Assembly (NCBI RefSeq): GCF_003573545.1
Contig: NZ_QWET01000005.1
Span: 62,001 to 126,000, forward strand
DNA from: Mariniphaga sediminis
GTDB lineage: Bacteria; Bacteroidota; Bacteroidia; Bacteroidales; Prolixibacteraceae
Direction: 5' to 3'
DNA length: 64,000 nucleotides
The notes under the pieces are model-generated. The model did not search any database. It was given only the letters and a program-made list of their open reading frames with translations, and had not been told where the DNA came from. Positions 1 through 64,000 of this stretch are shown here, piece after piece (the stretch's first letter is position 1; each line of letters starts with the position of its first letter). The translations under genes and the position numbers were made by a program.

Positions 1-81
1 TGGGGTTATATCCATATAATCCTCGCAGCCCGTAAACAGTAAAGTTGCAAGTGTTATTGTCAGTATAAATATTTTTTTCAT
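1..81 (-). CDS. SusD/RagB-like outer membrane lipoprotein, N-terminal fragment
   Basis: Only the first 27 codons lie in the window; the gene continues past the left edge. The start codon is at 79-81 and the peptide begins MKKIFILTITLATLLFTGCE, a signal peptide with a lipobox (FTGC, Cys19) followed by acidic residues (EDYMDITP), a typical SusD start. It lies 12 bases downstream of the stop of the SusC-like gene on the same strand, the usual susC-susD order, so it should be co-transcribed. SusD proteins are surface lipoproteins that cap the SusC channel and bind the nutrient. The assignment rests on the lipobox and the position, since the body of the protein is not visible. Confidence 0.85.
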   Translation of the reverse strand, partial: MKKIFILTITLATLLFTGCEDYMDITP

Positions 82-93
82 GATAGTCAGCTT

Positions 94-3000
94 TTAAAAT
101 TGAACTCTAATTCCGAATGTATATTCAGGTGTTACCCCCAAGCTTAACCCACCGTATTTGTCAACTGTTTCGGGATCAATATTTTCATCATTTTTTGTCC
201 AGAGCCAAAGGTTACGTCCCTGCGCCTGTAATTGGACATTATTTAAAAATGGCCCAATCAGACTCTTGGGCAAGTTATAAGTAAGGCTTAATGTACTAAA
301 CCGTATATATGACCCTGATTGAGATCGGTAGTCACTATATTGATAAAAATCGCTTCTCTCCCCTTTAACCTGATAGTCCGTTGGCATTTTAGGGATGTAA
401 GTATTATTTTCATCACCAGGGTTTTTCCACCTTTTGTCCATGTCGGAATTAAGGTAAGCATAATTATGGTGAGGAGAAGGCATACGCATCATATATCCCA
501 GTTTGTACGAAAATATGGCATTTAATGTAAGTCCCTTATAGCTCCATGTATTTCCCATCGCCCCATAGAACTTAGGAACCCTTGACCCCTGGAAAATAAG
601 CCATTCGGGGTATTCTAAATCAGGTTCTTCCCATGAAACAATGTTTCCGGCGTCATCGTAAATTTGTGGTTCGCCTTCGCTGTCTAGGCCTGCCCAGCGG
701 TACGAATAAAAATGATCTATTGGTTTGCCCAAAATTTCATGCCCCGAAATCGGATTTAAATACCTGAAGACAGTAGGGTTTGGATTGTACACTTTTGTTA
801 CCTCATTTTTATTATGAGATACATTCAGCCCGGCATCCCATCTGAATTCACCCTTCAGTATCGTTCCGTCTATCTGGATGTCAAATCCTTTGTTTTCTAC
901 TTCGGCTGTGTTTTTATATACCTGACCAAAACCGGTTGTAGGATCTGCTGCCACAAATCCCAGAAGGTCAAAACTTTTTCTTTGGTATAATTCAATGGTG
1001 GCACCAAGCCGGTTGTTAAAACCGCTGAAATCGATTCCCAGGTTGTGGGTCCGGGTACTTTCCCACTTTAACTCCTTATTCTCAGGTGATTCAATATCCA
1101 GGTATGATTCCTGGGTATAATAATCTTTTTCTGCAGAAGCGATGAGTTCTTTGCTGGTCTTTTTATCGATATTCCCATTTACACCTGTGGTAATACGTAG
1201 ATTAAGGAAATCAATTTTATCCACATCGAAAAAATCTCCTTTTGATATGGTCCAGGAACCGCCAACACTGTAAAGCGGGGTAATCCGGTCGTTGACATCA
1301 ACCCCGAACAGATTTGACTCATCAATACGGGCACTGGCTGAAAGGGTATACTTTTGATTATAGGTGTAGGAAGCATTGGAATAAACCGAAAAAAAGCGGT
1401 TCTCAACTTCGTTAGTCTTTAATTGATAGTTGTGAACACTATAGTAAGCAGGTCTTCCATCCCATAATTTATATTTACCGCCTGTTAGTCCTTTTGCATC
1501 TATAAAATCATACGTTAATTTTTCTCTGTCATAATTATTATATAAACGTCCATAATTTTTATAAATACTTCGGGTGACTTCTGTTCCAAGGATAGCTGAA
1601 ACCTGATGCATTTCATCGTTAGACGAACGTTTAAAGTTTAACTGGTTCCTGAAGGAATAGACATTTGTATTGCTGTTGGCAATAAACAGTGTAGGGCCGT
1701 TCGGGAGCTGATATATTAAATTCCCGTTGTCATATAGAGTAAGTTTGTTAATCCAATCTCTGGAGTACCAACTTCCCATGTTATAGTAGGATTCATTTTT
1801 GTAGTCATTTTTTTCAAACATAAATTTTGAATCAAAGCTCAATCCTTCCATAATATCGTAGAGAAGTCCAACATTAACGCGTGGTGTAAAACTGCTATAT
1901 GTCTTATCGTTGTTGTCAAACTCCTGCTTTAAGTTGTAAGTCCAGTTGTGGTATCCTAATGCTTCCCATTCTTTTGCCTTTTCCAAAGTCATTGAATTGC
2001 TTGATAACCCTCTTGTGAAGCTCGGTATATAATTTCCGTTATCATCCAGTATGCGTTCGTATGCATGGTATCGAGACAAATCATACATACTTATTCCATT
2101 ACCTGTCCCTTTATTGTAGTTGCCGCTGATAATCAGATCGAAGCGCAACTTTGGAAGCAACTGCATCTTGTTGTTGACCATAAAATTCAGGACTTCCTTA
2201 TCGTTGCCAATGCTATACGCTTTATTGCTTTGATAATTTACTGAAACGTAAAAGGTATTTAGTTCTGAAGCTCCTGAAACCGATAAATTGTATTGTTGCG
2301 AAAGGCTATTTCTGAAAAACAGTTCTGTGGCTTCATTGAGAATATTATTGGAACGGAGCTGGTTGTAAATGGCATTGGCTTCTGCTTCGGAAAGCAACCC
2401 CTGATGTTGTTTCCGATAGGTATCCAAAACGAGTGATTGTCCCTGGCTATGTTCGAAACTATTCAGGTTCCAGTACCCTCTTTCAATTTGTTCCAAATGA
2501 TAGTCAACCGTTGTTGCGCCATCTGCCAGGCGCAGGTCATCAAGGTCGGGCATTTGTGAAATCCTTAGCGTGGAAGAAAAGTCAAATGATGCCTTGTTCT
2601 TAGTTTTGGCGTTGCCCATTATGCGTTTTCCTTTTCCACTTTTTGTTGTAATGACAATTACTCCGTTGGAAGCCCTTACCCCCCAAATGGAAGCAGCCGC
2701 TGCATCGCGCAATACCGTAATGCTTTCAATATCGTTCGGGTTTATATTGTCTATGCTGGTTTCAATGGGGAAACCATCCAGAACAATGACCGGGACTGTT
2801 GATGCATTTAATGAACTTTTCCCCCTGATAGTAATATTATTATTTTGATCGATTAGGACACCCGGTAACATACCGCCTTGTAATTTCTCGGCAAGTGTAG
2901 TTGACCCGATTTGTTTATCCAGATCCTCGCTTTTTACAGAGACAAAAGCCCCGGTAGCCCTTTCGCGCGAGAGGGTCTGGTAACCAGTTACCACAATGTT

Positions 3001-3666
3001 ATCCAGTTCCTGGATATCGCTTTCCAGCGCAATGCGGAAATTCGACTTATTGCCTATCTCAACCTCCTGTGTAACAAATCCGATAAAGGAAACAACAATC
3101 CGGTTTTTGTCTTCAGGCACAAGCAGCTCAAAATTTCCATTTTCATCCGTAGGTGCCCCAATGGTTGTCCCTTTTACCATTATGTTGACTCCGGGTAGTG
3201 TAACCCCATCATGGTCGGTAACTGTACCGGTAATTTTTTTCCCCTCTTCCTGTTGGGGTGCCTTCTTTTCTGTTGCAGGCTTTTTCTTTCTGTTGGCTTT
3301 TTCGGCTTTTTTAATAACTACAACATTCTCGACTTCTTTATATGTGAGTCCGGTACCTTTCAAAACTTCATCCATAAACTCACGGATGGATACATCTTCC
3401 ATATCAACAGAAATCGGTTTTTTCACTTCTTCAAGGTCATCCGTACCGTAAACAAAAACAAAATCCGTATTACGCTGGACCTCCCAAAATAATTTGGACA
3501 ATGTGATATTCGAAAATTTCACGTCCATTTTGTTCCCTTGTGAGTAAACGCTTGCAGAGATTTGCATGATACCTGCAAATAACAATAAAACAATCAGCCG
3601 CATAATTCGCCTAATTTTTCCTAACCTTTTAATTCCAAAAAGTAGCAAACTAACATCTTTTTTCAT
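94..3666 (-). CDS. SusC/RagA-like TonB-dependent outer membrane receptor with STN domain
   Basis: Full-length SusC-type receptor of 1190 residues. In order: hydrophobic signal around residues 22-43 ending ASVYSQ; STN domain (about 46-117), the part that signals to a FecR partner; a Lys/Glu-rich linker; a carboxypeptidase-regulatory-like domain (about 143-205, with GVNIMVKGTTIG and GNFELLVP); plug domain from about 228 (IVVTGYQTLSRERATG, VIVLDGFPIE, IWGVRASNGVIVITTKSG); then the beta-barrel, ending in aromatic GIRVQF as outer membrane barrels do. It imports a ligand through the outer membrane with TonB energy. The STN domain and the upstream sigma/FecR pair point to transport-coupled autoregulation. 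The substrate cannot be read from sequence, and no glycan-degrading enzyme lies beside it in the window. Confidence 0.96.
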   Translation of the reverse strand: MKKDVSLLLFGIKRLGKIRRIMRLIVLLLFAGIMQISASVYSQGNKMDVKFSNITLSKLFWEVQRNTDFVFVYGTDDLEEVKKPISVDMEDVSIREFMDEVLKGTGLTYKEVENVVVIKKAEKANRKKKPATEKKAPQQEEGKKITGTVTDHDGVTLPGVNIMVKGTTIGAPTDENGNFELLVPEDKNRIVVSFIGFVTQEVEIGNKSNFRIALESDIQELDNIVVTGYQTLSRERATGAFVSVKSEDLDKQIGSTTLAEKLQGGMLPGVLIDQNNNITIRGKSSLNASTVPVIVLDGFPIETSIDNINPNDIESITVLRDAAAASIWGVRASNGVIVITTKSGKGKRIMGNAKTKNKASFDFSSTLRISQMPDLDDLRLADGATTVDYHLEQIERGYWNLNSFEHSQGQSLVLDTYRKQHQGLLSEAEANAIYNQLRSNNILNEATELFFRNSLSQQYNLSVSGASELNTFYVSVNYQSNKAYSIGNDKEVLNFMVNNKMQLLPKLRFDLIISGNYNKGTGNGISMYDLSRYHAYERILDDNGNYIPSFTRGLSSNSMTLEKAKEWEALGYHNWTYNLKQEFDNNDKTYSSFTPRVNVGLLYDIMEGLSFDSKFMFEKNDYKNESYYNMGSWYSRDWINKLTLYDNGNLIYQLPNGPTLFIANSNTNVYSFRNQLNFKRSSNDEMHQVSAILGTEVTRSIYKNYGRLYNNYDREKLTYDFIDAKGLTGGKYKLWDGRPAYYSVHNYQLKTNEVENRFFSVYSNASYTYNQKYTLSASARIDESNLFGVDVNDRITPLYSVGGSWTISKGDFFDVDKIDFLNLRITTGVNGNIDKKTSKELIASAEKDYYTQESYLDIESPENKELKWESTRTHNLGIDFSGFNNRLGATIELYQRKSFDLLGFVAADPTTGFGQVYKNTAEVENKGFDIQIDGTILKGEFRWDAGLNVSHNKNEVTKVYNPNPTVFRYLNPISGHEILGKPIDHFYSYRWAGLDSEGEPQIYDDAGNIVSWEEPDLEYPEWLIFQGSRVPKFYGAMGNTWSYKGLTLNAIFSYKLGYMMRMPSPHHNYAYLNSDMDKRWKNPGDENNTYIPKMPTDYQVKGERSDFYQYSDYRSQSGSYIRFSTLSLTYNLPKSLIGPFLNNVQLQAQGRNLWLWTKNDENIDPETVDKYGGLSLGVTPEYTFGIRVQF

Positions 3667-3699
3667 ACTTTTAAGTTGTTAATATAAATTTTAAAAAAT

Positions 3700-3744
3700 C
3701 GGAGGAGCGAACTCCGAATTTCAGGAAATGCGCGAGCATTTCCT
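3700..3744 (-). terminator. Tandem stem-loops between fecR-like and susC-like genes
   Basis: Two hairpins fill the gap between the fecR-like stop (3751) and the susC-like start (3666). The first pairs AGGAAATGC with GCATTTCCT (3723-3731 and 3736-3744). The second pairs CGGAG with CTCCG (3700-3704 and 3712-3716) and, read on the minus strand, is followed by ATTTTTT. This fits an intrinsic terminator, possibly leaky, or an mRNA-stabilising element that sets the ratio of regulator to receptor. Only about 33 bases remain before the susC start, so a separate susC promoter would have to overlap the hairpins. Confidence 0.6.
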
Positions 3745-3750
3745 GTTTTT

Positions 3751-4920
3751 TTAATTATGTATTATTATTTTTTCTCCCTCTATTTTAAATTTCATTTTCC
3801 CGGTAGCCTCAATTATTTTCAAAAACTCGTTCAGATTTTCGTAACGGTTTACATTCACTGAGAACCGGACTCTTTTTAACGATTCATCTTCATATAAATC
3901 TTCGAAATCGTACCATTTCCGCAAATCGTTGAGAATATAGCTGATACTCTCGTCAACATACATGAATTTTCCGTCTTTCCAGGAGGTAAAAACAGAAGCA
4001 TCAACGTTTTTGACACTGAGTTGGTTGCCTTCTAAAATATAATTAGCCTGTTGGTCCGGGAGTAACACTAATTCCTTATCCTCACTGATCACTTTTACTT
4101 TTCCCTGGCTTAGGGTAGTCTGCGATAGCGCGTCATCGGGATACGCTTTAACATTAAAGTGTGTCCCCAATACTTCTACTTTCACGCTATTTGTTTTTAC
4201 TATAAATGGTTTTTCTGCATCCGGGTGAACTTCAAAATAGGCCTCGCCGGTTAGTTCAACTTCGCGGGTTTCATCGTCAAAACTTACCGGGTATCTCATG
4301 GTAGTTGAGGCATTGAGCCAGACTTTAGTTCCATCAGAAAGTACCAGAAAAAATTCTCCCCGGTGGGGGATTTGTATGGTATTGTATTGTGTTTTGTGTG
4401 TGCGTTTAAGTCTGTTTGTATACTCAATTTTGTTGTCAACAATACGTATGTTGGTGCTCCCGGCATTAAGGTTTACTAGTGTATCCCTGTTCTCCAGTTC
4501 AAGTGATTCCCCGTTGTCGAGCAGGAGCAGAGCTTTAGGCTGTCCTGGTTCGAACTGCACCACTGTAGCGGGTTGTTCGATTACCTCCTGCTGTTTTTCT
4601 AATTGAAACAACAGGTATATGGCAAGTGGCAGGAGCATTACGGCAGCAAATTTGGCTGCAATCGTCCAAATATTAGGGCTCCGTCCTTTTTTCAGTTTGG
4701 GCTCCATTTTTTTCCACGACTGTTTCTCTCCAAACCGATAATAAATATCTTCCCACTCTTTAAAATTTTTATCTTCTTTTATTTTATTGAAGAGTTCCAG
4801 ATTTTCTGGAGATTCATTTAACCATGAATCAAGCTCCTCCCGGCTTTCTTTACCAATATCTCCTCCGACAGACTTTGCTATCAGTTTTGAGATCCTGAGA
4901 TGTCGATTTATATTATCCAT
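3751..4920 (-). CDS. FecR-family anti-sigma factor / sigma regulator
   Basis: Inner membrane protein of 389 residues from the ATG at 4920; a longer reading to 4950 exists, but MDNINRHLRISKLIAK looks like the natural start. The N-terminal cytoplasmic part would hold the ECF sigma factor. One membrane span follows (IAAKFAAVMLLPLAIYLLF), then the periplasmic FecR domain (GEFFLVLSDGTKVWLNA, YFEVHPDAEKPFIVKT, VEVLGTHFNVKAY) and a C-terminal DUF4974-type domain (LRKWYDFEDLY to the end) that would contact the STN domain of the receptor. It sits between the sigma factor and the SusC-like gene, the standard order for this signalling type. I infer that receptor occupancy is relayed through FecR to release sigma. 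Confidence 0.93.
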   Translation of the reverse strand: MDNINRHLRISKLIAKSVGGDIGKESREELDSWLNESPENLELFNKIKEDKNFKEWEDIYYRFGEKQSWKKMEPKLKKGRSPNIWTIAAKFAAVMLLPLAIYLLFQLEKQQEVIEQPATVVQFEPGQPKALLLLDNGESLELENRDTLVNLNAGSTNIRIVDNKIEYTNRLKRTHKTQYNTIQIPHRGEFFLVLSDGTKVWLNASTTMRYPVSFDDETREVELTGEAYFEVHPDAEKPFIVKTNSVKVEVLGTHFNVKAYPDDALSQTTLSQGKVKVISEDKELVLLPDQQANYILEGNQLSVKNVDASVFTSWKDGKFMYVDESISYILNDLRKWYDFEDLYEDESLKRVRFSVNVNRYENLNEFLKIIEATGKMKFKIEGEKIIIHN

Positions 4921-5265
4921 GGTAATCTTTTTTTCAACAACACATTGCAAGTATAAATGGGTGAATACAGATGCGCTTTTTTTTAATTTTATTTTTTCAG
5001 GGTGAAATTATTTGCAATAAACAACTTATTTCGAGCTTTTAGTAATAAAATGTGAAATGCTGTTTGTACCCATTTTTGAGATGTGAAGCCTTTCCTGGGA
5101 GGTTGGTGTTTCTTTTCATCTTGGTTCGACCGGGTGGGTAGGGGGCGTAAAAGTTGCGGGGAGTCTGCCTTGAAATGCTATAATTGGAATAGGAGAATAA
5201 ATACCAAAAAAGATACACGTTGCTCGGTTATAGTTAATTAAAACCGGTTGTAGCTTGTTTTTATT
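4921..5265. other. Intergenic stretch between ECF sigma and fecR-like genes
   Basis: This 345-base stretch holds no convincing reading frame, tRNA or terminator. It is AT-rich near the fecR-like gene and has a G-rich patch near 5130-5165. Its size suggests that the fecR-like gene may have its own promoter in addition to read-through from the sigma gene, but I could not identify a good TAnnTTTG box on the minus strand. Confidence 0.5.
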
Positions 5266-5880
5266 TTAAGAATCAAGGTATTCCTCCGGGGTTTTAGTTG
5301 TACGCCACAATCTATTTTTCTGGTTCATTAGTATGGAGAGGAATATTAGTGCATGCAGGTTGTCGGATAATTTCGTGCGCAAAGCAGTATAGCCATGGTT
5401 TTTTAACGTTTTGACCGTATTTACCGAAATGTTCAGCCGGTCAGCTATTTCCTGATTTCTTAGCCCGGAAAGGCTTAACCGGATTATTTTTTTTGTTTGG
5501 GCCGGAAGTTCATTTATTGCCTGATGCAGGATAGTATAAGTTTCATTTTCAATAACCTTATTCATAAAAAATACTTCTTCATTGTTCAAAATATAATCGA
5601 AATATTTTTGATGAATTTTTTTGTCCCTTATTATGTTGAGGCATTTATTTTTTGCGATGGTGTATAAGAACGCTCTTGCCGAATCAACTGTTTCAAAATC
5701 AGCTTTTTTATTCCAGTAAATTAACAGCAGGTCCTGCACCAGATCTTCCGCTTCGTTCTCATTTTTAAGGATTGAGTATGAAAAAACACATAGTGGCTGG
5801 AAGAATATCTCGTAGAACATTTTAAACTGCTCGACGTCACCTTTCGCTATTTGCCTGATATGTTTATCCCGTAAAATCAT
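5266..5880 (-). CDS. RNA polymerase ECF-type sigma-70 factor
   Basis: About 204 residues from the ATG at 5880 (MILRDKHIRQIAKGD); a reading up to 5952 is possible but adds a hydrophobic stretch unlike the family. Region 2 is visible (FKMFYEIFFQPLCVFSY, AEDLVQDLLLIYW, ARAFLYTIAKNKCLN), and region 4 carries the helix-turn-helix LRNQEIADRLNISVNTVKT after INELPAQTKKI. There is no region 3, as expected for an ECF factor. It is followed on the same strand by a FecR-like anti-sigma gene and a SusC-like receptor, which makes it the likely activator of that uptake locus. The C-terminal tail (NRLWRTTKTPEEYLDS) is slightly longer than usual. Confidence 0.93.
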   Translation of the reverse strand: MILRDKHIRQIAKGDVEQFKMFYEIFFQPLCVFSYSILKNENEAEDLVQDLLLIYWNKKADFETVDSARAFLYTIAKNKCLNIIRDKKIHQKYFDYILNNEEVFFMNKVIENETYTILHQAINELPAQTKKIIRLSLSGLRNQEIADRLNISVNTVKTLKNHGYTALRTKLSDNLHALIFLSILMNQKNRLWRTTKTPEEYLDS

Positions 5881-5987
5881 ATTTTTTAGCGGCCATAAAA
5901 ATAAATATTTTATAATTACTTTATATATTTTCATTGATACGGAAAAGCTCATTGGAAATCATTGACTTCAGAATAAAGTATATGCAA

Positions 5988-6025
5988 AGAGGGAAAGGTT
6001 CTGTTTAAACAGGACTTTTCCCTCT
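5988..6025. terminator. Long palindromic stem-loop
   Basis: An almost perfect inverted repeat runs from AGAGGGAAAGG (5988) through a GTTTAAAC centre to CTTTTCCCTCT (6025), with a few G-U pairs as RNA, followed on the plus strand by a run of five T. No plus-strand gene reads into it. It lies just beyond the stronger minus-strand terminator at 6034-6064 and before the ECF sigma gene, so it may be a back-up terminator or insulator. Confidence 0.5.
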
Positions 6026-6033
6026 TTTTTCAA

Positions 6034-6064
6034 CAAAAAAAGCCGGCCTGAAAAACAGGCCGGC
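6034..6064 (-). terminator. Rho-independent terminator of the duplicated ABC operon
   Basis: GCCGGCCTG (6042-6050) pairs with CAGGCCGGC (6056-6064) around an A5 loop. Read on the minus strand the stem is followed by a run of T. It lies 28 bases past the stop of the last gene of the six-gene operon, so it should end that transcript. Confidence 0.88.
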
Positions 6065-6091
6065 CTTCACTGGATAATTAAGAAATTCGAT

Positions 6092-7345
6092 TTAATATTC
6101 TTTATTCTGAAAAACATTGATTGCAATAAACCCGAAAAGCCCGGTTGCAGCAACCAGCAGTAGGTCGATAATGTTATTTTTAAACCGTAATTTGCGTTTT
6201 CGTATGAGGAAAACGGAAACTCCCAATAGAACAGCATGTAAATACACCCAGCTAAAATTGGAATATCCGTCAAAATTAAATTTGACAAAATCGATGTACT
6301 TTGGGTCAGAGCGCGGTTGGGTCAGCTTTAAAGTAAACGGGAATAGAAAGTGATATGCTTTCCCGATTAACATTTCTGACTTTGGCTGGAATTCTTCATA
6401 ATAGGAGTCGATAATATTGTGGTCAAGATCGACCGCATAGGCTGCTATGCTATTTTCGGTATTAACCTGAAACATCCAGAAAAGCATGTTGCCCATAATA
6501 TAGATAGTATGCTCTTCCGGGATATAGTCATAGACGGGTATTTCAACTATTTCGTAGTCTTTGGAGTACAGTATGTTTAACCGGTTATCTTCGGAAATAA
6601 TAAAGCAATAGAGCTTTTCGTTTTCTACTTCCAGATACTGCATGTATTTAATCTGAAAGTCTTCCGGAATTTCAATCCGGTTGAACACGGGCTGGCCGTT
6701 TTCCATTTTCAGGTGAAAAAGGTCTCCTATGTTGTCGGTTATAAACCAGCCGTCGGCCCTATTTTTTCTATGACTTGGATTACCCGCCAGGATTTGAGCC
6801 GGGAAAACAAATCCTTCTTTTTCGAAGGCCTTTGTAAAAAGAAGGCTCTTTTCTTCGTTTACTTCATTGCTTTGCACATTGACAAACTCCACCCGCTTCT
6901 TAATTCTGCACAGGTCGCCGGGCAATGCTATTTTTCCCGTTGATTCGTACAATGGGAACAACCTGTACTCATCAGCCGGACGCCTGAGAGAGTGTGGAAC
7001 AAACCCATACATTATAAAATTTTGGTGCCAGGTTTCGATATCTATTTTTACCCCATCGATACTATCGGGCAACAAACCTGATTGATGTAAAGAAGTGGCA
7101 AACATCATGGGGCACTGCTCCATCATTTCCGTTTGGGTATATTCTTTCCCTTTGGTGTCTACCGGATTCAGTACTTTCTTTTCGTCATACCGGCTGATAT
7201 AAAAATCGTCGTTTAATGCACTGTACAATATATGTGGAGTGTTAATCCTTTTGTCAAAAAGTGTATTGTATAAGATAGGTACTGAATAGGCCAATACCAG
7301 AATGGCTATCATTACCAATAAATATCTGCTTAGTTTATGTAACAT
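6092..7345 (-). CDS. DUF4857-like membrane protein, copy A
   Basis: Protein of 417 residues of unknown function that I place, from memory, in the DUF4857 group found beside ABC transporters in Bacteroidota. One membrane span lies near the N-terminus (about 8-27), then a large extracytoplasmic domain, then two C-terminal spans (WVYLHAVLLGVSVFLI and IIDLLLVAATGLFGFIAINVF) separated by a basic RKRKLRFKNN loop. It is the last gene of the operon. Its ATG overlaps the permease stop by one base (TAATG), so translation is probably coupled. It is clearly related to the protein at 8939-10180 (shared starts, IYxxLxxDEF-like region, DGWFITD, YDYxPE, FGFIA ends) but the two have diverged widely. It may act as an accessory or substrate-handling subunit (inference). 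Confidence 0.8.
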   Translation of the reverse strand: MLHKLSRYLLVMIAILVLAYSVPILYNTLFDKRINTPHILYSALNDDFYISRYDEKKVLNPVDTKGKEYTQTEMMEQCPMMFATSLHQSGLLPDSIDGVKIDIETWHQNFIMYGFVPHSLRRPADEYRLFPLYESTGKIALPGDLCRIKKRVEFVNVQSNEVNEEKSLLFTKAFEKEGFVFPAQILAGNPSHRKNRADGWFITDNIGDLFHLKMENGQPVFNRIEIPEDFQIKYMQYLEVENEKLYCFIISEDNRLNILYSKDYEIVEIPVYDYIPEEHTIYIMGNMLFWMFQVNTENSIAAYAVDLDHNIIDSYYEEFQPKSEMLIGKAYHFLFPFTLKLTQPRSDPKYIDFVKFNFDGYSNFSWVYLHAVLLGVSVFLIRKRKLRFKNNIIDLLLVAATGLFGFIAINVFQNKEY

Positions 7346-8013
7346 TACATTTCTCCTTTCCTGAATCTGTAAATTGAAAATAAGATTGATATGCTAAAGA
7401 GTACAACCAGTATCAAAAAAAAGCCGTTCGCATAAATGTAAGATCCTGCTTTCCAGAGTATAAAAAACATTTTAATGAATAATCCACCAATAACGAGGTA
7501 AGCAATCCGGTATTTCCAGATAGGTTCAATGGCAACCATGCCCGCAATAAAAAAAGCAGCAAAACCCGACATAAACCAGGGGGCAACCGTTATTGCCGCT
7601 ACCCTAATAATTTCGTACGGAAAATAGTAACGGCCAATTCCTATGAATACTAAAAACATAAGCGAAAAAATAATAGTAAGGCTCATTACCCCAAAGGCCA
7701 CCATTTGTAATCCGGCTTTCTCCTCGTTTATTGGAAGGTGGAGGGTGAGTTTTATCCTTTTTTCAGTCATTTCAGGAATAAACTGTGCTAATCCTATTAA
7801 TAACCCTATTCCCAAAGGCAAAAACTTAAACAAGGTGAAAAAAACAAAATCCCTGTTCATTATTTTCCAGAGATAGTGGTTAACAGGTGTGTCTGCCAGT
7901 TCGCTTCTTATGATCATATACATGGCCAGCGTAACTCCGACTCCAACAATTACCGACAGCCAAAAGACGAGCCTGATTTTTATCCATTCTTTATAAAACA
8001 TTGACTTCCACAT
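7345..8013 (-). CDS. ABC-2-like transporter permease, copy A
   Basis: Membrane protein of 222 residues with about six predicted spans, for example VFWLSVIVGVGVTLAMYMII, LFKFLPLGIGLLIGLAQFI and FLILVVLFSISILFSIY. It has no large periplasmic domain, so it is an ABC-2-like permease and not an FtsX/MacB type. Only three bases separate it from the ATPase stop, and its own stop overlaps the next start. The first 20 residues (MWKSMFYKEWIKIRLVFWLS) are identical to the permease at 10180-10848, and so is the last stretch (SILFSIYRFRKGEM), while the middle has diverged. Together with the ATPase it should form an exporter or a membrane-perturbing complex; the substrate is unknown. Confidence 0.82.
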   Translation of the reverse strand: MWKSMFYKEWIKIRLVFWLSVIVGVGVTLAMYMIIRSELADTPVNHYLWKIMNRDFVFFTLFKFLPLGIGLLIGLAQFIPEMTEKRIKLTLHLPINEEKAGLQMVAFGVMSLTIIFSLMFLVFIGIGRYYFPYEIIRVAAITVAPWFMSGFAAFFIAGMVAIEPIWKYRIAYLVIGGLFIKMFFILWKAGSYIYANGFFLILVVLFSISILFSIYRFRKGEM

Positions 8014-8904
8014 ATCCTAATATTTTCCTGTTAAACCAATAAATGCGTCTTCAAGGGTCATGGGTACCTCCCTGAAATTGCTGTATGCAATTCCCAGCGA
8101 TGCCAGGTAGCTTTCTACTTCGTTTGCCCGGGAGTAAGTGTACAGTTCGATAGTACTGTCTATCTTTTCATAATTTTCGACCAGTCCCCCTTTTTCAAAC
8201 TCTACATCGGGGTTGGTAACCTCAAAGTTGAACTGTTTAAATGTTGACATAAACTCTTTGACCGGCATGTACACCAATACTTTATTGTAATCGAATACGA
8301 TACATTCATCGATGAGCCGTTCCATATCCTGGATAATGTGGGAAGTGGTAAAAACCGTCTTTCCTTCGGCTTTGGCATAGTTGCGCAAGTAGTCGATAAA
8401 AAGCCTTCGGTAACCGGGGTCGAGTCCCATGGTGAAATCATCGAGAACCAGCAGCTCCGGGTCTTGTGCGAGGATAAGTCCCAGGGCAACCTGTGAGCGC
8501 TGTCCGCACGACATGGTTGATATTTTTTGTTTCGGGGTTACCTTTAGTTTGGCCATCAGGTCGTAGTATGCCTCACGCTTCCAGTTTGGGTAGAAGCCCG
8601 AATAGAACTTCTCAATTTGGTAAATATTCATGAATGCATACTGCACGTGGTTTTCAATCAAATAGCCAATCTGTGATTTTACATACGGCGACAGGTTTTT
8701 CGAATTCTCCCCGAGGATGATGCATTCACCGCTCCGGGGAGTCAAATAACCGTTTAGAATATTGATAGTGGTAGTTTTCCCTGTCCCGTTTTTACCAAGA
8801 AGCCCAAGGATACTACCTTTTTTTATATTGAAGTTAAGGTCCTCGTAGACCATTTTATTGCCATAATAATGTGTCAGGTTACGGCATTCTACGATGTTCT
8901 CCAT
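7955..8904 (-). repeat. Homogenised 950-bp direct repeat, copy A
   Basis: Bases 7955-8904 match 10790-11739 at a constant offset of 2835. By eye I count 13 differences, all inside the ATPase gene and all silent. Identity stops at the ATPase start codon on one side and a little inside the permease gene on the other. This suggests a tandem duplication kept alike by gene conversion. Confidence 0.9.
8017..8904 (-). CDS. ABC transporter ATP-binding protein, copy A (identical to copy B)
   Basis: ATPase of 295 residues. Walker A is GKNGTGKT (37-44), the signature is a variant MSCGQRSQ (131-138) in place of LSGGQ, and Walker B is LLVLDD (151-156). The residue after the Walker B aspartate is Asp156, where most ABC ATPases have the catalytic Glu; His194 in TTSHI is the switch histidine. 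A 70-residue C-terminal domain follows. The protein is identical at every residue to the one encoded at 10852-11739, although the DNA differs at about 13 silent sites. It is the fourth gene of the operon, 34 bases after the copy B DUF4857-like gene. It should power the neighbouring six-span permease. Confidence 0.93.
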   Translation of the reverse strand: MENIVECRNLTHYYGNKMVYEDLNFNIKKGSILGLLGKNGTGKTTTINILNGYLTPRSGECIILGENSKNLSPYVKSQIGYLIENHVQYAFMNIYQIEKFYSGFYPNWKREAYYDLMAKLKVTPKQKISTMSCGQRSQVALGLILAQDPELLVLDDFTMGLDPGYRRLFIDYLRNYAKAEGKTVFTTSHIIQDMERLIDECIVFDYNKVLVYMPVKEFMSTFKQFNFEVTNPDVEFEKGGLVENYEKIDSTIELYTYSRANEVESYLASLGIAYSNFREVPMTLEDAFIGLTGKY

Positions 8905-8938
8905 AATGATTGTTTTACTTATTTACAGGATGTAATAC

Positions 8939-10180
8939 TTAATATTCTTTATTTGGAAACAGGTTCACTGCAATAAAACCGAAGATACCTGTTGCCGCAA
9001 TTAATACCAGGTCGAGTATGTTGTTTTTAAAACGGCGCTTTTTCCGGATGATGAAAAAGACGTTTAACAGGACGAAAATGACACTTGCCACAATCCAGGA
9101 AAAATTGTTGTACCCGTTAAATACAAATTTGATGTAACTGTGATGATTTTCACCAAACCTCAGATTGAAAGGGAACAGGGTCGCAAAAGCTTTTCCTACA
9201 GACAACTCTGAATAAGGCTTATTTTCTTTTTCAAACTTATTCAGTAGTTTATAATTCCTGTCGAGGACATAAATTTTCCTTTGATTAAAAGAAGAAAAAT
9301 CAACTTTTGTAAAATAGGGGGTTTTTCTAAACATCAGGGAATAATGTTTTTCCGGGTTGTAATCGTAAACGGGGAGTTCGATCAATCCGTAATCCAGGCT
9401 GCTGAGGATATATAGCTTATTCTCCTCCGAAATGACATAGGCGTGGATACTGCGCGACTCAATAGTTGACGGACTGACATATTTTACCTTAAATCCTTCC
9501 GGAGTTTCAATCTTTTTCAGATAGGGTTTACCATTTTCCATCTTCATATGGTAGAAAAGGTCTTTGCTGTCGGTAATAAACCAGCCATTATCATAAGGTT
9601 TCATAACGGTTGGTATACCAGCCATCAATTTTGCCGGATAATTGAAATTTTCATTATTAAAAATTCGTGTAAAGATTTCACTCTTTTCCTCATCAACCTT
9701 GTTAGTTTCAGCAAGTATAAATTCCACTCTTTTCTTTCCGATTCTGCATACATCATGGGGAAACCTCAGCGCGGTTTTTGAATCCATCAGGGGAAAGAGT
9801 CTGTAAGAGGGCATTGACATAAATGAACTTCGTATGCTGGCATAATCGCTTTCGGGACGGAATTTTTCAACATCAATTTTCATCCCGCTAATGCTATCCG
9901 GGAACTCTCCTTTTTTAATCAGGAAAAATGAATTTTCAATGGGGCATGCTTTATGAAATTCATCTTCCGGAATTACTTCTCCTTTTGAGTTCTTAATAGT
10001 TTGTATGCTTAATTCATAGTCATATGTAGAAGTAAAAAATTCATCTTTTAACAGACTGTAATAAATACTGGGATACTGACCGGGAACCTTAAACAAGGTT
10101 CTGTAAATTGTTGGGATAACATTTGACAGGATGATAATGGCTGCGGCCACTAATAGATATCTGCTTATTTTTTGTAACAT
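8939..10180 (-). CDS. DUF4857-like membrane protein, copy B
   Basis: Protein of 413 residues, paralogous to the one at 6092-7345. It has the same plan: N-terminal span (about 8-27), an extracytoplasmic domain, then two spans (FSWIVASVIFVLLNVFFII, ILDLVLIAATGIFGFIAVNLF) around a basic RKKRRFKNN loop. Its start overlaps the copy B permease stop (TAATG). Shared islands with copy A include KISRYLLV, SISGMKIDVE (SIDGVKIDIE in A), RLFPL, DGWFITD versus NGWFITD, PVYDY and the C-terminus. Most of the domain between these islands differs, which argues for different ligands or partners. No enzymatic motif was recognised. Confidence 0.8.
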   Translation of the reverse strand: MLQKISRYLLVAAAIIILSNVIPTIYRTLFKVPGQYPSIYYSLLKDEFFTSTYDYELSIQTIKNSKGEVIPEDEFHKACPIENSFFLIKKGEFPDSISGMKIDVEKFRPESDYASIRSSFMSMPSYRLFPLMDSKTALRFPHDVCRIGKKRVEFILAETNKVDEEKSEIFTRIFNNENFNYPAKLMAGIPTVMKPYDNGWFITDSKDLFYHMKMENGKPYLKKIETPEGFKVKYVSPSTIESRSIHAYVISEENKLYILSSLDYGLIELPVYDYNPEKHYSLMFRKTPYFTKVDFSSFNQRKIYVLDRNYKLLNKFEKENKPYSELSVGKAFATLFPFNLRFGENHHSYIKFVFNGYNNFSWIVASVIFVLLNVFFIIRKKRRFKNNILDLVLIAATGIFGFIAVNLFPNKEY

Positions 10181-10848
10181 TACATTTCTCCTTTCCTGAA
10201 TCTGTAAATTGAAAATAAAATGGACATACTCATCAGCAGGATAATTCCCAGGAAGGGTAACCAGGCATACTTATATGCCCCTGCTATTGGCGACTGAAAA
10301 AACAGGTGAACAAATGAAAAAGCTAACAATGCATAGAAAACTTTATATTTCCACAGGGGTTCAATGGTTATCATTCCTGTGAGGAAATAGGCAGCCAGTC
10401 CGGCAGAAAACCATGGTATTACAGTACTTGCAGAAAGGGCTATAACCTCGTAAGGGAAATAATATCTTCCGGGAAAAATAAGCAAAGCAAACAAAGTAAG
10501 ATACAGGGCAACAAGGCAGATAACGCCGAAGATTACCATTTTTAAACCTGCCTTTTCTTCATTCAGGGGGAGGTGCAGCGTTAATTTAATCCTTCGTTGT
10601 TTAACTTCGGGGATAAACTGTGCCAGTCCAATTATTACCCCTATGCCTAAAGGAATAAACTTAAACAAATTAAAATAGATATACATTTTATTAATGATTC
10701 CGTCCCAAAATTCATGGGCATTGGCAATAATAAATGAGTGCCTTACATTAAGGTAAATTCCGAGAATGGCAATTGCCCCAATGGCCAGTGACAGCCAAAA
10801 GACGAGCCTGATTTTTATCCATTCTTTATAAAACATTGACTTCCACAT
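10180..10848 (-). CDS. ABC-2-like transporter permease, copy B
   Basis: Membrane protein of 222 residues, the same length as its paralogue at 7345-8013, with about six spans (VFWLSLAIGAIAILGIYLNV, LFKFIPLGIGVIIGLAQFI and others). The cytoplasmic loop with KLTLHLPLNEEKAGL is shared with copy A (KLTLHLPINEEKAGL), probably the coupling region that touches the common ATPase (inference). Three bases separate it from the ATPase stop, and it is coupled by a TAATG overlap to the DUF4857-like gene. Divergence is concentrated in the membrane spans and outer loops, as expected if substrate choice has changed while the ATPase contact has not. Confidence 0.82.
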   Translation of the reverse strand: MWKSMFYKEWIKIRLVFWLSLAIGAIAILGIYLNVRHSFIIANAHEFWDGIINKMYIYFNLFKFIPLGIGVIIGLAQFIPEVKQRRIKLTLHLPLNEEKAGLKMVIFGVICLVALYLTLFALLIFPGRYYFPYEVIALSASTVIPWFSAGLAAYFLTGMITIEPLWKYKVFYALLAFSFVHLFFQSPIAGAYKYAWLPFLGIILLMSMSILFSIYRFRKGEM

Positions 10849-11739
10849 ATCCTAATATTTTCCTGTTAAACCAATAAATGCGTCTTCAAGGGTCATGGGT
10901 ACCTCCCTGAAATTGCTGTACGCAATTCCCAGCGATGCCAGGTAGCTTTCTACTTCGTTTGCCCGGGAGTAAGTGTACAGTTCGATAGTACTGTCTATCT
11001 TTTCGTAATTTTCGACCAGTCCCCCTTTTTCAAACTCTACATCGGGGTTGGTAACCTCAAAGTTGAACTGTTTAAATGTTGACATAAACTCTTTGACCGG
11101 CATGTACACCAATACCTTATTGTAATCGAATACGATACATTCATCGATGAGCCGTTCCATATCCTGAATAATGTGGGAAGTGGTAAAAACCGTTTTTCCT
11201 TCGGCTTTGGCATAGTTGCGCAAGTAGTCGATAAAAAGCCTTCGGTAACCGGGGTCGAGTCCCATGGTGAAATCGTCGAGTACCAGCAGCTCCGGGTCTT
11301 GTGCGAGGATAAGTCCCAGGGCAACCTGTGAGCGCTGTCCGCACGACATGGTTGATATTTTCTGTTTCGGGGTTACCTTTAGTTTGGCCATCAGGTCGTA
11401 GTATGCCTCACGCTTCCAGTTTGGGTAGAAGCCCGAATAGAACTTCTCAATTTGGTAAATATTCATGAATGCATACTGCACGTGGTTTTCAATCAAATAG
11501 CCAATCTGTGATTTTACATACGGCGACAGGTTTTTCGAATTCTCCCCAAGGATGATACATTCGCCGCTCCGGGGAGTCAAATAACCGTTTAGAATATTGA
11601 TGGTGGTAGTTTTCCCGGTCCCGTTTTTACCAAGAAGCCCAAGGATACTACCTTTTTTTATATTGAAGTTAAGGTCCTCGTAGACCATTTTATTGCCATA
11701 ATAATGTGTCAGGTTACGGCATTCTACGATGTTCTCCAT
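10790..11739 (-). repeat. Homogenised 950-bp direct repeat, copy B
   Basis: This is the partner of 7955-8904. It covers the whole ATPase gene, the three-base gap and the first about 20 codons of the permease. Outside these limits the two modules differ strongly, apart from the short conserved permease/DUF4857 junction near 7335-7375 and 10170-10210. Confidence 0.9.
10852..11739 (-). CDS. ABC transporter ATP-binding protein, copy B, first gene of the six-gene operon
   Basis: ATPase of 295 residues with the same protein sequence as the gene at 8017-8904, including the variant signature MSCGQRSQ and Asp156 at the usual catalytic Glu position. It opens the operon ATPase-permease-DUF4857, ATPase-permease-DUF4857, which ends at the terminator at 6034-6064. 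The 394-base gap upstream should hold the operon promoter. The identical ATPases could serve either permease. The general architecture resembles ABC exporters of the antibiotic-resistance or bacteriocin-immunity type (inference from a short ATPase plus a small six-span permease). Confidence 0.93.
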   Translation of the reverse strand: MENIVECRNLTHYYGNKMVYEDLNFNIKKGSILGLLGKNGTGKTTTINILNGYLTPRSGECIILGENSKNLSPYVKSQIGYLIENHVQYAFMNIYQIEKFYSGFYPNWKREAYYDLMAKLKVTPKQKISTMSCGQRSQVALGLILAQDPELLVLDDFTMGLDPGYRRLFIDYLRNYAKAEGKTVFTTSHIIQDMERLIDECIVFDYNKVLVYMPVKEFMSTFKQFNFEVTNPDVEFEKGGLVENYEKIDSTIELYTYSRANEVESYLASLGIAYSNFREVPMTLEDAFIGLTGKY

Positions 11740-12133
11740 ACGTGTATTAAAATTTTAGATTTTTCAATACAACACACTTAAAACCAAAACGGGTGAATAA
11801 TTGCCTGTTTTATGATATAAATCAATGTAAGCAGAAGGAGGAAACCATTACCACAAGCAATTTTTTTAGTTTGAATTTTTCTGATGCGAAAGGACTTTCA
11901 AGCACTACCAGTTCTCGGGCGCCATGCCTTTGATGTAGCGGTGTCTGCAAAATATATGATTCGACATCAATAGAGGGAGTCTTTAGCTACTTCTGTTGGG
12001 ATAGGAGGACTAATCTGACAATTGTTTAATTAATTTCTTAAACAGTTAAAAGTTTTTCCTCTGATTCAAAGGGGAGGATAGTTCAGGGTTTCATTTTATA
12101 GTTTGAATTGGAATGACAAATTGCAGGGATGTG
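11740..12133. other. Intergenic region upstream of the duplicated ABC operon
   Basis: A 394-base stretch lies between the TolC-like gene stop and the first ATPase start, both on the minus strand. I see no coding frame, tRNA or clear terminator hairpin. The sequence next to the ATPase is AT-rich and is the likely promoter region, but no TAnnTTTG box could be placed with confidence. Confidence 0.5.
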
Positions 12134-13672
12134 TCAGAAAAATAATTTTCTGGTTTCATCTTCCAGCATAGGATTTCCGTAAGTAATATTATGTCCTTTT
12201 TCAAAATCGAACAGGGTAAGTACACGAAGCCGGTAATAGGCCACCCAGTAACTTTGTATCGACCGGATATAATCTCGTTTCGCCTGTTCACGTTCCTGCA
12301 GGGCGATGTTCAGGTCGGTTATACTCAGTTCGCCATTTTGAAATTTTCGCAAGGCAATCTGGTACCCGTTTTCAGCCACTTTATCTGCCTCGTCGGCTGT
12401 TCGCAACTGGTCTTTCAGCAAACCAAACTGTTCCACCTGCACAATAATCGACCGGTCAAACTCTTCAATATCCTTATTCACATTGTAAATGGTAAGCTCC
12501 CTTTCCGACTCGGCAAGTTTAACGGTTGAGGCCGATCGTCCCCAGTCGAGAATCGGGATACTTAATGAAATACGCAACATCCGGTCGCGCTCGGGCTGGT
12601 CGTATATACCCAGGAATGTTTCTGCGCTGTTCGATAAACCAAAACTTCCGCGCAGAGTGGTACTCAGGCCGGTGCTGTTTTTGGCCTGGGCAAGTTCCCG
12701 GTCAGCATTAATTAACCGGCGTTGGTAAAGCGAGGTTTCCTGTCGATTTTCTCTCGCTTTTTGAACTGCCAAATCTAAATCGATATCAAAAAACCGGATA
12801 TCCAGAGGTATGTTAAGATCGATTTGCATTGATTGTTCCAGACCAACATATCTTTTCAATTCAAAATCTGTATTTTTTAGATCCATATTAGCCTGGTTTA
12901 GCGCTTTTTGGGCATTCAGGACCGAAAGCTCGATTCGCGAATAATCGTTGTCGGATATTTGTCCCAGTTCTTTTTTTGTTTGTGATATGCGAAGGTTATC
13001 CTGGCTGTTTTTCAAATTGTTCTCAGCCAGTTTGTAGTTGGTTTGCACCATCAGGTAATTAAAGTAACGGTAGGTTGTATTCAGGGCAATTTCTTCAATT
13101 TGCTGAACAAAGCGTTTTTGTGCTTCATCATAAATCATGGGCTCGGTTTTACGATACCATTTCATCCAGTTGTAAGCAAACAACGGCTGGCTGAAACCAA
13201 TTACAAACGGACTACCTGAATATCCGATTTCATTTTTATTCAAGTTCCGAATGCCGTGGGCTGAAGTACTTGCCCAAATGTTGGTTCCCAGCTTGGGAAT
13301 AGACTGGTTTAAAGAAACGTTGGCAGATGCGGCAAGGTTGGAAACCTGTTTAAATTCTATGCTGCCATCGGGTTGGGTGATGGGTTGGGTGGTATGTGTA
13401 TAATTTGGCAGATCTCCTGACAAGGTTAACTGAGGCCTGAATCGTGTTTTGAAATTCCGGTAGCGCCAAAAATAATTTACATTTTGATTTTGAACATATT
13501 TGGATGAGGGTGAGTGGGTTAGTGCCAAATCAATAACATCATCAAGCGATAAGCTATTCTTTATGGAATCATTTTGTGAGAAAACCGGGTTTACTGAAAC
13601 GGCCAAACCCGTAAATAATACTAAAAAAAACGTTCTCATTTTTGCGAGTCTATTTTTCCAATTCAATTTCAT
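12134..13672 (-). CDS. TolC-family outer membrane efflux channel
   Basis: About 512 residues from the ATG at 13672; another possible start is 13639 (MRTFFLVLFTGLAVSV). The signal peptide ends near VNPVFSQ. The protein has the two-fold repeat typical of TolC: long amphipathic helices with coiled-coil spacing (NLKNSQDNLRISQTKKELG, LNAQKALNQANMDLKNTD, then the second half with AESERELTIYNVNKDIEEF and FQNGELSITDLNIALQERE) and a conserved turn (DWGRSASTVKLAE). It forms an outer membrane tunnel for efflux. The gene overlaps the end of the HlyD-like adaptor gene by 23 bases, so the pair is translated together. No dedicated pump gene lies directly in this pair; the nearest pump is the ABC operon downstream. 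Confidence 0.92.
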   Translation of the reverse strand: MKLNWKNRLAKMRTFFLVLFTGLAVSVNPVFSQNDSIKNSLSLDDVIDLALTHSPSSKYVQNQNVNYFWRYRNFKTRFRPQLTLSGDLPNYTHTTQPITQPDGSIEFKQVSNLAASANVSLNQSIPKLGTNIWASTSAHGIRNLNKNEIGYSGSPFVIGFSQPLFAYNWMKWYRKTEPMIYDEAQKRFVQQIEEIALNTTYRYFNYLMVQTNYKLAENNLKNSQDNLRISQTKKELGQISDNDYSRIELSVLNAQKALNQANMDLKNTDFELKRYVGLEQSMQIDLNIPLDIRFFDIDLDLAVQKARENRQETSLYQRRLINADRELAQAKNSTGLSTTLRGSFGLSNSAETFLGIYDQPERDRMLRISLSIPILDWGRSASTVKLAESERELTIYNVNKDIEEFDRSIIVQVEQFGLLKDQLRTADEADKVAENGYQIALRKFQNGELSITDLNIALQEREQAKRDYIRSIQSYWVAYYRLRVLTLFDFEKGHNITYGNPMLEDETRKLFF

Positions 13673-14876
13673 CTGATTGTCTGAATGCATTAAGTCCTTC
13701 AACAATTACAGCATCACCTTCGCTGAGGCCTGAAAGAACTTCACAATAATCATCTCCGATAATTCCGAGTGTAAAATCTTTTTTGATAGCCTTATTGCCT
13801 TCCACCACAAACATTTTTTGTTTTTGCCCGGCCTCAAATTCCGGTATTTTTTTTATTCTGAGGGCATCCTCTTTGAACCCGACAATTACCTGTATTTCAA
13901 CCTGCTGGTTGGCAATTAGCTTGGGGTGGCTACTTTCATGAAGATGTATATTAAACTGAATTTTTTTATTTTCAACCATTGGGGTAATATTTCCGACAGT
14001 GCCCTCCAAATGTTCGTCGTCCAGGTTTACCACTACCCGGTTCCCGGTTTTAAGCTGTACAGCGTGTTGTTCCTCAATCGAACCTGTTATTTTAAATGAG
14101 GTAAGATCCGACATTCGAACCAGTAAATGATCGGTGTTTACTTTTTCACCGGCTTTTCCTGAAATAGACAGGATGATACCGGCAGAAGGTGCCCGGATAC
14201 TCATTTTTTGAAGCAGGGTTTGCTTTTCCTCCAGTTCTTTTTCCTGCATTCTGATTTGTAGCAGGAGACCTTGTTCCTCGGCTTTAAGCTGTTTTAACCG
14301 GATTGAGTTTTTTTCTACCAGGGTTTCGAGATCCTTTTCTGCCAGTGTAATCTCCTGGTTTGTCTGGTCTATTTTGGCTGGCGAAATTCCCCCAACTTCC
14401 AGAAGTTGTTGCTGGTCTGCCAGTTGCGATTTCAGCGACATAATTTTCAGCTTCTTCACCTCTTCATTGTATTCCAGATCGAGTCGGGTACTCTGTGCAT
14501 TCAGGCGGGTCCTTTCCAGGTTGTTGCGTCTCACCTCAATCTGATCTTTTATACCATCAATATCATCCCGCACTCCGTCGGTATTCAACTGAAGAATAAC
14601 ATCGTCCTTTTTTACCCGGGTTCCGGGCTCGGCCAATATACTTTGAATAACACCCGGCCCAGGGCTCAGAATGAGTACTTCATTTTCCGAATCGACTACG
14701 CCGGTAGCGTGAATTGACAACAACACCGGGCCATGGTCAACTTCCTCCGTAACGAGGCTCCCTGCGCTTAAAGAAGAAGGAACAAAGAACCGGGAGGAAT
14801 AAACCGCAACGGCAATGATGGCAACCAGGGTTAATACTGAAAAGAGGAAAAGTTTAATTTTTTTATTACTTCCCAT
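13650..14876 (-). CDS. HlyD/MFP-family periplasmic adaptor protein
   Basis: Protein of 408 residues anchored by one N-terminal span (IKLFLFSVLTLVAIIAVAVY). The first half of a lipoyl-like domain follows (ILSPGPGVIQSILAEPGTRVKKDDVILQL is the region, about 85-115), then a long coiled-coil hairpin (about 120-215), the second lipoyl half (IRAPSAGIILSISGKAGEKV) and a beta-barrel domain (FKITGSIEEQHAVQLKTG). It would bridge an inner membrane pump and the TolC-like channel encoded immediately downstream. The pump partner is not adjacent; the duplicated ABC operon further downstream is a candidate (inference). Confidence 0.92.
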   Translation of the reverse strand: MGSNKKIKLFLFSVLTLVAIIAVAVYSSRFFVPSSLSAGSLVTEEVDHGPVLLSIHATGVVDSENEVLILSPGPGVIQSILAEPGTRVKKDDVILQLNTDGVRDDIDGIKDQIEVRRNNLERTRLNAQSTRLDLEYNEEVKKLKIMSLKSQLADQQQLLEVGGISPAKIDQTNQEITLAEKDLETLVEKNSIRLKQLKAEEQGLLLQIRMQEKELEEKQTLLQKMSIRAPSAGIILSISGKAGEKVNTDHLLVRMSDLTSFKITGSIEEQHAVQLKTGNRVVVNLDDEHLEGTVGNITPMVENKKIQFNIHLHESSHPKLIANQQVEIQVIVGFKEDALRIKKIPEFEAGQKQKMFVVEGNKAIKKDFTLGIIGDDYCEVLSGLSEGDAVIVEGLNAFRQSDEIELEK

Positions 14877-14906
14877 GGCTCAAAAATTGGTTAAGGAAAA
14901 AATGGC

Positions 14907-14939
14907 GGCAGAATTCTTTTTTTAAGAATAAATTCTGCC
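14907..14939 (-). terminator. Stem-loop after the 14989-15693 gene
   Basis: GGCAGAATT (14907-14915) pairs with AATTCTGCC (14931-14939), and the loop itself contains a T7/A-rich inner pairing. On the minus strand a T6 run follows four bases after the stem. It lies 50 bases beyond the stop of the hypothetical gene and just before the HlyD-like start, so it probably separates the two transcripts. Confidence 0.55.
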
Positions 14940-14988
14940 AAACAGGAAGGTCAAAATTAAAAAAATCATTTAATTACAAAAAACGTAA

Positions 14989-15693
14989 TTACCTGATTTT
15001 TTCGAGGTACAACTTTCTTAATTTCACTAAATAATCTGTGTCGATTTTATTGGAAAGTATTCTCACAAACTCAAACAATTTTCCCTCTTTGAAAAATGAG
15101 CCGGAAGCCGCATCAAATTCGTGTCCTTCCCAGTTATACTTTACATCCATTGTTACTTTAACAAAGGCATCGTAGCTAAGGTATTTGGGAATTTCAATGT
15201 ATCCAAAGTTGTGATCCTGTGATTCCACATAAACTCCATCGGCCAGTTTTTCAAATACCAGGAATTTTACAATTTTTACTTCGGCTTCCAGTTTCCCGCT
15301 GAGCTTTTTATTCATCAAAAAATGAATCCCCTGATTTTGGTAGGCTTCCTGGATTTTTTCTACCAAATCAAGCTCGGGGAGGTGCCTCACGCGAATCACA
15401 TTGAGCAACTGGGAGCCAATAATCATGTACCCTTTCCCCGAATCGAAATCCCAGTCATACTCTTTTTCAATGTTTTGTGTTGCCCGTAAAACCTCTTCGA
15501 GCGGATATTGCTTGTCGAGTACCAGGTAAATGTAAAACGGCTGGGCCGACGTGGGTGTTTCGTGGTAATAACCCGGGAATTGGTTCAATGCTTCAAAAAC
15601 CAGGCTGCCCGGCAGCACCTTTTCTTCTACCGATGCAATAGTGATGTGCTTGGTAAGGTTGGCGAATACTTCCATTTTTTTGTTCTGTTCCAT
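14989..15693 (-). CDS. Hypothetical cytoplasmic protein, 234 residues
   Basis: No family recognised. The protein has no signal peptide or membrane span and alternates strands and helices (IYLVLDKQYPLEEVLRAT, VEKIQEAYQNQGIHFLMNKK, VKIVKFLVFEKLADGVYVE, YIEIPKYLSYDAFVKVTMD). This suggests two similar alpha/beta halves, each of about 100 residues. It is transcribed away from the YgjP-like metallopeptidase gene with only 36 bases between the two start codons, so the two may share regulation. The start at 15693 (MEQNKKMEVF) is kept because nothing closer looks better; Met7 is another possibility. Confidence 0.75.
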   Translation of the reverse strand: MEQNKKMEVFANLTKHITIASVEEKVLPGSLVFEALNQFPGYYHETPTSAQPFYIYLVLDKQYPLEEVLRATQNIEKEYDWDFDSGKGYMIIGSQLLNVIRVRHLPELDLVEKIQEAYQNQGIHFLMNKKLSGKLEAEVKIVKFLVFEKLADGVYVESQDHNFGYIEIPKYLSYDAFVKVTMDVKYNWEGHEFDAASGSFFKEGKLFEFVRILSNKIDTDYLVKLRKLYLEKIR

Positions 15694-15708
15694 AATGTGG
15701 TATCTTTG
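15679..15708 (+). promoter_or_regulatory. Bacteroidota-type promoter for the YgjP-like gene
   Basis: TTTG at 15679-15682 (-33 box) and TATCTTTG at 15701-15708 (-7 box, consensus TAnnTTTG) are 18 bases apart and end 21 bases before the ATG at 15730. The -33 box lies inside the start of the divergent gene at 15693. Confidence 0.65.
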
Positions 15709-15729
15709 GTTTTATTTTTATTGAAACGA

Positions 15730-16428
15730 ATGCCAAACAAAGTAGTTCATTTTAAAAGTATCGGACCGGTTACTTTTTCACGCAACCGACGATCGAAAAA
15801 TATAAAAATAAGTGTTAAACCTGACAAATCAGTGCTGGTTTCTTTTCCTTTTTTTATTTCAGAAGACGAAGTACTGGCATTTTTGACCCGAAATGAAGAT
15901 TGGATTAGCCGCCAGCAGAAAAAGGCAGATGCCGGAAGAACCCCATACGATACAGGCTCAACAATAAAAACAAAACTTCACACGCTGGAAATGCACCATG
16001 GGGAAACCGGAAAAGTGGAAACCGATGGAAAGATGATTAAAATTTTTGCTGCTGATTTTAATACGGAAGAAGCCCGGTTTCTTCTGGAGGATATTTTAAC
16101 ACAGATTTACCGTTTTGAAGCCCGGAAGTTACTTCCGGCACGGTTGCAGGAACTGGCCCGGGAACACGGATTCCGTTACGGTAAAGTTTCCATTCGGAAT
16201 AACAAACGGAATTGGGGTAGTTGCTCTTCCCGGAATAACATCAGCCTGAACCTGCATATGATGAAACTGCCCGATGAATTGATTGACTATATTTTGCTGC
16301 ACGAACTGGTGCATACTGAAATAAAAAACCATGGTCCCCTGTTTTGGGAAAAACTCGACAAGCATACCAATTACCGGGCGCGTGAATTGTCAGGGCAAGT
16401 AAAAAAATACTCAACTTACATCTTGTAG
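15730..16428 (+). CDS. YgjP-like zinc metallopeptidase (M48-type, DUF45)
   Basis: Protein of 232 residues from the ATG at 15730 (MPNKVVHFKSIGPVTFSRN), chosen because a good promoter precedes it and the family domain begins directly after. The C-terminal half has the diagnostic features: KVSIRNNKRNWGSCSSRNNI, then the zinc motif LLHELVHTEIKNHGPLFW with HELVH near residue 192 and the third ligand expected in the downstream helix. Proteins of this family (DUF45, WSS1/SprT-like fold) are thought to be peptidases, sometimes linked to restriction-modification genes; here there is no such neighbour. It is followed after three bases by the dGTPase gene, so the two are co-transcribed. Confidence 0.9.
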   Translation: MPNKVVHFKSIGPVTFSRNRRSKNIKISVKPDKSVLVSFPFFISEDEVLAFLTRNEDWISRQQKKADAGRTPYDTGSTIKTKLHTLEMHHGETGKVETDGKMIKIFAADFNTEEARFLLEDILTQIYRFEARKLLPARLQELAREHGFRYGKVSIRNNKRNWGSCSSRNNISLNLHMMKLPDELIDYILLHELVHTEIKNHGPLFWEKLDKHTNYRARELSGQVKKYSTYIL

Positions 16429-16431
16429 AAA

Positions 16432-17766
16432 ATGGATTGGAATATTTTACTCTCAACCAAACGTTTGGGGATGGAAACCTGGAAACCTTCAGCCAGACAA
16501 GAAGATCGTTCCCAGTTTCAGCGTGATTACGACCGCATTATTTTTTCTTCCCCATTCAGGAGGATGCAAAATAAAACACAGGTTTTTCCGCTGCCCGAAC
16601 ATATTTTTGTGCACAATCGCCTTACACATAGTCTGGAAGTGGCCAGTGTGGGCAGGTCACTGGGAAACCTGCTGGCGGAAAAACTAACGGAGCAGTTTCC
16701 TGAAAATAAACTTATTCCTGAAATAGGTACCATCGTTTCTGCGGCCTGCCTGGCGCATGATTTGGGGAATCCTCCTTTCGGACACTCGGGGGAGTCTGCC
16801 ATTTCCGGGTTTTTCCAGAATGGAGCCGGAAAGGAATTTAAGGACAAACTTTCGGCAGCCGAATGGACAGATTTTATCCGGTTCGATGGAAATGCCAATG
16901 CTTTCCGGATACTTTCCCATCAGTTTAACGGGAAACGTCCCGGAGGTTTTGCCCTCACATATCCTACCCTGGCAAGTATTGTAAAATATCCATTTGAATC
17001 GCCCCTGGCCACCCGGCAAAAATGTGGGTTTTTTCAAACCGAAAAAGAGACCTTCCTGCAAATAGCCGGGGAATTACAGTTGCCTTCCAAAGTACAGGAA
17101 CATTTGTCTTTTGAACGCCATCCGCTGGTATACCTTGTGGAGGCCGCCGACGATATTTGTTACCAGATTATGGATCTGGAAGATGCCTGTAAGCTGGGCA
17201 TTCTTAGCTACGAAAAGGTGACGGAATTATTCCTTGGTTTTTATGATCGCAAGCATGATCAAAAGGCCTTAAAAAGTATAGAAAATACGTTGAAAAGAGT
17301 AACCGACAGAAACGAACAAATCAGTTACCTGCGTGCAGGGGTTATTGGAAAACTGATTCATGAAAGTATGCATGTTTTCGACTCAAATTACGATCGTATT
17401 TTAAACGGGAGCTTCGATAAGAGTTTAATTGGTTCTCTGGAAAACTGGCACGCGCAAGCGATGAACATGGTAAAAGAGGTTTCCGCTTCGGAAGTGTATG
17501 CCCACCGGTCGGTGGTGGAAATTGAGATTGCCGGATTTAAAATTATTGGTACACTACTCGAAGAGTTTGTTGGGGCAGTTATGGATCCGAATGAACGTTA
17601 CAACAAAAAAATATTGTCGTTGCTGCCTGAACAATACCGGCCCCAGAGTGAAAGCATTTACAACAAAATTCAGTCGGCAGTGGATTTTGTCTCCGGAATG
17701 ACCGATGTGTTTGCCCTTGATTTATACCGGAAAATTAAAGGTATCAGCCTGCCGGGAGTTGTTTAA
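16432..17766 (+). CDS. dgt: Deoxyguanosinetriphosphate triphosphohydrolase (dGTPase)
   Basis: HD-domain enzyme of 444 residues that hydrolyses dGTP to deoxyguanosine and triphosphate and so shapes the dNTP pool. Family marks are FSSPFRRMQNKTQVFPLPEH near the start, the first metal histidine in NRLTHSLEVASVGRSLG, the HD pair in ACLAHDLGNPPFGHSGE, and the downstream Asp in YLVEAADDICYQIMDLEDA. The length matches the longer dGTPase type. The start codon lies three bases after the stop of the YgjP-like gene. No odd features were seen. Confidence 0.95.
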   Translation: MDWNILLSTKRLGMETWKPSARQEDRSQFQRDYDRIIFSSPFRRMQNKTQVFPLPEHIFVHNRLTHSLEVASVGRSLGNLLAEKLTEQFPENKLIPEIGTIVSAACLAHDLGNPPFGHSGESAISGFFQNGAGKEFKDKLSAAEWTDFIRFDGNANAFRILSHQFNGKRPGGFALTYPTLASIVKYPFESPLATRQKCGFFQTEKETFLQIAGELQLPSKVQEHLSFERHPLVYLVEAADDICYQIMDLEDACKLGILSYEKVTELFLGFYDRKHDQKALKSIENTLKRVTDRNEQISYLRAGVIGKLIHESMHVFDSNYDRILNGSFDKSLIGSLENWHAQAMNMVKEVSASEVYAHRSVVEIEIAGFKIIGTLLEEFVGAVMDPNERYNKKILSLLPEQYRPQSESIYNKIQSAVDFVSGMTDVFALDLYRKIKGISLPGVV

Positions 17767-17844
17767 CGAATGGGCCGGCGTACTTTGCATATTGTATTTA
17801 ATCCATCCAAAACAAAGGGAGTTGAAATGATTAATGTTTCCTCG

Positions 17845-17875
17845 TTTAAAGATTGGAATTTAGATAGTAACTTTG
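17845..17875 (+). promoter_or_regulatory. Candidate promoter for the MscS-like gene
   Basis: TAACTTTG at 17868-17875 fits the TAnnTTTG -7 box. A TTTA at 17845-17848 lies 19 bases upstream where a TTTG -33 box is expected. The start codon follows at 17901. Confidence 0.5.
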
Positions 17876-17900
17876 TGTTCGATCAATTAATATTGTTGCA

Positions 17901-18410
17901 ATGAACATTCAGACATTAAAAGCTATTCAGACATTAATTGTTATTGGGGTACTGATTGGAACCCATTTTTTTACCAGGAATGTGGTAAAAAGTTTTCTGA
18001 AAAAATTCAGGTTTACCGCTCAGCGCCGAAAGCTAACCATCCGGATAATCAATCTTTTACTATCCATTACTGCCATTGTTTTTATCTCAGCCATTTGGGG
18101 GGTCAAACAAACAGACATGGTGGTTTTTATCTCTTCGGTAATGGCTGTTCTCGGAATTGCTTTTGTGGCGCAGTGGTCGTTGCTTTCAAACATCACGGCG
18201 GGGCTGATTTTGTTTTTTAATCATCCGCTCAAGCTGGGCGATCATATAAAAATTATCGAGAAAGATTTTATTATTGAAGGAATTGTAAACGACATCACCT
18301 TCTTTTTTGTCCATATCAAAACAGAAAATAAGGAGCGGGTTTCCATATCCAACTCCATTATTTTACAAAAAACAATTTCTATTGTGCCTCCGCAGGAGGA
18401 AAGTATGTAA
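17901..18410 (+). CDS. Small MscS-like mechanosensitive channel protein
   Basis: Protein of 169 residues, shorter than classical MscS. Hydrophobic helices lie at about 8-25, 46-66 and 72-93. The third, with the Gly/Ala-rich VMAVLGIAFVAQWSLLSNITAG, corresponds to the pore-lining TM3 of MscS, and LILFFNHPLKLGDHIKI is the start of the beta domain. The long alpha/beta C-terminal domain of full-length MscS is missing, so this is a minimal version. It should sit in the inner membrane and relieve osmotic stress or act as a partner of other channels (inference). It converges on the AIM24-like gene with a 20-base gap. Confidence 0.85.
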   Translation: MNIQTLKAIQTLIVIGVLIGTHFFTRNVVKSFLKKFRFTAQRRKLTIRIINLLLSITAIVFISAIWGVKQTDMVVFISSVMAVLGIAFVAQWSLLSNITAGLILFFNHPLKLGDHIKIIEKDFIIEGIVNDITFFFVHIKTENKERVSISNSIILQKTISIVPPQEESM

Positions 18411-18430
18411 AAGATGGGGGCTTTGTGCTG

Positions 18431-19201
18431 TTACCTTTCGAGCAAACTGTCTAACAAGCCTCCACGGGCTTCTTTGCGGGTATTCCCTCCGCCGGGAGAA
18501 AGTTCTGCAATCAGTTTACGAATAGGCATACTTTGCAACCATACTTTGCCGGTGCCGCGTAGCGTGGCCAGGAAAATTCCTTCGCCGCCAAACAACATCG
18601 AACGTAAATTGCCGGCTTGCTCAATGCTGTAATCGATTCCCGGTTCGAATCCTACAATACAGCCGGTATCCACTTTCAGCACTTCGTTGTTCAGTTGTTT
18701 TTCAATCACAGTTCCACCGGCGTGGACAAAGGCATTGCCATCTCCTTCCAGTTGCTGCAGAATAAATCCTTCGCCGCCAAAAAAACCGGAGCCAAGCTTT
18801 CGGCTGAATGTAATGGAGATTTTGGTTCCGAGGGCTGCACACAAAAAGGCATCTTTTTGCACAATTACTCTTCCTCCAAGTTGGGCCAGGTTAAGAGGAA
18901 TAATGGTACCGGGATAAGGCGCTGCAAACGCTACCTTTTTTTTACCCCATCCACGATTGGTAAAGTGAGTGAGAAACAATGACTCTCCGGTTATCAGGCG
19001 CGACCCTGCCGACAATAATTTGTCGAAGAAACCCGCTCTGGGGTTGGATCCGTCGCCCATGCGGGCTGTGTATTCAATATCATCGTCCATATAGAGCATG
19101 GCGCCTGCTTCTGCTATAACTGTTTCACCCGGGTCAAGTTCCACTTCCACCAACTGTACATCGTGCCCCAAAATTTTGTAATCAATTTCGTGTGATTGCA
19201 T
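18431..19201 (-). CDS. AIM24 / TIGR00266-family protein
   Basis: Protein of 256 residues made of repeated beta-strand units rich in Gly. Typical family features are [20 protein letters not shown] near the start, a central [56 protein letters not shown], a [10 protein letters not shown] near residue 190 and the C-terminal [20 protein letters not shown]. The family forms compact beta-helix-like oligomers; the function in bacteria is not established. The start at 19201 ([10 protein letters not shown]) is standard for the family. It diverges from the pseudouridine synthase gene, with the 105-base gap holding both promoters. Confidence 0.9.
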
Positions 19202-19306
19202 ATTTGTATTTTTTTGAAAATAAAAGTCAAAATTAACAATTGGAAAATTGGGAACAGCATTCTAATCCGTATTTTTTTAGACCTTTGTAAAAAATTGATT
19301 TCAAAG

Positions 19307-20206
19307 ATGAACAGAAATTACAATAAAGGGCGTGACGGAAGATCCGGATCCCGGTCTGGCGTAAAGAAAGGAAGAACAGCGGGAGAAAGTCGTCCGGTTG
19401 GCGGGAGAAAAGTGATAAAGATTAAAAGGAGTAGCAGTTCGCCTGCCAAAAAGGAGGTTCCACTTCCCCGCAACAAACCATACAAAACACCTACCGGCAG
19501 GGAAATGCGTTTGAACCGTTTTATTGCCAATTCGGGAGTTTGTTCGCGACGGGAAGCTGACAAGTTTATTGCCGCCGGTCTGGTTACGGTTAACGGAACA
19601 GTAGTTACTGAAATGGGGATAAAGGTGAAGGCCACCGACGATGTGCGTTTTGATGGAAGGAAACTGAATGCGGAAAAGAAAGTGTATCTTTTGCTAAATA
19701 AACCCAAAGATTTTGTAACCACCACCGACGATCCCCATGCCGAACGAACCGTGATGGATTTGGTGAGAGGAGCCTGTCCTGAGCGTATTTACCCAGTGGG
19801 ACGGTTAGACAGAAATACTACCGGCGTGCTGCTTTTTACAAACGACGGTGAGCTTTCCGACCGGCTGACGCATCCCAGTCACCGGATAAAAAAAATTTAC
19901 CAGGTGTCTCTCGATAAGGCGGTAACCAAAAACCACATTCTGCAAATTGCCGAAGGGATTGAACTGGAAGACGGGCTGATTGCTGCCGATGCCATAAGTT
20001 ATATTGATGCAGCAAATAAAGCAGAGGTGGGACTGGAAATTCATTCGGGCCGAAACCGCATTGTGCGTCGCATATTTGAACACCTTGGCTATCGTGTAAA
20101 GAAGCTCGACCGGGTTTACTTTGCAGGCCTTACCAAAAAAAATATTTCTCGTGGAAGATGGCGGTTCCTTTCACCGAAGGAGGTGCAGTTTCTAAAAATG
20201 AAATAG
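19307..20206 (+). CDS. RsuA/RluB-family rRNA pseudouridine synthase
   Basis: About 299 residues from the ATG at 19307. The first 60 residues are a basic, Gly/Ser/Arg/Lys-rich tail (GRDGRSGSRSGVKKG) that is common in Bacteroidota members and probably binds RNA. An S4 domain follows from about 67 (MRLNRFIANSGVCSRREAD, FIAAGLVTVNG), then the synthase domain with LLLNKPKDFVTT and the catalytic motif GRLDRNTTGVLLFTNDG near 165-180, where the Asp is the nucleophile. It converts a uridine of the large or small subunit rRNA to pseudouridine; which site cannot be decided by eye, though overall it looks closer to RluB. Confidence 0.93.
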   Translation: MNRNYNKGRDGRSGSRSGVKKGRTAGESRPVGGRKVIKIKRSSSSPAKKEVPLPRNKPYKTPTGREMRLNRFIANSGVCSRREADKFIAAGLVTVNGTVVTEMGIKVKATDDVRFDGRKLNAEKKVYLLLNKPKDFVTTTDDPHAERTVMDLVRGACPERIYPVGRLDRNTTGVLLFTNDGELSDRLTHPSHRIKKIYQVSLDKAVTKNHILQIAEGIELEDGLIAADAISYIDAANKAEVGLEIHSGRNRIVRRIFEHLGYRVKKLDRVYFAGLTKKNISRGRWRFLSPKEVQFLKMK

Positions 20207-20311
20207 CGTTTTTTCGCAGCTTTTAATTTATCAAAGAGAAGGACGCAGTATGGACCGTTTGGGAGAATAGTAGCGAAGGAACACGTTATTTGATTTAAGA
20301 AAAGACAGTGT

Positions 20312-21190
20312 TTAGAGTTTGAAAAAACGCTCAAGCTTTTGATTAAATTCTCCTGGTGGGGCTGAAAAAAACTGCTTCAGGCGGGGATGAAGTTTTATCT
20401 GGTTTAGTTCACGCAAGTGTTCTACCTGATTTTTCAGAATGTGTACTTCTTCTTCTGCGAATCCGTACCCCTGGGAAATCAATTCTTCGGAAAATACATG
20501 CAAATCATGATCTTCGCCCAGTTGATCGGTAATTTTGTTCAGCTGGTCGGTCTTTAATTTGAAATACCGCGGATGCAAAAAACGGATAAAATCCAACTGA
20601 TACCAGAGTTGTTTTAATTTTTTTCGTAACTGATGCCACTCTTCCGGATGAGGATTAAGGGGCAACTGCTGATAAACAGTTATGCTTTTCAGATAGGTTT
20701 GTCCCACTTCCCGAAAAAAATGAATTTTTGTTAGCTGTTCGTTTCCGGGATTGTCAGAAATAAGAGTTTCAAATTCATCGAAAAAACTTTCAATGGTTTT
20801 GTTCAGGTTGTTTTCCCGGAAACCACGTTCCAGCAGCGATTTATTTTTTTGTACCAGCATTTCCCTGGCATTTTTTATTTTCCGCTCGGGCAGGAGCTTG
20901 TTGCCGGGCACCTCTTTGTCGAAAAGATCAAGGTTTACCGATGATTCACGCAAGGGGGCAAGTAGTTTTCCAAAGTTACGGATGTCGTTTCTCAGTTGTG
21001 GGATATTGGTTTCCGGAATTTCGGTGTAGAACCGCAACAGCGCCCGCAAACGTTTAAACGATTTGCGTAATTCATGCACAGCAAGGTTGGCCGGTATATT
21101 TTCTGCGGTGCAGAAATAACTTATCTTTCCGGCCTGGTGGGTGATTGCCTGAATTAATCTGTTCCTTGTCTCCTGAACCATTTTACTCAT
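20312..21190 (-). CDS. CHAD-domain protein
   Basis: About 292 residues from the ATG at 21190 (MSKMVQETRNRLIQ); a reading to 21226 is also open. The protein is a helical bundle with regularly placed His and basic residues, the feature of CHAD domains: VHELRKSFKRLRALLRFY near the start, later EWHQLRKKLKQLWYQLDFIRFL and GEDHDLHVFSEEL. CHAD proteins bind polyphosphate and often localise to polyphosphate granules (family knowledge). No CYTH domain is fused and no polyphosphate kinase gene is in the window. A TACTTTTG box on the minus strand (21204-21211) is a possible -7 element. Confidence 0.88.
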   Translation of the reverse strand: MSKMVQETRNRLIQAITHQAGKISYFCTAENIPANLAVHELRKSFKRLRALLRFYTEIPETNIPQLRNDIRNFGKLLAPLRESSVNLDLFDKEVPGNKLLPERKIKNAREMLVQKNKSLLERGFRENNLNKTIESFFDEFETLISDNPGNEQLTKIHFFREVGQTYLKSITVYQQLPLNPHPEEWHQLRKKLKQLWYQLDFIRFLHPRYFKLKTDQLNKITDQLGEDHDLHVFSEELISQGYGFAEEEVHILKNQVEHLRELNQIKLHPRLKQFFSAPPGEFNQKLERFFKL

Positions 21191-21339
21191 TTCAAGGGAA
21201 TAACAAAAGTAACGATAATTCAGCAAAACCGAAAACGGGTAATATCAAGAGGTTTATCCACAATTTCTTGTGAATAATTTTAATGCGAAGAAGCTATTTT
21301 GGATTTGGAAAATACATAACTTCGCATAATTGCTAAAAG

Positions 21340-22089
21340 ATGAGAAAGATGCCATATCGCCGATTACCCACTACCGACCAGGCGCGGCTCCGTGCATTGG
21401 CAGCCGCCCAGAAAATTGCCTCTGAACGTGATGCTGAGAAACTTGCCTTTTCAAAAAATACACAGATTGAACTGAAGAATGTCCAAACCAATTTTGAAAA
21501 CCACCTGAAACATTATGAGTTCGACTTAAAACACGAGTCGGAAAAGAGCGGTGACTACAAAGCTGCGTATGAAAAAGGGCGGTTGTATGTTTCGCACTTT
21601 ATCCAGGTGCTTTTCATGAACATTGAAAGGGAAGAGTTGAAGAAAGAAGCGCTTGCATTTTACGGGTTGCAGGAATTTGATGGGAAAATGCCTTCTTTGA
21701 ATACAGAGCAGGAAATACTTGAATGGGGCAAAAAGGTGATTGAAGGAGAACAGAAGCGAATGCAAAACGGGGGCAGTCCTATTTATAATCCGTCAATTGC
21801 ACTGGTAAAAGTGAATGTGGAAAATTTCAGGGAGGCGGCTATTTTTCAGCAAAACCTGAAAAGAAACACATTGCGTTCTTACGAAAAGATGCAGGAAATT
21901 CGCAAAGTAACCAACGAATTTATCAGCAGGCTGTGGACCGAGATCGAGGAAAACCTGGGGGGCACTCCTGCGGCCAATAAGCGTCAGCATGCCCAGGAAT
22001 ACGGGGTGGTGTACGTTTTTCGCCGGAATGAAAGGAAAAAAATGAAAACAGAAGGCATGCAGGTAGATTTGCTTTTCGAGTTCAATTAA
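21340..22089 (+). CDS. Hypothetical protein, 249 residues, conserved-looking
   Basis: No family recognised. The protein has no signal peptide or membrane span. It is helical and charged (LRALAAAQKIASERDAEKLA, LKNVQTNFENHLKHYEF) with a DUF-like middle part (YVSHFIQVLFMNIEREELKKE, FYGLQEFDGKMPSLNTEQEI) and a basic C-terminus (YVFRRNERKKMKTEGMQVDL). Codon use and length look like a real gene. It could start at Met4 (21349). It has its own upstream region and is followed after 78 bases by the YfhO-like gene. Confidence 0.75.
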   Translation: MRKMPYRRLPTTDQARLRALAAAQKIASERDAEKLAFSKNTQIELKNVQTNFENHLKHYEFDLKHESEKSGDYKAAYEKGRLYVSHFIQVLFMNIEREELKKEALAFYGLQEFDGKMPSLNTEQEILEWGKKVIEGEQKRMQNGGSPIYNPSIALVKVNVENFREAAIFQQNLKRNTLRSYEKMQEIRKVTNEFISRLWTEIEENLGGTPAANKRQHAQEYGVVYVFRRNERKKMKTEGMQVDLLFEFN

Positions 22090-22167
22090 CACAGCAGCAA
22101 GGCACAAAAAAAATAGCGCTGGCTTCTGACGATATAATCAGCACCATTCTGTAATGCAAAAAAATTT

Positions 22168-25161
22168 ATGAAAGGAAAAGCGTACCTTCTTTTGCTTCTG
22201 GTTGTAGTCCTTGCTTTTTGGCAGGTTTCTTTTTTGCAAAATGGAATAAAGTGGGATTTTGTGGATGCCTTTCTTCCTTCGCGATACTTTTTTTCCGAGT
22301 CGGTATTAAACAACCAGTTTCCTCTTTGGAATCCCTATCTCCTTTACGGTACGCCTATTTATGCCGATTTGGTGTCCGTTTTTAATCCTGAATTCTGGAT
22401 TGTGGGAAATATGTTTGGCTACTCCAATATTACCTTGCAGTTCATGTTTTTGCTTTATGTTTTTACCGCCGGGGTCACATTCTTTTTCTTTTTGAAAGAA
22501 TTTAATGCAGAATATAAACTGTCTTTGGGATTGTCGGTAGCCTACATGTTATCGGGTTTTAGTATCGGAAATGCCCAGCATTTGGCTTTTGTTTGTGGCT
22601 ATGCCATTGTGCCTTTTGTGCTAACCAGTTACTTTAAATTCATCCGGGAGTTAAATAAACCCCATCTCATCCGGGTTGCGATTGCTTTGTTTGTAATGAT
22701 TTATGCCAGCTATCCCGGGCTTACCATTATTTTAGGGTACTTCCTTCTGTGCATTTTCGTTTACTATCTTATTGTAAACCGCACCGACAAGAGTTTCCTT
22801 AAACGGGTGTTTATTTATCATGCGGTTTTGGTTTTAATGGTAGTGCTTTCCAGTACGGTATTGATTATTGCCTGGTTTCAGGGATCTTCTTTTCTGGGCC
22901 GTTACAGTGGGCTTTCAATAAATTTGGCTCACAGACACTCGTTTACACTCAAATCGGTTCTGTCTTTTCTGTTGCCCATGGCAACGGGAAACGATACGTC
23001 TTATTTTGAAACCGATGTTTCCATGTCGAATGGATACTGGGGAGTGATTAGTGTGATTCTATTTTTATTTGCTTTGCTGAAAAAAGCGAAAAGCAGGGAA
23101 TCTTACTTAATTCTGTTTTTTGGGGTTTTTTCCTTTCTTGCTTCATTGGGCAATCAGTTTTTTTTGAGGGAGTTTCTCTACCATTATGCCCCGCTGATGG
23201 ACATGTTTCAGTACCCGGCCATATTCCGGGCATTTACCATTTTTAGTCTTCTGGCTTTTGTGGGAATTAATTTCAGGGTGAATAACCTGGCCTGGAGAGA
23301 TAAGAAACGTTTGATATTTCTTGCCGGGCTTGTGGTCTCTTTTCTGGTGCTATTAATCTTCTATGCCAGCAGTCATTTGGAGGAATTTGTTTTTTTTAAT
23401 GCCGGTAAAAGTTTCACAGAAGAAGTTTTAAGTGCAACCCGGTTTGATAGTATCGTTTTGCAGGGAACGGGTCAGGTTTTTATTTTGCTGACTTTTATTT
23501 TTATAACCTGGAAGCTTAAAACCATCCGGCACTATTCAGCGGCCCTGCTCTTTTTGTTTATACTGGATGGAATGGTGTCAACCCAATTAAGTACGCGTTA
23601 TACCGTACTTAGCGAGGACAATCCCGTTGCGTTCTTTAAATACCTTCGTTCAGCGCCCAAAGGTTTTCCCATTCCTGAACTGAATCCTATTGAAGAGAAT
23701 TCAGACAGAAACGCCCAGAATGAATTTATTTGGATGAACAACAATGTTTTCCCTAAAAAAATTACATTCGATGGTAAAGTTGCATTTAAGTTAGATGGAT
23801 ATACTTACCTTGCCGATAATCATCCCGGGTTGCTGGAAGCGATTAAAAAAGAAGCCGTTGTTTACTTCTCTGATGATGTAAGGGAAAATTCGTCGGTTGA
23901 AAATTTTACTGCCAATACCATTTTTCTGTCTTCTTCGGACTATAAAAAAATAGAGGCCGATAATTTGCGCTCCGGCAAAAACGACCAATTGGCTATTCGT
24001 AACTTTTCTCCCCAAAAAATAGAAATCGAAACAACCACAAACCATCCTCAACTGCTTGCTTACCAGCAAAACTATTACCATGGCTGGAAGGTTTATGTTG
24101 ATGGGAAAGAACAGGATTTGCTACAGAGTAACTTTGCCCACATGGCCGTTTGGGTGCCTTCGGGCGAACATACCATTTTTTTTGAATACAGAAATCCTCT
24201 TATTAAATATGCGTTTGGATTTAGTTACCTCGTCTTTTTTATTTTGATTGCTTTTTCCATTCATTATTTTGTGATTCAACACCCCGAACGGAAAAAGAAG
24301 TTAGCCATTGCTTTATTTTCCGGCCTGGTAGTTTTTCTGTTGGGCAGTTGCCTGAACAGGTACTTTTATCAAAAAAATGTAAAGGGACTGATTCCCGAAA
24401 TCATTGAAAAGACAGATGATTGGCGTAAAAAATATGGCGCCGACATCCGAATTCTATTGAGTACGCAGCAGGAACAACTAAAAGAACTGGTACCTGCTGA
24501 TACGGCCTTTTTTGTTGATGATAAAACAAATCTTTCGGAACTGGCCCATTTTCTGGTGCAGTCGGAAAGCCTCCGTTTGGCTTTTGTCTGGCAGGGAGGA
24601 TCTGTCAGCGATGATATTATTGAATTGATTTACTCTTTTTATCCCGGCATCATTGAGCAAAAGCAGACCAGCAGCTCCGGGATTTTGTTGCTCGAAAAAA
24701 ATGGGGATAAACAGCATTATGCCGTCAGCAGGGATTTTGAGCCGGGGTCAGAGGAATGGGCGCGGGATAACGGACGGATTAAAACAGATTCTGTTACCGG
24801 CAACCATACCTACTTTTATGATACGGAAGACAGCTGGGGGACTACGGTTGAGATTCCTGTTACGGAAGAATGGAATTCGCCTGCAAAAATTGCGGTCCTT
24901 TCAGATTTTATGTTTGAAGAAAAAATGGTGGAAACCCTTCTTGTAATTACTACAGATCGCGATGGTAAAACACATAGCTACCAGGTTAGTAAAATAGATA
25001 AATTTGCCCGGAGGCCCGGTGAGTGGGCAAGAGCGGCATTTTGTATCCGTTTGGATTCCGGGTTACAGGAAGGCGATCTGATTAAAATTTATTTCTGGAA
25101 CCTGAACAAAGCACGGTTTCAAATCGATAACCTGAAGGTAAAACTCATTGATTCTGAATAA
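22168..25161 (+). CDS. YfhO-family large multispanning membrane protein
   Basis: Protein of 997 residues. The N-terminal about 470 residues hold around a dozen membrane spans with the features of YfhO/GT-C-like proteins: an early loop with FVDAFLPSRYFFSES and FPLWNPYLLYGTPIYADLV, and later FLPMATGNDTSYFE, YAPLMDMFQYPAIFRAF. A soluble domain with QLLAYQQNYYHGWKVYVDGK and SGEHTIFFEYRNPL is typical of the family C-terminus. After two further spans (FGFSYLVFFILIAFSIHYF, KLAIALFSGLVVFLLGSCL) comes an extra extracytoplasmic domain of about 260 residues. Family members help glycosylate envelope polymers, as known for YfhO and lipoteichoic acid in Firmicutes; the role here is unknown. Confidence 0.87.
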   Translation: MKGKAYLLLLLVVVLAFWQVSFLQNGIKWDFVDAFLPSRYFFSESVLNNQFPLWNPYLLYGTPIYADLVSVFNPEFWIVGNMFGYSNITLQFMFLLYVFTAGVTFFFFLKEFNAEYKLSLGLSVAYMLSGFSIGNAQHLAFVCGYAIVPFVLTSYFKFIRELNKPHLIRVAIALFVMIYASYPGLTIILGYFLLCIFVYYLIVNRTDKSFLKRVFIYHAVLVLMVVLSSTVLIIAWFQGSSFLGRYSGLSINLAHRHSFTLKSVLSFLLPMATGNDTSYFETDVSMSNGYWGVISVILFLFALLKKAKSRESYLILFFGVFSFLASLGNQFFLREFLYHYAPLMDMFQYPAIFRAFTIFSLLAFVGINFRVNNLAWRDKKRLIFLAGLVVSFLVLLIFYASSHLEEFVFFNAGKSFTEEVLSATRFDSIVLQGTGQVFILLTFIFITWKLKTIRHYSAALLFLFILDGMVSTQLSTRYTVLSEDNPVAFFKYLRSAPKGFPIPELNPIEENSDRNAQNEFIWMNNNVFPKKITFDGKVAFKLDGYTYLADNHPGLLEAIKKEAVVYFSDDVRENSSVENFTANTIFLSSSDYKKIEADNLRSGKNDQLAIRNFSPQKIEIETTTNHPQLLAYQQNYYHGWKVYVDGKEQDLLQSNFAHMAVWVPSGEHTIFFEYRNPLIKYAFGFSYLVFFILIAFSIHYFVIQHPERKKKLAIALFSGLVVFLLGSCLNRYFYQKNVKGLIPEIIEKTDDWRKKYGADIRILLSTQQEQLKELVPADTAFFVDDKTNLSELAHFLVQSESLRLAFVWQGGSVSDDIIELIYSFYPGIIEQKQTSSSGILLLEKNGDKQHYAVSRDFEPGSEEWARDNGRIKTDSVTGNHTYFYDTEDSWGTTVEIPVTEEWNSPAKIAVLSDFMFEEKMVETLLVITTDRDGKTHSYQVSKIDKFARRPGEWARAAFCIRLDSGLQEGDLIKIYFWNLNKARFQIDNLKVKLIDSE

Positions 25162-25312
25162 CTGATCTCAACCGGAAAAATTTTCCGGAATCGAAATAAA
25201 CCTTCCGGGATCTAAAAAGTATAAAGTCCCCCTGGGCCGGACCCGGGAAAACCGTACCTCTCCACTTATTTTCCAACACCTGCGATTTTTTTATACATTT
25301 ACCCGAAAAAAT

Positions 25313-25888
25313 ATGGAACTTGTATTTGCAACAAACAATAAACATAAATTAGAGGAATTACAGGCTATTTTAGGCGATCATTTCAAGTTGTTGAGTTTGG
25401 ATGATATTGGCTGTTTGGAAGAAATTCCGGAAGAACAACCAACACTGGAAGGAAATGCCAGCCAGAAGGCTTTTCATGTTTATCAAAAATATGGTTATTC
25501 TTGTTTTGCCGATGATACAGGCCTTGAGATTGAAGCACTGAATGGCGAACCGGGAGTTTTTTCGGCCCGATATGCCGGGGAGGATAAAAATCCGGAGGCC
25601 AATATGGCCAAAGTACTGCACAAACTGACCAAAATAAAAAACCGGAAAGCACGTTTTAGAACAGTGATTTCGTTAATAATAAATGGAGACGAAAAACAGT
25701 TTGAAGGCATTGTAGATGGGGAGATATTAGAAAAAAAACAAGGGAGAGCTGGTTTTGGCTACGACCCGATTTTTAAACCCGTTGGCTATGATTTAAGTTT
25801 TGCCGAGATGGATATGGAAGAAAAAAACAGGATTAGCCACAGAGGGCGGGCAGTTGAGAAACTGGTAAAATACCTTCAAACTAAATAG
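25313..25888 (+). CDS. rdgB: RdgB/HAM1-family non-canonical purine NTP pyrophosphatase
   Basis: Protein of 191 residues, the usual length. The N-terminal [18 protein letters not shown], the [22 protein letters not shown] active-site region and [13 protein letters not shown] are all present, as is the C-terminal [10 protein letters not shown]. The enzyme removes dITP, dXTP and ITP from the nucleotide pool by releasing pyrophosphate. The gene is followed after 21 bases by porZ and then recO, likely one transcript. A TACATTTA close to the TAnnTTTG pattern lies just upstream near 25294. Confidence 0.95.
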
Positions 25889-25909
25889 TTAGATACCAAC
25901 CAGTGTATT

Positions 25910-28222
25910 ATGCGTAAAATTGTTTTAACCGTTGTTGCCGTCGTGTCTGTTGTTTTTTCCTATGGACAAAGGGAAAAAGGAAGCTGGAATGATTATTTGT
26001 CGTATACCCATGCCGTAAAAATTGCCGTTGCGCCAACCAAAGTATATTGCGCTACCGAGGGCGGGATTGTTTTCTATGACAGAGAGGATAACAGTGTCAG
26101 CAAGCTTTCTGCCATTACCAATCTTTCTGATTTCGGAATCAAAACAATGATATACAGTGAGCAGAGCGATATGTTAATTGTTGCTTACAATAATTGCAAC
26201 ATTGATTTGGTTTACGAAAACCGGGTAACGAACCTGTCAGATATTAAAAGGAAACAATTATCCGGGAAAAACATAAACAATATTTCTCTTATTGACAACG
26301 AGGCCTATTTGTCGTGCAGCTTTGGAATTGTTGTTTTAAACCTTGAGAAAAGGGAAGTAAAAGATACCTATATTATTGGTGAAGGCGGCTCGTTTTTATC
26401 TGTAAATGATGTGGAAGCAGATTCAGAGTTTTTGTATGCTGCTACGGATAATGGAATTTTAAAAGCCGAAAAGAATGGCACCAATCTGTTGGATTACAAT
26501 AATTGGACACTGGTAGAAGATATACCGCACTCCAACGATAAGTTCAACCATCTTGTCAATCATCAGGGCAAACTAATTGCAAATTATACCCCGGAGCAAT
26601 GGTATCAGGATGAGATGTACACTTTAAACGGGGATGTTTGGGAGCCCTATGTATCTCAAATAAGATATGTCTTTGATATCCAGGTGAATGGAAACTACCT
26701 GGTCGTTGCAAGCAGAAGCGATGTATTTGTGATAGATAATAATCATGTACTTGTCAGAAAAATAAATAACTATCAGCTTGGGGATAAAAGCATTGCACCG
26801 ATACAGCCGCAGAGTGCAGGAATTTCGGATGGTGAAACAATCTGGATAGCCGATGCTGAAAATTCGATGGTAAAAGTTTCCGGTGAAAATTATGAATCGG
26901 TCGTTCTCAATGGCCCCATTGACAACAATATATTTACGCTGCACCAGGCTGGTCCTGTGTTGTGGGTATCTCCCGGAAATAAGAGGGGATGGGAGCGACC
27001 AAGGTTCCAGCGTTTTAACGACGATACCTGGAAACATTTCTCAAAGGAAGATTACCCGGAGCTGGACGGTTTCTTTAATATTATTTCCGTTGCGGTTGAT
27101 CCATTCAGGGAGAATCATTTTTACGCCGCCAGTTGGGGTGGGGGATTACTGGAATACGAAAACGATGTGTTTGTTCAGCGTTATACAAACCATAACAGTC
27201 CGTTGGAAACAGCTTTGCCCCAGCAACCTGCCGAACCTTATGTGAGAGTTGGCGGAATGGATTTTGACTCGGAAGGCAATCTGTGGCTGACCAATTCCGA
27301 AGTGGAAAAAGTGTTGGTGAAGCGCACTCCTGAAGGAGAATGGGAATCTGTTTTTCTTCCCGAAATTGCCAATGGGTATAGTATCGGGCAGTTACTTGTT
27401 ACCCAAAATGATGATAAGTGGATTTTGTTGCCGAGCGGCCACGATGCTTATGTTGTGGATAAAACCGGGACAGCGAAAAAACGCCTCCTTGTAACATCCT
27501 ATTTTTATAATGGCGAAAAGGAAATTCTCAATCGTATGAACGATGTGCATTGTATTGCCGAGGATTTGGAAGGGGGTATTTGGATTGGGACTTCGAAAGG
27601 GGTGGCCGTTTACAACAACCCGGGCCGCATTTGGGATTCGGAAACGTTTTATGCCACACAGCCCAGCCTCGATCTGGGCGACGGAAAGTATCATCCGCTC
27701 CTGGAAACAGAAACGGTTACTTCCATTGCCGTTGATGGGGCTAACCGTAAATGGATTGGAACGGAAAGAGCCGGGGTGTATCTCATTTCTGAAAACGGGG
27801 AGAGCGAAATTCAGCATTTTACCAGCGATAACAGCCCCCTGCTTTCGAATAACATTATGGACATTGCAGTCAATCAGCAGAGCGGAGAAGTCTTTTTCGG
27901 TACGAGTGAAGGATTGATATCGTACCAGGGCGATGCTATTGGCGGGAAAAATACCTATGCGAATGTGTATGTTTATCCCAATCCGGTGCGGGAAACTTAC
28001 GACGGACCTGTTACCATTACCGGGCTGATTGAAAATACCGATGTGAAAATAACCGACATTACCGGAAACCTGGTTTTTCAAACTACCTCGCTTGGCGGGC
28101 AGGCTGTTTGGGATGGGACGAATTTGAACGGGAACCGGGTTAAAACGGGTGTTTACCTTATTTTTTGCAATGATGAAGCTGGTGAAGAAACCCACATTGA
28201 AAAGCTGCTTTTTATACACTGA
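25910..28222 (+). CDS. porZ: PorZ-like type IX secretion protein with beta-propellers and C-terminal domain
   Basis: Secreted protein of 770 residues. The signal peptide MRKIVLTVVAVVSVVFSYGQ is followed by WNDYLSYTHAVKIAVAPTKVYCATEGGIVFYD, the beginning of the first propeller typical of PorZ. Repeated blade motifs run through to about 680 (NGLIWIGT-like elements such as GGIWIGTSKGVAVYNN and RKWIGTERAGVYLIS). The last about 90 residues are a C-terminal sorting-type domain (VYPNPVRE, DLKITDITGNLV-like, VKTGVYLI). The length is close to the characterised PorZ of about 776 residues. PorZ works at the cell surface with PorU and delivers the anionic lipopolysaccharide to which cargo is attached. 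Identification is by architecture and motif, not by alignment. Confidence 0.85.
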   Translation: MRKIVLTVVAVVSVVFSYGQREKGSWNDYLSYTHAVKIAVAPTKVYCATEGGIVFYDREDNSVSKLSAITNLSDFGIKTMIYSEQSDMLIVAYNNCNIDLVYENRVTNLSDIKRKQLSGKNINNISLIDNEAYLSCSFGIVVLNLEKREVKDTYIIGEGGSFLSVNDVEADSEFLYAATDNGILKAEKNGTNLLDYNNWTLVEDIPHSNDKFNHLVNHQGKLIANYTPEQWYQDEMYTLNGDVWEPYVSQIRYVFDIQVNGNYLVVASRSDVFVIDNNHVLVRKINNYQLGDKSIAPIQPQSAGISDGETIWIADAENSMVKVSGENYESVVLNGPIDNNIFTLHQAGPVLWVSPGNKRGWERPRFQRFNDDTWKHFSKEDYPELDGFFNIISVAVDPFRENHFYAASWGGGLLEYENDVFVQRYTNHNSPLETALPQQPAEPYVRVGGMDFDSEGNLWLTNSEVEKVLVKRTPEGEWESVFLPEIANGYSIGQLLVTQNDDKWILLPSGHDAYVVDKTGTAKKRLLVTSYFYNGEKEILNRMNDVHCIAEDLEGGIWIGTSKGVAVYNNPGRIWDSETFYATQPSLDLGDGKYHPLLETETVTSIAVDGANRKWIGTERAGVYLISENGESEIQHFTSDNSPLLSNNIMDIAVNQQSGEVFFGTSEGLISYQGDAIGGKNTYANVYVYPNPVRETYDGPVTITGLIENTDVKITDITGNLVFQTTSLGGQAVWDGTNLNGNRVKTGVYLIFCNDEAGEETHIEKLLFIH

Positions 28223-28280
28223 GCCATGACGGATTTGGCTCTGTAAAATGTGTGTTAAACACGGAAATTAAAAACGGGAT

Positions 28281-29006
28281 ATGCTGGCCACTACTGAAGG
28301 AATCATTCTGCATCTCGTAAAATACGGAGAGAATAGCGTAATCGTCAATATTTACACGAAGGAGTTTGGACGTCAGGCTTATATGCTAAACATTTCTTCC
28401 GGGAAAAGGTCGAAAAACAAAGCCGGATTTTTGCAGCCGCTCTTTTTGGTCGATTTGGTTTGCTACCAAAAAGAATCCCGGGATGTACAGCGCATAAAAG
28501 AGATAAAAAATACCCCTGCCTACCAGAATATCCCTTTTGATATAGCGAAATCTTCCCAGGTAATTTTTTTGGCGGAGATGCTTTCCAAAACCTTGCGTGA
28601 GCAGGAAAGCGCCCCTCCTCTATTCGACTTTATTAAAAACAGTTTGCTTTACCTGGATTTAATGGAAGACCACACAGCCAGCTTTCATCTCTGGTTTTTA
28701 TTTCGCCTCACTGAGTATCTCGGCTTTTTGCCCGATACCCAAAAAACCGGGTTTGAAGGGTGGCTCGATATGCGAAAAGGGGAGGTGGTGCCGTTTGAAC
28801 CGTCGCATCCGTTTTTTTTCCATAAAGAGGCTACCGAAGCGCTGGGCACCCTGGCTTCTTTGAAAATACGTGAGATCCGCACACTGAAAATTTCGAGGAA
28901 CCTTCGTAGTTACCTTACTTCGAAATTAGTAGAATACTACCAGTTGCATTTTGAGCACCTTGGCGAGATTAAGTCGCTGAAAGTGTTGCATGAAATTTTC
29001 GCCTGA
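28281..29006 (+). CDS. recO: DNA repair protein RecO
   Basis: Protein of 241 residues with the RecO layout: N-terminal OB fold (TEGIILHLVKYGENSVIVNIY, TKEFGRQAYMLNI), a helical region (FLAEMLSKTLREQESAPPLFD) and a C-terminal part (LRSYLTSKLVEYYQLHFEHLGEIKSLKVLHE). It loads RecA with RecR in recombination repair. It follows porZ by 58 bases. Its stop (29004-29006) directly touches the stop of the convergent LolA-like gene (29007-29009), so there is no room for a conventional terminator between them. Confidence 0.92.
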   Translation: MLATTEGIILHLVKYGENSVIVNIYTKEFGRQAYMLNISSGKRSKNKAGFLQPLFLVDLVCYQKESRDVQRIKEIKNTPAYQNIPFDIAKSSQVIFLAEMLSKTLREQESAPPLFDFIKNSLLYLDLMEDHTASFHLWFLFRLTEYLGFLPDTQKTGFEGWLDMRKGEVVPFEPSHPFFFHKEATEALGTLASLKIREIRTLKISRNLRSYLTSKLVEYYQLHFEHLGEIKSLKVLHEIFA

Positions 29007-29741
29007 CTATCTTTTCAACGCTGCTTTCGAAAAAATATATTCCGGTAGTTCCTGGTTAAATTGAATTTCGATGATTTTAAATTCAGTGCCATCACCCTGT
29101 TTTAGCATGTCTTTGTACACAACCGTTTTGGGGAACCACCGGCCTTCTATCTGAACTACATCGCTCATGGTGGACCGTTTTAACAGCTGCCCGCTTTTGG
29201 CGTAAAGTTCTTCTCTGAGCGGAACAAACCGTTCGCTGTCAACCCACAATTTTCGGGAGGCATAGGCTACATTATCTACTTTGGCCTTCAGTTCCAGTTT
29301 CCAGGTTTTACGTCCGCTCATTTCCTCGCTGCCAACAACAACGGCATTGTAAGTATCGGTTAGCTTTCGGTCGTCCATCATATCTTCGTACGAAAGGTCG
29401 GAACCCATTACCGACTGCCGTAACATATGCCCTGCAATTTGGATGGTACGATCTGTTGATGGCGAATAAATCCAGAGTTGATTTTCCAGCTTTAACATTT
29501 TGGTTCCCTGTTCACGGGGTGGCGACAAATATTCGGTAAACGCTTTTTTATCTCCTACCGAGTAAGTTTTGGAGGTAATTGTCCGGCTGTTGCGCTTTCC
29601 ATGAATGGTCATCGACGACTCAAAAATCCTGTTTTCCGATGACATATTCCGATCCACTTTTTCCAGTATCTCATCCGCTCCGGGCTGGCCAAAACTTAAA
29701 GTTGTTATGCCCGTTAACAATATTGTTATGAATAGTTTCAT
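29007..29741 (-). CDS. LolA-like outer membrane lipoprotein-sorting protein
   Basis: Periplasmic protein of 244 residues. The signal peptide MKLFITILLTGITTLSFGQ is followed by an unclosed-barrel type LolA-like fold (DEILEKVDRNMSSENRIFES, MLKLENQLWIYSPSTDRTIQI, MGSDLSYEDMMDDR, RKLWVDSERFVPLREELYA, EGRWFPKTVVYKDM). The family (PF17131 type) is named outer membrane lipoprotein-sorting protein and binds lipids in its hydrophobic cavity. It is the last gene of a cassette with an ATPase, two FtsX-type permeases and an outer membrane barrel, so it may carry a lipid or lipoprotein across the periplasm for them. Confidence 0.9.
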   Translation of the reverse strand: MKLFITILLTGITTLSFGQPGADEILEKVDRNMSSENRIFESSMTIHGKRNSRTITSKTYSVGDKKAFTEYLSPPREQGTKMLKLENQLWIYSPSTDRTIQIAGHMLRQSVMGSDLSYEDMMDDRKLTDTYNAVVVGSEEMSGRKTWKLELKAKVDNVAYASRKLWVDSERFVPLREELYAKSGQLLKRSTMSDVVQIEGRWFPKTVVYKDMLKQGDGTEFKIIEIQFNQELPEYIFSKAALKR

Positions 29742-29803
29742 TTTTTTTGTTCGTTAATATTTAAAAAGCTATAAGCCACTATATTCATTCACTCCTCTTC
29801 CCA

Positions 29804-29853
29804 CTCTTTACTGTTCACTTTTCACTGTTCACTCTTCACTGTTTACTGTTCAC
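29804..29853. repeat. Heptanucleotide tandem repeat array 1
   Basis: Seven-base units close to TTCACTG are repeated about seven times with small variations (TTTACTG, TTCACTT, TTCACTG, TTCACTC, TTCACTG, TTTACTG, TTCACTC). The array fills the gap between the LolA-like and FtsX-like genes. Related arrays occur at 32362-32400 and 32883-32945 in the same cassette. Confidence 0.85.
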
Positions 29854-29861
29854 TCCTTCCT

Positions 29862-31136
29862 TCACGCTTCCATTTCTTTAAATAACTGCGATGTTTTCCG
29901 CTTGTAAATCCCGACTCCGGCAAGCATGCTCCCAATTACCGTAGCCATGAGGCCGGGAATAAGGCCAAGGTAATAATCGGCTGGCGTAATACGCGCGCGT
30001 ATCACAGAGGGCATCATCATAGAAGCTCCTTCCATCATGCCTGAAATGTCGATACCGTATTTTTGCAGCAGTGCGGCAAAGAATAATCCGAAAGCTGTAC
30101 CAACAACGGTTCCGGCAATGCCAATAAAAACGGATTCGTAAATGAGTGTGCGGTACACATGTTTTTTTTCTTCGCCCATGGCCAGCCTGACGCCAAATTC
30201 TCCGTATCTGCGCAATCCGCCCAACAGACCGGCATTCCAAAGCACCAGCGCCATGGCTACTACAAAAATCAGGGAAATGTATGCGCTCCAGACTTTCAGT
30301 AGCGAAACATACTGTCCCATATTTCCTTGCTGGCTCAGGCTTTTCATTACCGGATCAAACTCATCGGAGCTATCGGCATATCCGGCATTAAAGTTTTGGG
30401 TAATTTTTAAGGCCTCTTCATCATCATAAAAACCATCCGGTAAAAACCCGATTAACTCGCCGGCGGCATCGTACATGTTTAAAGCCTGGCGTACGTCTTC
30501 AATATCTGTAATGATAGTTCCTCTGTCAAGAGATTCAGCGCCAAACGACACTGTTCCGGCTATTCTAAAGTTATACATGGCCATACTGCCGTCCATGGTA
30601 GAACTGATGAGGGTGACTTCATCCCCGGGATTTACCTGGAGTTTTTGCGAAAATTGCTCGCTTATAAGGGCTTCGCCCGGCTCCCGGATCAGATTGCCCC
30701 GTACCAGTGATTTTTGAATCTCTAAACGTTCATTTTCCCGGCTTTTTCCCGACAACATGTCCAATCCCATGCCTATGGCAGGTCCCTGTGCCTGTGTTTC
30801 CCCGTTTTTATCCGGCACATCAATGAGCCCGCCAAACTGAATGCGGGGTGCCCATATTATCCCTGGGAATTGTTTATTTAGTTTATTCTGTAGTTCACTC
30901 ACATCCAGGAGTGCCAAATCATTGGGAACCTGGCTCATATTCTCAGCGTACGCTTTGGTCATCACTTTAAGATGGCCGTAAGAAAACTTGGCATTCATTT
31001 CAATGGTGTCACCCATAAATCCTGTGATATAGGCGTGAACAAACACCGTTAACATCACTCCGATGGCCACCACCATTACGGGTGTCCGGCTGCGACTTTT
31101 ATCGCGAAGAAGTCCTTTAAGTAAGAATCGTATCAT
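29862..31136 (-). CDS. FtsX/MacB-type ABC transporter permease, second
   Basis: Protein of 424 residues with the LolC/E-MacB plan: N-terminal span (about 18-40), a periplasmic domain of about 230 residues (ALISEQFSQKLQVNPGDEVTLI, FRIAGTVSFGAESLDRGTI), then three C-terminal spans in an FtsX domain (VWSAYISLIFVVAMALVLWNA, ESVFIGIAGTVVGTAFGLFF, YLGLIPGLMATVIGSMLAGV). The cytoplasmic loop LRRYGEFGVRLAMGEEKKHV is the coupling helix for the ATPase. Its ATG overlaps the stop of the first permease (ATGA at 31133-31136), so the two are coupled and probably form a heterodimer. Confidence 0.92.
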   Translation of the reverse strand: MIRFLLKGLLRDKSRSRTPVMVVAIGVMLTVFVHAYITGFMGDTIEMNAKFSYGHLKVMTKAYAENMSQVPNDLALLDVSELQNKLNKQFPGIIWAPRIQFGGLIDVPDKNGETQAQGPAIGMGLDMLSGKSRENERLEIQKSLVRGNLIREPGEALISEQFSQKLQVNPGDEVTLISSTMDGSMAMYNFRIAGTVSFGAESLDRGTIITDIEDVRQALNMYDAAGELIGFLPDGFYDDEEALKITQNFNAGYADSSDEFDPVMKSLSQQGNMGQYVSLLKVWSAYISLIFVVAMALVLWNAGLLGGLRRYGEFGVRLAMGEEKKHVYRTLIYESVFIGIAGTVVGTAFGLFFAALLQKYGIDISGMMEGASMMMPSVIRARITPADYYLGLIPGLMATVIGSMLAGVGIYKRKTSQLFKEMEA

Positions 31137-32308
31137 TGCAACCTCCCTCTTAATGCTTCTGTTGGATTCATTTTTGCGATTTTTCTGGAGGGCCAGTAAC
31201 TCACAATAGTTGTGGTCAGAACTACAATGAACACAGTTGACACTATCAGTCCTGTGCTGTATACCGGGTAAAGTGTTTGTGCTACCGCCATCCCGTATTC
31301 ACTCACGTCCATTGGCATGGTCCAGCCCGCTTTGGCCTGCCAGGCTAAAAAGGGTATTCCGTAAGCCGCGGCGACCAGAGCGGCCAGAATAGAATGCATG
31401 GCACCTTCAACGGTAAACAACCCTACTACTTCGCGCCGGGTATAGCCCAGGGCTACATAAGTTCCAATCTCTTTTTGCCTTCGGAAAATGGATAAAACCT
31501 GCGTGTCGAAAATAGCCAGCATAGCCAGCAGCAGCAGGATACCATAAAAAACGGATTGCCCCGCAGTTTTGGTCTGAATTATTTCATCAATTGATTTGGT
31601 TAGTTCACTTTGTGGCTTCAGTGTCCAGTTTTCAATGGCAGGTCTTTCCTTTTCGCTGTCCCTGAAAGTAAGAATTGTAGCTTCCCCTTCAAGCTGTACC
31701 ATGGATTGTAATTTTTCCAGCGGGATATATACTTTCCCTGCCTCTACAGCCGGTACATTGCAGGAGAAGACTCCGGTAATGATAATTTCGGCGGCATCGA
31801 ACATACCGTTGGTGTCGCGCCACCGGATAGTCACGTAATCGCCGGTCTGTACTCTTAGGTTCCGGGCTGCTACCGACCCAATTATCGCAGGAATAGCCTC
31901 AGTGAGGGTATCGAGTTTTTGGGTAGGGAGTTTAAAAATGTTCTGCCCCGGGTTTATTCCTCTTATGATAACCGGCTGCATTCTTCCTTGCGGGTAGATG
32001 GTTCCCTGCACCACCAGCATCGGTTCCATATTTCCGGCGGCGATTTCTGTTTTAAATTCTTCCGGAACTGCGGTGTGGCTTTCGGTAAATGTAAACGGGT
32101 CGAATGGATCGTAGTTTTCGTGCCAGTATTGGCCTCCGCCGATTTCCCAGTTGGCCATATCCGTTTTGGCCTGGTGATCCCATCCCACCAGCACGCCTTT
32201 CATCCAGATAATGACCACAAAGGAAAACGACAACACAATCACATTGAGCCAGGTGCGAAGCCCGGCACCGATGAGGTTGCGATAGGCAAGTTTTAAAGCG
32301 GTTTTCAT
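31133..32308 (-). CDS. FtsX/MacB-type ABC transporter permease, first
   Basis: Protein of 391 residues. N-terminal span (VIVLSFSFVVIIWMKGVLVG), a periplasmic domain of about 200 residues (IIGSVAARNLRVQTGDYVTIRW, ITGVFSCNVPAVEAGKVYIPL), then three C-terminal spans with the coupling loop FRRQKEIGTYVALGYTRREV and the final YWPSRKIAKMNPTEALRG typical of FtsX permeases. It pairs with the overlapping second permease. The ATPase gene lies upstream, separated by the four-helix-bundle gene and two repeat arrays, an unusual interruption for such a set. Confidence 0.92.
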   Translation of the reverse strand: MKTALKLAYRNLIGAGLRTWLNVIVLSFSFVVIIWMKGVLVGWDHQAKTDMANWEIGGGQYWHENYDPFDPFTFTESHTAVPEEFKTEIAAGNMEPMLVVQGTIYPQGRMQPVIIRGINPGQNIFKLPTQKLDTLTEAIPAIIGSVAARNLRVQTGDYVTIRWRDTNGMFDAAEIIITGVFSCNVPAVEAGKVYIPLEKLQSMVQLEGEATILTFRDSEKERPAIENWTLKPQSELTKSIDEIIQTKTAGQSVFYGILLLLAMLAIFDTQVLSIFRRQKEIGTYVALGYTRREVVGLFTVEGAMHSILAALVAAAYGIPFLAWQAKAGWTMPMDVSEYGMAVAQTLYPVYSTGLIVSTVFIVVLTTTIVSYWPSRKIAKMNPTEALRGRLQ

Positions 32309-32361
32309 TTTTTAATGCTTTTCATGTTCAATCAAATTTTATACAATTGCTACGCATCAAT

Positions 32362-32400
32362 GGTAAGCAGTGAGCAGTGAAAAGTGAACGGTAAACAGTA
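32362..32400. repeat. Heptanucleotide array 2 with left arm of 22-nt inverted repeat
   Basis: Here the seven-base units are in the opposite orientation to the other arrays (AGTGAGC, AGTGAAA, AGTGAAC, GGTAAAC). Bases 32368-32389 are the exact reverse complement of 32898-32919, so the two arrays flanking the four-helix-bundle gene form an inverted repeat. Confidence 0.88.
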
Positions 32401-32480
32401 CTTCGAAGAAATCGTTGTTCGTTGGGTTTGAGATTCTCTTTTATATTTCTCCATTCCCCGTTCACTTTCTATTATTTATT

Positions 32481-32873
32481 TCAGGTTTTTTGGCAAAAAA
32501 GTGACGCCTTCTCAATCATTGAATTCAACATCCTGCCAATCGCTTCACATTTAGTAGTTAAATCATTTTTCATGGTCTTATCAATATATTCACATTCAAA
32601 AGAAACTTCAATCCAATGTTGAGTTTCATATTGTTCAGAATCAGAATCAGTTAGTTTTAAAATAAAGTGATTTTCATATCTTCGTTTACCCCATGATTCA
32701 GCAATCTGTGCTCCAATGGATCTTGATGATCTCCGGATTTGGTCTGTCAGGGAATATATTTCTTCCTTTGGAAAGTTTTTGGTCAGCTCAAAAATTATTC
32801 TTGACAATTCCCTTGCCTGTTTATACACCTCCAATTCCCTAAAACTCCTTGCATGCCCTAACTTCTTTTCCAT
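32481..32873 (-). CDS. Four-helix-bundle protein (23S rRNA intervening-sequence protein family)
   Basis: Protein of 130 residues. The start FRELEVYKQARELSRIIFEL and the middle SLTDQIRRSSRSIGAQIAES are the classical marks of the family first found inside 23S rRNA intervening sequences (four helix bundle, PF05635). The family assembles as pentameric helical bundles and has no known function. In this window the gene is inserted between the ATPase and the permeases of an ABC cassette, on the same strand, and bracketed by inverted heptanucleotide arrays. The C-terminal part (KASLFCQKT) is slightly longer than usual. No rRNA gene is near. Confidence 0.93.
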   Translation of the reverse strand: MEKKLGHARSFRELEVYKQARELSRIIFELTKNFPKEEIYSLTDQIRRSSRSIGAQIAESWGKRRYENHFILKLTDSDSEQYETQHWIEVSFECEYIDKTMKNDLTTKCEAIGRMLNSMIEKASLFCQKT

Positions 32874-32882
32874 AATATTTAC

Positions 32883-32945
32883 TTTTCACTGTTGACTGTT
32901 CACTTTTCACTGCTCACTGTTGACTGTTTACTTCCTACTGTCAAT
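32883..32945. repeat. Heptanucleotide array 3 with right arm of 22-nt inverted repeat
   Basis: About nine seven-base units (TTCACTG, TTGACTG, TTCACTT, TTCACTG, CTCACTG, TTGACTG, TTTACTT and similar). Bases 32898-32919 are the reverse complement of 32368-32389. The array overlaps the 3' end of the ATPase gene and encodes its last residues (VGSKQSTVSSEK). Confidence 0.88.
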
Positions 32946-33628
32946 TCATCCTTATCAACCTTTCCGTCAAGCAAATAAATTTTCCTGCGGAGATAACCTA
33001 TCACCTTTTCATCATGTGTGGCAAACAGGAAGGTTGTTTTCAGTTCTTCGTTTAGCTTAACCATCGTTTGTAGGATGTGGTGTGAATTAGATGCATCCAG
33101 GTTGGCGGTAGGTTCATCCGCCAGTACCAGCGACGGTTTTTTTACCATAGCACGGGCAATTGCTACACGCTGGCATTCACCACCGGACAATTGAGGAGGT
33201 TTTGATTTTACCTTTCCGGTGAGACCCACCCATTCCAGGGCATCCATCACCATTTTTTTTCGTTCCGAAGCATTATATTTTAGTAAGAGCAGTGGAAATT
33301 CCACGTTTTCAAAAACAGTGTGAACAGCCAGCAGGTTGTAGCTTTGGAATATGAACCCGAGGTTTTGTTTCCGCAGGCTGGCAGCCTGTTTGGCGGAAAG
33401 CGCCCCGATAGAGTGATTGAGAACCCATGCTTCACCCGAGGTGGGGGTGTCAAGCGACCCCACAATGTTCAGCAGGGTAGTTTTCCCGGAACCGCTTGGT
33501 CCGATTAGACCGGTAAATTCACCTGTGCCGAGTGAAAGATCGATTCCTCTTAATGCGATAAAGTTCGTTTTTCCCGTCGGGAACGACTTTGTCAGATTCT
33601 TAATTTGAATGATTGAATTGTTTTCCAT
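32900..33628 (-). CDS. LolD/MacB-type ABC transporter ATP-binding protein
   Basis: About 242 residues from the ATG at 33628; an in-frame GTG at 33649 would add seven residues. All ATPase motifs are canonical: Walker A GPSGSGKTT, Q-loop FIFQSYNLL, signature LSGGECQRVAIARA, Walker B LVLADEPT, D-loop ANLD, and switch His in ATHDEKV. This is the type that works with FtsX-domain permeases such as those at 29862-32308. The C-terminal dozen residues (from about VGSKQST) are encoded by a heptanucleotide repeat array and probably replaced the original tail. It follows the outer membrane barrel gene closely on the same strand. Confidence 0.94.
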   Translation of the reverse strand: MENNSIIQIKNLTKSFPTGKTNFIALRGIDLSLGTGEFTGLIGPSGSGKTTLLNIVGSLDTPTSGEAWVLNHSIGALSAKQAASLRKQNLGFIFQSYNLLAVHTVFENVEFPLLLLKYNASERKKMVMDALEWVGLTGKVKSKPPQLSGGECQRVAIARAMVKKPSLVLADEPTANLDASNSHHILQTMVKLNEELKTTFLFATHDEKVIGYLRRKIYLLDGKVDKDELTVGSKQSTVSSEK

Positions 33629-33654
33629 CGTTTTATTGTTTGAATGCACTATTT

Positions 33655-34797
33655 TTAATGGTTAAATACAAGCATGAGTTGTATTCCTGTGCCGGCAAAC
33701 AGGTTTCCTGCTGCCTGTTGTAAAGGGATGTTGTAATTTTTGGGATTTACATAACCCATTACATACAAGGTTAGCATATTGAATTGTTTCTGCCAGTTTA
33801 TAAAATTGTAGGCCGCTTTGTTGCGCCAGTCGAAATAAATTATAAAGCTCAGGTTGTCGAAAAGGCCCAGCGGATACGACGCGTTAATGAGCGAAAAAGT
33901 GGCCGGCCTGCTGAGGTGAAATGCTTTTTCATCATAAGCAGCCAGCAGTTGTTCGTAAATTACGGTGAGCCCGTTTCCCAATCCAAAAGTGTAATCAACC
34001 CCCAGGTTCATAATTTCCTGGTTGGTAAACATCTCCATGCTTTTGCCCATATTTGTCCAGGAGGCTTCGACCCAGCATCCCACTACCCAATCAAACTTGG
34101 CATCGAACCCAACCCGGTGTTCCGGAATTTTGGCAAACTGAATCTCAGCATCTGAAAGCGTCCGGCTGTCAGCCGTTCTGTAATGGTATGAAATGGCCAC
34201 TTCGCCCGTGCTTGCGGGGAATTGAATGCGTCCTCCAACCTCAGGAACAGAGCGGTTGGTTTTAATCATTTCCCATCCTTTGGGGTTGTTATTCCCGTGC
34301 AATATCCATAGCCAAATGTTGGCATTGTTTAAAAAGTAGTAACGTCCCAATAACCCCCAAACGCCGTCGGTAAGCTTTAGCGGATCGCGTGGATCCAACT
34401 GATCAAACCACATAAGTGGGCGTAGGATGGAGGCTGACCCAAAATTGATTTTTTGGAGGCCTGCCCTCAACTCAAACTGGTTGGTGGAATAGCGCGCCCA
34501 CATCCGGTAAGGTTTTATTTTTCCGTTGGAAACAGTGTGGCTGAATGATTCCATCCCAATATTTCCATAAAGGTTTGCCGAAGCTTCAATATCGAACAAC
34601 CGGCCTTCTTTTGGCGAAATTTCAAAATGGGCTTCCGGAATGTACCGGCCGCCATTCCACCAGGGAAAGTCATTGTTCGGGTTAAAATGACTGTAGGCCG
34701 ACAGTTGTCCTTTAAAATTCAGGAAATCCTGTGCTATATTTTCTCCGGAGTTAAAAATGAGAATAGTTAGTAGTAATATGTATTTCAACCGGTTCAT
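33655..34797 (-). CDS. Outer membrane beta-barrel protein of unknown function
   Basis: Protein of 380 residues with a signal peptide (MNRLKYILLLTILIFNSG, processing near ENIAQ). The mature part alternates short beta-strands with turns (FDIEASANLYGNIGME, FELRAGLQKINFGSASILRP, VGGRIQFPASTGEVAISYHY, LGVDYTFGLGNGLTVIYEQL) and ends in a strand (GIQLMLVFNH), as porin-like barrels do. The PRDPLKLTDGVWG segment is a recognisable landmark, but I cannot name the family. It lies between a TetR gene (ATGA overlap at 34794-34797) and the ATPase gene, so it is probably the outer membrane partner of the ABC/LolA-like system. Confidence 0.82.
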   Translation of the reverse strand: MNRLKYILLLTILIFNSGENIAQDFLNFKGQLSAYSHFNPNNDFPWWNGGRYIPEAHFEISPKEGRLFDIEASANLYGNIGMESFSHTVSNGKIKPYRMWARYSTNQFELRAGLQKINFGSASILRPLMWFDQLDPRDPLKLTDGVWGLLGRYYFLNNANIWLWILHGNNNPKGWEMIKTNRSVPEVGGRIQFPASTGEVAISYHYRTADSRTLSDAEIQFAKIPEHRVGFDAKFDWVVGCWVEASWTNMGKSMEMFTNQEIMNLGVDYTFGLGNGLTVIYEQLLAAYDEKAFHLSRPATFSLINASYPLGLFDNLSFIIYFDWRNKAAYNFINWQKQFNMLTLYVMGYVNPKNYNIPLQQAAGNLFAGTGIQLMLVFNH

Positions 34798-35384
34798 TTT
34801 GTGTCATACGGAGAAATCCCATAAGTTACGAATTTCGTAAACTCGAGGATGAGTTCCTGCGGAGTGTTATACAACCCTAACAGCTTCTCGTCTTTCAGTA
34901 TTTCGATCATTTTGAAGGAGATGTGAAGTAGAAATTCCGGTTTGAAGTCATCACGAAAGATTCCTTTTTCCTGTGCCCTCTTGTAATCTTTCAGCAACCT
35001 GTTCCATGCTTCTCTGGTTTTTTCTTCCACAAAATCTTTCAGCCCGGATTCGGTGTCGATGTAAAAGTCTTCCATAAATTCCCGGCTGATGTTGTCTGTG
35101 CCTTCCGTTTTCAGGAGGATTATTTTTTTTATTTTTTCCTGCGTCGGAATGTCTTCATCCATCAACCTGTTGAATTTTTCCATGCCCTGGGTCACTTCAT
35201 TAGTGAAAACCGTTTTGGCGAGGTCAATTTTATTCGGAAAATGTTTGTAGAAGGTCATTTTACTGACGCCTGCTTTTTCGCAAATTTCCTGGATGGTTAC
35301 CCTTCGGAAGCCATGTTTCCAGAATAATTCACGGGCTGTTTTCATGATTTCGAGGTACTTCTTGCTTTTTTTGTTTTCTTTCAT
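34794..35384 (-). CDS. TetR/AcrR-family transcriptional regulator
   Basis: Protein of 196 residues. The N-terminal domain has the TetR helix-turn-helix (IMKTARELFWKHGFRRVTIQ, then ICEKAGVSKMTFYKHFPNK at about 35-53). The rest is the helical ligand-binding domain (FMEDFYIDTESGLKDFVEEK, FRDDFKPEFLLHISFKMIEI). It is the first gene of the cassette, and its stop overlaps the start of the outer membrane barrel gene. Palindromes in its upstream region at 35387-35442 are likely its own operators, so the cassette would be derepressed by a lipophilic ligand (inference). Confidence 0.94.
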   Translation of the reverse strand: MKENKKSKKYLEIMKTARELFWKHGFRRVTIQEICEKAGVSKMTFYKHFPNKIDLAKTVFTNEVTQGMEKFNRLMDEDIPTQEKIKKIILLKTEGTDNISREFMEDFYIDTESGLKDFVEEKTREAWNRLLKDYKRAQEKGIFRDDFKPEFLLHISFKMIEILKDEKLLGLYNTPQELILEFTKFVTYGISPYDTK

Positions 35385-35386
35385 TT

Positions 35387-35442
35387 TGTACGAACATTGT
35401 AAAAACTTTACAAAAATAGTTAAATTTTACATATTTCGTACA
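35387..35442 (-). promoter_or_regulatory. Promoter/operator region of the TetR cassette
   Basis: A perfect 7-3-7 palindrome TTGTAAA-AAC-TTTACAA lies at 35397-35413. An outer inverted repeat TGTACGAA (35387-35394) and TTCGTACA (35435-35442) surrounds it. On the minus strand TATTTTTG (35418 to 35411) matches the TAnnTTTG -7 box and overlaps the palindrome, as expected for repression by a TetR dimer. No good -33 box was seen. Confidence 0.6.
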
Positions 35443-35473
35443 TTTTTAGGGAGATATTTTGATTTTTTGAAAA

Positions 35474-36901
35474 TTATCCCCTGAATATGACAGCTTCAAA
35501 GGTGTAAAGAGTGGCGGTTTTCCATCCGTCCCAGCCCAGTCCGGCTTTGTCGCGTGAGCAGTGTCCGAGGAATTCGTGCAGGCTCCACCCGGTTTTTTGG
35601 GCTACCTGCGGAAGAAAAGTGCCGGAGTGTATTCCTTTTTTGATGTAAATGCCATGCCTGCCAAGCTCGATTTCATCGGGGGAAGTAATTTTTTTGAGGG
35701 GAGATAACACTGAAATTTCCAGTTCCATTTCAGGCAGGTCTCCGGCCTGTAAGTTTTTGAACCGGTAATCGCAGGCAGCTGAAATGGCCATTCGTTGCAC
35801 CAGATCGTTCAGTATTTCGTCCCGGGCAAAATTACCAATGCACCCGCGAAGCTCTCCATTTAAATAGACGCTGACAAAAACACCGGCCTGACGATTCAGA
35901 ATGCCCGGTGTTTCCGGAGGGGACGGTTTGTTCCGCCTGCCGGTTTTCAGATAATGGGCAATGGAATGGCGGGCCTTTTGAAGCAGCTCTTTTTTTTCTT
36001 CTTCCGAAACAGAAAAAGGATGCTCTTTGGCAAAAACCGCCAGCGCCCAGTATCCAACCACCCGGTTTTTGTCTCCATAAAGTTTCGAATCACCCGAGTT
36101 CTGGTAGTTAATTTTTTGGAATTCGAATTCTTCGTTTTCAGTAATATAAAGGAGGGTGAGGACCGAAGTCCAGCCACAAAGCGATGTTTTAAGGTGGCTG
36201 ATTTTTCTTTTTTTATTTTCGTCAAGTGCCTTTAAAAGTTGCGCAGGGGTATTGGAACAAATGGCCCGGGCAGTTTGCAGGTCAATATCTATGGCATCCT
36301 GGTATTCGGGATAGTGTGAAAAATCAGTACTGATTACAAAAAGGTTTTCGGGGGTAAAGTAAGGTTTCAGGGCATGTGCGATCTGCCTGCATTCGTCGGG
36401 GTTATTGGTGCCCAAAATGATAGGAATCAGTAAGAAATGGGTACCTAGTTTATGCTGAAGGAAGGGGAGTTGCACTTCGAGGCTATGCTCGAACTGATGT
36501 GCTTCCGGGTTGTGCTGAAATACAGGACATGAAGAAATCAATTCGCGGCCCAGGTCTGTGTCCACTTTTACTTCACCTAGTGGAGTTTTATAGTTTCCCG
36601 AATCAAAAATAGCGGCGCCTTTAAACAGAAACTGATGGCTTGAAGCCAGAATAAACACCCTTTTATAGAAGGCATTTGGCGGAATTTGGTTGAATGCAGA
36701 GGCTGCTACCGGTCCGCTAAAAACATAACCGGCGTGTGGCGAAATAAGGGCGAGCGGCTGGTTTCGTCCGGGTGAAGGCGATTTTGCATTTTCAAATAAT
36801 TCCTTTAACTGGCTTTTGAGGCTGTGTTCGGAAGCAGGGTAGAATTTTCCGGCAAATACAGGTTCCCTGTTAAGGGGATTCCGAAGCCGTCCTGTTTCCA
36901 T
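35474..36901 (-). CDS. Fused AmmeMemoRadiSam system proteins B and A (Memo1-AMMECR1)
   Basis: Protein of 475 residues joining two families. Residues 1-275 are the Memo-like domain (REPVFAGKFYPASEHSL, LALISPHAGYVFSGPVAASAF, FEHSLEVQLPFLQHKLG, LFVISTDFSHYPEY), related to extradiol dioxygenases with His residues at the metal site. Residues about 300-475 are the AMMECR1 domain (GVFVSVYLNGELRGCIGNF, LPEMELEISVLSPLKKI, PQVAQKTGWSLHEFLGHC). In many genomes these are separate genes next to a radical SAM gene; here they are one chain and no radical SAM gene is in the window. The biological role of the trio is not settled. It follows the histidine kinase gene on the same strand. Confidence 0.93.
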   Translation of the reverse strand: METGRLRNPLNREPVFAGKFYPASEHSLKSQLKELFENAKSPSPGRNQPLALISPHAGYVFSGPVAASAFNQIPPNAFYKRVFILASSHQFLFKGAAIFDSGNYKTPLGEVKVDTDLGRELISSCPVFQHNPEAHQFEHSLEVQLPFLQHKLGTHFLLIPIILGTNNPDECRQIAHALKPYFTPENLFVISTDFSHYPEYQDAIDIDLQTARAICSNTPAQLLKALDENKKRKISHLKTSLCGWTSVLTLLYITENEEFEFQKINYQNSGDSKLYGDKNRVVGYWALAVFAKEHPFSVSEEEKKELLQKARHSIAHYLKTGRRNKPSPPETPGILNRQAGVFVSVYLNGELRGCIGNFARDEILNDLVQRMAISAACDYRFKNLQAGDLPEMELEISVLSPLKKITSPDEIELGRHGIYIKKGIHSGTFLPQVAQKTGWSLHEFLGHCSRDKAGLGWDGWKTATLYTFEAVIFRG

Positions 36902-36938
36902 TTTTGGTTTTCTTATTTTGTTTCAACGCTCGTTGAAT

Positions 36939-38048
36939 TTACATCTCCTCCGGTTTAGGCAATGTAAACCAAACTGTAGTGCCTTTGTCCGGCGAACTGT
37001 CGATACCAATTTCGCCGCCATTGCATTCGGCAAATTCCTTGCACAGAATGAGCCCTAGTCCGTTTCCCTGTTCGTTTTCGGTTCCGGGGGTTGATACTTT
37101 CGTATCGATGTGGAAAAGTTTTTCTGTTTTATCAGATGCCATTCCGATTCCGGTATCAGTGACCGCAATTTTAACCGCGTGTTTCTGTTCTTCGGAATTC
37201 AGGGTTACCTGGCCTCCTCTCGGGGTAAATTTTATGGCGTTTGATACCAGGTTGCGGATGATGAGAAGCGCCATGTTTTTATCGGCGAAAACTGTCTCTG
37301 AATCCACTAAGGAAGTTAAGGTTATGTCTTTTTTGACGGCCAGATCCTTTGTTGTTCTCATTATTTCTTCAGCCATGTCCTGTATTTGGAGTTGTGCCGG
37401 ATCCATATTGATTCCACAGGTTTGTGAACGCGCCCAGTGCAGAAGATTTTCGAGCAGTTCCATCGTGTTTTCGGTCGTATTGGCAATATTGGTTAGCATT
37501 TCATCAGCCTCTGCTTTTGACAGGCTGTTGTGTTGGAGTAACTTTGTAAAACTGAGAATAATCCCGAATGAGTCACGTAAATCATGAGAAATAATAGAGA
37601 AGAATTTATTTTTTGTTGTTATTTCTTCCTGAAGGTCTTCTTTTATCCTTTTTAGTGAAAGGTGTGTTTTTACCCTGGCGAGGAGCTCACTCCCAATAAA
37701 GGGTTTGGTAATATAATCAATGGCCCCCAGTTCAAAACCCTTAATAATATCTTCGGTTTCACTTTTGGCTGAAAGAAAAATGACCGGAATATTTTTTGTT
37801 TCTTTTGCGCTTTTCAGGCGGTGGCACACCTCAAACCCATCCATCACGGGCATCATAATGTCAAGCAATATTAAATCAGGTTTTATTCTGTCTATTGTGT
37901 TAAGGGCCTGTTGTCCATTCATGGCTACAGCCAGTTCGCAATCAAATTTACTTAAAAGAGTACCCAACACCTGAATATTCTTTGCAACATCATCAACAAT
38001 TAAAATGACCGGTTTTTTAGGTCTCCTGAGTTGTTCCTTTTTTTGCAT
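36939..38048 (-). CDS. Hybrid response regulator / histidine kinase
   Basis: Cytoplasmic protein of 369 residues. An N-terminal receiver domain comes first (VILIVDD at 14-20, phosphoacceptor Asp63 in LLDIMMP, Lys in ITKPF near 116). The histidine kinase core follows: HisKA with His155 in SIISHDLRDS and the ATPase domain with N box IRNLVSNAIKFTPRGG, DTGIGM and the GNGLGLILCKEF lid. The order receiver-then-kinase and the lack of a sensor domain imply that it is phosphorylated by, or reports to, another kinase. The DLRDS after the His replaces the common DLR(S/T)P. It is followed after 37 bases by the Memo-AMMECR1 gene. Confidence 0.94.
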   Translation of the reverse strand: MQKKEQLRRPKKPVILIVDDVAKNIQVLGTLLSKFDCELAVAMNGQQALNTIDRIKPDLILLDIMMPVMDGFEVCHRLKSAKETKNIPVIFLSAKSETEDIIKGFELGAIDYITKPFIGSELLARVKTHLSLKRIKEDLQEEITTKNKFFSIISHDLRDSFGIILSFTKLLQHNSLSKAEADEMLTNIANTTENTMELLENLLHWARSQTCGINMDPAQLQIQDMAEEIMRTTKDLAVKKDITLTSLVDSETVFADKNMALLIIRNLVSNAIKFTPRGGQVTLNSEEQKHAVKIAVTDTGIGMASDKTEKLFHIDTKVSTPGTENEQGNGLGLILCKEFAECNGGEIGIDSSPDKGTTVWFTLPKPEEM

Positions 38049-38126
38049 ATAGTATGTTTATTAGGTATTGTTGTTGAATTTCAGTTGTTTTTACTGTAAA
38101 GAAGAACGTTGGTTTTTTTTACCAAA

Positions 38127-38158
38127 CAAAGATAATAAAACGATCAAGATTAAGGCAA
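38127..38158 (-). promoter_or_regulatory. Candidate promoter for the hybrid histidine kinase
   Basis: On the minus strand TATCTTTG (38134 to 38127) fits the -7 box TAnnTTTG. A TTG (38158 to 38156) lies 21 bases upstream where the -33 box is expected. The leader to the ATG at 38048 would be about 70 bases. Confidence 0.6.
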
Positions 38159-38245
38159 TCAATTACTTACATTTTTTTGTTTCGAAGTATTTTCTTCTTC
38201 GGTTATTTCCTGTAAATTGTAAGATAAATTTAAACATTTGATACA

Positions 38246-38524
38246 ATGAATTCAAAAAATCGACTGATGTATCTGGTATTTCTTACGGCGCTGGTTATTT
38301 TTTTAGCAGGTTGTGCCACACATTCAGTAGGACAAGTATTGGACCCTCCCGGCTTTCTGAAAGGGTTGCTGCACGGATTTATTGTCCTTTTCAGTTTTAT
38401 CGGCAGTTTGTTTACCGACTATACAATTTATGCATTTCCCAATTCCGGAGGCTGGTATGATTTTGGATACCTGCTCGGGGTAATGATTTTCTTTGGCGGT
38501 GGCGGAGCAAGAGCCGGAAAGTAG
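38246..38524 (+). CDS. Small putative lipoprotein with a membrane span
   Basis: Protein of 92 residues. The N-terminus is a lipoprotein signal (YLVFLTALVIFLAGCAT, Cys at about 23). A hydrophobic stretch (LHGFIVLFSFIGSLFTDYTI) follows, then a Gly-rich end (GYLLGVMIFFGGGGARAGK). Similar small proteins occur widely in Bacteroidota and Proteobacteria without known function. It stands alone between the histidine kinase and the SPOR-domain gene. Confidence 0.8.
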   Translation: MNSKNRLMYLVFLTALVIFLAGCATHSVGQVLDPPGFLKGLLHGFIVLFSFIGSLFTDYTIYAFPNSGGWYDFGYLLGVMIFFGGGGARAGK

Positions 38525-38610
38525 AAGTTATCAACCTCTACCCCTTGTTGCAAACAATTGCCTGTGTAAAACTTACCGGTAAAACCCGGAGAAGAAGGGA
38601 AGGTTTTGTT

Positions 38611-38618
38611 TATATTTG
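38611..38618 (+). promoter_or_regulatory. -7 promoter box of the SPOR lipoprotein gene
   Basis: TATATTTG matches TAnnTTTG and lies 30 bases before the ATG at 38648. No clear -33 box was found at the expected distance. Confidence 0.5.
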
Positions 38619-38647
38619 CCGCATGTAACTATGAAAATTTTTAAAAG

Positions 38648-39133
38648 ATGAACCGGATAGTATTATTTTTTGTTGTTTTGAGCCTGGCATTTACAGCTTG
38701 TAAATCAAAAAAAGAGCTGGCCCAGTCGCCTTACACTACCGATCCGACTACTGAGCAAAAAGTATTTACAGTACCCGCAAAAGAAACACGGGAACAGCCA
38801 GCAGTAAAAGCAGAGCCGGTGGCTAAAACAGAAGCACCTGTTTCCATGCGAAAAGAACAGGTTTCCTTTACCCGTCAGGAAGATAAAGTGCAAAATGAAA
38901 CCAATAACTTTTTTGTTATTCTTGGTTCATTTAGCCAACTCGATAATGCAAAAAATTATCGTGAAACTTTATTAAACCAGGGGTTTACGCCCATTGTTCT
39001 GCACAGCGAAACGGGCTATTACAGGGTATGCGTTAATTCGTACCAACATGAAGGAGATGCACGTACCCGCGTTGCCCAGATACGTCAGGCATATCCCGAA
39101 TATTCGGATGTTTGGCTGTTGATTAAAGACTAG
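38648..39133 (+). CDS. SPOR-domain lipoprotein
   Basis: Protein of 161 residues. The lipoprotein signal MNRIVLFFVVLSLAFTACKS has Cys18 as the lipid-modified residue. A Lys/Pro/Glu-rich linker (about 20-85) follows, then a SPOR domain (FFVILGSFSQLDNAKNYRET, GFTPIVLHSETGYYRVCVNS, VAQIRQAYPEYSDVWLLIKD). SPOR domains bind denuded peptidoglycan, often at the division site. Transcription ends at the hairpin at 39158-39192. Confidence 0.92.
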   Translation: MNRIVLFFVVLSLAFTACKSKKELAQSPYTTDPTTEQKVFTVPAKETREQPAVKAEPVAKTEAPVSMRKEQVSFTRQEDKVQNETNNFFVILGSFSQLDNAKNYRETLLNQGFTPIVLHSETGYYRVCVNSYQHEGDARTRVAQIRQAYPEYSDVWLLIKD

Positions 39134-39157
39134 TTCTTTCATAAAAAAATGTGAATT

Positions 39158-39192
39158 AAAAAAGCCGTAATATCAAATATTACGGCTTTTTT
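39158..39192. terminator. Bidirectional intrinsic terminator
   Basis: A-run, AGCCGTAATAT, a three-base loop, ATATTACGGCT and a T-run make a perfect stem with U-tracts on both strands. It lies between the convergent SPOR gene (stop 39133) and DUF1080 gene (stop 39222) and serves both. Confidence 0.93.
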
Positions 39193-39221
39193 ATATCTTG
39201 ATTATTCTGGTAAATTACTTG

Positions 39222-39830
39222 TTACAGCTCTTTTACCTTCATCTTTCTCCATTTTACTTTAATTCCTCCCCCTGAATGAATTTGAAGGGCAATGGCACCT
39301 TTACCCTGGGCTATTTTTTCGTCGTTGATGTCAACCATTTGCTTTCCGTTAAGCCATGTGGTCACGTGTCCGCCTTGCACCCGGATTTTCATTGTATTCC
39401 ACTCGCCCATTTTCAGGATGTTTTCTTTTTCGTCGGGAATTTGTACCAGCCATCCGCGTCCGTACGACTCGTAAATTCCACCTGTGTCATGATTTGGCGG
39501 AGCTACTTCCACCTGCCATCCGGCTACTTTTGTTCCCTCAAAGGTAGAGCGAAAAAATATGCCACTATTGCCATTGGCTTCCTGCAAAAATTCTACTTTA
39601 AGCTCAAAATCGTCGTAATTTTTTGTGGTAGAAAGGTATCCGTATTCTCCATCCGGGCCGCTTTCGCAAACCAACAGGCCGTCTTCCACATACCATTTTT
39701 CAGTTCCGTGGATTTTCCAACCATCCAGGTTTTTACCATTAAACAGAGACTTCCAACCGCTGCCACCGGCAAAAGCAGAAGTGCTTAAAAAGGTGACCAG
39801 TAATAAAAAGATAACGTTTTTCATATTCAT
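39222..39830 (-). CDS. DUF1080 / 3-keto-disaccharide hydrolase-like secreted protein
   Basis: Protein of 202 residues with a signal peptide (VIFLLLVTFLSTSAFAGG). The mature domain is of the DUF1080 type: SLFNGKNLDGWKIHG at the start, LLVCESGPDGEYGYLSTTKN, FELKVEFLQEANGNSGIFFR, VEVAPPNHDTGGIYE, GEWNTMKIRVQGGHVTTWLN and a terminal ALQIHSGGGIKVKWRKMKV. The fold is concanavalin-like, and members are described as hydrolases of 3-keto sugars. The length is that of a single-domain member. Two Met codons near 39830 and 39824 are possible starts. The gene is 15 bases after the coiled-coil lipoprotein gene and may be co-transcribed with it. Confidence 0.92.
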   Translation of the reverse strand: MNMKNVIFLLLVTFLSTSAFAGGSGWKSLFNGKNLDGWKIHGTEKWYVEDGLLVCESGPDGEYGYLSTTKNYDDFELKVEFLQEANGNSGIFFRSTFEGTKVAGWQVEVAPPNHDTGGIYESYGRGWLVQIPDEKENILKMGEWNTMKIRVQGGHVTTWLNGKQMVDINDEKIAQGKGAIALQIHSGGGIKVKWRKMKVKEL

Positions 39831-39845
39831 TTTTTGTATTTAAAA

Positions 39846-40511
39846 TTAGTTTTCTTCCCCTCCCAATTCTCTTTTCAACAGGTTTACATTGTTTTGTAAT
39901 CGCGTTATGGATTCATCTTTTGCTTTCAACTGGCCCTTCAACGCCTCTGTTTCTTCCTTCAGTTTTTGTACCTGTTGATTTAACTTTTCCTGCTCTTTCT
40001 CACCTCTTATCTTCTCTGCTTCCAAAGAGGAAATCTGGTCGTTGAGCACATCTATTCTGATATTTCGTTCGCTGAGCGTAGAAGATTGCCCTGAAAGTTC
40101 ATTTTCCATTTCTTTCACCTGTACTTCCAGTTCACGAATGGTTTTTTCCCTCTCTTGCAGGGTTTCAGAAAGCCTGTCCTGTTCAAAACCAAATGCAAAG
40201 CTTTTTTCTTTCAGCGATTCCATCTGTTCATTCATCTTGTTATTTAACCCTGCAATTTCCTTATTCAGGTTGTCGATGTACTGATCTTTTTCTGCATTGC
40301 TCTCCATTAACTCATTTTTCATCGTTTCAAAATCAGAAATCATCGCTTTAATCCGTTCAGCCCGGGCATTATTTTCTGCGGTAAGTTGCCTCACCTGTTC
40401 TTCAGCCTGCAGCCGTCCGTTTTGCATTTCCAGAAATTTCTTTTTCGATACACAGGAGGTGAAAAGCAGTGCAAATACTGAAATAAAAAGTATAATTTGT
40501 TTGTTTGTCAT
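39846..40511 (-). CDS. Coiled-coil lipoprotein
   Basis: About 221 residues from the ATG at 40511, chosen because the lipoprotein signal MTNKQIILFISVFALLFTSC starts there (a longer reading to 40781 lacks any support). After Cys20 the protein begins with VSKKKFLEMQNGRLQAEEQV, a pattern seen in envelope coiled-coil proteins, and the rest is almost entirely heptad-type coiled coil rich in Glu, Lys, Gln and Asn. It probably forms a long periplasmic rod anchored in the outer membrane. Partner and role are unknown. Confidence 0.85.
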   Translation of the reverse strand: MTNKQIILFISVFALLFTSCVSKKKFLEMQNGRLQAEEQVRQLTAENNARAERIKAMISDFETMKNELMESNAEKDQYIDNLNKEIAGLNNKMNEQMESLKEKSFAFGFEQDRLSETLQEREKTIRELEVQVKEMENELSGQSSTLSERNIRIDVLNDQISSLEAEKIRGEKEQEKLNQQVQKLKEETEALKGQLKAKDESITRLQNNVNLLKRELGGEEN

Positions 40512-40533
40512 TTTTTTCCTTTTTGATTTTGAG

Positions 40534-40541
40534 CAAAGATA
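40534..40541 (-). promoter_or_regulatory. -7 promoter box of the coiled-coil lipoprotein gene
   Basis: On the minus strand TATCTTTG (40541 to 40534) fits TAnnTTTG and is 22 bases before the ATG at 40511. A -33 box is not obvious. Confidence 0.5.
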
Positions 40542-40623
40542 ATAAATAATAATACGGTATTGTAACGTTATAGATGAAGCGAATTGTATTAGAATGATTA
40601 CTTTTATTGAAAATTTTGAAAAG

Positions 40624-41739
40624 ATGCGAAGATACTTTGTCCTGCTGATATTACCGATGTTTTTAACATTGATTTTGAACGCGCAAACTGAAACGAGGGT
40701 GGCACAAACCATTAAAGGAAAAATTATTAACGAGGCCACGAATGAAGCAGTTTCGTATACCAACGTCGGGATTGAAGACACTTTCTATGGAACCGCCAGC
40801 AACGAAAATGGTGATTTTCAGCTAAAAATACCTGAGGAGATGGTGTCGAAACAGATTTTTTTCTCTGCAGTAGGATATAAAAACCAGACATTACCTGTCA
40901 GTTCATTATTCGACAGAGAATTTAATATTATCAAGCTGGAGCCGCAAACGTATGATATTGAAAACGTGGATGTGGCCGCACAATCCAAAGTTTTGACACG
41001 GATTCTGCGAATGGCTTCCGAGAATACGCCTTACAATTTTGTTGGAGGTCCTTTTAATCTTGTGTGCCGTTTTGAAAACGGGAAGGTGATTGACGATTCC
41101 CTGCAGGTGGAAGAGAATGCCGGTGTATTGATTTATGATAAAACCGGCTACAAGCTGCCTTCCAAAACGGATGCTTTTCTGATGCGGAATTATGAAGTAA
41201 AAAAGGATAAACCGGATTACAGCTTTTCATCTGGTATTACCAATTTTGATGAATTGCTGGAACTGGACTGGGTGCGAACAGCCAACTCAGTGCTTAATCC
41301 TTCTTTGCTGAGTCAGTTCGATTTGAAGTTGGTTGACGAGCCGGAAGTGGACGGTGCTGCTGCCTGGATTATTTCATTCAGCCAGGCCAACCCTACTCCG
41401 GAAGGAGCTCAGGATTTTCATGCCACTTCCTTTAAAGGGGAAATTACGATTGGGAAAGAGGATTATTCTGTAAAAAAAATTGAGGGCACTGTAAAATCGG
41501 CTAAACACAACCGGCAGGGAAAATCACTGGCGGTAGGAAGCTCCAACTCCGATTATTATGAAGATGTGGTATACGATTTTTCGGTTACTTACACTCACCT
41601 CAAACCCGAGATTTTTTCGTTGCATAAAAAGTATCGTTTCAACGGACAAAAGATAGAAGAAACATCACGGCTGACCATCACCGATGTACAGATGACCGGG
41701 GTGAAGGAAATAGCAGACCGGGATTATTTTTGGGACTGA
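40624..41739 (+). CDS. Secreted protein with carboxypeptidase-regulatory-like domain
   Basis: About 371 residues from the ATG at 40624 (MRRYFVLLILPMFLTLILNA, a signal peptide); an ATG at 40594 would add ten residues. The first 90 mature residues are a carboxypeptidase-regulatory-like beta-sandwich (IKGKIINEATNEAVSYTNVG, GTASNENGDFQLKIP, IFFSAVGYKNQTLPVS). The rest is beta-rich and not recognised (GYKLPSKTDAFLMRNYEVKK, EGAQDFHATSFKGEITIGKE). Such proteins are usually attached to the outer membrane or lie in the periplasm. The gene converges on the HlyD-like gene with three bases between their stops. Confidence 0.83.
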   Translation: MRRYFVLLILPMFLTLILNAQTETRVAQTIKGKIINEATNEAVSYTNVGIEDTFYGTASNENGDFQLKIPEEMVSKQIFFSAVGYKNQTLPVSSLFDREFNIIKLEPQTYDIENVDVAAQSKVLTRILRMASENTPYNFVGGPFNLVCRFENGKVIDDSLQVEENAGVLIYDKTGYKLPSKTDAFLMRNYEVKKDKPDYSFSSGITNFDELLELDWVRTANSVLNPSLLSQFDLKLVDEPEVDGAAAWIISFSQANPTPEGAQDFHATSFKGEITIGKEDYSVKKIEGTVKSAKHNRQGKSLAVGSSNSDYYEDVVYDFSVTYTHLKPEIFSLHKKYRFNGQKIEETSRLTITDVQMTGVKEIADRDYFWD

Positions 41740-41742
41740 CAA

Positions 41743-43029
41743 TTATTCAAACAGCTCCTTTTCGGGTACTATTTTTATCTGCATGCTGTCTTTCAGCGTT
41801 TTGCTGATTGCATTGTAGGGGGCTGTAATCACCTCGTCGTTTTCGGAAAGGCCTTCCGTAATTTCAATGCTGACATTATCCTGAATACCAGTTTTTATTT
41901 TTACCTGCCGGGCGCGTCCGTCGCGGTGCACAAAAACGACTTCGGTTCGCTCTTCCGGTTGTGATAAATCGGTTTGAGAATTTTCCTTTTGCCCGCCTTT
42001 TTTATCTTCATCCGGCACGCGGGTGGTGACGGCTGCAATAGGCACCGAAATAATATCTTCGCGGGTATTGGTCAGAATATCAACCGTAGCCGACATACCC
42101 GGGCGGAACGGATAAAATTGTCGGGCTGTTGAGTCAATGAGATCTGCGTAAGACCCGGGTAACAGGAATACTTTCACATCGAAATTGGTTACCTGGTCGG
42201 TAGCAGTACCGGTTACTTTTGCTGAGTTTGCAATTTCTGTTACCACCCCTTTGAACTTGCGGTTGAGGTAGGCATCTACCTCAATAAGAGCAGTATCATT
42301 TAAGGAAACCTTTACAATATCGTTTTCATTTACTTCAGCCTGTACTTCCATTTTTTCGAGTTCAGCCACAATCATCATTTCGGTTCCGGCATACATATTG
42401 GTGCCCACCACACGTTCCCCTTTTTCTACTTTCAGTGCCGAAATGGTTCCCGGCATCGGAGCATAAATACGGGTTTTCGTGAGTTGTTCTTTTGCTTCCT
42501 CTACGGAGGCTTCTGCGCTTTTAACCGCAAACTGGGCGGCACGCACTTCTGCCTGTGCAACTTTAAAAGCTGCTTCTGCCGACTCAAATTCCGAAACGGG
42601 AATGGTACTGGATTCAAAAAGCTGCCGTGCGCGTTTAAAGGCCAGTTCCCGTTCAATCTGTTGTGCTTCAGCCTGCGCGAGCCGCGCTTTAGACGAGTTC
42701 AGGGTAGCTTCTGAACGGTTCAGCGCCGAAATATACATGTCGGGTTTTATAACACAAAGTGGGTCTCCGGCTTTTACCTGATCCCCTTCTTCTACATAAA
42801 GTTCGATGATTTCACCCGAAACGTCGGGGCTGATTTTTACCTCAGTTTGAGGCTGAATTTTGCCGTTAGCAGTTATAAATTCCGTAATGGTTTTACTTTC
42901 CACCTTTTGGGTTGCTACGCTAATGGCATATTCTTTCCCAATCCAGCCGGCTTTTTTGCCAACAACCAAAAGTGCCACCACAATAACAAGTAACCCAATG
43001 GCAAAGGGTACCATTCTTTTTTGTTTCAT
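41743..43029 (-). CDS. HlyD/MacA-like RND/ABC periplasmic adaptor, orphan
   Basis: Protein of 428 residues. One N-terminal span (PFAIGLLVIVVALLVVG) is followed by a lipoyl half (KISPDVSGEIIELYVEEGDQV), a long alpha-hairpin (about 95-185), the second lipoyl half (TRIYAPMPGTISALKVEKGE) and a barrel domain (EKMEVQAEVNENDIVKVSLN). This is the MacA/AcrA layout. Unlike usual operons there is no TolC-like or pump gene on either side: upstream is aspartate kinase and downstream a convergent gene. A TAATTTTG box on the minus strand at 43076-43069 is a possible promoter element of its own. Confidence 0.91.
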   Translation of the reverse strand: MKQKRMVPFAIGLLVIVVALLVVGKKAGWIGKEYAISVATQKVESKTITEFITANGKIQPQTEVKISPDVSGEIIELYVEEGDQVKAGDPLCVIKPDMYISALNRSEATLNSSKARLAQAEAQQIERELAFKRARQLFESSTIPVSEFESAEAAFKVAQAEVRAAQFAVKSAEASVEEAKEQLTKTRIYAPMPGTISALKVEKGERVVGTNMYAGTEMMIVAELEKMEVQAEVNENDIVKVSLNDTALIEVDAYLNRKFKGVVTEIANSAKVTGTATDQVTNFDVKVFLLPGSYADLIDSTARQFYPFRPGMSATVDILTNTREDIISVPIAAVTTRVPDEDKKGGQKENSQTDLSQPEERTEVVFVHRDGRARQVKIKTGIQDNVSIEITEGLSENDEVITAPYNAISKTLKDSMQIKIVPEKELFE

Positions 43030-43114
43030 TTTGGATCAATTTTGCTGTATAGGTCAATTGAGTTTTACCAAAATTACAATTTCTGCCTTAAACAAGAACA
43101 AGCAGCCATCAATC

Positions 43115-44365
43115 TTATTCTTTAACAAGCATTCTTGCTGTCAGCCTGCTGTGCTGTTCCAGGTAAATATCTTTCTCTTTTACAATCCAGTCGAGTGTTT
43201 CTTCAGTGTAGTGTCTTATGGTGATCAGTGTCAATCCTGTATTATAGCGGATGGTGTAAAAGGGCGATAGCTCCTTCATGAGCCAGTCCCAGTCAGCTTC
43301 ACCAGCATCAAGTACCAGGTTTAAATCGATGGCTGACTGCTGCATAAGTGTTACTTTTACCCGGTTTTCAATCAGGAAATGAACCACTCTTTCGATGTCT
43401 TCAATACTGATAAATGAAAAATCTTTGGCCGACAGCGTGATCAAAACCAGGTTTTCGCGGAAAATAAAAATCGGGGGAAGCTGAATTTTATGATCTATTT
43501 CGTGAATAACCGTTCCCGGATCATCAGGCGACAAAAAGGATTTTACGTACAGCGGAATTCCCTTGTTGTGAAGCGGCCTCATGGTTTTGGAATGAATGAT
43601 TTTGGCTCCTGAATGAGTTATTTCCACAGCTTCCCGGTAAGACAGCGAATCAATTTTGGTCGTCCCTTCCATCTTTTTGGGATCGGCGCTTAATACACCG
43701 GGTACATCTTTCCAAAAGGAAACGCTCTCGGCATCCAGTACATTTCCGATGATAGCCGCGGTGAAATCAGAGCCCTCCCTGCCCAGTGTTGTGGTAATGT
43801 TGGCCGGAGTTGAACCGATGAACCCCTGTGTGAGGTAAAGGGTATTTTCGTTGAAATCAAACGTCTCTTTACAGAGTTCACCGGTCAGTTCCCAGTCGAT
43901 GGAGGCATCGCGGTGCAGATCATCGGTGCGGATACAGTTGCGCACATCAATCCATTGGTTTTGTTTACCAGTCGCATTCAGGTACTCGCTGACAATGCTG
44001 GTGGAAACCAGTTCCCCGAAAGGAACAATCTGGTCGTATTCAAAATCATAATCGAGCGAAGGTGTTTTATCCAGTTTTTCTTCCAGTTCATTGATGAGCT
44101 TCGAGACAGGGGCAGGTGTTTGTGCCGCATTAAAAAGCTGATCGCAAATTTCAATGTGAAAATTTTTGAATTGCCCGAAAATGGCCCGCTTCTGTTCATC
44201 CTTGTTAAAATAGGCTTTTACCAGGGTTTCAAGTAAATCTGTCGTTTTACCCATGGCTGAAATAACCACTACCAGGTTTTCGTTGTACCCATTCAATATC
44301 TTTGCGAGGTTGCGAACAGCATCTGCGCTTTTTACCGATGCTCCGCCAAATTTGAAGACGTTCAT
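43115..44365 (-). CDS. Aspartate kinase
   Basis: About 416 residues from the ATG at 44365 (MNVFKFGGASVKSADAVRNL). The kinase signature KFGGASV opens the protein. Other family marks are VVVISAMGKTTDLL, the FGELVSTSIVSEYL segment, TLGREGSDFTAAIIGNVLDA and the VSFWKDVPGVLSADPKKM substrate loop. A C-terminal ACT-like region follows (LVLITLSAKDFSFISIEDI and on). The enzyme phosphorylates aspartate to start synthesis of lysine, threonine and methionine. It is the short, single-function type without a fused homoserine dehydrogenase. There is no amino-acid pathway neighbour. Confidence 0.94.
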   Translation of the reverse strand: MNVFKFGGASVKSADAVRNLAKILNGYNENLVVVISAMGKTTDLLETLVKAYFNKDEQKRAIFGQFKNFHIEICDQLFNAAQTPAPVSKLINELEEKLDKTPSLDYDFEYDQIVPFGELVSTSIVSEYLNATGKQNQWIDVRNCIRTDDLHRDASIDWELTGELCKETFDFNENTLYLTQGFIGSTPANITTTLGREGSDFTAAIIGNVLDAESVSFWKDVPGVLSADPKKMEGTTKIDSLSYREAVEITHSGAKIIHSKTMRPLHNKGIPLYVKSFLSPDDPGTVIHEIDHKIQLPPIFIFRENLVLITLSAKDFSFISIEDIERVVHFLIENRVKVTLMQQSAIDLNLVLDAGEADWDWLMKELSPFYTIRYNTGLTLITIRHYTEETLDWIVKEKDIYLEQHSRLTARMLVKE

Positions 44366-44492
44366 ATTTTTGCTTTTCAAAGTTTCGGCAAAATAAAAAA
44401 ATATTGCCGAACCATTCAATGAAAGTATTCATTTCTGGTTGTTTCATCAAAAAAACAGTACATTAGAAGTCCTTCAATTAAAAGATACAATT

Positions 44493-45317
44493 ATGGATAT
44501 TTCTTCAGGAGTCATATTGAATAACGGTGTGGAGATGCCCTGGCTTGGGCTGGGGGTTTTTCGGGCCAATGAGGGCAGGGAAGTGGAAGATGCAGTGGAA
44601 ACAGCGCTGAAGCATGGTTATCGCAGTATTGATACCGCGGCGGTGTATGGAAATGAGCAGGGTGTTGGAAATGGTATCAGAAAAAGTGGAGTTCCGCGCG
44701 AAGAAATTTTCCTTACATCGAAAGTGTGGAACAACGATCAGGGATACCATTCCACAATGGAGGCTTTTGAAGAAAGCCTCGACAGGCTACAAACCGGTTA
44801 CCTCGACCTTTACCTCATTCACTGGCCCAAGGGAAAACGTTCGGTAGAAACCTGGAAAGCCATGGAAGAGTTGTATGAAAAAGGAGTGGTGAAGGCCATT
44901 GGTGTGAGTAATTTCCTGGTGCACCACCTGGAAGATTTTTTACCCGAATGCAAAGTGGTTCCGGCAGTAAACCAGGTTGAATTTCATCCGGAACTCATTC
45001 AGCCTGAATTACTGAAATATTGCCAAAGCAAAGGGATTCAGCAGGAGGCCTGGAGTCCCATTATGAGAGGCCGGGTGAATGAAATGCCGGTTATGCAGGC
45101 GCTGGCAGTAAAGTATCAAAAAACGCCGGTGCAGATTGTACTCCGTTGGGATATTCAGAAAGGGGTAGTGACCATCCCCAAATCGGTGCATGCCGAACGG
45201 ATTATTTCCAATGCTGATATTTTTGATTTCGAGATCAGTGCGGAAGATATGGCCAAAATCGACCGGTTAGACAAGAATCATCGGAGGGGCGGACATCCCG
45301 ATACCATCTCTTTTTAG
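44493..45317 (+). CDS. Aldo/keto reductase (2,5-diketo-gluconate reductase-like)
   Basis: About 274 residues from the ATG at 44493. The TIM-barrel reductase has the catalytic tetrad of the family: Asp and Tyr in GYRSIDTAAVYGNE, Lys in FLTSKVW and His in LYLIHWP. The NADPH-binding C-terminal IPKSVHAERIISNADIFDFE is present. It reduces sugar or aldehyde carbonyls; the natural substrate is not evident. It stands alone, divergent from aspartate kinase. Confidence 0.93.
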   Translation: MDISSGVILNNGVEMPWLGLGVFRANEGREVEDAVETALKHGYRSIDTAAVYGNEQGVGNGIRKSGVPREEIFLTSKVWNNDQGYHSTMEAFEESLDRLQTGYLDLYLIHWPKGKRSVETWKAMEELYEKGVVKAIGVSNFLVHHLEDFLPECKVVPAVNQVEFHPELIQPELLKYCQSKGIQQEAWSPIMRGRVNEMPVMQALAVKYQKTPVQIVLRWDIQKGVVTIPKSVHAERIISNADIFDFEISAEDMAKIDRLDKNHRRGGHPDTISF

Positions 45318-45412
45318 AGGGTTTCATCTATTTTGATAACCCAGGGAAAGGGGTGCAGACTGGTTGGACATCTGTGTTCCGGGTTAAACTTCCATGTATC
45401 AGCGGGATTTAA

Positions 45413-45420
45413 TATATTTG
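45413..45420 (+). promoter_or_regulatory. -7 promoter box of the sialate esterase-like gene
   Basis: TATATTTG matches TAnnTTTG, 38 bases before the ATG at 45459. No convincing -33 box was found. Confidence 0.45.
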
Positions 45421-45458
45421 TTTGTTATTAACCAAGTCAATTTATATTTAGTTTAATT

Positions 45459-46871
45459 ATGAAACAGATTTTTTACATTGTCTCCCTTTCTTTTCTTTTT
45501 CTTTTTTCAACAAGTGTTCGGGCTGAAATAAAGCTCCCTGCTATTTTTGGCAGCCACATGGTGTTGCAGCAAAAAACAGATGCAGCCATTTGGGGAAAGG
45601 CTACAGAGAATAAGACGGTGAGGGTAACGACCTCCTGGAACAAAAAAAGCTATACAGCCAAATCGGATGCCGATGGAAACTGGAAGCTGAAAGTGAGTAC
45701 TCCGGATGCCGGTGGCCCTTATTCCATAACCATTTCGGATGGGAAAACCCTCACCCTTGAAAATGTGATGATAGGCGAAGTTTGGGTTTGTTCCGGGCAG
45801 TCGAATATGCAAATGACAATGGCCGGTTACCGGAACCAACCGGTGGTTGGCTCAAATGAAGCCATTGCAACATCTGCGAATAAATCAATCCGTCTGTTTA
45901 CCGTAGAGCGAAACAAAAGCCTCGAAACCATAGATGATTTTTCGGGAGAATGGTTGGAATGCCTTCCTGAGAATGTGGCTGATTTCAGCGCTGCCGGTTA
46001 CTTTTTTGGAAGAATGATAAACGAAGCACTGGATGTTCCGGTTGGATTAATATGTTCGAGTTGGGGAGGTACCCGGATTGAACCCTGGATGAGTGAAAAT
46101 GGGTTTGGTAAATTTGATTGGGTAAACCTTCCGGATAAGAGCAGTAAGGAAGATTTTTCGCCACAAACTCCTACTGTACTTTACAACGCCATGATTTCGC
46201 CTATGGTAGGTTATGCCATTCGCGGGGCTTTGTGGTACCAGGGTGAGTCGAATCGTAACGAGCCCAAAGAGTACGAAAAATTGATGCCCGGTTTGGCAGA
46301 AAACTGGAGGGCTGAATGGAATATCGGAGACTTCCCATTCTATTACGTTCAGATTGCTCCCTACCAATATGTTAATGGTTCGAACTCTGCTTTTTTGCGG
46401 GAGGCACAATTGAAAGCATCGTCAGCTATTCCTAATTTTGGAATGGCCTGTACAATGGATGTGGGAGAAAAGCACAATATCCATCCGGCGGCTAAAGAGG
46501 AAGTGGGCGAACGGCTTGCATACCTTGCGTTGGCTAAAACTTACGGTCGGAAAGGGTTTGAGTATTCAGGTCCGGTGTTGAAGGAGATGACCGTGGATGG
46601 AAGTATTGTAAAGCTCACTTTCGACCATGCCAAAAACGGACTGACTACTTTTGGCAAAGAGCTGGAGAATTTTATGGTTGCCGGAGAAAACAAACGATTC
46701 CATAAAGCAACCGCTTTTATTACCCGCGATGGCATCACGCTGTTTTCTCCATCGGTTCAAAAGCCGGTGGCTGTTCGTTATGCTTTTGAAGATTTTGTTG
46801 TCGGAGAATTATTTAATACCGAAGGATTACCTGCGTCTTCTTTCCGGACAGACGATTGGGAAATGGAGTAG
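45459..46871 (+). CDS. Sialate O-acetylesterase-like secreted SGNH hydrolase
   Basis: Protein of 470 residues with a signal peptide (FYIVSLSFLFLFSTSVRAE). An N-terminal beta domain (LPAIFGSHMVLQQKTDAAIW, GNWKLKVSTPDAGGPYSITI) is followed by the esterase domain with the nucleophile in GEVWVCSGQSNMQMTM (Ser near residue 115). Later blocks are LICSSWGGTRIEPWMSENG, ALWYQGESNRNEPKEYEKLM and a terminal DVGEKHNIHPAAKEEVGERL, which gives the Asp-x-x-His part of the triad. Relatives remove acetyl groups from sialic acids or from plant glycans. The protein would act in the periplasm or outside. The gene ends at the terminator at 46897-46935. Confidence 0.92.
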   Translation: MKQIFYIVSLSFLFLFSTSVRAEIKLPAIFGSHMVLQQKTDAAIWGKATENKTVRVTTSWNKKSYTAKSDADGNWKLKVSTPDAGGPYSITISDGKTLTLENVMIGEVWVCSGQSNMQMTMAGYRNQPVVGSNEAIATSANKSIRLFTVERNKSLETIDDFSGEWLECLPENVADFSAAGYFFGRMINEALDVPVGLICSSWGGTRIEPWMSENGFGKFDWVNLPDKSSKEDFSPQTPTVLYNAMISPMVGYAIRGALWYQGESNRNEPKEYEKLMPGLAENWRAEWNIGDFPFYYVQIAPYQYVNGSNSAFLREAQLKASSAIPNFGMACTMDVGEKHNIHPAAKEEVGERLAYLALAKTYGRKGFEYSGPVLKEMTVDGSIVKLTFDHAKNGLTTFGKELENFMVAGENKRFHKATAFITRDGITLFSPSVQKPVAVRYAFEDFVVGELFNTEGLPASSFRTDDWEME

Positions 46872-46896
46872 GATTATTTCTGTAAGCAGAATAAGG

Positions 46897-46935
46897 AGAG
46901 GTTGTTTTGATTTTTTTCAGAACAACCTCTTTTTT
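46897..46935 (+). terminator. Intrinsic terminator of the sialate esterase-like gene
   Basis: AGAGGTTGTT (46897-46906) pairs perfectly with AACAACCTCT (46921-46930) and is followed by a T-run. The stem starts 26 bases after the stop codon. Confidence 0.93.
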
Positions 46936-47077
46936 ATATCCCTGGTTTAACCCTACCGGGTTTTCATTCTGAGATAATTGAGGCGCCTTCATGTTAAGGT
47001 TTTAGCAGCCCGGAGAAATTTGTCCGGGTTGATTGAATAATGAATATTCTTCTTAATTTTCGGAAAATTTTTTTTTG

Positions 47078-47818
47078 ATGCAGCCGGAAAAAAAACAACT
47101 GGAAGTTTTACTGATGCACTATTTCAGGGAATGCTACCCCGATTTCCCGAAAGGGAAGGTTGTTACATCCGAATCACCCGATTTTATTGTACAGCTAAAA
47201 AGCAGGAATAACCTCGGCATTGAACTCACCCGGCTGAATCCGTTAAATGCCCATTTTCCGGATAAAGATGAACTGACAGAGAATCGTTTTCGGGAGCATA
47301 TTATTGAAACTTCCCGGGCGTTGTTTGAGCAAAGTTCGGATTTCAGGCTTTTTGTAAAATTTCTTTTCTCCGAAAATTTTTCCATTGCAGAAGAAAGAGC
47401 GCTTTCCGTGGCGGCTCAAATGGCAGGTATTATCCGGCGGGCGGTGGCCGGGAAAAGTCCCGGTTCGTTTTTCAGGGAGTCGGTCGGGAAAGAGGCACTT
47501 CCTGAAGGGTTGGAATCCCTGCTTATTGTATATCACCCTGAGTTGCAACATTCGGTGTGGGAGCGATCGAACAACCTCGGAGTTTCCAAAAATGTAGTGG
47601 CCGACATTCGCGAAGCCATTCACAAAAAGGATGAAAAACTGCGGATTTATCAAAAGCAAAGGCTTAATTATTATTGGCTGCTAATAACAACCGACCGGTT
47701 GCGGGGGGTAAAAAGTTACAACCTTCCCGACAAAATCATGAACCACACCTTTCAATCACGTTTTCAGCATGTTTTTCTGTTCGATCTGATTAAATCAGAT
47801 GTATTTCAACTTGTTTAA
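47078..47818 (+). CDS. Hypothetical protein, possibly with restriction-endonuclease-like fold
   Basis: Protein of 246 residues from the ATG at 47078. It has no signal or membrane span. Near the N-terminus KVVTSESPDFIVQLKSR and NLGIELTRLNP resemble the PD-(D/E)xK nuclease core: a PD pair, then a beta-strand with a Glu 13 residues later, but with ELT in place of ExK. The middle is helical (FREHIIETSRALFEQSSDF, IAEERALSVAAQMAGIIRRA), and the C-terminus has a hydrophobic strand (NYYWLLITTDRLRG). I cannot name the family. The gene stands alone in a promoter-like AT-rich context. A nuclease activity is only a suggestion. Confidence 0.72.
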   Translation: MQPEKKQLEVLLMHYFRECYPDFPKGKVVTSESPDFIVQLKSRNNLGIELTRLNPLNAHFPDKDELTENRFREHIIETSRALFEQSSDFRLFVKFLFSENFSIAEERALSVAAQMAGIIRRAVAGKSPGSFFRESVGKEALPEGLESLLIVYHPELQHSVWERSNNLGVSKNVVADIREAIHKKDEKLRIYQKQRLNYYWLLITTDRLRGVKSYNLPDKIMNHTFQSRFQHVFLFDLIKSDVFQLV

Positions 47819-48017
47819 TTCAGATTGTTGCTAAAAAAGTACAAGTCATTGTTAATTCAGGATTAATAAGAATGGGGTTTCATTCATAATCTTTGTCATT
47901 CTGTTAAACGGAAGAGAAATGATTATGAAACGAGCATGTAAAACATTTACGCCCAGAAGAATGATTAAAGCACATGCGAGTTCCCCGTCTGACCGCGTAA
48001 GCCGGGCAGGCATACTA

Positions 48018-48025
48018 TACCTTTG
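48018..48025 (+). promoter_or_regulatory. -7 promoter box of the DUF2264 gene
   Basis: TACCTTTG matches TAnnTTTG and lies 21 bases before the ATG at 48046. It sits in the last codons of a 36-codon open frame that I do not accept as a gene. Confidence 0.45.
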
Positions 48026-48045
48026 AAAAAAACAACTTTAATAGT

Positions 48046-50100
48046 ATGAAAAGAGCATTTGAAGTGGAAGATCCGGATTTTAGCGTAAGTCCGTTAACCG
48101 GCATGACCCGCAGGCACTACATAGAAATGGCGAAGTATCTGCTCGAAAGAGCTTTCACCCATATTGGTTCGATAAATGATCCGCTGACATTTCCGGAAGT
48201 CCCGGGTAAAACCTATCCACAACCCGATGATCCTGACTGGCGGTGGCGTTCGCTGGAATTTGAAGCGTTGGAACGTACTTTCACCCTTGCCGGTCCGCTG
48301 ATTCATGTCGATCCGGAAGTGGAGATTAAGGGGATTAAATTGCGCGATTATTACAGCCTGCAACTGTACCGCGCACTGACTCCGGGCCATGCAAATTCCC
48401 TGCCTCTGCCGGAAGATTTACCCGATTCCACCTACCAGTTTACCTGTGAGTTTGGAGGACTGTTTAAAACCTTGTTGTTGATGCCTGATACTATCTGGAC
48501 AAATTATTCCGAACAGCAAAAGGAGGAGATGGTAGCCACCATTTCAAAATGGGCGCACCACCGGACTACCCAGAATAACTGGCGGATTTTTAATATCGTT
48601 ACACTCTCTTTTCTGAAAAAATACGGATACGAAATAGACGATGAACTGCTGAAGAGCCATTTGTTATGGGTCGCATCCTATCATTCAGGAAATGGCTGGT
48701 ACCTGGAGCAAACCTACAATTATTATTCTATCAGTTTGTTTATTGTGTATACCACTATCTGGAACCGGACTTTCGGAGATGAATATTACCCGGAAATTGC
48801 AGAAATCATTGAGCGGTCGGCTACCAAACTGATGGAATCGATTACCGGTTTTTTTGGGCGCGAAGGGTACATAAACATGTGGTCGCGTAGCATTTGCTAC
48901 CGCACGTGGGTTTCGGGGGCTTTCCCGGTCGCTTTTATGCTGAAGGACAAACCGTTAATTGATGCCGGTTTTGCCCGGCGGTTGTGTTCCGGTTCGCTGT
49001 TGCAATTTGTAACCCGCGAGGATTTTTATCACAATGAAATTCCCAGCCTCGGTTTTTACGGAAGGAAGGAATACATGGTACAAAACTATAGTTGCCCGGC
49101 CAGTCCGTTTATTATGTTCCTGCCATTTATCTGCCTGGCTTTGCCTGAAGATTCACCCTTTTGGACAGCACGCGAAAACGAAGGATTTTGGGAAGAACTG
49201 GGAACAGATACAAAAACTGTTGTACTGGAAAATCCGGGACTGGTTTTGGCTAATCACGGAAAATCCGGCGCCTCTGAAATCATTCCGGGCAAGGTGTATT
49301 ACGACGATCCCAACTATTCAAAACTAATGTACAATACCCATTTCCCCTGGGAAGATCACGACCCCTCAGGGGGAACATCCATGGAGTACAGTTTCAGAAG
49401 TTGGGATCCGCGCGATGTACGCGGCGAGGATATCAATTTCTATTTGACGGGCCTCGCGGTTAATAACAGTGCGGAAAGAAACCGGTCTTTTTTTATTTCG
49501 CAAGGGATGGTGTTTAACGGGGTGAAAGCTGGAGTAATCTACCGGCAGGCTATTATGAGAAAGCCTCCGAATAACGGGGTGGGGTACATTATCGATTTGG
49601 CTGATATTATCATTTCGGGAGGCGTAATCCGGGTAGATCGCACCCGTTTGGCCTTTGAACATGAGCTTACACTTGGTCATTTCGGATTGCCGCACATAAA
49701 TGGAGAGAGGGCTGTGGTGAATCAGTACGAAGAAGGGAATAGAAAGATTATAACCGCAGCCATAAAAGGACGGCAGGTAGCATTGGTTACCTACACCGGC
49801 TGGGATGAAGTGGACAGTCTGGTACATTCCAACCGGAATGCCGAAGCGGAAGAAAGTACCGTCGTTTTTGCCCGTAAGAAAAGATTGGATAAAAACCCGG
49901 CTATGGAGTTAATGATAACGGTAATGTTGCACAAAACCGATGATTCGGAATGGACGAAGGAAGAACTTTTCCCCATTAAAGAAATTGAAATGATGGATGT
50001 TACACCGGTCTTTTCCACCTTAGGGACAAAAATTACGCTGGCCGATGGTAAAATTTATGAAGTGTATTTTGAGGAGATCGACGGAAACCGGCGGTGGTAA
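48046..50100 (+). CDS. DUF2264-domain protein
   Basis: Protein of 684 residues without a signal peptide. The start carries the DUF2264 landmark: SPLTGMTRRHYIEMAKYLLE, then DPLTFPEVPGKTYP. Helical toroid-like blocks follow (LGIHxxP-type features such as WYLEQTYNYYSISLFIVY and FFGREGYINMWSRSICYRTW) and a C-terminal beta-rich part from about residue 400 (SYFIDLADIIISGGVIRV-like). The plan, an alpha-barrel plus beta-sandwich, resembles polysaccharide lyases and glucuronidases; from memory the family corresponds to GH154, reported as beta-glucuronidases, which would need checking. The gene is alone, with no sugar transporter beside it. Confidence 0.88.
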   Translation: MKRAFEVEDPDFSVSPLTGMTRRHYIEMAKYLLERAFTHIGSINDPLTFPEVPGKTYPQPDDPDWRWRSLEFEALERTFTLAGPLIHVDPEVEIKGIKLRDYYSLQLYRALTPGHANSLPLPEDLPDSTYQFTCEFGGLFKTLLLMPDTIWTNYSEQQKEEMVATISKWAHHRTTQNNWRIFNIVTLSFLKKYGYEIDDELLKSHLLWVASYHSGNGWYLEQTYNYYSISLFIVYTTIWNRTFGDEYYPEIAEIIERSATKLMESITGFFGREGYINMWSRSICYRTWVSGAFPVAFMLKDKPLIDAGFARRLCSGSLLQFVTREDFYHNEIPSLGFYGRKEYMVQNYSCPASPFIMFLPFICLALPEDSPFWTARENEGFWEELGTDTKTVVLENPGLVLANHGKSGASEIIPGKVYYDDPNYSKLMYNTHFPWEDHDPSGGTSMEYSFRSWDPRDVRGEDINFYLTGLAVNNSAERNRSFFISQGMVFNGVKAGVIYRQAIMRKPPNNGVGYIIDLADIIISGGVIRVDRTRLAFEHELTLGHFGLPHINGERAVVNQYEEGNRKIITAAIKGRQVALVTYTGWDEVDSLVHSNRNAEAEESTVVFARKKRLDKNPAMELMITVMLHKTDDSEWTKEELFPIKEIEMMDVTPVFSTLGTKITLADGKIYEVYFEEIDGNRRW

Positions 50101-50393
50101 AGACGAGCAATTGAGTTACTCCGGAACGCGGGGAAAATTGATTGTGTGTGTTATTTGTTGGTTTGGCAACGATTTGATAGCAATTTTTCGGTGTATTTCT
50201 AAACCGGTTTCGATTATTTTGGGAGCTTGCCGGTTTCAGTATTAGGGTGGATCAGATTAAGTAGCATTTTGTCAATCGGTTAGATAATTTGCCGGAATTT
50301 CCAGGTATATCTTTTTTGAAAACGTTCAAACCGAAAAGGTTTTCGGGTGTTGAATGTAGTATAGTTTGATTTTTTTTTTCAAAAAAGATAAGT
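50101..50393. other. Intergenic region before cydA
   Basis: A 293-base stretch with no coding frame, tRNA or terminator that I can see. Just upstream of cydA, TATAGTTTG (near 50362-50370) is one base off the TAnnTTTG spacing and may be part of its promoter. An oxygen-sensing operator could be expected here, but I saw no clear FNR-like palindrome. Confidence 0.45.
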
Positions 50394-51704
50394 ATGGACG
50401 AATTTTTGGCTGCCCGGATGCAAATGGGGGTTTCACTTGGTTTTCACATTGTTTTTGCCTGTATTGGAATGGTGATGCCGTGGTTTATGTTTTTGGCTGA
50501 ATGGAAATGGCAACGCACCAATAACCCGGTTTACCTTGATTTGGCCAAAGCCTGGGCAAAAGGGGTAGCCATCTTTTTTGCTGTTGGGGCGGTTTCGGGT
50601 ACTGTCCTTTCTTTTGAGCTTGGGATGCTTTGGCCCGGGTTTATGGAGCATGCCGGGCCTATTTTTGGGATGCCCTTTTCCTGGGAAGGTACGGCATTTT
50701 TTCTGGAAGCCATTGCGCTCGGACTTTTCCTTTATGGCTGGAAAAGGCTGAACAGAAAGGTTCATTTATACACGGGGCTGGTAGTTGGAATTGCCGGGGT
50801 TCTTTCCGGTATTTTTGTTGTTTCAGCCAATGCCTGGATGAATGCCCCGGCAGGGTTTGACTGGGTGAACGGGCAGGCAGAGAACATCGATCCGGTGAAG
50901 GCCATGTTTAATAAAGCCTGGTTTTCGCAGGCACACCACATGATTATTGCCGCTTTCTCGGCCACCGGGTTTGCGGTTGCGGGAATACATGCTATCCTTT
51001 ACCTGAAAAACAGGTTGGAAATTCATGCCAAAGCAATTACTATTGCCCTTTCATTTGCTGCTGTTGCTGCCTTATTGCAGCCAATTAGTGGCGACCTTGC
51101 AGCCAAAAGTGTAGCCAAATTGCAACCGGCCAAGCTGGCTGCTTTCGAATCACATTTCGAAACCTCAGAAAGAGCGCCGCTTATTATTGGCGGCATTCCC
51201 GATGTGGAGAAGAGGGAGGTAAAATATGCCATCAAACTGCCCGGGTTCCTGAGCTTTCTCGCGCATGGCGATTTTAATGCCGAAGTGAAAGGGTTGGAAG
51301 AGTTTCCGGAAGATGAATGGCCACCGGTTCCCATTGTACACTATTCTTTCCAGTTGATGGTAGCTATTGGGATGTTTCTGGCTTTACTGGGCGTAATTTT
51401 TTTGATAGCAACTTACAAAAAGAAACACTGGCTTGTAAAGCGATGGTGGCTGAAGCTGCTTATTCTTGCCACGCCCTTTGGTTTTATTGCCATCCAGGCC
51501 GGCTGGATTGTTACCGAAGTAGGGCGGCAACCCTGGATTATTTACGGAATTATGAAAACCCGCGATTCACTCACACCCATGCCGGGAATTCAATATACTT
51601 TTTACACCATCACGGCGGTTTACCTGGTGCTTAGTTTTGTTGTGGTCTGGTTACTGAGCCGTCAGATTAAAATGTTACATTCAAAATATTTGTCCAATGA
51701 CTGA
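50394..51704 (+). CDS. cydA: Cytochrome bd ubiquinol oxidase subunit I
   Basis: Protein of 436 residues with about nine membrane spans. His18 in GFHIVFACIG is the expected haem b595 ligand. The haem b558 His lies in FSQAHHMIIAAFSATGF, and the family motif GRQPW is near residues 376-380. The Q-loop between the sixth and seventh spans is short compared with the E. coli protein of about 520 residues, as in many Bacteroidota. It oxidises quinol and reduces oxygen with high affinity, so the organism meets low oxygen. Its stop overlaps the start of cydB by eight bases. Confidence 0.96.
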   Translation: MDEFLAARMQMGVSLGFHIVFACIGMVMPWFMFLAEWKWQRTNNPVYLDLAKAWAKGVAIFFAVGAVSGTVLSFELGMLWPGFMEHAGPIFGMPFSWEGTAFFLEAIALGLFLYGWKRLNRKVHLYTGLVVGIAGVLSGIFVVSANAWMNAPAGFDWVNGQAENIDPVKAMFNKAWFSQAHHMIIAAFSATGFAVAGIHAILYLKNRLEIHAKAITIALSFAAVAALLQPISGDLAAKSVAKLQPAKLAAFESHFETSERAPLIIGGIPDVEKREVKYAIKLPGFLSFLAHGDFNAEVKGLEEFPEDEWPPVPIVHYSFQLMVAIGMFLALLGVIFLIATYKKKHWLVKRWWLKLLILATPFGFIAIQAGWIVTEVGRQPWIIYGIMKTRDSLTPMPGIQYTFYTITAVYLVLSFVVVWLLSRQIKMLHSKYLSND

Positions 51705-52692
51705 AATAATCCTTGCTATCCTTGCTATCTGCCTTTTGCTTTATGTATTACTGGGAGGCGCTGATTTTGGGGGAGGGATTCTCGAACTGCTGACCAGAGG
51801 GAAAGCTGCGGGAATTGTTACCAGGGCCATTGCTCCGGTGTGGGAAGCTAATCACATGTGGCTTATCCTGGTGGTGGTCATTCTGTTTGTAGGCTTTCCG
51901 AGTGTATACTCCACCATTCTTACCGCTTTGCATATTCCCGTTCTGCTGGTGCTGCTTGGTATCATTTTTCGCGGATCGGCTTTTACTTTTCGTCATTACG
52001 ACATCGAAGAAGAAACACCCAAAGCAATATATTCCACTATTTTCAAGTATTCCAGCCTGCTAACCACATTCTTTTTGGGGGTAACAGCAGGGGGGATTAT
52101 CCTCGGAAATATTACGACGGATTACAGCCAGGGATTTTATACGGTTTACATTCGCCCCTGGTTCAATCTGTTTTCGTTTTTTATGGGACTTTTTATTGTG
52201 GTGCTATTTGCCTTCCTCGCCAATATTTATACAGTGGGTGAGATAAAAGATGAAAGTCATATCCGGCGTTTTACCCGGTTGGCAAAACGGTTAATTATTT
52301 TTTTGGTTGTTGCTGGTGCGCTTGTTTTTATCGCCGCCGAAATTAACGGTCATTCGTTGTTTTACGAATTTTATCATTCGCCGGTGAGTATTGTCAGTGT
52401 GGTGCTGGCCTCACTGGCCCTGCCCGTTTTGTGGAAAGGGCTGAACCAAAACAAACGAAATATGGTACGGATGGTTGCCGGATTTCAGACAACGATGATT
52501 GTAACAGGCTGGTTCGCTATTCAGTTTCCGGTGCTGGTGAAAATCGAAGGAGGTCCCGACATTACGCTGGCAAGCTCCGTTGCACCGCCGGAAACCCAGG
52601 TGCACTTGCTGATTGCGCTGGTTGTGGGAGTTTTTATTATCTTTCCGGCCATGTTTTATTTATACAGAACGTTTAAATTTGACAGCAACTAA
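51697..52692 (+). CDS. cydB: Cytochrome bd ubiquinol oxidase subunit II
   Basis: Protein of 331 residues with about nine spans. Landmarks are LLGGADFGGGILELL near the start, APVWEANHMWLILVVVILFVGFP, FKYSSLLTTFFLGVTAGGIIL and a conserved FRHYDIEEE loop. It overlaps cydA and completes the oxidase. I did not find a CydX-like small subunit between this gene and the next. Confidence 0.95.
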   Translation: MTEIILAILAICLLLYVLLGGADFGGGILELLTRGKAAGIVTRAIAPVWEANHMWLILVVVILFVGFPSVYSTILTALHIPVLLVLLGIIFRGSAFTFRHYDIEEETPKAIYSTIFKYSSLLTTFFLGVTAGGIILGNITTDYSQGFYTVYIRPWFNLFSFFMGLFIVVLFAFLANIYTVGEIKDESHIRRFTRLAKRLIIFLVVAGALVFIAAEINGHSLFYEFYHSPVSIVSVVLASLALPVLWKGLNQNKRNMVRMVAGFQTTMIVTGWFAIQFPVLVKIEGGPDITLASSVAPPETQVHLLIALVVGVFIIFPAMFYLYRTFKFDSN

Positions 52693-52728
52693 TTGTATTT
52701 TTTAAGAAGGTTGTTAAAAGGCGTGGGA

Positions 52729-53082
52729 ATGAATATTGAAGAATTAAGGGAATATTGCCTGTCTAAAAAAGGAGTAACGGAAGGATTCCCTTTCGGAGAA
52801 ACTGCATTGGTTTTTAAGGTGGCGGAAAAAATGTTTTGCCTTGCCAGTCTGGAAGGTGATTTTTCTGCAAACCTGAAAAACGAACCTGAAAAGAACCTGG
52901 AACTGCGGGAACATTTCCCGGCCATTAAGCCGGGTTATCATATGAACAAGCAGCACTGGAATACGGTGGAAATAGATGGTTCAATCCCGGATAAAATGCT
53001 TAAACAACTTATCGATGACTCCTACCGGATTGTTGTTGAAAAATTACCGAAAAAGAAACAGGAAGAACTTAAAAACAGCTAA
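52729..53082 (+). CDS. MmcQ/YjbR-family protein
   Basis: About 117 residues from the ATG at 52729 (MNIEELREYCLSKKGVTEGF). The protein has the YjbR double-wing look: FPFGETALVFKVAEKMFCLA, LREHFPAIKPGYHMNKQHWNTV and a C-terminal LIDDSYRIVVEKLPKKKQEE. The family is described as DNA-binding-like with a CyaY-type fold, but no function is established. It follows cydB by 36 bases and may be co-transcribed. Confidence 0.92.
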   Translation: MNIEELREYCLSKKGVTEGFPFGETALVFKVAEKMFCLASLEGDFSANLKNEPEKNLELREHFPAIKPGYHMNKQHWNTVEIDGSIPDKMLKQLIDDSYRIVVEKLPKKKQEELKNS

Positions 53083-53094
53083 AATTCGTTTGTT

Positions 53095-54174
53095 ATGAAA
53101 ATCAGTTTGATAGTGTTATTTGTTCTTTCATTTCTGAACCTCCCGGTGCGGGCACAAACCAATGCCGGAAATTTTACACTTCAAACTGTTGTGGATCACA
53201 CTCCTGTAATCAGTCAGGGAAGTACAGGGACCTGCTGGAGTTTTTCAGTTGCCAGTTTTTTGGAGTCGGAAATTATACGCAAAGGATATCCTGAAACGGA
53301 TTTGTCGGAAATGTTTTTTGTGTATCACACTTACCTGAACAAAGCGAAAAGATACCTTCTTTATCATGGCAATATTAATTTCGGACAGGGTGGACAGGCG
53401 CACGATGTTACGGATGTTTTGCGCGAATATGGTATGGTACCCGAAAGCATTTTCCCCGGGAAAAAGGTGGATGGCAGATTTAATCACCGGGAGCTTTCAC
53501 GCGAAATGCAGACAAAAGTTGGGGAGAGGAATAAAAACCGGAAGGACTTTCATGCTGAAAGAATAGACGATTTTCATTCGTTATTGGAGGAACATATTGG
53601 GGAACTTCCCAAACAGGTAAAAACAGGGAAAGGCCGTTTAACACCCGCTGAATTTCGTGATAAGTTCGGAATCGATCCGGATGATTTTGTGGAACTTACA
53701 TCGTATACCCATCATCCTTTTTACCAGCCTTTTGTACTCGAAATTCCGGATAACTGGTCTCATGCCCTGTATTACAATCTGCCCATCGATGAACTGGTAC
53801 AAGTGATGGTGCATGCATTGGAGAATGGATTTACAGTGTGCTGGGATGGCGACAACAGCGAAAAAACTTTTGATCATGGAAATGGGGTGGCCTTTCTCCC
53901 GGAAAAACAACAGGGGAAGGTAGACCAGGCGTTGCGTCAGGAGACATTTTATAACCGTGCAACTACTGATGATCACCTGATGCACATCGTGGGTCTTTCA
54001 AAAAATGAAGAGGGACAAACCTGTTTTTATACAAAAAATTCGTGGGGAGCTGACAGTAACGATTTTGGTGGGTATCTGCACCTGACCGAAGATTACGTGC
54101 GTCTGAAAACCATTGCAATCATGGTCCATAAAGAGGCCATTCCTGAAAGTATCAGACAAAAAATGAAATTATAA
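53095..54174 (+). CDS. Secreted C1-family peptidase (bleomycin-hydrolase-like)
   Basis: Protein of 359 residues with a signal peptide (KISLIVLFVLSFLNLPVRAQ). The papain-type catalytic residues are visible: Cys47 in QGSTGTCWSFSVASFLESE, His297 in HLMHIVGLSKNEEG and Asn near 315 in FYTKNSWG. The fold type is C1B (aminopeptidase C/bleomycin hydrolase), and the length is a little below the usual 450. The signal peptide is unlike the cytosolic bleomycin hydrolases but common in Bacteroidota. The stop overlaps the start of the S4-domain gene (ATAATG context at 54172-54176), so the two are coupled. Confidence 0.93.
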   Translation: MKISLIVLFVLSFLNLPVRAQTNAGNFTLQTVVDHTPVISQGSTGTCWSFSVASFLESEIIRKGYPETDLSEMFFVYHTYLNKAKRYLLYHGNINFGQGGQAHDVTDVLREYGMVPESIFPGKKVDGRFNHRELSREMQTKVGERNKNRKDFHAERIDDFHSLLEEHIGELPKQVKTGKGRLTPAEFRDKFGIDPDDFVELTSYTHHPFYQPFVLEIPDNWSHALYYNLPIDELVQVMVHALENGFTVCWDGDNSEKTFDHGNGVAFLPEKQQGKVDQALRQETFYNRATTDDHLMHIVGLSKNEEGQTCFYTKNSWGADSNDFGGYLHLTEDYVRLKTIAIMVHKEAIPESIRQKMKL

Positions 54175-54389
54175 TGCGGGAATTTACCCTTCATACGGAA
54201 TATATTGAGTTGGTGAAATTGCTAAAGTTGCTCCGGATTGCTGAGACCGGTGGCCATGCTAAAATACTGGTGGACGAAGGCAGAGTTTTGGTAAACGGGA
54301 ATACGGAGTCGCGCAAACGCGCTAAACTCCGGCCCGGCGATGAGATCGAAACAGAAGGTGACAAAATTATAATAAGAGGAGCACCCTAA
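54174..54389 (+). CDS. Small S4-domain RNA-binding protein (YbcJ-like)
   Basis: Protein of 71 residues, almost only an S4 domain: YIELVKLLKLLRIAETGGHA, KILVDEGRVLVNGNTESRKR and KLRPGDEIETEGDKI. Relatives such as YbcJ bind structured RNA, possibly rRNA. It overlaps the C1 peptidase stop by one base, so it is translated from the same mRNA. The pairing of a secreted peptidase with an RNA-binding protein has no obvious functional meaning. Confidence 0.92.
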   Translation: MREFTLHTEYIELVKLLKLLRIAETGGHAKILVDEGRVLVNGNTESRKRAKLRPGDEIETEGDKIIIRGAP

Positions 54390-54504
54390 CGGCTTGCCGA
54401 AAGGGGTTTATCTGGCAAAAATGATCCGGGAAAACCACCCGGTGTCAGTTCTTAAAATAATGAAACCATAGCAACCGGAATCAGGAAAAACCAGCCGTAA
54501 AGGT

Positions 54505-56163
54505 TCAGTTCCTGAGGTGGTCTATTTTTGAGACAATGCTGTCATGGGATACGTTCTCCACCAGTAAATCCTTTTTCGAAATTTCAATGGCCTTAAGCAA
54601 TGTATTATCAATTTGCCGGATGATAGGATAAAAACCTTCTTCCCCCATAATATTCCGTGTGATATATGCTTTCAGTTGAGTGCTGATTAATTCGCCCGAT
54701 TGTTTTAATCCTTTGGAATCTTTTGCAACCCCTTTTTCCTGCGCATAGGTCACGAATTCGTTTAATACATTTTGCCCTGTCAGAAATGAATCGAATTCTT
54801 CTGCCGTTTCAAGTGCTGAAAGGTTTTCGCGATGTTGGTCGGCGTAAGTGTAAGCAAATGTATAAATCAATCCTTTGCGGTAGATAAGGTCGAAATAGGC
54901 CGAATTTCCGGAGGTGTCCATCGGAACAAAAATATCGGGCATAATCCCGCCTCCTCCATATACTGTCCGGCCGGCCATGGTGTAATATTTCAGCGAATCG
55001 TTAAATTGAATGCTGTCGGCAAATAATTGCTCCTGATGACTGAAGCGGGCATAAAGGTCGTGATAATACTCTTCATTGCCATCTTCGTATGATTTTTGGA
55101 TGCAGCGGCCACTGGGTGTGTAAAAACGGGCAACAGTGAGTCGCAGGGCCGACCCGTCCATCAAGGGGATTTGTTCCTGTACCAATCCTTTTCCGAACGA
55201 TCGGCGGCCAATTACCAGTCCACGGTCGTTATCCTGAATGGCGCCGGCAAAAATTTCACTGGCTGAGGCTGAAAATTCATCGATGAGTACATACACCTCC
55301 ATATCTTTCCATCGGTTTTTTCCCGAAGCATTGTATGTTTTTTTAGGCTGGTTGAGCCCTTCGGTATATAAAATGGGTTCCCCTTTTTCAAGGAACTCAT
55401 CCACAATTTGCAACACACTGGAAAGTGATCCACCCGGGTTCTGGCGCAAATCAACAATGGTTTTCTCTGCACCTGCATGCTGAAGCTTTTGCATTCCCTG
55501 CATAAATTCATCGTAGGTGGTTTCTGAAAAGCGCGATACTTTAATGAATCCGGTTTCATCATCAATCATATACGAAACATCAACACTGAAGAGCGGAATA
55601 TTATCGCGGATGATCTCAAATTCCAGGCTATTGTTGTATCCTTTCCGGATTATACCCACTGTAACCTTCGTGTTTTTTTCGCCGCGGAGTAAATTCAGTA
55701 CCGTGGTATTTTGCACACCTGTTCCGGCAATAACGGAATCATTGACGGTAACAATACGGTCGCCGGGCAAAATGCCAACCTGGCTGGATGGACCCCCGGG
55801 AATGACTTCAATCACGCGCACTGTATCCTCCTGTATCGAAAACTGAACTCCTATTCCGGAGAAGTTGCCACGCATCTCTTCCTGCACCTCTTTCATATTT
55901 CTGGCGGGAATGTAAGCGGTGTGCGGATCGAGATTTTCCAGTATCTCCGGAATGGTCTTCTCGATAATATCACTGGAGTTCACACTGTCGACGTACCCGT
56001 TTTCAATCAACTGAAAAATGGTGGTCAGTTTGTTGGGCCTGCTATACGATAAAGAATTTAAAGCCGGCTGACTGTTTTGTTTCAGTAAATTTCCGATGAT
56101 GATTCCGGCAGCTACCGAAAGGGCTACCACCAGGGGTAAAATGATGGTTGTTTTTTTATTCAT
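54505..56163 (-). CDS. S41-family C-terminal processing peptidase (CtpA/Prc-like)
   Basis: Protein of 552 residues with an N-terminal span (IILPLVVALSVAAGIIIGNL). The PDZ domain (about 90-170) includes GNFSGIGVQFSIQEDTVRVI and VIPGGPSSQVGILPGDRIVTV. The peptidase domain has the catalytic Ser in VLIDEFSASASEIFAG (about 296) and the catalytic Lys in RRSFGKGLVQEQIP (about 322). A C-terminal extension of about 130 residues is typical of the Bacteroidota form. It degrades or trims periplasmic proteins. It follows the dCMP deaminase gene directly: the stop of that gene (56164-56166) touches its start codon. Confidence 0.94.
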   Translation of the reverse strand: MNKKTTIILPLVVALSVAAGIIIGNLLKQNSQPALNSLSYSRPNKLTTIFQLIENGYVDSVNSSDIIEKTIPEILENLDPHTAYIPARNMKEVQEEMRGNFSGIGVQFSIQEDTVRVIEVIPGGPSSQVGILPGDRIVTVNDSVIAGTGVQNTTVLNLLRGEKNTKVTVGIIRKGYNNSLEFEIIRDNIPLFSVDVSYMIDDETGFIKVSRFSETTYDEFMQGMQKLQHAGAEKTIVDLRQNPGGSLSSVLQIVDEFLEKGEPILYTEGLNQPKKTYNASGKNRWKDMEVYVLIDEFSASASEIFAGAIQDNDRGLVIGRRSFGKGLVQEQIPLMDGSALRLTVARFYTPSGRCIQKSYEDGNEEYYHDLYARFSHQEQLFADSIQFNDSLKYYTMAGRTVYGGGGIMPDIFVPMDTSGNSAYFDLIYRKGLIYTFAYTYADQHRENLSALETAEEFDSFLTGQNVLNEFVTYAQEKGVAKDSKGLKQSGELISTQLKAYITRNIMGEEGFYPIIRQIDNTLLKAIEISKKDLLVENVSHDSIVSKIDHLRN

Positions 56164-56607
56164 TTAATCGTCCTCTAAATTATCCAGTTCTACCTGTGTT
56201 ACTTCTACTTTTGCTCTTCTCAGCAGGTTAATTCCGTCGTCGAGGCGGTAACTCTCAGTAAAAACAACCCGCTTGATTCCGGCCTGAATGATCAGTTTTG
56301 CACATTCGAGGCAGGGCGATGAGGTAACATAAAGTGTAGCACCCTCACTGCTATTGCCCGATTTGGCGACCTTGGTAATGGCATTGGCCTCAGCATGTAA
56401 AACGTAAGGTTTGGTCCGGTTATTTTCTTCTTCGCAGTTGTTCTCAAAACCCGATGGGGTTCCGTTGTAACCGTCAGAAATAATCATTTTCTCTTTTACC
56501 AGTAATGCCCCTACCTGCCTGCGTTTGCAATAGGAATTCTGTGCCCAAATCATGGCCATTTTCAAATATCGTTGATCGAGTAAATTCTGTTTTTTTTCGT
56601 TTTTCAT
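56164..56607 (-). CDS. dCMP deaminase (deoxycytidylate deaminase)
   Basis: About 147 residues from the ATG at 56607; a TTG four codons upstream is less likely. The zinc site is formed by His and Glu in YVLHAEANAITKVAKSG and the Cys pair in VTSSPCLECAKLIIQAG. The N-terminal YLKMAMIWAQNSYCKRRQVG and VGALLVKEKMIISDGYNGTP are characteristic of the dCMP deaminase/ComEB family. It supplies dUMP for thymidylate synthesis. It shares an mRNA with the S41 peptidase, a combination that I have seen repeatedly in Bacteroidota. Confidence 0.93.
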   Translation of the reverse strand: MKNEKKQNLLDQRYLKMAMIWAQNSYCKRRQVGALLVKEKMIISDGYNGTPSGFENNCEEENNRTKPYVLHAEANAITKVAKSGNSSEGATLYVTSSPCLECAKLIIQAGIKRVVFTESYRLDDGINLLRRAKVEVTQVELDNLEDD

Positions 56608-56797
56608 TTTGTCTTGCAAATAAAATTGGTCGCCTGTTTTTCCATTGGGTTACAAATGTAATACTCATTTTCAAAAAATTGTTCATTTAAAATGCGGCCC
56701 GGGCATTAAAACTGAACGAATGCGTACTTTATTTCCTTTCATTACCGCTTCCCATTTTGAGGTGATTTAGAGAGTAACACTTGGGGGGAGGATTTGG

Positions 56798-57553
56798 TTA
56801 TTCGTTTTTCTCTTGTTTGTAAATTTCAAAATAGTATTTGATGGAGGCCCGTACTTCATATTCACTGGAAGTGTAAGGCAGTACATCCTGGGCGTTAAAC
56901 CAGATCATGAATGAGTCGGCTTCGGCTTCCCCTATACCGGTGAGTTTCATTACCATCTCTTTGTTGTAATTTTGCGAATGCATTTCCCAGTTGCGTTGCA
57001 GGGACATGGCTTTACGTACATCACGTTTTTCCCGTTCGCGTTGGCTGAGGTGATACTGCCAGAAAGATATCGGATTGAATAATGCTGCCAGAATTGGTGG
57101 TTTTTCGTTGAATGCATCTCCGCGCAACTCGATTGGAATATCCACCGGCTTGCCGGTCCCCAGCCCTTCAGCTACTTTCGGTTTATCTCCTTTAACCTCC
57201 ACTTCGCCCACGGCATAGCTAACGGGGTTCATGAAGAATGTAACCACTTCTTGCCCCATGTAGCTATGTGGCACATAAATTACTTTTTTTTGATAACCTA
57301 CTGAGGTGACAAGCAGACTGTCGATATTCAGTACATCGAGTGTGAAATAACCGTCGTTATTGGTAATGGTGCCGCTGTGGGTACGGTGGTTGACGATGTT
57401 GGCATAGGGAATGGCCGTGCTGTCAGCGGCATTCACAACCCTCCCTTTCAGCCTCACAAGGATGGGGTCGACCAAAAGAGGATCGGTTTGCGCCTGGTTA
57501 CTTAGCCACGCAAACGTTAATAACATCAGGCTGGTGAAAGTAATAATCCTCAT
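56798..57553 (-). CDS. Secreted protein with carboxypeptidase-regulatory-like domain, unknown
   Basis: Protein of 251 residues with a signal peptide (MRIITFTSLMLLTFAWLSNQ). A regulatory-like beta-sandwich follows (LVRLKGRVVNAADSTAIPYA, HSGTITNNDGYFTLDV, LLVTSVGYQKKVIYVP), then a helical segment (PISFWQYHLSQREREKRDVR, EADSFMIWFNAQDVLP) not recognised. Such proteins are widespread in Bacteroidota and sit in the periplasm. A TATTTTTG box on the minus strand (57580-57573) lies 19 bases before the start and may be the -7 element. Confidence 0.85.
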   Translation of the reverse strand: MRIITFTSLMLLTFAWLSNQAQTDPLLVDPILVRLKGRVVNAADSTAIPYANIVNHRTHSGTITNNDGYFTLDVLNIDSLLVTSVGYQKKVIYVPHSYMGQEVVTFFMNPVSYAVGEVEVKGDKPKVAEGLGTGKPVDIPIELRGDAFNEKPPILAALFNPISFWQYHLSQREREKRDVRKAMSLQRNWEMHSQNYNKEMVMKLTGIGEAEADSFMIWFNAQDVLPYTSSEYEVRASIKYYFEIYKQEKNE

Positions 57554-57656
57554 CTTTTCTTTAAATAGAATCCAAAAATATGGAAAAGATTTATCTCAGC
57601 AGAAACATAACAGTTTTTAACTGGAATTTAACAAGTTTTAATGGAGTTAAAGGACT

Positions 57657-58364
57657 TTAAAACCCGATACGAATTCTTGAACCTACGGGATTAGTGTTGC
57701 CTGGTTCCGTACCGTATATGGAATAAATCTGAAAGTCGAGATGTGCTTTTTTGAAGTTTGCTTTTAACCCGCTTCCAATTTCATTTTGAAGAAACAGGGA
57801 ATTGTTATGCATAAATGGATCGAAATAATTGTCTGGTTTATTAACAGGATTTGTCAGATATTGTCCATACAAATAGGAACTCATCCGGTCATTGAAGGAA
57901 TATTCTATGGAAGCAAACAGGCTGGCCTGGTAATTAGGGATGTCCGGGTTCATGATTGTGTTTTGAATGGCCAGTCCGGCACGTAGGTCAAACATGATTT
58001 TATTGTCGGCATCCCATCTGACCTGATTGTAAAAATGTTCTATCGAGCCTAATCCTTGCAGGTTTGATTCAAATTTATTTTGCGAGAATGAAAATGTTTT
58101 AAAATGGTTTTCGTTGCTAACCTGAATAGTATTTCTGAGTTCATTTTTCAGAAAAAGCCGGGGAGTCTTGAAAAAAAAGAAATCACCAAACAAGCCCGGT
58201 TCCCATTCCATGATATGCTCAAAGAGGTCGTGTTTCTTTATCCGGACAGGTTCTTGCTCCTTTTGATGCGCGTGGTTGTCAGTTTGGGCAAACAGTGAAG
58301 TGCTGAAAAGTAAAAGAAGAATAAGCAAGACGTTTTTTTGTAGTATGGTTTTTTTCGATATCAT
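57657..58364 (-). CDS. Putative outer membrane protein, unknown
   Basis: Protein of 235 residues with a signal peptide (NVLLILLLLFSTSLFAQTD). The mature part alternates short strands with turns (RLFLKNELRNTIQVSNEN, IMFDLRAGLAIQNTIMNPD, ASLFASIEYSFNDRMSSYLY, LFLQNEIGSGLKANFKKAH) and ends in RIRIGF, with the terminal aromatic expected of an outer membrane barrel. A His-rich stretch (DNHAHQKEQEP) follows the signal. I do not recognise the family. It stands alone, followed after 100 bases by the previous gene on the same strand. Confidence 0.78.
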   Translation of the reverse strand: MISKKTILQKNVLLILLLLFSTSLFAQTDNHAHQKEQEPVRIKKHDLFEHIMEWEPGLFGDFFFFKTPRLFLKNELRNTIQVSNENHFKTFSFSQNKFESNLQGLGSIEHFYNQVRWDADNKIMFDLRAGLAIQNTIMNPDIPNYQASLFASIEYSFNDRMSSYLYGQYLTNPVNKPDNYFDPFMHNNSLFLQNEIGSGLKANFKKAHLDFQIYSIYGTEPGNTNPVGSRIRIGF

Positions 58365-58818
58365 TCGTATTTGTTTTAATGCGTTACTGAATCACAAAAA
58401 AGATAAAGGATTCAATTTGCCGAGTGACATTCAAATGTAGCAGGAATTATTTTGGGGACATCCGGGTTAATTTATTTTAACGGAAGTTTTAACACCATTT
58501 AAGAATGCTTTTTCTGAATGTACTTTTTTAAAGAATCACATTGTGCCGAATTTGAATTGTTTTTTTGTAAGAGAAATTAGAAGATATGGCTCTTTGTGAA
58601 GCAGAATTATGGCGAATATGTATGTTAAAAGCAACCTCTGTTTATCTAATGTGGAAGTAGCTGAAGGTGTCATCAGGTTAAGAACAACAAGCGAAACAGA
58701 TCTTCGACACTGAAAATACTCAGGTGTTTGCAGGGAGTATTAAAATGGAGTTGCGCAAAAAATTCGTTTGGCTGGCGCAGGGTTTATACCGGCTGAATTA
58801 TTTCTGACTTCTTACTTC
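58365..58818. other. Gene-free stretch
   Basis: This 454-base region is AT-rich and has no acceptable coding frame, tRNA or hairpin terminator. Near its right end the short tandem repeat ACTTCTT-ACTTCTT-ACTTTCC (58807-58827) overlaps the stop of the next gene and resembles the heptanucleotide arrays of the 29-33 kb region. Confidence 0.5.
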
Positions 58819-59220
58819 TTACTTTCCTTTTTTTAATTCTTCCAACACATCGCATGCTTCATCGTAACTCGATTGGTAGCGCTTGGTTTTAAATATACCG
58901 GTCGACATTTTTTGCAGTTCATCCCGGATATCCTCCAGCGATTCCGTAATGGTATCCCGGAAAAGTTGTGCACATTTCAGACAGGTAGTATCCTGTAGTT
59001 CATGGGTTTTTTCAAATGCATTCTTTAGGGATGCAATGGATTCCCGGAAATTTTTTCCTTCCAGGTATTGATAAGATTCGAGATAATTTTCGTTAATGAC
59101 AGCAAGATGCTCTTTGCATTTCTCTCCATTATTTTGGCAGTCCATCACCTCAATCTTGGCAGATTGTCCGTTCGCGCCATTATCTTTTTTCGATAATGAT
59201 TTTTGTTTTCTAATTGCCAT
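58819..59220 (-). CDS. Hypothetical cytoplasmic protein with paired cysteines
   Basis: Protein of 133 residues. No signal or membrane span. A basic N-terminus (MAIRKQKSLSKKDNGANGQS) is followed by Cys pairs (DCQNNGEKCKEH and TTCLKCAQLFRD) and helical segments (YLEGKNFRESIASLKNAFEK, TITESLEDIRDELQKMSTGI). The CxxC and the spaced Cys could bind zinc or a redox partner (inference). A short heptad repeat overlaps its stop codon. No family recognised; the neighbours give no clue. Confidence 0.72.
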   Translation of the reverse strand: MAIRKQKSLSKKDNGANGQSAKIEVMDCQNNGEKCKEHLAVINENYLESYQYLEGKNFRESIASLKNAFEKTHELQDTTCLKCAQLFRDTITESLEDIRDELQKMSTGIFKTKRYQSSYDEACDVLEELKKGK

Positions 59221-59529
59221 TTTCTATAGTTTATTCCGGCATAAAATAAATGAATATTTTTTAAATCCGAATAAAGTTCTGATTAATCTCTACTTAGGTG
59301 GAGTTAAACTCGTGAAATAAGTTTTTGTAAAACCCTTGTCATCCCGCGTTGGGAGAACAAACTAAGAATTGTTGACGGAGATGAATATTTTCCATTTTTT
59401 CTGGGTTGCCAATACACCCTCTGTGGTTCTCTGCGGTTTCTCAGTGCCCTCTGTGGTGAAAATTAATAATTCCCAATACTCGACAAAAGAACAAATCCCG
59501 CCTTTGGGTATTCAGTATTGGATATTTCC
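59221..59529. other. Intergenic region with repeat-like sequences
   Basis: A 309-base gap. It contains a tract of imperfect CTCTGTGG/CTCTGCGG units (59417-59458) and, closer to the aldo/keto reductase stop, an inverted repeat CCAATACT (59473-59480) and AGTATTGG (59514-59521). No gene is visible. Confidence 0.6.
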
Positions 59530-60516
59530 TTATCCTTTCAAAATTGTCTCTATTTGCTGCAATTCTTCACTACTGAATACCTGCTTTTTGAGCATCTCCA
59601 CGTTGTCATCGATTTGTTGTACCGAACTGGCACCGATTAAGACAGAGGTGATTCGTTTGTCTTTGAGAATCCAGGCCAGCGCCATTTGTGCCAAGGATTG
59701 GCCACGTTCTACGGCAATATCATTCAGTTTTATAATTTTGGAGTATGCTGAATCCACATCCTTTTTTTTCAAAAACACCTCGCGGGTGGCCCGTGAATCC
59801 TTAGGTATTCCATCCAGGTATTTATTGGTCAGCAGTCCCTGTGCCAGCGGTGAAAAAGGAATACAGCCTATTCCTTCGTCTTCCAGTACATCCAGCAGGC
59901 CGTTTTCCACCCAACGTTCAAACATGGAATACCGGGGCTGGTGTATGAGGCAGGGAGTCCCGAGTTCTTTAAGAATTTTTGATGCTTCCCGGGTCATATC
60001 AGCCGGATAATTTGAGATACCTGCGTACAATGCTTTTCCGGAACGTACAGCCTGATCCAGCGCCATCATTGTTTCCTCCAGCGGTGTATCCGGGTCCGGG
60101 CGGTGGGAATAGAAAATGTCCACGTAGTCGAGCCCCATCCGTTTAAGGCTTTGGTCGAGACTGGCCAGCACATATTTCCGGCTGCCCCATTCGCCATAAG
60201 GGCCTGGCCACATCAGATACCCGGCTTTGGACGAGATAATCAGTTCGTCGCGGTAAGCGTTGAAGTCCTGTTTCAGGATTTTTCCGAAATTTTCTTCAGC
60301 TGAACCGGGAGGCGGCCCGTAGTTATTGGCCAGGTCGAAATGGGTAATGCCCAAATCGAAAGCCCGGTGCAGCATAGCCCGTCCGTTTTCAAACATATCG
60401 ATTCCCCCGAAATTGTGCCACAGTCCCAGTGAAACTGCAGGTAATTTGAGTCCCCATTTTCCACAACGGTTGTAGGTCATTTGCTCGTAACGCGATTCCT
60501 TTGGAATATAAGTCAT
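59530..60516 (-). CDS. Aldo/keto reductase, YghZ/GPR-like
   Basis: About 328 residues from the ATG at 60516; that start (MTYIPKESRYEQMTYNRCGK) lines up with the E. coli YghZ start as I remember it, and a further ATG at 60528 adds four residues. Catalytic residues are Asp and Tyr in ITHFDLANNYGPPPGSAEEN, Lys in LIISSKAGYLMWPG and His in DIFYSHRPDPDTPLEE. The GPPPGSAE loop and MWPGPYGEWGSRKY are typical of this subgroup, which reduces L-glyceraldehyde 3-phosphate and methylglyoxal. No linked genes. Confidence 0.94.
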   Translation of the reverse strand: MTYIPKESRYEQMTYNRCGKWGLKLPAVSLGLWHNFGGIDMFENGRAMLHRAFDLGITHFDLANNYGPPPGSAEENFGKILKQDFNAYRDELIISSKAGYLMWPGPYGEWGSRKYVLASLDQSLKRMGLDYVDIFYSHRPDPDTPLEETMMALDQAVRSGKALYAGISNYPADMTREASKILKELGTPCLIHQPRYSMFERWVENGLLDVLEDEGIGCIPFSPLAQGLLTNKYLDGIPKDSRATREVFLKKKDVDSAYSKIIKLNDIAVERGQSLAQMALAWILKDKRITSVLIGASSVQQIDDNVEMLKKQVFSSEELQQIETILKG

Positions 60517-60528
60517 ATTATAATGCAT

Positions 60529-60892
60529 TTAATTTTAGTTTGATACATCTTTCTAAAAACAAAAACCCCATCCGTTTTATCCTGAACTCCGGAGAGAACG
60601 ATATACCTGCCCATTGTAAGGTGGGATTTTTTTATTTCACCCGGAACTGTCGGGGCGGGGTACAAAATAAGAAAAATCTGCTTCTCTGTAAAATTTGTCA
60701 TGGCAGAATATTGTTGATTAAAGGTTATTCTCTGGAAGGTATTTTTTTATGAGTTCGGCAAAAAGGAATGTTTGACCAGCATTTTTGAACCTGAGAATAA
60801 GGTAATGTGAGTCAGTGATTCAGGGAATACAAACGACAGTACAATGTGATTTTTGATTAATTTGTGTCATATTGTTTTAAAGAATGTTTTTT
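60529..60892. other. Intergenic region, divergent promoters
   Basis: A stretch of about 360 bases between the divergent aldo/keto reductase and response-regulator genes. A weak hairpin, GGTGGGA paired around a T-run with TTTCACCC (about 60620-60645), is seen; I could not assign promoter boxes with confidence. Confidence 0.45.
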
Positions 60893-61258
60893 ATGAGAAA
60901 ATTGATATATATTGCTGAAGATGATATGGTTTCATTTTACTTCCTTGAAGAAGTACTAACACCTTTAAAGGTGAAAATAAAGCAGGCAAAGAATGGAGAA
61001 GAATTACTTCAGCTGATTCATGAAAAAGTTCCCGATCTGGTGTTACTGGATCTGAGGATGCCGGTAATGAGCGGACTGGATGCACTCGCGGTGATAAGGA
61101 AGAACCATCCCGGGTTGCCAGTTGTTGCCCAAACGGCCTACGCTATGACGGAAGAAAGGGAAAGGTGCTTTCAGTGCGGGTGTAATGATTATATATCGAA
61201 ACCTATTAGGAAAACGGCGCTTTTAAAGATCGTTGAGCCGTATTTGGGACTATCCTGA
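60893..61258 (+). CDS. Single-domain response regulator
   Basis: About 121 residues from the ATG at 60893; an ATG at 60884 is also possible. It consists of one receiver domain: acidic pocket IYIAEDD, phosphoacceptor Asp53 in LVLLDLRMPVMSG, the switch Thr in VVAQTAYAM and Lys in DYISKPIRK. No output domain is present, so it would work by protein contact or as a phosphate relay. No kinase gene is adjacent. It lies 325 bases before the start of the SprB-repeat gene on the same strand. Confidence 0.93.
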   Translation: MRKLIYIAEDDMVSFYFLEEVLTPLKVKIKQAKNGEELLQLIHEKVPDLVLLDLRMPVMSGLDALAVIRKNHPGLPVVAQTAYAMTEERERCFQCGCNDYISKPIRKTALLKIVEPYLGLS

Positions 61259-61583
61259 CAAGTTGAAGTCAGCGATTCCAAACATCTCCTGTGGGGTAAA
61301 TGACCGTTAAATGGAGTTGAAAATGCTTTCTTTTTTTTAGAATCAATTGAATGTTATAGGGTTACATGGAAAGTTTTTGTGGTGAGGATGCATTTGTTAA
61401 TGGAATTTTTTTTAACTTGCACTCACGAACCTTTAATATTTATTAACAATTAATAAAAACAAAACCAGGTAGGTATTGAATAAAAAAAGTGACGGGGAAT
61501 TATTTTATTTTATAAAATAAGCTTTAAATTGCAGTCTAGATGTCCTGCGGCAAACTATTTATAGGGCATTGAACTTATTGGTG
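61259..61583. other. AT-rich upstream region of the SprB-repeat gene
   Basis: A 325-base non-coding stretch. It contains a perfect 16-base AT palindrome, TTATTTTATAAAATAA (61505-61520), about 60 bases before the start codon, which could be a regulator site or a simple AT-rich element. No terminator for the response-regulator gene was recognised. Confidence 0.5.
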
Positions 61584-64000
61584 ATGGTAAAAAATAGGGG
61601 TCATATATCTTCTGTTAGGATATATATATTTGTGGTATTCTATCTAATTGTTGTTTTAGGTGAAAAGTCTGCAGCAATGGATACCTCTTATGCCTATCCG
61701 GCGGACTTTCAAAAGCAGTTTACCATTCATTTTTCAGACAAACGATTAACTTCTTTTCAGTATATCAGCGATTTAAGACCCGGTAAAAATTTAGTCCCTG
61801 CATGGAGGGATGCCTGTCTGGGTTTTTCCGGTGATAGTTCTATTAATCATAATTATTGCTACGTTGCACCACTGAATTTACTACCGGTATATTTCAATAT
61901 TAAAAAACAAACAGGAGTCCATCATAGCAATGCCCCTCCTCTTGTCTTTTTTGCAGAAAAAAAAGAATATCAACCATTTAAATCGAAAAATTACTGCCAA
62001 TCGCCTGCAGATTCCTGCATCCTGATTCAAGAACCTTTTTTGGCCAGTGCAATTGAAACCACCCTACCTGCCCGACTTGTTCGGCCTGATGGGGCTGACT
62101 TTCTTTGGCAGCAAATTGACTATGATTTTAATCGGCAATTACTCATTACGGCAGCCGGACAGGGACCAGTGCTGGATTGTCCCGAAGATATCTCGACCTA
62201 CACAGATATAAATACCTGTACCAGTTTTATTGCCGGAAACCTGAATCCCGGTTTTGATGAAAACAGTGTGATAACGCTTACCTGGGAAATGACAGGCGCC
62301 ACCAATGATGCTTCTCCGCCGCAGGGCATTAATCTCATTGATGACTATACATTTAGTGAAGGCGTCACTGTTGTAACATATACCGCTACCGGAACCGATG
62401 GCAGTACTACCTCCTGCTTTTTTACCATCACCATCTCTGATAACCAGGTGCCACGCATCGAAAGTATGCCGTCGGATATCACCGTTGTTGCCAATCCGGG
62501 AGAATGTACTGCTGTGGTTTACTGGAGCGAACCCATTGTCTCCGATAACTGCACTCCTTCCCATCAGATCATCAAAGAATCCACCGTAGATCCCGGCGAG
62601 GTTTTTTCTGTTGGTTCCACCCACGTACTTTACAGGGCGTTCGACGCTATGGGGAATGAAAGCGCCGTACAGTCATTTACTGTGACTGTAGAGGACAAGG
62701 AACCTCCGGTACTGGTTCTTCCAGGTAATCTTACCATTCATTGTGGTGATGTAATTCCTGCCCCGTGGCAAACCTGGCAGCAGCTTACAGCGGCCGGGGG
62801 AAATGCTGCTGACAACTGCGCCCTGGATGAAAGCACCTTTTCCCTTCGTTCTGAAACGGCAAGTGCAGAAAATTGCCCGTACGTTCTGACCCGCACGTAT
62901 GAAGTAGCCGATGCACATGGAAATATTGCCACGGCGCAGCACCGGATTACAGTGGAGGGAGAAGAGCCAGTACTGAAATCAGGACAGGGAGTAGCAGCCA
63001 CAGTTACATATACAAAAACAGATGTAACTTGTAATGGAGGGAATGATGGTACCGCTGATCTTACGATTAGTAATATTACCGGAACACTAACAATAACCTG
63101 GTCTGCCAGTAATGGTGGGAGTGGGTACGTTCAAGGAAATGAAGATCAGACTGGTTTAACAGCCGGAGATTATTCGGTAGATATTACAGACGACTCAGGA
63201 ACAGAAACAATTAATTTTACATTATCTGAGCCATTAGTTCTGAGTGCAAATGTCACTTCAACGGATATTAGTTGCAATGGAGCCAACGACGGAACCATAA
63301 CTGTTTCGTCCCCTTCGGGAGGTTATGGGACCTACGAATACCGGCTGAACTCAGGAACATGGCAAAGTAGCGGCAGTTTTTCGGGGTTGTCACCCAACAG
63401 TTACTCCGTACAGATTCGCGATGCGGCCAATCCCGGTTGCACTGTAACACTTGGGACGGAAAACATTACCCAGCCAGCTATTTTAAACGCCACTGTTTCT
63501 TCCACCAATATTAGCTGCAATGGAGCCAATGACGGAACCATAACTGTTTCGGCCCCTTCGGGAGGTTATGGGACCTACGAATACCGGCTGAACTCAGGAA
63601 CATGGCAAAGCAGCGGCAGTTTTTCGGGGTTGTCACCCAACAGTTACTCCGTACAAATTCGCGATGCGGCCAATCCCGGTTGCACTGTAATACTTGGGAC
63701 GGAAAACATTACCCAACCGGCTGTTTTAAACGCCACTGTTTCTTCCACCAATATTAGCTGCAATGGAGCTAACGACGGAACCATAACTGTTTCTTCCCCT
63801 TCGGGAGGTTATGGGACCTACGAATACCGGCTGAACTCAGGAACATGGCAAAGTAGCGGCAGTTTTTCCGGGTTGTCACCCAACAGTTACTCCGTACAAA
63901 TTCGCGATGCGGCCAATCCCGGTTGCACTGTAACACTTGGGACGGAAAACATTACCCAACCGGCTGTTTTAAATGCCACTGTTTCTTCCACCAATATTAG
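61584..64000 (+). CDS. Large secreted HYR- and SprB-repeat protein, 5' part
   Basis: An uninterrupted reading frame runs from the ATG at 61584 to the right edge (805 codons, no stop), so only the N-terminal part is here. A hydrophobic signal (IYIFVVFYLIVVLGEKSAA) begins it. HYR-like domains follow at about residues 190, 285 and 370 (VLDCPEDISTY; IESMPSDITVVANPGECTAV, VSDNC; EDKEPPVLVLPGNLTIHCGD). From about 472 come SprB-type repeats (DVTCNGGNDGTADL, then units with ISCNGANDGTITVS, SGGYGTYEYRLNSG and NSYSVQIRDAANPGCTV). Such proteins are usually exported by the type IX system and act as gliding or adhesion proteins; the C-terminal sorting domain is expected beyond the window. The Cys-rich pattern is odd for a gliding adhesin, but typical of HYR modules. 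Confidence 0.9.
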   Translation, partial: MVKNRGHISSVRIYIFVVFYLIVVLGEKSAAMDTSYAYPADFQKQFTIHFSDKRLTSFQYISDLRPGKNLVPAWRDACLGFSGDSSINHNYCYVAPLNLLPVYFNIKKQTGVHHSNAPPLVFFAEKKEYQPFKSKNYCQSPADSCILIQEPFLASAIETTLPARLVRPDGADFLWQQIDYDFNRQLLITAAGQGPVLDCPEDISTYTDINTCTSFIAGNLNPGFDENSVITLTWEMTGATNDASPPQGINLIDDYTFSEGVTVVTYTATGTDGSTTSCFFTITISDNQVPRIESMPSDITVVANPGECTAVVYWSEPIVSDNCTPSHQIIKESTVDPGEVFSVGSTHVLYRAFDAMGNESAVQSFTVTVEDKEPPVLVLPGNLTIHCGDVIPAPWQTWQQLTAAGGNAADNCALDESTFSLRSETASAENCPYVLTRTYEVADAHGNIATAQHRITVEGEEPVLKSGQGVAATVTYTKTDVTCNGGNDGTADLTISNITGTLTITWSASNGGSGYVQGNEDQTGLTAGDYSVDITDDSGTETINFTLSEPLVLSANVTSTDISCNGANDGTITVSSPSGGYGTYEYRLNSGTWQSSGSFSGLSPNSYSVQIRDAANPGCTVTLGTENITQPAILNATVSSTNISCNGANDGTITVSAPSGGYGTYEYRLNSGTWQSSGSFSGLSPNSYSVQIRDAANPGCTVILGTENITQPAVLNATVSSTNISCNGANDGTITVSSPSGGYGTYEYRLNSGTWQSSGSFSGLSPNSYSVQIRDAANPGCTVTLGTENITQPAVLNATVSSTNI
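63271..64000 (+). repeat. Tandem 243-bp coding repeats (SprB type)
   Basis: Units of 243 bases (81 codons) start at 63271, 63514 and 63757, with a fourth beginning at the last base. By eye units 1 and 2 differ at nine positions. Each starts at the SCNGAN segment and encodes one SprB-type repeat. The array continues beyond the window. Confidence 0.93.

What the first reader, a model, noticed from the sequence alone, without database searches (positions are those of the whole stretch)
6092..11739. Tandem ABC modules with identical ATPases but diverged permeases and DUF4857-like proteins
Seen: two ATPase-permease-DUF4857 sets lie head to tail in one operon. The ATPase proteins are identical over 295 residues while the DNA differs at 13 sites, all silent, and the identical tract stops at the ATPase start codon and about 20 codons into the permease. 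The permeases and DUF4857-like proteins are clearly paralogous but diverged. Inference: gene conversion plus strong selection homogenises the shared motor, while the membrane and extracytoplasmic parts diversify, giving one ATPase serving two exporters of different specificity.
Basis: partly seen in the sequence, partly recalled or inferred. Interest (0 to 1): 0.78.

Follow-up and report, generated by a model that had tools for sequence, protein, structure and literature searches.

The report
Twin ABC transporters, one homogenised motor
A bacterium carries two neighbouring copies of a three-gene membrane pump in which the engine gene keeps being copied over between the two sets while the membrane and periplasmic parts drift apart, and relatives that run two such membrane parts from a single engine gene suggest the engine is shared.

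Summary
Confirmed and explained. Two ATPase-permease-DUF4857 modules (A1-P1-D1, A2-P2-D2) lie head to tail. The ATPases differ at 13 of 888 nt, all silent; P1/P2 are 55% and D1/D2 42% identical. Maribellus luteus has the same tandem: its ATPase copies match each other (99.7%) better than their orthologues (93%), while P and D pair by copy. Site patterns, species/copy/cross: ATPase 145/0/1; remaining permease plus DUF4857 32/350/33. The spacer before A2 is homologous in both, so A2 predates their split. This is recurrent gene conversion confined to the ATPase and permease start.

'All silent' needs no special selection (P(0)=0.35 at omega 0.021). The tract ends at the start codon because similarity ends there.

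New: a separate Bacteroidota clade has A-P-D-P-D, one ATPase with two P-D pairs (7 of 79 named loci; also G200). Butyricimonas has A-P-D-A-P-D with ATPases 91-92% alike and no recent conversion. A shared motor is likely; one heteromeric pump or two pumps is open. Substrate unknown.

The parts
10852..11739 (-). A1, ABC ATPase copy 1 (295 aa)
   Evidence: Pfam ABC_tran 79.1 bits, cut-off 25; protein identical to A2
10180..10848 (-). P1, permease copy 1 (222 aa)
   Evidence: 55% to P2, 79% to Maribellus luteus P1
8939..10180 (-). D1, DUF4857 protein copy 1 (413 aa)
   Evidence: PF16149 206.4 bits; 42% to D2, 75% to M. luteus D1
8017..8904 (-). A2, ABC ATPase copy 2 (295 aa)
   Evidence: 13 silent differences from A1
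7345..8013 (-). P2, permease copy 2 (222 aa), modelled with six long helices
   Evidence: model pLDDT 87.0; 77% to M. luteus P2
6092..7345 (-). D2, DUF4857 protein copy 2 (417 aa)
   Evidence: PF16149 237.2 bits; model pLDDT 91.5 with N-terminal helix, beta domain and C-terminal helices
10790..11739 (-). homogenised tract, copy 1: A1, 3-nt spacer and nt 1-59 of P1
   Evidence: site patterns switch from 'species' to 'copy' between permease nt 48 and 60
7955..8904 (-). homogenised tract, copy 2: A2, 3-nt spacer and nt 1-59 of P2 (inferred donor for the P1 N-terminus)
   Evidence: P1 residues 1-20 match both P2 proteins and differ from M. luteus P1 at four residues
8905..8938 (-). D1-A2 spacer, 34 nt in both species and homologous: A2 was in place before the species split
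   Evidence: 0 of 1000 shuffles reach the alignment score
5266..5952 (-). ECF sigma factor downstream
   Evidence: Pfam Sigma70_r4_2 and Sigma70_r2; a homologous gene follows the tandem in M. luteus
3751..4950 (-). FecR-type anti-sigma factor
   Evidence: Pfam FecR and FecR_C
94..3666 (-). SusC-type TonB-dependent receptor with STN domain; SusD and an M16 peptidase follow just outside the window

Best explanation
An A-P-D module was duplicated in tandem before the split of this Prolixibacteraceae-type lineage from Maribellus luteus. Since then the two P-D pairs have diverged by copy, while the ATPase gene plus the first part of the permease gene (switch at nt 48-60) has been overwritten by gene conversion, independently in each lineage (shown by comparison) and probably repeatedly (inferred from dS). 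The last event here most likely ran from copy 2 into copy 1 and ended inside P1 (inferred from the mosaic N-terminus). Each module looks like an ABC-2/NosFY-like pump: a cytosolic ATPase dimer, a six-helix permease, and a membrane-anchored periplasmic beta-domain protein, DUF4857 (inferred from models). Both P-D pairs most likely draw on one common ATPase pool (inferred from relatives with one ATPase gene for two P-D pairs). Conversion is possible because the ATPase stays similar enough to recombine, and tolerated or favoured because the copies are interchangeable.
For: Protein identities: copies within this genome A 100, P 55.4, D 42.2; within M. luteus 99.7, 50.7, 39.5; between species by copy A 92.9/92.9, P 79.3/76.6, D 74.8/80.6. 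Trees: P and D group WIN1+Mlut1 and WIN2+Mlut2 (SH-aLRT 98-100); for ATPase the window copies are identical and the Mlut copies are sisters (97). Four-way site patterns, species/copy/cross: ATPase 145/0/1; permease beyond nt 60 11/97/12; DUF4857 21/253/21. dS between paralogues 0.072 and 0.032, against 1.6-2.0 between species: the last homogenisation lies within roughly 4% and 2% of the time since the split, so events probably recur (inference; dS saturated). Homologous 34-nt spacer before A2 in both species. Control: 1275 single-module pairs with D under 45%, maximum ATPase identity 77.2%. Shared motor: A-P-D-P-D in 7 of 79 named loci, plus one cut by a contig end, plus G200. G200 (99% complete) has one ATPase at 88% identity to the query; its next hit by score is at 29%. 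Butyricimonas A-P-D-A-P-D: A 92.2 and 90.9, P 38, D 30.
Against: Only two species carry this tandem (G000 and M. luteus = G038, of 140 genomes of the family searched with the DUF4857 model, which could miss a weak D). Butyricimonas ATPase copies differ at 23 and 27 residues and show no recent conversion, so identity is not obligatory in two-module systems. There is no direct evidence that A1 and A2 proteins mix. One-ATPase genomes show that one gene can suffice, not that both pairs use it. Substrate and direction of transport are unknown. Permease fold matches are weak (best NosY, E=0.15).
Confidence: 0.8

Rival explanations
1. Same history, but homogenisation is a neutral by-product: the ATPase is the slowest-evolving gene, stays above the recombination identity threshold and keeps converting, while P and D drifted below it. 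No benefit of identity is involved. (This rival and the next concern cause and design; they do not exclude the best explanation's history, so the odds do not sum to one.)
For: The ATPase has the highest median identity of the three genes in every D-identity band of the control (one search shows A and P against D). All-silent differences are expected at ordinary dN/dS, P(0)=0.35. The tract seems to have overwritten four residues of the P1 N-terminus as well. Butyricimonas shows no recent conversion yet keeps both copies.
Against: Relatives keep one ATPase gene for two P-D pairs, and Butyricimonas ATPases are also far more alike than P or D predict, so interchangeability looks like a general property.
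Confidence: 0.45
2. P1 and P2 (with D1 and D2) form one heteromeric pump over an ATPase homodimer, rather than two separate pumps sharing a motor.
For: Two distinct P-D pairs with one ATPase gene also exist in a separate clade. In P1/P2 here the N-terminal 20 residues are 100% identical while TM1 and its outer loop (residues 21-63) are 23%, lower than in all 461 control pairs of similar overall identity (minimum 33%); M. luteus is alike for residues 21-63 (0 of 536 pairs as low).
Against: The same facts fit two homomeric pumps. Conservation of the TM2-TM3 loop here equals the control median (79%). The M. luteus N-terminus (80%) is matched by 14 of 536 pairs, and in Butyricimonas residues 21-63 are not unusual (150 of 674 pairs as low). 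No complex was modelled.
Confidence: 0.4
3. The ancestor was A-P-D-P-D and an ATPase copy was inserted before P2 independently in each lineage.
For: A-P-D-P-D exists in relatives.
Against: Same insertion point, and a spacer of the same length and homologous sequence in both species; the identical tract continues into P2; the A-P-D-P-D clade is a different branch of the P and D trees.
Confidence: 0.03
4. Recent module duplication followed by fast divergence of P and D only.
For: Low silent divergence of the ATPases alone.
Against: D1 and D2 each have their own orthologue in M. luteus at 75% and 81%, so the duplication is older than the split.
Confidence: 0.01
5. Purifying selection alone keeps the ATPases alike, without conversion; or the likeness is an assembly artefact.
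For: ATPase proteins are strongly constrained (dN 0.037-0.039 between species). Assembly cannot be checked without reads, and the window's genome has another near-identical pair of stretches.
Against: Silent sites are also homogenised: dS 0.072 within against 1.6-2.0 between species. Two separate assemblies show 13 and 7 scattered differences, not collapsed copies.
Confidence: 0.03

Closest known systems
[quoted passage not shown] PMC6053082, abstract and passages seen)
   Same: Paralogues within a species more alike than syntenic orthologues, mostly at silent sites too; 22 of 26 genes are members of stable complexes (passage).
   Different: The terms ABC, transporter and permease have no occurrence in its held main text. 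Here conversion is limited to one gene and the start of the next in a tandem three-gene module while the partners diverge; only two species so far, below that paper's five-species bar.
Single ABC-DUF4857 operon of Bacteroides thetaiotaomicron, BT3625-BT3633 (PMC10434189, passages seen)
   Same: DUF4857 protein, a hypothetical protein in the permease's place and an ABC ATPase side by side; the locus rose 36.7- to 128-fold on iron depletion.
   Different: Single module beside PepSY, DUF4876 and TonB-receptor genes; the window tandem sits beside ECF/FecR/SusC/SusD/M16 genes. I did not compare the BT sequences.
NosDFY (ABC-2-like ATPase and permease with a periplasmic partner; PDB 7o0y and related)
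   Same: Best Foldseek match of the permease model (TMq 0.56); NosF is among the ATPase's PDB matches, behind ABCA-type chains.
   Different: The permease match is not significant (E=0.15). DUF4857 is modelled as a membrane-anchored beta domain with weak propeller-like matches; that NosD is a beta-helix protein is recalled.
PmtABCD (two ATPases, two permeases; NCBIfam PmtA)
   Same: Best NCBIfam match of the ATPase (E=1.9e-40); two ATPase-permease pairs in one operon (recalled).
   Different: 138.9 bits against a cut-off of 350. That the Pmt ATPases are diverged and that no DUF4857 partner is present is recalled.

Membership tests
Concerted evolution by gene conversion | Paralogues closer to each other than to syntenic orthologues, in more than one lineage | tested here: met
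   99.7-100% within, 93% between species; ATPase tree
Concerted evolution by gene conversion | Silent sites homogenised as well | tested here: met
   dS 0.072 and 0.032 within, 1.6-2.0 between
Concerted evolution by gene conversion | Duplication older than the species split, with synteny | tested here: met
   P and D pair by copy; homologous spacer; same ECF, FecR, SusC neighbours
Long-lasting recurrent concerted evolution as defined in PMC6053082 | Seen in at least five species | tested here: not met
   two species, of 140 genomes of the family searched
DUF4857 (PF16149) | Score above the curated cut-off | tested here: met
   206.4 and 237.2 bits, cut-off 25
ABC ATPase (PF00005) | Score above the curated cut-off | tested here: met
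   79.1 bits, cut-off 25
PmtA equivalog (NF047565) | Curated cut-off 350 bits | tested here: not met
   138.9 bits
ABC-2 / NosFY-like permease | Fold like NosY | tested here: inconclusive
   best match, TMq 0.56, E=0.15; no sequence match in the PDB up to E=1 and no Pfam match above cut-off
Heteromeric pump with P1-P2 pair over one ATPase dimer | P1 and P2 in one complex | not testable with these tools
   no complex prediction on hand

The most novel reading that the evidence does not exclude
Bacteroidota have at least twice doubled the membrane and periplasmic half (permease plus DUF4857) of one ABC machine while keeping a single kind of ATPase: in one clade mostly with one ATPase gene, in the window's clade with two genes held identical by recurrent gene conversion. 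The two permeases form one heteromeric pump whose ATPase dimer must match both, so conversion works as quality control for a shared motor.
Probability: 0.3. Interest if true: 0.68.

Novelty: new variant of a known kind. Interest (0 to 1): 0.5.

Why it matters
Concerted evolution in bacteria is mostly described for whole genes (PMC6053082 looked at full-length cases; passage). Here, inside one gene cluster, one gene of three is homogenised in two lineages while its direct partners diverge, with the boundary located to about a dozen bases. The natural series A-P-D, A-P-D-P-D, A-P-D-A-P-D (diverging) and A-P-D-A-P-D (identical) makes it testable whether conversion protects an interaction with a shared subunit or merely follows sequence likeness. 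It also draws attention to a widespread receptor-linked ABC machine with almost no literature (one held paper names DUF4857).

Tried and rejected
Independent ATPase insertion in each lineage: rejected because the D1-A2 spacer is homologous and of equal length in both species. Recent duplication with fast divergence: rejected by site patterns. Purifying selection without conversion: rejected by dS. Special selection to explain 'all silent': not needed, P(0) 0.35 at omega 0.021 and 0.11 at 0.045.

Led nowhere: permease profile against PDB sequences, no match up to E=1; DUF4857 profile, one match at E=0.27; plasmid search, no match at 1e-60; DUF4857 fold search, only weak propeller-like matches (TM-score by query length up to 0.27 in the 50 rows shown), among them BtuG lipoproteins. 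Paper searches for an ABC-transporter case of concerted evolution showed none in the listed titles and abstract starts: 1 of 1, 15 of 18 and 12 of 26 papers listed. 'DUF4857' occurs in one held paper, BT3625-27 in the same one, and DUF4876 with related terms again only there. Searches on Pmt and NosDFY gave listings that I did not read further. Considered: the M16 peptidase beside SusC/SusD recalls ferredoxin-import (Fus) systems (search listing and abstract starts only); not tested and not claimed.

Rows dropped before counts: the trees used the named loci L039-L117 and the window, with truncated ORFs left out (83 A, 88 P, 85 D rows). The unnamed loci L009-L038 and L119-L124 were used only in the pattern listing and not in trees or controls; L118 is the same M. 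luteus contig as L039. One search used the 59 single-module loci with full A, P and D. The structure alignments took 84 of 85 D rows and 88 of 88 P rows. Neighbours were examined in 78 of 80 loci, L090 and L112 left out. Stretches L128 and L129 were fetched and not analysed.
Full report
Observation. Six genes on the minus strand form A1-P1-D1-A2-P2-D2. A is an ABC ATPase and D a DUF4857 protein; P has no Pfam match above cut-off and is modelled with six long helices. A1 and A2 differ at 13 of 888 nt, all third-position and silent. Identity runs from the ATG to nt 59 of the permease. Upstream of the ATG there is nothing to compare: A1 follows an intergenic region, A2 follows the end of D1. P1/P2 are 55% and D1/D2 42% identical.

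Is it unusual? Among 59 loci with a single complete module there are 1711 pairs; in the 1275 pairs with D identity under 45%, ATPase identity never exceeds 77.2%. The window pair (100/55/42 for A/P/D), M. luteus (99.7/50/39) and two Butyricimonas (92/38/30 and 91/38/30) all lie outside that range.

The deciding comparison. Maribellus luteus NZ_QWGR01000002.1 (L039; the same contig as G038:C111, L118, by length and content) has the same tandem, followed by homologous ECF, FecR and SusC genes. Between species, D1-D1 is 75%, D2-D2 81%, P1-P1 79%, P2-P2 77% and the ATPases 93%. The window and M. luteus ATPases differ at 21 residues in each pairing shown; at 20 of these sites both copies of each genome agree, the exception being residue 261 in M. 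luteus. Trees agree: P and D group by copy, the ATPases by species (quick trees, SH-aLRT support only). Alignment sites that split the four modules two and two, species/copy/cross: ATPase 145/0/1; spacer and permease nt 1-60 4/1/0; rest of permease 11/97/12; DUF4857 21/253/21. The switch falls between permease nt 48 and 60. The spacer before A2 is 34 nt in both species and alignable (0 of 1000 shuffles reach the score), so A2 was already there before the split; separate insertions are very unlikely.

Timing and direction. dS (NG86) is 0.072 between the window copies, 0.032 between the M. luteus copies and 1.6-2.0 between species. The between-species value is near saturation, so the last homogenisations lie within about 4% and 2% of the time since the split or less; that both are so recent argues for repeated events (inference). 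P1 here carries a P2-like N-terminus (residues 13-18) that differs from M. luteus P1 at four residues, which suggests copy 2 as donor in the last event. With M. luteus as reference, 8 of the 13 differences look derived in A2, 3 in A1, 2 are unclear (read from the table).

Selection. With the ATPase's own dN/dS of 0.021, 1.05 replacements are expected for this silent divergence, P(0)=0.35; at 0.045, P(0)=0.11. M. luteus shows 6 silent changes and 1 replacement. So 'all silent' is ordinary purifying selection after recent conversion. P1/P2 divergence is uneven: residues 21-63 (TM1 and outer loop) are 23% identical, below all 461 control pairs of similar overall identity (minimum 33%), while the N-terminal 20 residues are 100%, above all of them (maximum 85%). 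M. luteus: residues 21-63 also below all 536 control pairs, N-terminus reached by 14 of 536. Butyricimonas: not unusual (150 of 674 pairs as low; 25 of 674 as high).

Wider pattern. The 79 named loci (the best 80 of 392 matches kept) include A-P-D-P-D in 7 (L050, L094, L096, L100, L102, L104, L106), A-P-D-P cut by a contig end in 1 (L080), A-P-D-A-P-D in 3 (L039, L069, L081) and D-A-P-D in 1 (L089). G200, not among the 79, is also A-P-D-P-D; its ATPase is at 88% to the Coprobacter query and the next hit by score at 29%. G911 and G913 likewise have one such ATPase (85 and 88%; next 31 and 28%), but their contigs have the lengths of L096's and L102's, so they are not further cases; they are 78 and 83% complete. 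Coprobacter secundus (G284, L094) has a further ATPase at 59% with another DUF4857 gene elsewhere. The two-pair loci of this second clade group together in the P tree (19 rows, 100) and the D tree (19 rows, 99), apart from the window's clade, so doubling of P-D happened at least twice (inference). In Butyricimonas the A1 proteins of two species group (87), the A2 proteins group (82), and the two groups are sisters (100); the copies differ at 23 and 27 residues, mostly in the C-terminal part. Conversion or re-duplication there is older than the split of those two species.

Frequency. DUF4857 occurs in 53 of 140 genomes of the family, 53 of 392 sampled from the order and 14 of 392 from the phylum. 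The window-type tandem was seen only in G000 and G038. The order sample searched with the ATPase gave 51 of 392, with a second ATPase close by only in G000 (6 candidates scored per genome).

Surroundings (clusters by BLAST, names from representatives). Of 65 other loci (neither two-pair nor L089), 49 have a DUF4876 or DUF6850 protein within three ORFs, usually with a TonB receptor, and 23 a Fer4 or PepSY membrane protein. The window and M. luteus tandems sit beside ECF sigma, FecR and SusC; SusD and an M16 peptidase follow in the window's genome. The nearest single modules (L040-L044) also sit with SusD, two of them with M16. All 10 two-pair loci of the second clade have PKD_2, DUF4843 or SusD proteins nearby. 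None of the 12 two-pair loci shows DUF4876 or DUF6850 within three ORFs; L089 (D-A-P-D) does. In B. thetaiotaomicron a single-module locus is induced by iron depletion (PMC10434189, passages).

How it most likely works. Shown: an old tandem, and conversion limited to the ATPase and the permease start in two lineages. Inferred: the ATPase energises an ABC-2/NosFY-like permease (best fold match NosY, weak) that acts with DUF4857, modelled with helices at both ends and a beta domain between. Inferred: both P-D pairs use the same ATPase. Open: one heteromeric pump or two pumps, the substrate, and whether identity is selected or only tolerated.

Verdict. A clean new case of concerted evolution with an unusual boundary inside a gene cluster, and a plausible shared-motor design; not a new kind of system.

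Noticed in passing
G000:C4:85000-104000 (L138) and G000:C12:75000-94000 (L139): Two contigs of the window's genome share about 19 kb at 99.9% identity, interrupted near a 138-nt repeat; further ABC hits at similar spacing suggest the likeness extends beyond. A recent large duplication or redundant assembly.
   Followed up: partly
L089 4414-8505: Order D-A-P-D: a DUF4857 gene without its own detected permease lies before a complete module; a CpxP-like gene precedes it; the two D proteins are sisters in the tree.
   Followed up: partly
window 7345-7383 and 10180-10218: The last 39 nt of both permease genes are identical, and this end is nearly unchanged in M. luteus too; the stop codon overlaps the DUF4857 start, so a translation-coupling signal is possible.
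   Followed up: no
L043 (JAAEZN010000027.1): A MAG titled Algicola (listed under Pseudomonadota) carries a module very close to that of Flagellimonas (Bacteroidota): probably mislabelled or mixed.
   Followed up: no
L125:7736-10564: M16 peptidase next to SusD and SusC in the window's genome, with M16-cluster genes also beside modules in L043, L044, L098 and L105: possible link to protein or peptide uptake.
   Followed up: no
window 12134-14876: HlyD-type and outer-membrane efflux (OEP) genes upstream on the same strand; M. luteus has a divergent TauE-type gene there instead, so they are probably not part of the unit.
   Followed up: partly
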